Both the position numbers and the translations under genes were made by a program. A stretch of DNA of 9,631 nt from Paracoccaceae bacterium (GTDB lineage Bacteria > Pseudomonadota > Alphaproteobacteria > Rhodobacterales > Rhodobacteraceae), in the NCBI GenBank assembly GCA_027080755.1, contig JALWQC010000014.1, positions 1 to 9,631 on the forward strand, written 5' to 3'. Each line of letters begins with the position of its first letter. The first letter of the stretch is position 1. Of the stretch, positions 1-9,631 are shown one piece after another. A model generated the notes under the pieces. That model made no database searches and was not told where the DNA came from. It worked only from the letters and a program-made list of their open reading frames with translations.

Positions 1-199
1 GTTCTTCCAGCCGCGCGATCTGCGTGGCCTCGCGGGCGGGGTCGCTGGGGGGCAGGTCGTGCGCCGCCTTCAGCTTGCCCACGGCCTGCGTGTGCTTGAA
101 CCGCTCGCCCAGCGTGTAGATCAGGATGGAATCCAGCCTGTCGATGCTTTCGCGATGCTCGGCCAGAATTTCGGCGGCCTTGATCTGGTCGGGTGTCAT
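1..199 (-). CDS. Chorismate mutase, AroQ class (5' part; continues past the left edge)
   Basis: Chorismate mutase converts chorismate to prephenate, the branch point towards phenylalanine and tyrosine, in the cytoplasm. About 66 residues are visible, starting MTPDQIKAAEILAEHRES. They follow the AroQ pattern: R16 and R33 are spaced like R11 and R28 of the E. coli enzyme, GKLK (K44) matches the active-site lysine in GKAK, and D53, R56 and E57 match the D48/R51/E52 group. The start ATG (197-199) overlaps the ffh stop codon as ATGA, so the two genes are very likely translationally coupled in one transcript. An ffh to chorismate mutase to rpsP order is familiar to me from Rhodobacterales. The C-terminal part lies outside the window, so fusion to another domain cannot be excluded. 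Confidence 0.88.
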   Translation of the reverse strand, partial: MTPDQIKAAEILAEHRESIDRLDSILIYTLGERFKHTQAVGKLKAAHDLPPSDPAREATQIARLEE

Positions 200-1683
200 T
201 TCTTTTTCCCCAGACCGCTAAGCCCTGCGGGGATCTCGGCGCCACCCTGCTGGCCGAAACCGGGCTGCATGGCGCCTGCGCCCATGCCCGGGGGCAGGGC
301 TGCACCCGGGCCACCGGCGGGCATGCCGCCCTTGCCCATCAGTGCGCCGAGGCCCTGACGCATCAGGCCCTTTTTGCCCATTTTACCCATCTTTTTCATC
401 ATGTCGCCCATCTGGCGCTGCATTTTCAGCAGTTTGTTGAGGTCCGAGACCTCCATCCCCGCGCCCTTGGCCACGCGCTTCTTGCGGCTGGCCTGCATGA
501 TTTGCGGGTTGGCGCGCTCGCGTTTGGTCATGGACTGGATCAGGGCGATCTGGCGGGCGATGACCTTGTCATCCATACCGGCGGCGTCCAGCTGTTTCTG
601 CATCTTGCCCATGCCCGGCATCATGCCCATCAGGCCGGACATGCCGCCCATTTTCTGCATCTGTTCCAGCTGGTTGCGCAGGTCGTTCATGTTGAACTGA
701 CCCTTCATCATGCGCTTCATCATGCGCTCGGCCTGCTCGGCCTCTATGGTTTCCTGCGCCTTTTCCACCAGCCCGACGATATCGCCCATGCCAAGGATGC
801 GGCCGGCAATACGCGAGGGGTCGAATTCCTCCAGCGCGTCCATTTTTTCCCCGAGGCCGACAAACTTGATCGGCTTGCCGGTGACAGCGCGCATCGACAG
901 GGCCGCCCCGCCGCGCCCGTCGCCGTCCATACGGGTCAGGACCACGCCGGAAATGCCGATCTGCCCGTCGAACTGTTCGGCCACATTCACCGCGTCCTGA
1001 CCGGTCAGCCCGTCCACCACCAGCAGGGTTTCGCGCGGGTTGGTGGCATCGCGCACGGCCTGCACCTCGTCCATCAGCACTTCGTCGATGTGCAGACGGC
1101 CGGCGGTATCCAGCAGGTAGACGTCATAGCCGCCCAATGTTGCCTGTTGCTTGGCCCGCTTGGCGATCTGGACGGCGCTTTGCCCCTCCATGATCGGCAG
1201 GGTGTCCACCCCGATTTGTGCGCCCAGCACCTGCAACTGCTGCATGGCGGCCGGACGATAGATATCGAGGCTGGCCATCAGCACCCGTTTGTTCTGTTTT
1301 TCCTTCAGCCGCTTCGCCAGCTTGGCCGTTGTCGTGGTTTTACCCGAGCCCTGCAAACCCACCATCAGGATCGGCGCGGGGGGATTGTCCACCTTCAGCT
1401 GGCCGGCGCCGGCATCGTCGCCCGACAGCATCGCCACCAGCTCGTCGTTGACGATTTTCACAACCTGCTGGCCCGGCGTTACCGATCTGGTAACCGCCTG
1501 TCCGGTGGCCTTTTCCTGCACGGCCTTGACGAAATCGCGCGCCACCGGCAGGGATACGTCGGCCTCCAGCAGGGCGACGCGGACCTCACGCAGGGCCGTT
1601 GCCACATCCGCATCCGACAAGGCACCCTGTTTGGTCAGCTTGTCAAAGACGCCGCCAAGGCGCTCGGATAGATTCTCGAACAT
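196..1683 (-). CDS. ffh: Signal recognition particle protein Ffh (SRP54 GTPase)
   Basis: Ffh binds signal sequences of nascent membrane proteins together with 4.5S RNA and delivers ribosomes to the FtsY receptor at the inner membrane. The 495-residue product begins MFENLSERLGGVFDKLTKQG, a typical N-domain start. GTPase motifs are clear: GLQGSGKT (109-116), DTAGR (192-196) and TRMDGD (250-255). The methionine-rich M domain spans roughly 300-440, followed by a Gly/Pro/Met-rich tail of about 55 residues ending in LGKKK, which makes it somewhat longer than E. coli Ffh (453). I chose the ATG at 1683 because AAGGGG lies 7 nt upstream and family homology begins there; a TTG 21 nt further upstream only lengthens the frame. 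Its stop overlaps the chorismate mutase start. A candidate promoter and a hairpin-rich leader lie upstream. Confidence 0.97.
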   Translation of the reverse strand: MFENLSERLGGVFDKLTKQGALSDADVATALREVRVALLEADVSLPVARDFVKAVQEKATGQAVTRSVTPGQQVVKIVNDELVAMLSGDDAGAGQLKVDNPPAPILMVGLQGSGKTTTTAKLAKRLKEKQNKRVLMASLDIYRPAAMQQLQVLGAQIGVDTLPIMEGQSAVQIAKRAKQQATLGGYDVYLLDTAGRLHIDEVLMDEVQAVRDATNPRETLLVVDGLTGQDAVNVAEQFDGQIGISGVVLTRMDGDGRGGAALSMRAVTGKPIKFVGLGEKMDALEEFDPSRIAGRILGMGDIVGLVEKAQETIEAEQAERMMKRMMKGQFNMNDLRNQLEQMQKMGGMSGLMGMMPGMGKMQKQLDAAGMDDKVIARQIALIQSMTKRERANPQIMQASRKKRVAKGAGMEVSDLNKLLKMQRQMGDMMKKMGKMGKKGLMRQGLGALMGKGGMPAGGPGAALPPGMGAGAMQPGFGQQGGAEIPAGLSGLGKKK

Positions 1684-1721
1684 ATCAATGCCCCCCTTGG
1701 GCAAACCTCAAACCACGATTG

Positions 1722-1750
1722 CCCCCGTGGGCGCAACGCGCTGACGGGGG
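1722..1750 (-). other. Strong hairpin in the ffh leader
   Basis: CCCCCGT (1722-1728) pairs with ACGGGGG (1744-1750), and inside it GCGC pairs with GCGC around an AAC loop. On the minus strand it lies about 40 nt upstream of the ffh start, within the leader expected from the candidate promoter at 1807-1835. There is no U run after it, so it does not look like an intrinsic terminator. Its role is unknown; it could be a leader-stability or pausing element. Confidence 0.5.
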
Positions 1751-1773
1751 GCGATCCTGACATATGTGCAGGA

Positions 1774-1798
1774 CCGGAAGTTTCAAACCTTCCGGAAG
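1774..1798. repeat. Overlapping inverted repeats at the expected 5' end of the ffh leader
   Basis: CCGGAAG (1774-1780) is repeated inverted as CTTCCGG (1789-1795), with an 8-nt loop. The second copy also belongs to a perfect 10-bp palindrome, CTTCCGGAAG (1789-1798). The two pairings exclude each other. The site sits just downstream of the -10 of the candidate ffh promoter, so it could be an operator or a small leader hairpin. Confidence 0.45.
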
Positions 1799-1806
1799 TC
1801 GGGGTT

Positions 1807-1835
1807 GCAATAGGGGATTCTGCGGTCAAGGTCAA
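1807..1835 (-). promoter_or_regulatory. Candidate promoter for ffh
   Basis: On the minus strand there is a -35-like TTGACC (1830-1835), a 17-nt spacer and a -10-like TATTGC (1807-1812). A second TTGACC directly follows the first (1824-1829). Initiation near 1800 would give a leader of about 115 nt before the ffh ATG at 1683. The element lies between the globin gene's terminator-like hairpin and ffh, as expected for an independent ffh transcript. Confidence 0.5.
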
Positions 1836-1837
1836 GC

Positions 1838-1869
1838 AAAACCGCAAAGGGCGCGGGCTGCGGGGTTTT
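1838..1869 (-). terminator. Terminator-like hairpin after the globin gene
   Basis: Just downstream of the globin stop codon the minus strand reads AAAACC...CCGCA, a 12-nt loop, then TGCGG followed by TTTT. The stem is short (5 bp plus possible A-U extension) and the U run has only four bases, so termination is likely but may be partial. It abuts the candidate ffh promoter. Confidence 0.4.
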
Positions 1870-1872
1870 ACC

Positions 1873-2289
1873 CTAGACGATCCCGCCGACCTCCATCATC
1901 TCTTCGGCCAACTCGCGATAGGCCTGGGTCCAGGCTTCTTCCATCTCGTCGGTGAAATCCTCGCCCAGATTTTCGCGCAGGGTGCCTATCAGGGCCTCTT
2001 CCATCACCTCGAAATCGGCGCGGGAAATGCCGGTCATTTTGTGTTGCTCGGCCAGTTCGGTGTAGCGTTCCGTCAGCACATCGCTATCGCCCAGATTGTC
2101 AACGATCACGCCCAGCGTGGTCATATAGTGCATGGCCTGATCCTCTATCGGGCCGTGAAACAGTTTTCGTAGCGCCGGTTTCAGGGCGAATAGACGTTTG
2201 TATAACCCTTTGGAGCGCGGCTCCAGTTCGTCGCGCAGCTGGCGGAAACTGTCCTGCACAAGGGTTATCTGGTCCTCTGTCAGGGGCAT
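1873..2289 (-). CDS. Single-domain globin (flavohaemoglobin-like globin domain)
   Basis: A haem-binding globin of 138 residues, with no reductase domain. Compared from memory with the globin domain of E. coli Hmp, Y30 lies at the B10 position (LYKRLF), F44 at CD1, Q51 at E7 and H83 (LAEQHK) at the proximal haem ligand. The closing AWTQAYRELA matches AWGKAYGVLA of Hmp. A Tyr/Gln distal pair is typical of globins that bind oxygen tightly or turn over nitric oxide, so NO or oxygen handling is a reasonable inference but not proven. The start at 2289 is supported by a near-ideal AAAGGAGG seven bases upstream; an in-frame extension to 2310 would swallow that site. The gene is divergent from zapE, and a FixK/FNR-type box lies about 52 bp upstream of its start. 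Confidence 0.88.
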   Translation of the reverse strand: MPLTEDQITLVQDSFRQLRDELEPRSKGLYKRLFALKPALRKLFHGPIEDQAMHYMTTLGVIVDNLGDSDVLTERYTELAEQHKMTGISRADFEVMEEALIGTLRENLGEDFTDEMEEAWTQAYRELAEEMMEVGGIV

Positions 2290-2340
2290 GGGTTTTCCTC
2301 CTTTCGCCAAGCAGTGAAACAGAACCCCGCCGCCCCCGCT

Positions 2341-2354
2341 TTGATCTGGCGCAA
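2341..2354. promoter_or_regulatory. FixK/FNR-type box between the globin gene and zapE
   Basis: The sequence TTGATCTGGCGCAA fits the FixK2-style consensus TTG(A/C)-N6-(T/G)CAA in both orientations and is a partial match to the FNR box TTGAT-N4-ATCAA. It sits in the divergent control region. If it acts at -41.5 on the globin promoter, transcription would start near 2306, just ahead of the ribosome binding site at 2297-2304. This fits oxygen- or NO-responsive control of the globin. Effects on zapE are also possible. Confidence 0.5.
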
Positions 2355-2419
2355 ACCGCTTAACATCCCGGCGGGGGGCGGTTACAACAGGGGTGTTTGC
2401 AAGCCACGCAGGGGATAAA

Positions 2420-3517
2420 ATGGCCGACGGACCGCTACCGAAATTTCGCGCCCTTGTGGCGTCGGGGCAATTGCAGGACGACGCCGCGCAACGGCTGGCG
2501 GTGGAAAAGCTGCAACTGCTGCATGAACGGCTGAAGGACTATGATCCGGCCAGGCCGAAAAAGGTGGGCTTCGGGCTGTTCGGCTGGGGGCGGGAGCCTA
2601 TCCGCGCGCAGGCGATCAAGGGGTTGTATATCTATGGCGGGGTCGGGCGCGGCAAATCCATGCTGATGGACCTGTTCTTCGACGAATCCCCCGTGCCCCG
2701 CAAACGGCGCGTGCATTTCCATGCCTTCATGCAGGAGGTGCATGACAAAATCTGCATCGCGCGGGCGAAATACGAACAGGATCCGGTGCAAAGCGTGGCC
2801 GACAGCGTGGCCGACGGGGCCACCCTGCTGTGTTTCGACGAAATGCAGATCACCGATATCACCGACGCGATGCTGGTGGGGCGGCTGTTTGAAAAGCTGT
2901 TCGCGCGCGGGGTGGTGATCGTTACCACCTCCAACCGGCACCCGGACGATCTGTACAAGGACGGGCTGAACCGCGCGCTTTTTGTGCCGTTCATAGAGGA
3001 AATGAAACAGCATCTGGAGGTGTACCATCTGGCCGGCGGCGTCGATCACCGCCGCGACCGCCTGCGCGAGGTGCGCATCTACCACACCCCGCTCGGCCCC
3101 GAAGCCCGCGCCGCGATGGACCACGCCTGGGACGTTCTGGCCGGCGAGCCGGGCGCGCCCCTTGTGCTGGACATACAGGGGCGCAAGGTCACGCTGCCGG
3201 CCTTTCACAACGGGGTTGCCCGCGCCAGCTTTGCCGACCTGTGCGCACAGCCCCTTGGCGCGCGCGACTATCTGGCCATCGCAAAGGAGGTAGAGGTCCT
3301 GCTGCTGGACGACATCCCGAAACTGGGACCGGCCAATAATAACGAGGCAAAACGTTTCGTCACCCTGATCGACGCCCTGTACGAGGCCCGCGTGCGCCTT
3401 GTCTGTTCCGCCGCCGCGCCGCCCGAAGAACTGTATGAAAAGGGCTTTGGTGCCTTTGAATTCGAGCGCACGGTCTCGCGGCTGGAGGAAATGCAAAGCG
3501 TGGACTGGGCGCGCTAG
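2420..3517 (+). CDS. zapE: Cell division protein ZapE (AFG1/LACE1-type AAA ATPase)
   Basis: ZapE-family ATPases act on the FtsZ ring in proteobacteria; the mitochondrial relative AFG1 helps with protein quality control. The 365-residue product has Walker A GGVGRGKS (73-80), Walker B LLCFDE (136-141) followed by the family stretch MQITDITDAM, and the sensor-like TTSNRHPDDLYKDGLNR. The C-terminal third carries the conserved DDIPKLGPANNNEAKRF and FEFERTVSRLEEM. The ATG at 2420 is preferred: it has AGGGGA a few bases upstream and yields the usual N-terminus (MADGPLPKFRALVASGQL). An in-frame GTG at 2393 adds nine unremarkable residues. The gene is divergent from the globin and ends 56 bp before arsR, with no clear terminator between them, so some readthrough into arsR is possible. 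Confidence 0.95.
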   Translation: MADGPLPKFRALVASGQLQDDAAQRLAVEKLQLLHERLKDYDPARPKKVGFGLFGWGREPIRAQAIKGLYIYGGVGRGKSMLMDLFFDESPVPRKRRVHFHAFMQEVHDKICIARAKYEQDPVQSVADSVADGATLLCFDEMQITDITDAMLVGRLFEKLFARGVVIVTTSNRHPDDLYKDGLNRALFVPFIEEMKQHLEVYHLAGGVDHRRDRLREVRIYHTPLGPEARAAMDHAWDVLAGEPGAPLVLDIQGRKVTLPAFHNGVARASFADLCAQPLGARDYLAIAKEVEVLLLDDIPKLGPANNNEAKRFVTLIDALYEARVRLVCSAAAPPEELYEKGFGAFEFERTVSRLEEMQSVDWAR

Positions 3518-3527
3518 CGGAAAAACT

Positions 3528-3553
3528 CGAATATACGCTTGACGACATATTCG
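3528..3553. promoter_or_regulatory. Operator-like inverted repeat over the arsR promoter
   Basis: Perfect 7-bp arms, CGAATAT (3528-3534) and ATATTCG (3547-3553), flank a 12-nt centre that contains the -35 hexamer of the arsR promoter. A repressor bound here would block polymerase, the normal autoregulatory arrangement for ArsR-family proteins. The binding protein is inferred from position only. Confidence 0.6.
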
Positions 3554-3567
3554 CGCGGCCATATATA
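3539..3567 (+). promoter_or_regulatory. Promoter of the arsR cluster
   Basis: The -35 TTGACG (3539-3544), a 17-nt spacer and the -10 TATATA (3562-3567) form the best promoter match in the window. The expected start of transcription, 6-7 nt past the -10, falls on or next to the A of the arsR ATG at 3574. No ribosome binding site is present, so the message should be leaderless. Confidence 0.75.
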
Positions 3568-3573
3568 GGGCGT

Positions 3574-3918
3574 ATGAAACAGACAGCTATATTCCAGTCC
3601 CTAAGCGACATCACCCGCCTGCGCACTTTGGCGCTGATTGCTGCGGAAGGGGAATTATGCGTTTGCGAACTGGTGCAGGCGCTGGACGTATCCCAACCCA
3701 AAATCTCGCGCCATCTGTCCAACATGCGGGACTCCGGCCTGCTGGATGCGCGCCGCGATGCGCAATGGATGTATTATTTCATCCGGCCCGACTTGCCCGA
3801 CTGGGTGCAACAGGTTGTAAAGGCCGCCGTTCAGGGCATGGCCGATACCCCCGAAACCACCGCCGACAAGGCCCGTTTGGCCGACATGCAAAACCGCCCG
3901 CAACGTTGCGTGGCCTAA
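3574..3918 (+). CDS. arsR: ArsR-family metalloregulatory repressor
   Basis: A winged-helix repressor of 114 residues that should dissociate from DNA on binding a thiophilic ion such as arsenite. The N-terminus (MKQTAIFQSLSDITRLRTLA) and the recognition helix region VSQPKISRHLSNMRDSGLL (39-57) are standard for the family. The segment ELCVCELV (27-34) holds C29 and C31 of the arsenite site known from E. coli ArsR (C32, C34, C37), but the third cysteine is replaced by V34. C112, two residues from the C-terminus, might supply a third thiolate; that is inference. The gene has its own promoter and operator-like palindrome and appears leaderless. It is the first of three closely packed genes. The inducer could also be antimonite or another soft metal or thiol-reactive signal. 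Confidence 0.92.
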   Translation: MKQTAIFQSLSDITRLRTLALIAAEGELCVCELVQALDVSQPKISRHLSNMRDSGLLDARRDAQWMYYFIRPDLPDWVQQVVKAAVQGMADTPETTADKARLADMQNRPQRCVA

Positions 3919-3934
3919 CTTCAGGAAAAACACG

Positions 3935-4171
3935 ATGAAACACTTCAAGGTTCTCGGCTCGGGTTGCAAAAACTGTGCCAATACCGCCGATCTGATCGAA
4001 CGCAAAGCCGCCGAAATGGGCGTGGATGTCACGGTCGAAAAAGTCACCGATATGGGGCAGATCATGGGCTATGGCGTCATGTCCACCCCGGGCGTGGTCA
4101 TGGACGAAAAACTGGTGCATGCCGGCGGCGTTCCCGCAGCCGACAAGGTAAGCGAGTGGATCGCGGCATGA
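3935..4171 (+). CDS. Small thioredoxin-like protein with CxxC (redox-active disulfide protein 2 type)
   Basis: A 78-residue single-domain thioredoxin-fold protein of the small archaeal/bacterial type (thioredoxin family, MTH895-like). The redox motif is C11-K-N-C14 in GSGCKNCAN, and the cis-proline expected opposite it is P52 in MSTPGVVMD. It has no signal peptide, so it should act in the cytoplasm, probably as a disulfide reductant or a metal/metalloid-handling thiol protein. The start at 3935 has AGGA eight bases upstream. It follows arsR by 16 bp, and its stop codon overlaps the next start as ATGA. Proteins of this type often accompany ArsR repressors and COG0701-type permeases; no permease is present here. 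The exact substrate is unknown. Confidence 0.85.
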   Translation: MKHFKVLGSGCKNCANTADLIERKAAEMGVDVTVEKVTDMGQIMGYGVMSTPGVVMDEKLVHAGGVPAADKVSEWIAA

Positions 4172-4470
4172 GCGAGCCGCAACTCCATTCCAGCATCGTC
4201 GCCATGGTTTCGCTTGCCTCGGGCATTGCCGCCAACCATCCCGCCATGGGCCAGTGCCAGCTGGACCGCCTGCGTCAGGCCGGTGTCCCCGAGGGCCAGA
4301 TCGCGCTGGTGATCGAGATCGCCCGCCACATTCGCGACGAAGCGGCCGAAAAACTGGACGCCGCTTTTGACGAGGCCGCAGGCCTGACCCCGCCAACGGA
4401 AACCGCCGTCGCTGCCGAGGGTGAAAGCTGCGGATGTTCCACCACCAAAAGCGGGCAAAGCTGCTGCTGA
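4168..4470 (+). CDS. Short AhpD/carboxymuconolactone-decarboxylase-like protein with Cys-rich tail
   Basis: A 100-residue protein that I recognise only in part. Residues 11-70 (AMVSLASGIAANHPAMGQC, then RLRQAGVPEGQIALVIEIA) resemble the helical core of AhpD/CMD proteins, where the usual motif is A-N-C-x-x-C followed by a His. Here both catalytic cysteines appear replaced (H24, M27), while C30 takes up roughly the position of the conserved His. After a low-complexity Ala/Glu/Pro linker the protein ends in C88-G-C90 and C99-C100, which looks like a soft-metal or arsenite binding tail. The start overlaps the preceding stop as ATGA, and a strong terminator follows 22 bp after its stop, so it closes the arsR operon. 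Function is unproven: a metalloid-binding or thiol-relay role is inferred, and peroxidase activity by the AhpD mechanism is unlikely. Confidence 0.8.
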   Translation: MSEPQLHSSIVAMVSLASGIAANHPAMGQCQLDRLRQAGVPEGQIALVIEIARHIRDEAAEKLDAAFDEAAGLTPPTETAVAAEGESCGCSTTKSGQSCC

Positions 4471-4492
4471 AACCCGCCCGAAACCGATTTAC

Positions 4493-4530
4493 AATCGCGG
4501 CCGTTTGATAAAAACTGCCGCGATTTTTCT
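4493..4530 (+). terminator. Intrinsic terminator of the arsR cluster
   Basis: A perfect 9-bp stem, AATCGCGGC (4493-4501) and GCCGCGATT (4517-4525), is followed by TTT and CT. An outer 8-bp pair, CCCGAAAC (4477-4484) with GTTTCGGG (4531-4538), encloses it. This is a strong Rho-independent terminator 22 bp after the last gene of the cluster. Confidence 0.85.
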
Positions 4531-4799
4531 GTTTCGGGACCTTCCACGTGATCACCTTCAGCCTGCACACGGCCCTGCGCCGTCTTCGCCATTTTGGCGC
4601 CCTGTTTACAGGGACCACCCGCGTTCACGGTGTCCGCCTGAGCATCGACAAACGCCGCCTGCCACCCCCCTTGCGCCGCTGGATTCTGGGCGGGGATTAC
4701 GAAAGCGGGGAATGCACCCTTGTGCGCAAATATATCCGGCCCGGGGACAGGGTTCTGGAAATCGGCGCCGGCACCGGACTGGTCGGCATTCTGGCCTTC

Positions 4800-4831
4800 A
4801 GGGCGTAACCCCATAAACCCCGCGCCGCCAG
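4800..4831 (+). repeat. Left terminal inverted repeat of the element
   Basis: Pairs with 5032-5063. The outer 25 bases (4800-4824) match perfectly, then two mismatches (4825-4826), then GCCAG (4827-4831). It contains the in-frame TAA (4806-4808) that truncates the methyltransferase. Confidence 0.92.
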
Positions 4832-4927
4832 TTTGGCAGATTTTCGTCCCGAGCAGGCGCAGGGCCGCAGGAATAGTGGTTCTATTTCAAGGACCTGCAA
4901 CGCACTCGGGGCGAAAATCCGCCAAAC
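4831..4927. repeat. Internal palindrome A of the element
   Basis: Arms 4831-4853 and 4905-4927 pair at 21 of 23 positions (left arm begins GTTTGGCAGATTTTCG). The 51-nt loop can pair further: GCAGG with CCTGC, and AATAG with CTATT around TGGTT. It forms a long branched hairpin in the left half of the element. Confidence 0.85.
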
Positions 4928-4934
4928 CCGAAGG

Positions 4935-5032
4935 GCGCGACCCTCGCTTCATCTCAATGGATCGGGCCGCTTGCAAAGGGGGCCACCCTGTGCGGCGCGG
5001 TCCAACCCATTGATATTTCGCGAGGGTCGCGC
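4935..5032. repeat. Internal palindrome B of the element
   Basis: Perfect 13-bp arms GCGCGACCCTCGC (4935-4947) and GCGAGGGTCGCGC (5020-5032) enclose a second pair, 4954-4970 with 4997-5013 (14 of 17 positions). It forms the second large hairpin of the element and directly abuts the right terminal repeat. Confidence 0.87.
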
Positions 5033-5063
5033 TGGCAACGCGGGGTTTATGGGGTTACGCCCT
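5032..5063 (-). repeat. Right terminal inverted repeat of the element
   Basis: Reverse complement of 4800-4831 except at 5037-5038. It carries an ATG at 5049-5051 in frame with the 3' half of the methyltransferase, which could serve as an accidental restart. Confidence 0.92.
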
Positions 5064-5522
5064 AAACTCAGCGGCCGGACCGTTGCAACCTGCGAGGCGA
5101 ACCCCGACGTCCTGCCCCTGTTGCGGGAAAACTACCGCCTGAACGGCCTGCAACCGCAGATCGTGGCGCCGGCGATTACGGCGGACGGGCGGGATGTGAC
5201 GCTGTATCTGGATCGCCGGATTGTCGGCTCCAGCGTGTTTGACCGCTGCAAGGAGGATGGCAATTTCCAGCCGGTTCAGGTGAAAAGCCGGCCGCTGAAT
5301 GCCCTGCTGTCCGTGCATAGGCCCGATGTCCTGCTGATGGACGCCGAAGGGGCCGAGGCCGAGCTGTTACCCGCCGCCGACCTGTCGAACCTCCGCATGA
5401 TTATCTATGAACAACACCCGTGGCTGTTGGGGGATGCAGCCATGGCCGATCTGCAAAATCTTCTGATGGGGCAGGGCTTTGCCCTGATTGAAAAACAGGA
5501 CGATGTTCTGTGCTTCGGGCGA

Positions 5523-6731
5523 TCAGCGTAGGGCGCGCCAGATCTCCGGCGTGGCATAGCCGTCCGCCCGCATCCCCTGCGATTTCTGCCATGCCTGCAC
5601 CGCCGCCACCGTTTTCGGCCCGATCCGCCCGTCGGCCCCGCCCGTGTCCAGCCCCAACGCCATCAGCGCGCGCTGGATGTCCTGCACCTGTGTGCGGCTC
5701 AGGGGCGGGTCCTGGCGTGGCCAGGGGGTGCTGAAACCGTCCGCGCCCGCAATCCGGTCCGCCAGATGCCCCACGGCCAGCGCATAGGACACGGACATAT
5801 TATAGTGCCGGATCACCTGGAAATTCGGGTAAATCGCGAACACCGGCCCGCGCGCCCCCGCCGGCAGCAGCAAGGCCGTCGCCCCGTGATCCTCCAGCTT
5901 TGCGCCCGAAGCCAGCCGCACCCCGCGTGCATTCCAGAACCGTGCGGAACGGGTGGCGTGTTCCCCCGTCAGGGCATAATCGAAGCCCGCCGGCAGGATG
6001 ACCTCCTGCCCCCAGGGCGCGCCGTTTTTCCAGCCGAGCGCATGCAGGTAATTCGCGCTGGAGGCAAGGGCATCCAGCGGATCCCTGCCCCAGAAATCGC
6101 GCCACCCGTCGCCGTTCCCGTCCACCGCGTATTTCAGGTAGGTAGAGGGCATAAACTGCGTGTCCCCCATCGCCCCGCTCCAGCCGCCCAGCATATGTTG
6201 CGGCGTCACCACCCCGCTGGCCAGAATGCGCAAGGCGGCGATCAGTTCCGCCTCGGCAAACGCGCGCCGCCGTCCGTCATGGGCCGCATTGGCCAGCGCC
6301 TCGATGGTGTAGGTGTTGCCGCGAAACCCGCCAAAGGATGTCTCCATCCCCCAGATCGCCAGCAGAATGTCGGATTGCACCCCGTAGCGGCGCGAAATCC
6401 GCTGCAAGGCAGGGGCCAGCTCCCGCGCCTTCCGCCGCCCCGTTTCGATGCGGCGCGCGGAAACCGCATCATCCAGATAGGCCCAGATCGGGCGCTGGAA
6501 TTCCGACTGGTTCGCATCCTGCGCCCGCGTGCCGGCGTTGTATTTCACAAGGGCAAAGGCGGTATCGAACACATCCGTCGGTATCCCCGCCGCCAGTGCG
6601 CGGTTACGAAACCCCTGTTGCCAGACATCCAGCGAGGCCGCGCGCGCCACGGGGCGTTCCATATCCGCAAGGGCAGGGGCCGCGCCCGAAACCAGGGCAA
6701 GCAGCAACCCGCCCGCTAGTCCCCTGCGCAA
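5523..6731 (-). CDS. Lytic murein transglycosylase, MltB type (GH103), with C-terminal peptidoglycan-binding domain
   Basis: Cleaves the MurNAc-GlcNAc bond of peptidoglycan with formation of anhydro-MurNAc, in the periplasm. From the TTG at 6731 the product is 402 residues: a signal peptide (LRRGLAGGLLLALVSGAAPALA, cleavage expected before DMERP), a catalytic domain with WGMETSFGG (catalytic Glu at residue 130), GAMGDTQFMPSTYLKYAVDGNGDG and NYLHALGW, then a PG_binding_1 domain over the last 60 residues (VQDIQRALMALGLDTGGADGRIGPKT). There is no lipobox Cys, so it should be soluble, unlike E. coli MltB. The TTG is preferred because GAGGTGG lies just upstream and the signal peptide then has normal length. 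A GTG at 6770 gives 415 residues, and an ATG 69 nt downstream of the TTG would remove the signal peptide. Its start overlaps the upstream monooxygenase gene by 16 bp, suggesting coupled translation. Confidence 0.92.
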   Translation of the reverse strand: MRRGLAGGLLLALVSGAAPALADMERPVARAASLDVWQQGFRNRALAAGIPTDVFDTAFALVKYNAGTRAQDANQSEFQRPIWAYLDDAVSARRIETGRRKARELAPALQRISRRYGVQSDILLAIWGMETSFGGFRGNTYTIEALANAAHDGRRRAFAEAELIAALRILASGVVTPQHMLGGWSGAMGDTQFMPSTYLKYAVDGNGDGWRDFWGRDPLDALASSANYLHALGWKNGAPWGQEVILPAGFDYALTGEHATRSARFWNARGVRLASGAKLEDHGATALLLPAGARGPVFAIYPNFQVIRHYNMSVSYALAVGHLADRIAGADGFSTPWPRQDPPLSRTQVQDIQRALMALGLDTGGADGRIGPKTVAAVQAWQKSQGMRADGYATPEIWRALR

Positions 6732-7039
6732 TAGGCCACCTCGTAAAGCACCGGCTCGAAGCTTTTGCACAGTTCGTTGATCTTGCGGCTGCGTTCGCGC
6801 ATGCCGTCACTGCGCAACATGGCCTGGAAATCCTCGCGGCTTCGCCACTGGGAATAATTGGCGATGCGGGTTTCCGCGTCGTTCACATGCAAAACAGCCG
6901 AGATAAACCCCGGCTGTTTGCTGATAAATTCCGAACAGGCCCGCTGCAATTCGTCCAGCAAATCCAGACAGGTGCCGGGGTTGACCTCGAAGGTGGTGAT
7001 GACCGTCTGCACGGTTTTATCAAGCGATATTGTTGTCAT
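6716..7039 (-). CDS. Antibiotic biosynthesis monooxygenase (ABM) domain protein
   Basis: A 107-residue protein with a dimeric ferredoxin-like ABM fold. The diagnostic stretch is QPGFISAVLHVNDAETRIANYSQWRSREDFQAML (residues 42-75), followed by a basic helix and FEPVLYEVAY. Members include quinol monooxygenases and haem-degrading enzymes, but most small stand-alone copies have no known substrate and none can be assigned here. The start at 7039 follows GGGAGG by seven bases; in-frame codons up to 7087 lack support. It has its own promoter and its end overlaps the start of the lytic transglycosylase, so the two are probably co-transcribed. No functional link between them is evident. Confidence 0.88.
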   Translation of the reverse strand: MTTISLDKTVQTVITTFEVNPGTCLDLLDELQRACSEFISKQPGFISAVLHVNDAETRIANYSQWRSREDFQAMLRSDGMRERSRKINELCKSFEPVLYEVAYCAGD

Positions 7040-7058
7040 TTTGTATCCTCCCGTCGCC

Positions 7059-7087
7059 AGTCTAGCGCCCTTTGGGGGAATGTCCAA
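7059..7087 (-). promoter_or_regulatory. Candidate promoter for the ABM-transglycosylase pair
   Basis: On the minus strand, -35 TTGGAC (7082-7087), a 17-nt spacer and -10 TAGACT (7059-7064). Initiation near 7052 would start within or just upstream of the ribosome binding site (7047-7052), leaving a very short leader before the ATG at 7039. Confidence 0.55.
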
Positions 7088-7089
7088 TG

Positions 7090-7112
7090 CCCCCGCACGG
7101 GCTGCGCGGGGG
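7090..7112 (-). terminator. GC-rich hairpin after the beta-helix gene
   Basis: CCCCCGC (7090-7096) pairs with GCGGGGG (7106-7112) just past the stop codon of the beta-helix gene. There is no U run on the minus strand, so it is either a weak or Rho-assisted terminator or an RNA 3'-end stabilising hairpin. Confidence 0.4.
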
Positions 7113-7120
7113 CTGGCGTA

Positions 7121-9412
7121 TCAGGCCGGCAGATCGGCGCGGGCGCGGATATGGATCGTGCCGGCCACCGGCTCGGCCCAGCCCACGGACACAACCGTTC
7201 CGCCGACAGAGGCCACCGGCGCATTGTAATGCACCGCGCCAGCACCATTCACCACCGCGCCCTGCGGCGTCACACTGTCCACGCCCAGAACATCGGCCCC
7301 GAAGGGCAACTGCGCGGCCAGATCAATCGACCAGCCCGCCTGCGGCACGCCCTGTTCCAGCCGCGCCAGCACCGGACTTTCGCTGCGGGTCTGGACCGCA
7401 TCGAAAGAGTTCCCCTCGAACACCAGCGCCTTTGTTGCGGCGAAATCGAAGCTCCCCTCGCCGGTATCCACCCCCTCTATCCGGTCGATCACGCTGCCGC
7501 CGATGGTCTTGAAGGTGTTGCCGATCACCGAAATCCCGTCGATATGATGCCCGTTGCCGAAGGGGGCCAGCCGGATATAGGTGAACCAGGGCGGCACGGA
7601 ACCGGCGGTGAAGATATTCCCCGTCACCGTCAGCGTCCCGAAGCCCTTGCTGCCGGCGTTGGCGTTGGCACGGATGTCATGCTCGTTGTTCAGCTCCAGC
7701 CAGGCGTTGTCGGCGTAATTCCCCACATAGGTCGTCTTGCAGCTTTTCTGCGTCAGCACGATTCCGGCCGACCGCTCCCCGTCCACAGAGCTGTCGCCCT
7801 GCCAGAAATGGTTGCCCGAAATAATATGCCCGCCCCCGTTCAGCACCCCAAAATGCAAAAAACGTACCGCGCGGTTGTTGCGCACCTTGATGTCGTTGCT
7901 GTTGGTGTTGAAACAGATGGTGGAACGATACTGCACCAGCGTGTTGTATTCATTGGACAGGAACTCGTTGGAATCGATCGACATGCCGTTGCACCCCGTC
8001 CCGATAGAGGTGATCGCGCGGTCCTTCGGCTTGGTGAACCAGCAGTCGCGGATATGCCAGGCCAGCCCGTCTTTGGGCAGCAGAATACCGCTGGCATTGC
8101 CGAAACAGCCGAACTCGATATCCTCGATCTGGAAGCGCTGCACGGAATCGAAACCGGAAAAATCCAGCAGGTATTTGAACCGCTTGAACGTATAGCTTTG
8201 CGAGGCCCCCGCCCCGTACAGCGGCTGGCTCAGGGTGATCCGGCCGGTGGCGTTGTCCTTGTCGGTGACGTAAATCTCGCGCCCGACACCGGTGCCGCTG
8301 ACCAGCGAGCCCACCGGAATCGTCGTGATGCCCGTGACATTGGTCAGCGCCAGCGGGTCACTGGCCGAATAGCTGGCCGTCGCCGTCACCGTCTGCGTGT
8401 TCCACCCGGCAGAGGCGCTCGCCTCCAGCTGGCCGTTGCGCAGAACCCGGCGGTTGGCAAAGGTGGTCTTGTTGCCGACCACCGCCTGCACGTCGATCGG
8501 CATGTCCAGCTGCACGCGCAATCCGCCCATGTCCAGCGATTCATGATCCGTATAGTTGAACAGGGCCTGCAAGGCGCGCTTCAGCCCCTCGACCTCGTTG
8601 CCAAACGCATCGATATAGGGCGCCAGCGCAAAGTTGTCCGTCAGCATCAGGCGCTTTGCCGTGGGCATGGACAGCGTGCCCTCGAAGCGGCAGCGGGCGT
8701 TCAGGGTCAGGTTGCGGGACAGGTAATAGCTGCCGCTCGATACCAGCAAGGCCCGCCCGCTGGCTACCGCTGCATTGTCCGCCGCCTCGAAAGCATCGAA
8801 ATCATCCGTCACCCCGTCCCCGAGCGCGCCATAGTCCCGCACATCCACCCAGTCCATCATCTTGCGGTGGAAATAACTGGTGACATCGCGGATCTCTACC
8901 GATTCAATGCGCACCACCGATCCCGTCGCCCCCGTCAGATCCAGCCCGAAATGCCCGTAAACCGGCGCGGTTCCCCAGACCATATCGACCCCGCCACGAT
9001 TGCCCGAGCCCACAATAGCCTTCACCGTATAGACCCGCCCGTAGGTGTCCATCGTGTTGCTCGGCCCCGCTTCCACCAGTCCGCCCACATGCGCGCCCCC
9101 CGCATCACCGGCCCAGGCGGCAATCCGCGCCGAAGGAAACGCGCCGCCCATCACCTTGATGCGGGCCGATACCTCGATATAGCCGCCGGGGAAAACCGGC
9201 ACCTCGCCCTTGTAGCGCAGATGCAGCGGATCGTTGACCACCTGCACCTCCAGACAATCACCAAAATCCGGGTCCGCCGTGACAATCGCCGCATTGGCCG
9301 CCCCGTCATAATCCGGCGAGGCCGGCGTGCCGTCCGTGCTGGACCAGTCCGTCAAGCCGTCCACAAAGGCCGGAGGCATCAAATCAATTCCGTCAGTAAC
9401 CGCCATATTCAT
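7121..9412 (-). CDS. Large beta-helix protein, pectate-lyase-3/GH28-related, possible phage or GTA spike
   Basis: A 763-residue protein with no signal peptide. Residues 1 to about 185 (MNMAVTDGIDLMPPAF onward) form an N-terminal domain with a carbohydrate-binding look. WVDVRDYGALGDGVTDD (about 188-204) is the classic entry to a pectate_lyase_3-type right-handed beta-helix, and the following 450 residues show the helix pattern of Asn-rich turns (GNHFWQG, GNTFKTI, GNSFDAV). Such proteins without a secretion signal are often tailspikes that bind or cut surface polysaccharide. I recall similar proteins beside DUF2793 proteins in Rhodobacterales, where head spikes of the gene transfer agent are encoded away from the main cluster; this assignment is inference. 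The ATG at 9412 is chosen because homology begins there and AAAGGG lies upstream; ATG 9406 is an alternative. A CtrA-type site lies upstream and a hairpin follows the gene. Confidence 0.82.
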   Translation of the reverse strand: MNMAVTDGIDLMPPAFVDGLTDWSSTDGTPASPDYDGAANAAIVTADPDFGDCLEVQVVNDPLHLRYKGEVPVFPGGYIEVSARIKVMGGAFPSARIAAWAGDAGGAHVGGLVEAGPSNTMDTYGRVYTVKAIVGSGNRGGVDMVWGTAPVYGHFGLDLTGATGSVVRIESVEIRDVTSYFHRKMMDWVDVRDYGALGDGVTDDFDAFEAADNAAVASGRALLVSSGSYYLSRNLTLNARCRFEGTLSMPTAKRLMLTDNFALAPYIDAFGNEVEGLKRALQALFNYTDHESLDMGGLRVQLDMPIDVQAVVGNKTTFANRRVLRNGQLEASASAGWNTQTVTATASYSASDPLALTNVTGITTIPVGSLVSGTGVGREIYVTDKDNATGRITLSQPLYGAGASQSYTFKRFKYLLDFSGFDSVQRFQIEDIEFGCFGNASGILLPKDGLAWHIRDCWFTKPKDRAITSIGTGCNGMSIDSNEFLSNEYNTLVQYRSTICFNTNSNDIKVRNNRAVRFLHFGVLNGGGHIISGNHFWQGDSSVDGERSAGIVLTQKSCKTTYVGNYADNAWLELNNEHDIRANANAGSKGFGTLTVTGNIFTAGSVPPWFTYIRLAPFGNGHHIDGISVIGNTFKTIGGSVIDRIEGVDTGEGSFDFAATKALVFEGNSFDAVQTRSESPVLARLEQGVPQAGWSIDLAAQLPFGADVLGVDSVTPQGAVVNGAGAVHYNAPVASVGGTVVSVGWAEPVAGTIHIRARADLPA

Positions 9413-9544
9413 CAGCAAAAACCCTTTTTGGCCCTGTTGCATACGCACAAGGGACTGCCCCTGAAAACAAGGGCGCAATTTCATAAAATTCTCGAGAAAA
9501 GCCGCAGATTCGCCCGCGGTAGCCCTATATCTACCACGCAAAAG

Positions 9545-9559
9545 TTAAGGGCGGGTTAA
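9545..9559. promoter_or_regulatory. CtrA-type binding site upstream of the beta-helix gene
   Basis: TTAAGGGCGGGTTAA is an exact TTAA-N7-TTAA, the full CtrA consensus of alphaproteobacteria, and on the minus strand the inner half-site extends to TTAAC. It lies about 133 bp upstream of the start at 9412. A -10-like TATAGG (9522-9527) follows 17 nt downstream of the site, within the range seen for CtrA-activated promoters. Confidence 0.55.
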
Positions 9560-9576
9560 GGGGACGGGGCCTGAAA

Positions 9577-9610
9577 CAAAAAACCGGCGCGAGTCCCCCC
9601 GCACCGGTTT
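9577..9610 (-). terminator. Intrinsic terminator of a minus-strand gene beyond the right edge
   Basis: Minus strand: AAACCGGTGC, a GC-rich loop, then GCGCCGGTTT followed by more T. The stem is about 9 of 10 paired (9581-9610) and ends in a run of six U. It closes a transcript coming from outside the window and isolates the beta-helix gene as a separate unit. The gene before it is not visible; positions 9611-9631 show nothing codable. Confidence 0.8.
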
Positions 9611-9631
9611 CCAAATACATGCCCCTCGGGG

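Follow-up and report, generated by a model that had tools for sequence, protein, structure and literature searches.

What kind of DNA splits a methyltransferase gene in this Paracoccaceae contig, and why should it fold into three arms? Bacterial MITEs are usually viewed as decayed remnants of insertion sequences (ISs) with a simple stem, and the 264-bp insert in our window (the whole 9,631-nt stretch analysed, to which all coordinates without a locus name refer) had been read from its letters alone as something more: a three-armed palindrome whose folded structure would itself be recognised by a transposase or act in RNA.

A three-armed insert in a methyltransferase gene

Judged by its reading frame, the methyltransferase gene is broken by the insert. 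The two flanks, joined in silico, form a 240-aa frame, and tblastn alignments span the join in all nine homologous loci tried; the best homologue (L057; 33% identity, E 1e-25) aligns without a gap at the join (AF/KL vs AA/RL, the stroke marking the join). The 3' half alone matches FkbM, while the 5' half alone matched no Pfam family. In-frame translational read-through of the insert was rejected, as the window gene's frame stops at codon 3 of the insert; the insert has a stop codon in all three forward frames and no coding capacity. Across the family the expected join is open in 30 of 92 joined flanks, compared with 28 and 36 for two other joins, counts that G+C-rich shadow frames blur. Of 78 placed copies, the window copy and one other seem to be intragenic on both sides.

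The three-armed palindrome is real, and the arms located earlier hold in the minimum-energy fold of positions 4790-5073, which is a three-armed junction on either strand; RNA folds add a mini-hairpin at the junction (Table 1). The terminal inverted repeats pair over 35 nt (4797-4831/5032-5066, 91% complementary) and arm 1 over 36 nt (4935-4970/4997-5032, 81% complementary). Predicted RNA fold energies for 4790-5073 are -183.7 kcal/mol (z -12.8) for the + strand and -192.7 kcal/mol (z -15.8) for the - strand, and the DNA fold of the + strand has an energy of -104.4 (z -13.0); in each of these three folds, none of 200 dinucleotide shuffles reached the native energy. We read the window element on the - strand, the orientation that places GAAATATC in the first arm.

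Table 1. Parts of the window copy and of the gene around it.
Feature	Position	Strand	Details
Methyltransferase gene, 5' half	4548..4799	+	tblastn over joined flanks
Left terminal inverted repeat / outer stem	4797..4831	+	end type T1, consensus AGGGCGTAGACC, common to an IS5-family element
Left target-site copy	4799..4800		CA here; TA in most copies
Element proper	4801..5062	-	262 bp, GGG...CCC; 264 bp including one TA
Hairpin arm 2	4831..4927	-	apical hairpin AATAG-TGGTT-CTATT at 4872-4886, + strand
Junction mini-hairpin CCCGAAGGG	4927..4935	-	shown by RNA folds
Hairpin arm 1	4935..5032	-	internal loop GAAATATC (5012-5019) / GAGATGAAG (4947-4955)
Right terminal inverted repeat / outer stem	5032..5066	-	
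Right target-site copy	5063..5064		TA
Methyltransferase gene, 3' half	5064..5531	+	FkbM, PF05050

Dispersed copies, their ends and their targets

As the sequence-only reading had anticipated, related genomes carry further copies; Thiosulfatihalobacter marinus, Actibacterium ureilyticum and Shimia biformata are among the named carriers. blastn found them in four of 61 genomes, the window's own included (G000, G009, G010 and G015). In G000, a 2.2-Mb draft of 528 contigs, there are 64 matching pieces; in the fetched loci at least 17 copies are complete (263-265 bp, with ends that pair), 16 of them with T1 ends like the window copy and one with T2 ends (AGGGTCAGGACC). The same genome holds forms with a single arm (179 and 183 bp) and three armless short forms of 57-58 bp, the latter of which consist of the two ends only (C11:4045-4102, C68:1848-1904 and C297:1239-1295), which are perhaps arm-deleted forms.

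A scan for a pattern in arm 1, using one genome per species for 84,980 species, returned 102 stretches; by title, 91 are from unnamed Alphaproteobacteria or from genera that we take to belong to the Rhodobacteraceae, and 11 are from other taxa, all 11 without paired ends. Paired ends are present in 83 of 104 pattern matches (one viral match counted), and the 21 others comprise 12 from other taxa or viral and nine at the edges of contigs or stretches. Viral contigs gave a single match, without paired ends, the phages scanned gave none, and plasmids gave six. To escape the bias of the arm-1 pattern, we modelled arm 2 by itself (covariance model R1) and searched 295 genomes of the family, a single genome for each genus; 23 match, our own among them. 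Copies per genome from this model are lower bounds, with 13 candidates scored. Of 29 loci examined, 22 hold a 260-267-bp element with paired ends, some of them copies already known. One (L309 in G257, 267 bp) has a very different sequence and an end type of its own (AGGGCCTGTTCACACTATT), the third seen in the family, and yet adopts the same three-armed fold.

Length is nearly constant. Among the 34 complete copies of the four genomes, 27 are exactly 264 bp and the remainder 254-266 bp; in the pattern scan, 42 of 83 are exactly 264 bp and 72 of 83 are 263-266 bp, with the others ranging from 160 to 317 bp. One-arm copies with paired ends account for lengths of 160-183 bp. There is also a longer form with similar ends, seen in L205 (309 bp), L253 (317 bp) and, at 311 bp including the TA on the flanks, the plasmid loci L285 and L288.

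The window copy, flanked by CA and TA, had suggested that there is no target duplication, a view that the family as a whole overturns. TA stands on both sides of 72 of 101 copies, on one side of 19 and on neither side of 10; a recount allowing shifted ends gave 70, 21 and 10, the counts being slightly unsure as a few rows are cut one base off at an end. On these flanks, a 2-bp TA target duplication evidently exists in the family, the window copy being among the 29 to 31 copies without TA on at least one side. The wider context is YTAR, the habitual target of the IS427 group, at 71 of the 72 copies with TA on both sides (69 of 70 in the recount). The 72 comprise CTAG in 34, TTAA in 17, CTAA in 10, TTAG in 10 and ATAA in one (CTAG 33 and TTAA 16 in the recount). 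A search with the flanks of L031 found no clean empty site; at the orthologous site, G010 has other DNA beside CTAG, and CACCTAG is again the end of the left gene in its G010 orthologue.

Complete elements that encode a transposase and share these ends do exist; the earlier reading had proposed looking for them. G015, a one-contig genome, carries two 849-bp elements (L169 and L173) that have T2 ends and are flanked by TA; their two ORFs, in different frames, match DUF4096 and DDE_Tnp_1 and are assigned to IS5 by NCBIfam NF033580. The ORFs of a G010 fragment do likewise, and T1-ended IS pieces lie at contig ends in G010. One of the latter, used as a query, found relatives in 117 of 198 genomes. 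Both ends are T1 or T2, with TA on both sides, in nine of 30 IS loci examined, a search that credited TA flanks, missed the known G015 ends in L322 and gave none in the other 21 loci. The nine comprise one T1-ended IS (L319, 950 bp, in G132) and eight T2-ended ISs of 833-909 bp (L321, L330, L337, L340, L343, L344, L345 and L348). In the window's own genome, matching ends were not found on the one IS5-like element examined (L145; C68, 2665-3512; 848 bp, TA flanks), whose ends AGGGTCGAGAC/AGGGTTCAAAC are related to but unlike those of the three-armed element. Separately, we note that the same AGGGTTCAAACCCAATCAAG end as in this C68 element also directly adjoins a three-armed copy elsewhere in the genome (L009; G000 C339, right flank).

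Since the ends of the three-armed element match those of IS5-family insertion sequences, movement in trans is likely. These shared ends are what points to a transposase; that it would read the fold instead of the ends, as first suggested, is not supported by these results. The element is short and non-coding and has terminal inverted repeats, dispersed copies and a target duplication, as a MITE does; its ends shared with full-length ISs, 2-bp TA duplication, YTAR target and two-ORF partner are those of IS5/IS427. We therefore place the insert among MITEs of the IS5/IS427 type and note the strong constraint on its three-arm interior. The evidence for this mobility class is good; that for any role of the interior is not.

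In the available part of the description of the IS427 group (IS5 family) in Paracoccus, its members are 832-865 bp long, with short inverted repeats, mostly 2-bp direct repeats and two overlapping ORFs with a frameshift motif (PMC3281130). The G015 partner IS resembles them in size, 2-bp repeats and two ORFs; as described there, IS427-group ISs are autonomous and armless, whereas the three-armed element is non-autonomous (PMC3281130).

End types appear to be exchangeable. Among the 101 aligned copies, 40 are T1, 60 are T2 and one is unassigned, and end type changes only four times on the tree of interiors, compared with a mean of 31 after shuffling. In G015, the interior of a T2 copy (L047) agrees at 92-94% with those of four T1 copies, whereas the end bases that define the type do not agree; against L036, also in G015, 93.5% of the interior is shared, but in the end columns that define the type agreement falls to 20% and 33%. 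An interior like that of T1 copies with other end bases shows that tips have been exchanged.

Covariation and apparent strand symmetry of the fold

The stems change in the compensatory manner that the sequence-only reading had named as a check, and the three-arm interior with its covarying stems is indeed more than a simple MITE. Our alignment (A1) has 101 rows, 34 from BLAST, window included, and 67 from the arm-1 pattern; of the 83 paired-end matches we left out six whose length falls outside 258-268 bp and 10 that repeat rows present before. RNAalifold predicts 92 pairs, with changes on both sides in 77. Across the 101 copies, 95.1% of stem cells are paired, compared with 76.6% after shuffling, and none of 500 shuffles reached the native value in any of five measures, a control inflated by the relatedness of the rows. 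The covariation score is 0.531, compared with 0.191 for shuffled alignments and 0.084-0.093 when partners are slid; this second control leaves relatedness intact but gives an advantage to any structure that, like ours, was predicted from the alignment being scored. All eight helices contribute covariation or compensatory change.

Unpaired positions are also conserved. Since the 67 pattern rows contain GAAATATC...TGARATGAAG by construction, conservation of arm 1 is better read from the 34 BLAST rows and the 22 elements found with the arm-2 model; in the latter, GAAATATC occurs in 13 of 22 at no more than one mismatch (exactly in nine) and GAGATGAAG in 18 of 22 (exactly in 11). Unpaired interior columns are better conserved than paired columns (0.87 vs 0.83 in the 34 BLAST rows, 0.84 vs 0.76 in all rows). 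The loop of the junction mini-hairpin reads CTNCGG, on the - strand in the window, in 71 of 101 copies, is inverted in 13 and takes other forms in 17. Two wobbles are nearly fixed, T-G at columns 174/215 in 75 of 101 rows and G-T at columns 150/237 in 71. Rows of A1 differ on average by 30%, with 1.7 gap openings per pair, or 0.022 per substitution, a ratio that has no neutral yardstick and comes from rows picked within 250-270 bp. Kissing of the apical loops (TGGYY with AACCA) was considered and rejected, loop complementarity being 3.14 compared with 3.16 after shuffling.

If a single RNA strand were selected, we would expect G-U to exceed A-C at pairs predicted on both strands. The counts of GU and AC at such pairs are 72/49 in the outer stem, 59/44 in arm 1 and 44/65 in arm 2, so that no strand preference is consistent across the three. 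Where a pair is predicted in a single orientation, the two arms lean opposite ways, and the prediction itself selects such pairs for wobble. Orientation shows no clear bias either, at 19 to 12 relative to tandem genes and 14 to 10 for copies with a single stop-codon case. Given no consistent wobble preference and no clear orientation bias, the constraint looks strand-symmetric, as would be expected of DNA, of RNA from both strands, or of mutational repair of the palindrome. In sequence, the outer stem is not followed by a T-run, and the element is therefore not a classical intrinsic terminator.

Gene ends and the role of the arms

Copies cluster where genes end. Using a homemade gene caller, we placed 78 of 101 copies, the other 23 being too near an edge: 34 lie between converging genes, 31 between tandem genes and nine between diverging genes, and four have one side open. 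In 36 of the 78, the stop codon of a neighbour consists of a T followed by AG, the first bases of the element, and in 12 of them this is so on both sides; at YTAR sites outside elements, in the 102 pattern-scan loci and the window, stop codons occur at 109 of 1731. A gene cut at random has one chance in three of mimicking such a stop codon; 48 neighbouring genes end at this T-AG, and 11 gene ends, in nine copies, fall inside the element in the other frames (both sides of the window copy and L192; one side of L005, L040, L193, L203, L272, L274 and L277). Of the six plasmid matches we viewed four; all lie between listed genes, and at least one gene 3' end is 5-45 bp away. Exact placement on a stop codon is seen in none of these four annotated copies, in gene tables that are incomplete.

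We consider it probable, overall, that the insert belongs to a 264-bp non-autonomous repeat likely moved in trans by IS5-family transposases, with covarying arms that likely serve as a 3'-end RNA structure for transcripts entering from either side. We propose that transposases of IS5-family elements with matching ends would move the element, that a stop codon would tolerate insertion at its TA since TA and the element's G rebuild TAG, and that the fold would be kept because RNAs from both strands gain a stable 3' end, or meet a barrier, there. The rebuilt stop codon would, if true, be a simple rule for harmless insertion. Taken by itself, the step in which the arms act as a two-sided 3'-end RNA structure is tentative, falling somewhat short of an even chance; we favour it because copies gather at gene ends and the constraint is strandless. 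A bolder version, which we think on the whole unlikely, is that the folded nucleic-acid module is its own unit of selection, keeping arms with fixed loops and 264 bp across the family, swapping its tips to borrow IS5-family transposases (hence three end types) and settling on rebuilt stop codons as a two-sided 3' end; host genes would then be offered ready-made two-sided 3' ends. Whichever reading holds, a family with eight covarying helices over many genera, a near-fixed length, conserved loops and swappable tips makes selection on the structure of a MITE, and the level at which it acts (DNA, RNA or transposition), directly testable.

An alternative possibility is that the arms are kept for DNA chemistry, with cruciform extrusion pairing the ends for the transposase, such that structure and the 264-bp length are selected via transposition. 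The near-constant length would follow, as would the lack of a consistent strand preference and the occurrence of the junction mini-hairpin in both orientations (71 and 13 of 101). Against this, armless and one-arm copies with paired ends exist, so the arms were not needed for these copies to have moved, unless they were deleted later; moreover, hairpins are not known to be required by IS5-family transposases. We judge this explanation unlikely, a little more so than the bolder version above.

Somewhat less probable again is that the matched changes are mutational, template-switching during replication repairing arm against arm (quasipalindrome correction). This, too, would show no strand preference, and there is one suggestive case: L200 and L242, from two Marinosulfonomonas genomes, share an insertion and its flanks and differ at five columns, of which 24 and 254 together make one compensated pair. 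Such correction should, however, erase internal loops, and the unpaired interior columns are conserved above the paired ones; it should likewise erase fixed wobbles, which persist at 174/215 and 150/237.

It is very improbable that the element is a regulatory RNA gene or riboregulator read off one strand. The covariation is like that of structured RNAs, and the CTNCGG junction loop is of the UNCG type, but the element itself has no Rfam match above the gathering cut-off (in the window, L001, L039 and L046), and its copies are dispersed insertions with terminal TA, without clear orientation bias or wobble strand bias. At E <= 1, the only match above cut-off in L001, L039 and L046 is a tRNA outside the element, and sub-threshold matches to anti-hemB (L046) and a snoRNA (L001) are outside it as well. 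In the window, only an ffh sRNA reaches its gathering score (RF01793, 62.9 bits; 1714-1765, - strand), directly upstream of the - strand ORF at 196-1704.

Lastly, the TA target resembles that of IS630, and a small palindrome behind genes is REP-like, but an IS630-type or REP/RAYT-type mobile palindrome is barely credible given ends that match IS5-family elements. Partners of these two kinds were sought in G000, G009, G010 and G015: DDE_3 (PF13358) had no matches in the four genomes, and Y1_Tnp had one borderline match in G000 (23 bits) and none in the other three.

Our search of the open-access literature found no description of this family; the comparisons that follow hold for the parts of the cited sources available to us. 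REPIN and REP-RAYT elements are also small mobile hairpins, and differ in using a tyrosine (Y1) transposase (PMC3116915, PMC2817692); of the four carrier genomes that we checked, three lack a Y1_Tnp match and the fourth has a borderline one. MITEPye1 of Paracoccus yeei is a MITE from the same bacterial group that is preferentially intergenic and folds as RNA, with IS1182-type ends and a long stem-loop, unlike our element (PMC11578231). CIR repeats of Caulobacter and Brucella are likewise alphaproteobacterial and intergenic, with two long hairpin arms, a linker and terminal TA, but they are about 110 bp long with non-pairing ends and a conserved GANTC, whereas our element has 264 bp and paired ends (PMC2229807); GANTC is absent from 93 of its 101 copies. 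ERIC, Correia/NEMIS, RUP and QMITE2 are small non-autonomous elements whose transcripts fold into long hairpins, as here; the first three also have terminal TA, and QMITE2, in a further likeness, lies mainly in 3' untranslated regions. As described, they are shorter, single stem-loops, unlike the three-armed element, and RUP is proposed to use IS630-Spn1 (PMC2229807, PMC10969869).

Two minor observations concern the ends of the element. Outward-facing ends meet as CCCTAGGG at 2045-2068 of L172 (G015:1264700-1268800) and at 410-433 of L179 (G010:C270), as if elements had been inserted end to end and then partly lost. Solo 12-bp end motifs flanked by TA/TAG (TAGGGTCAGGACCCTAG, TAGGGCGTAGACCTAG) occur as well, for example in L149, L157 and L163, and are perhaps excision footprints.
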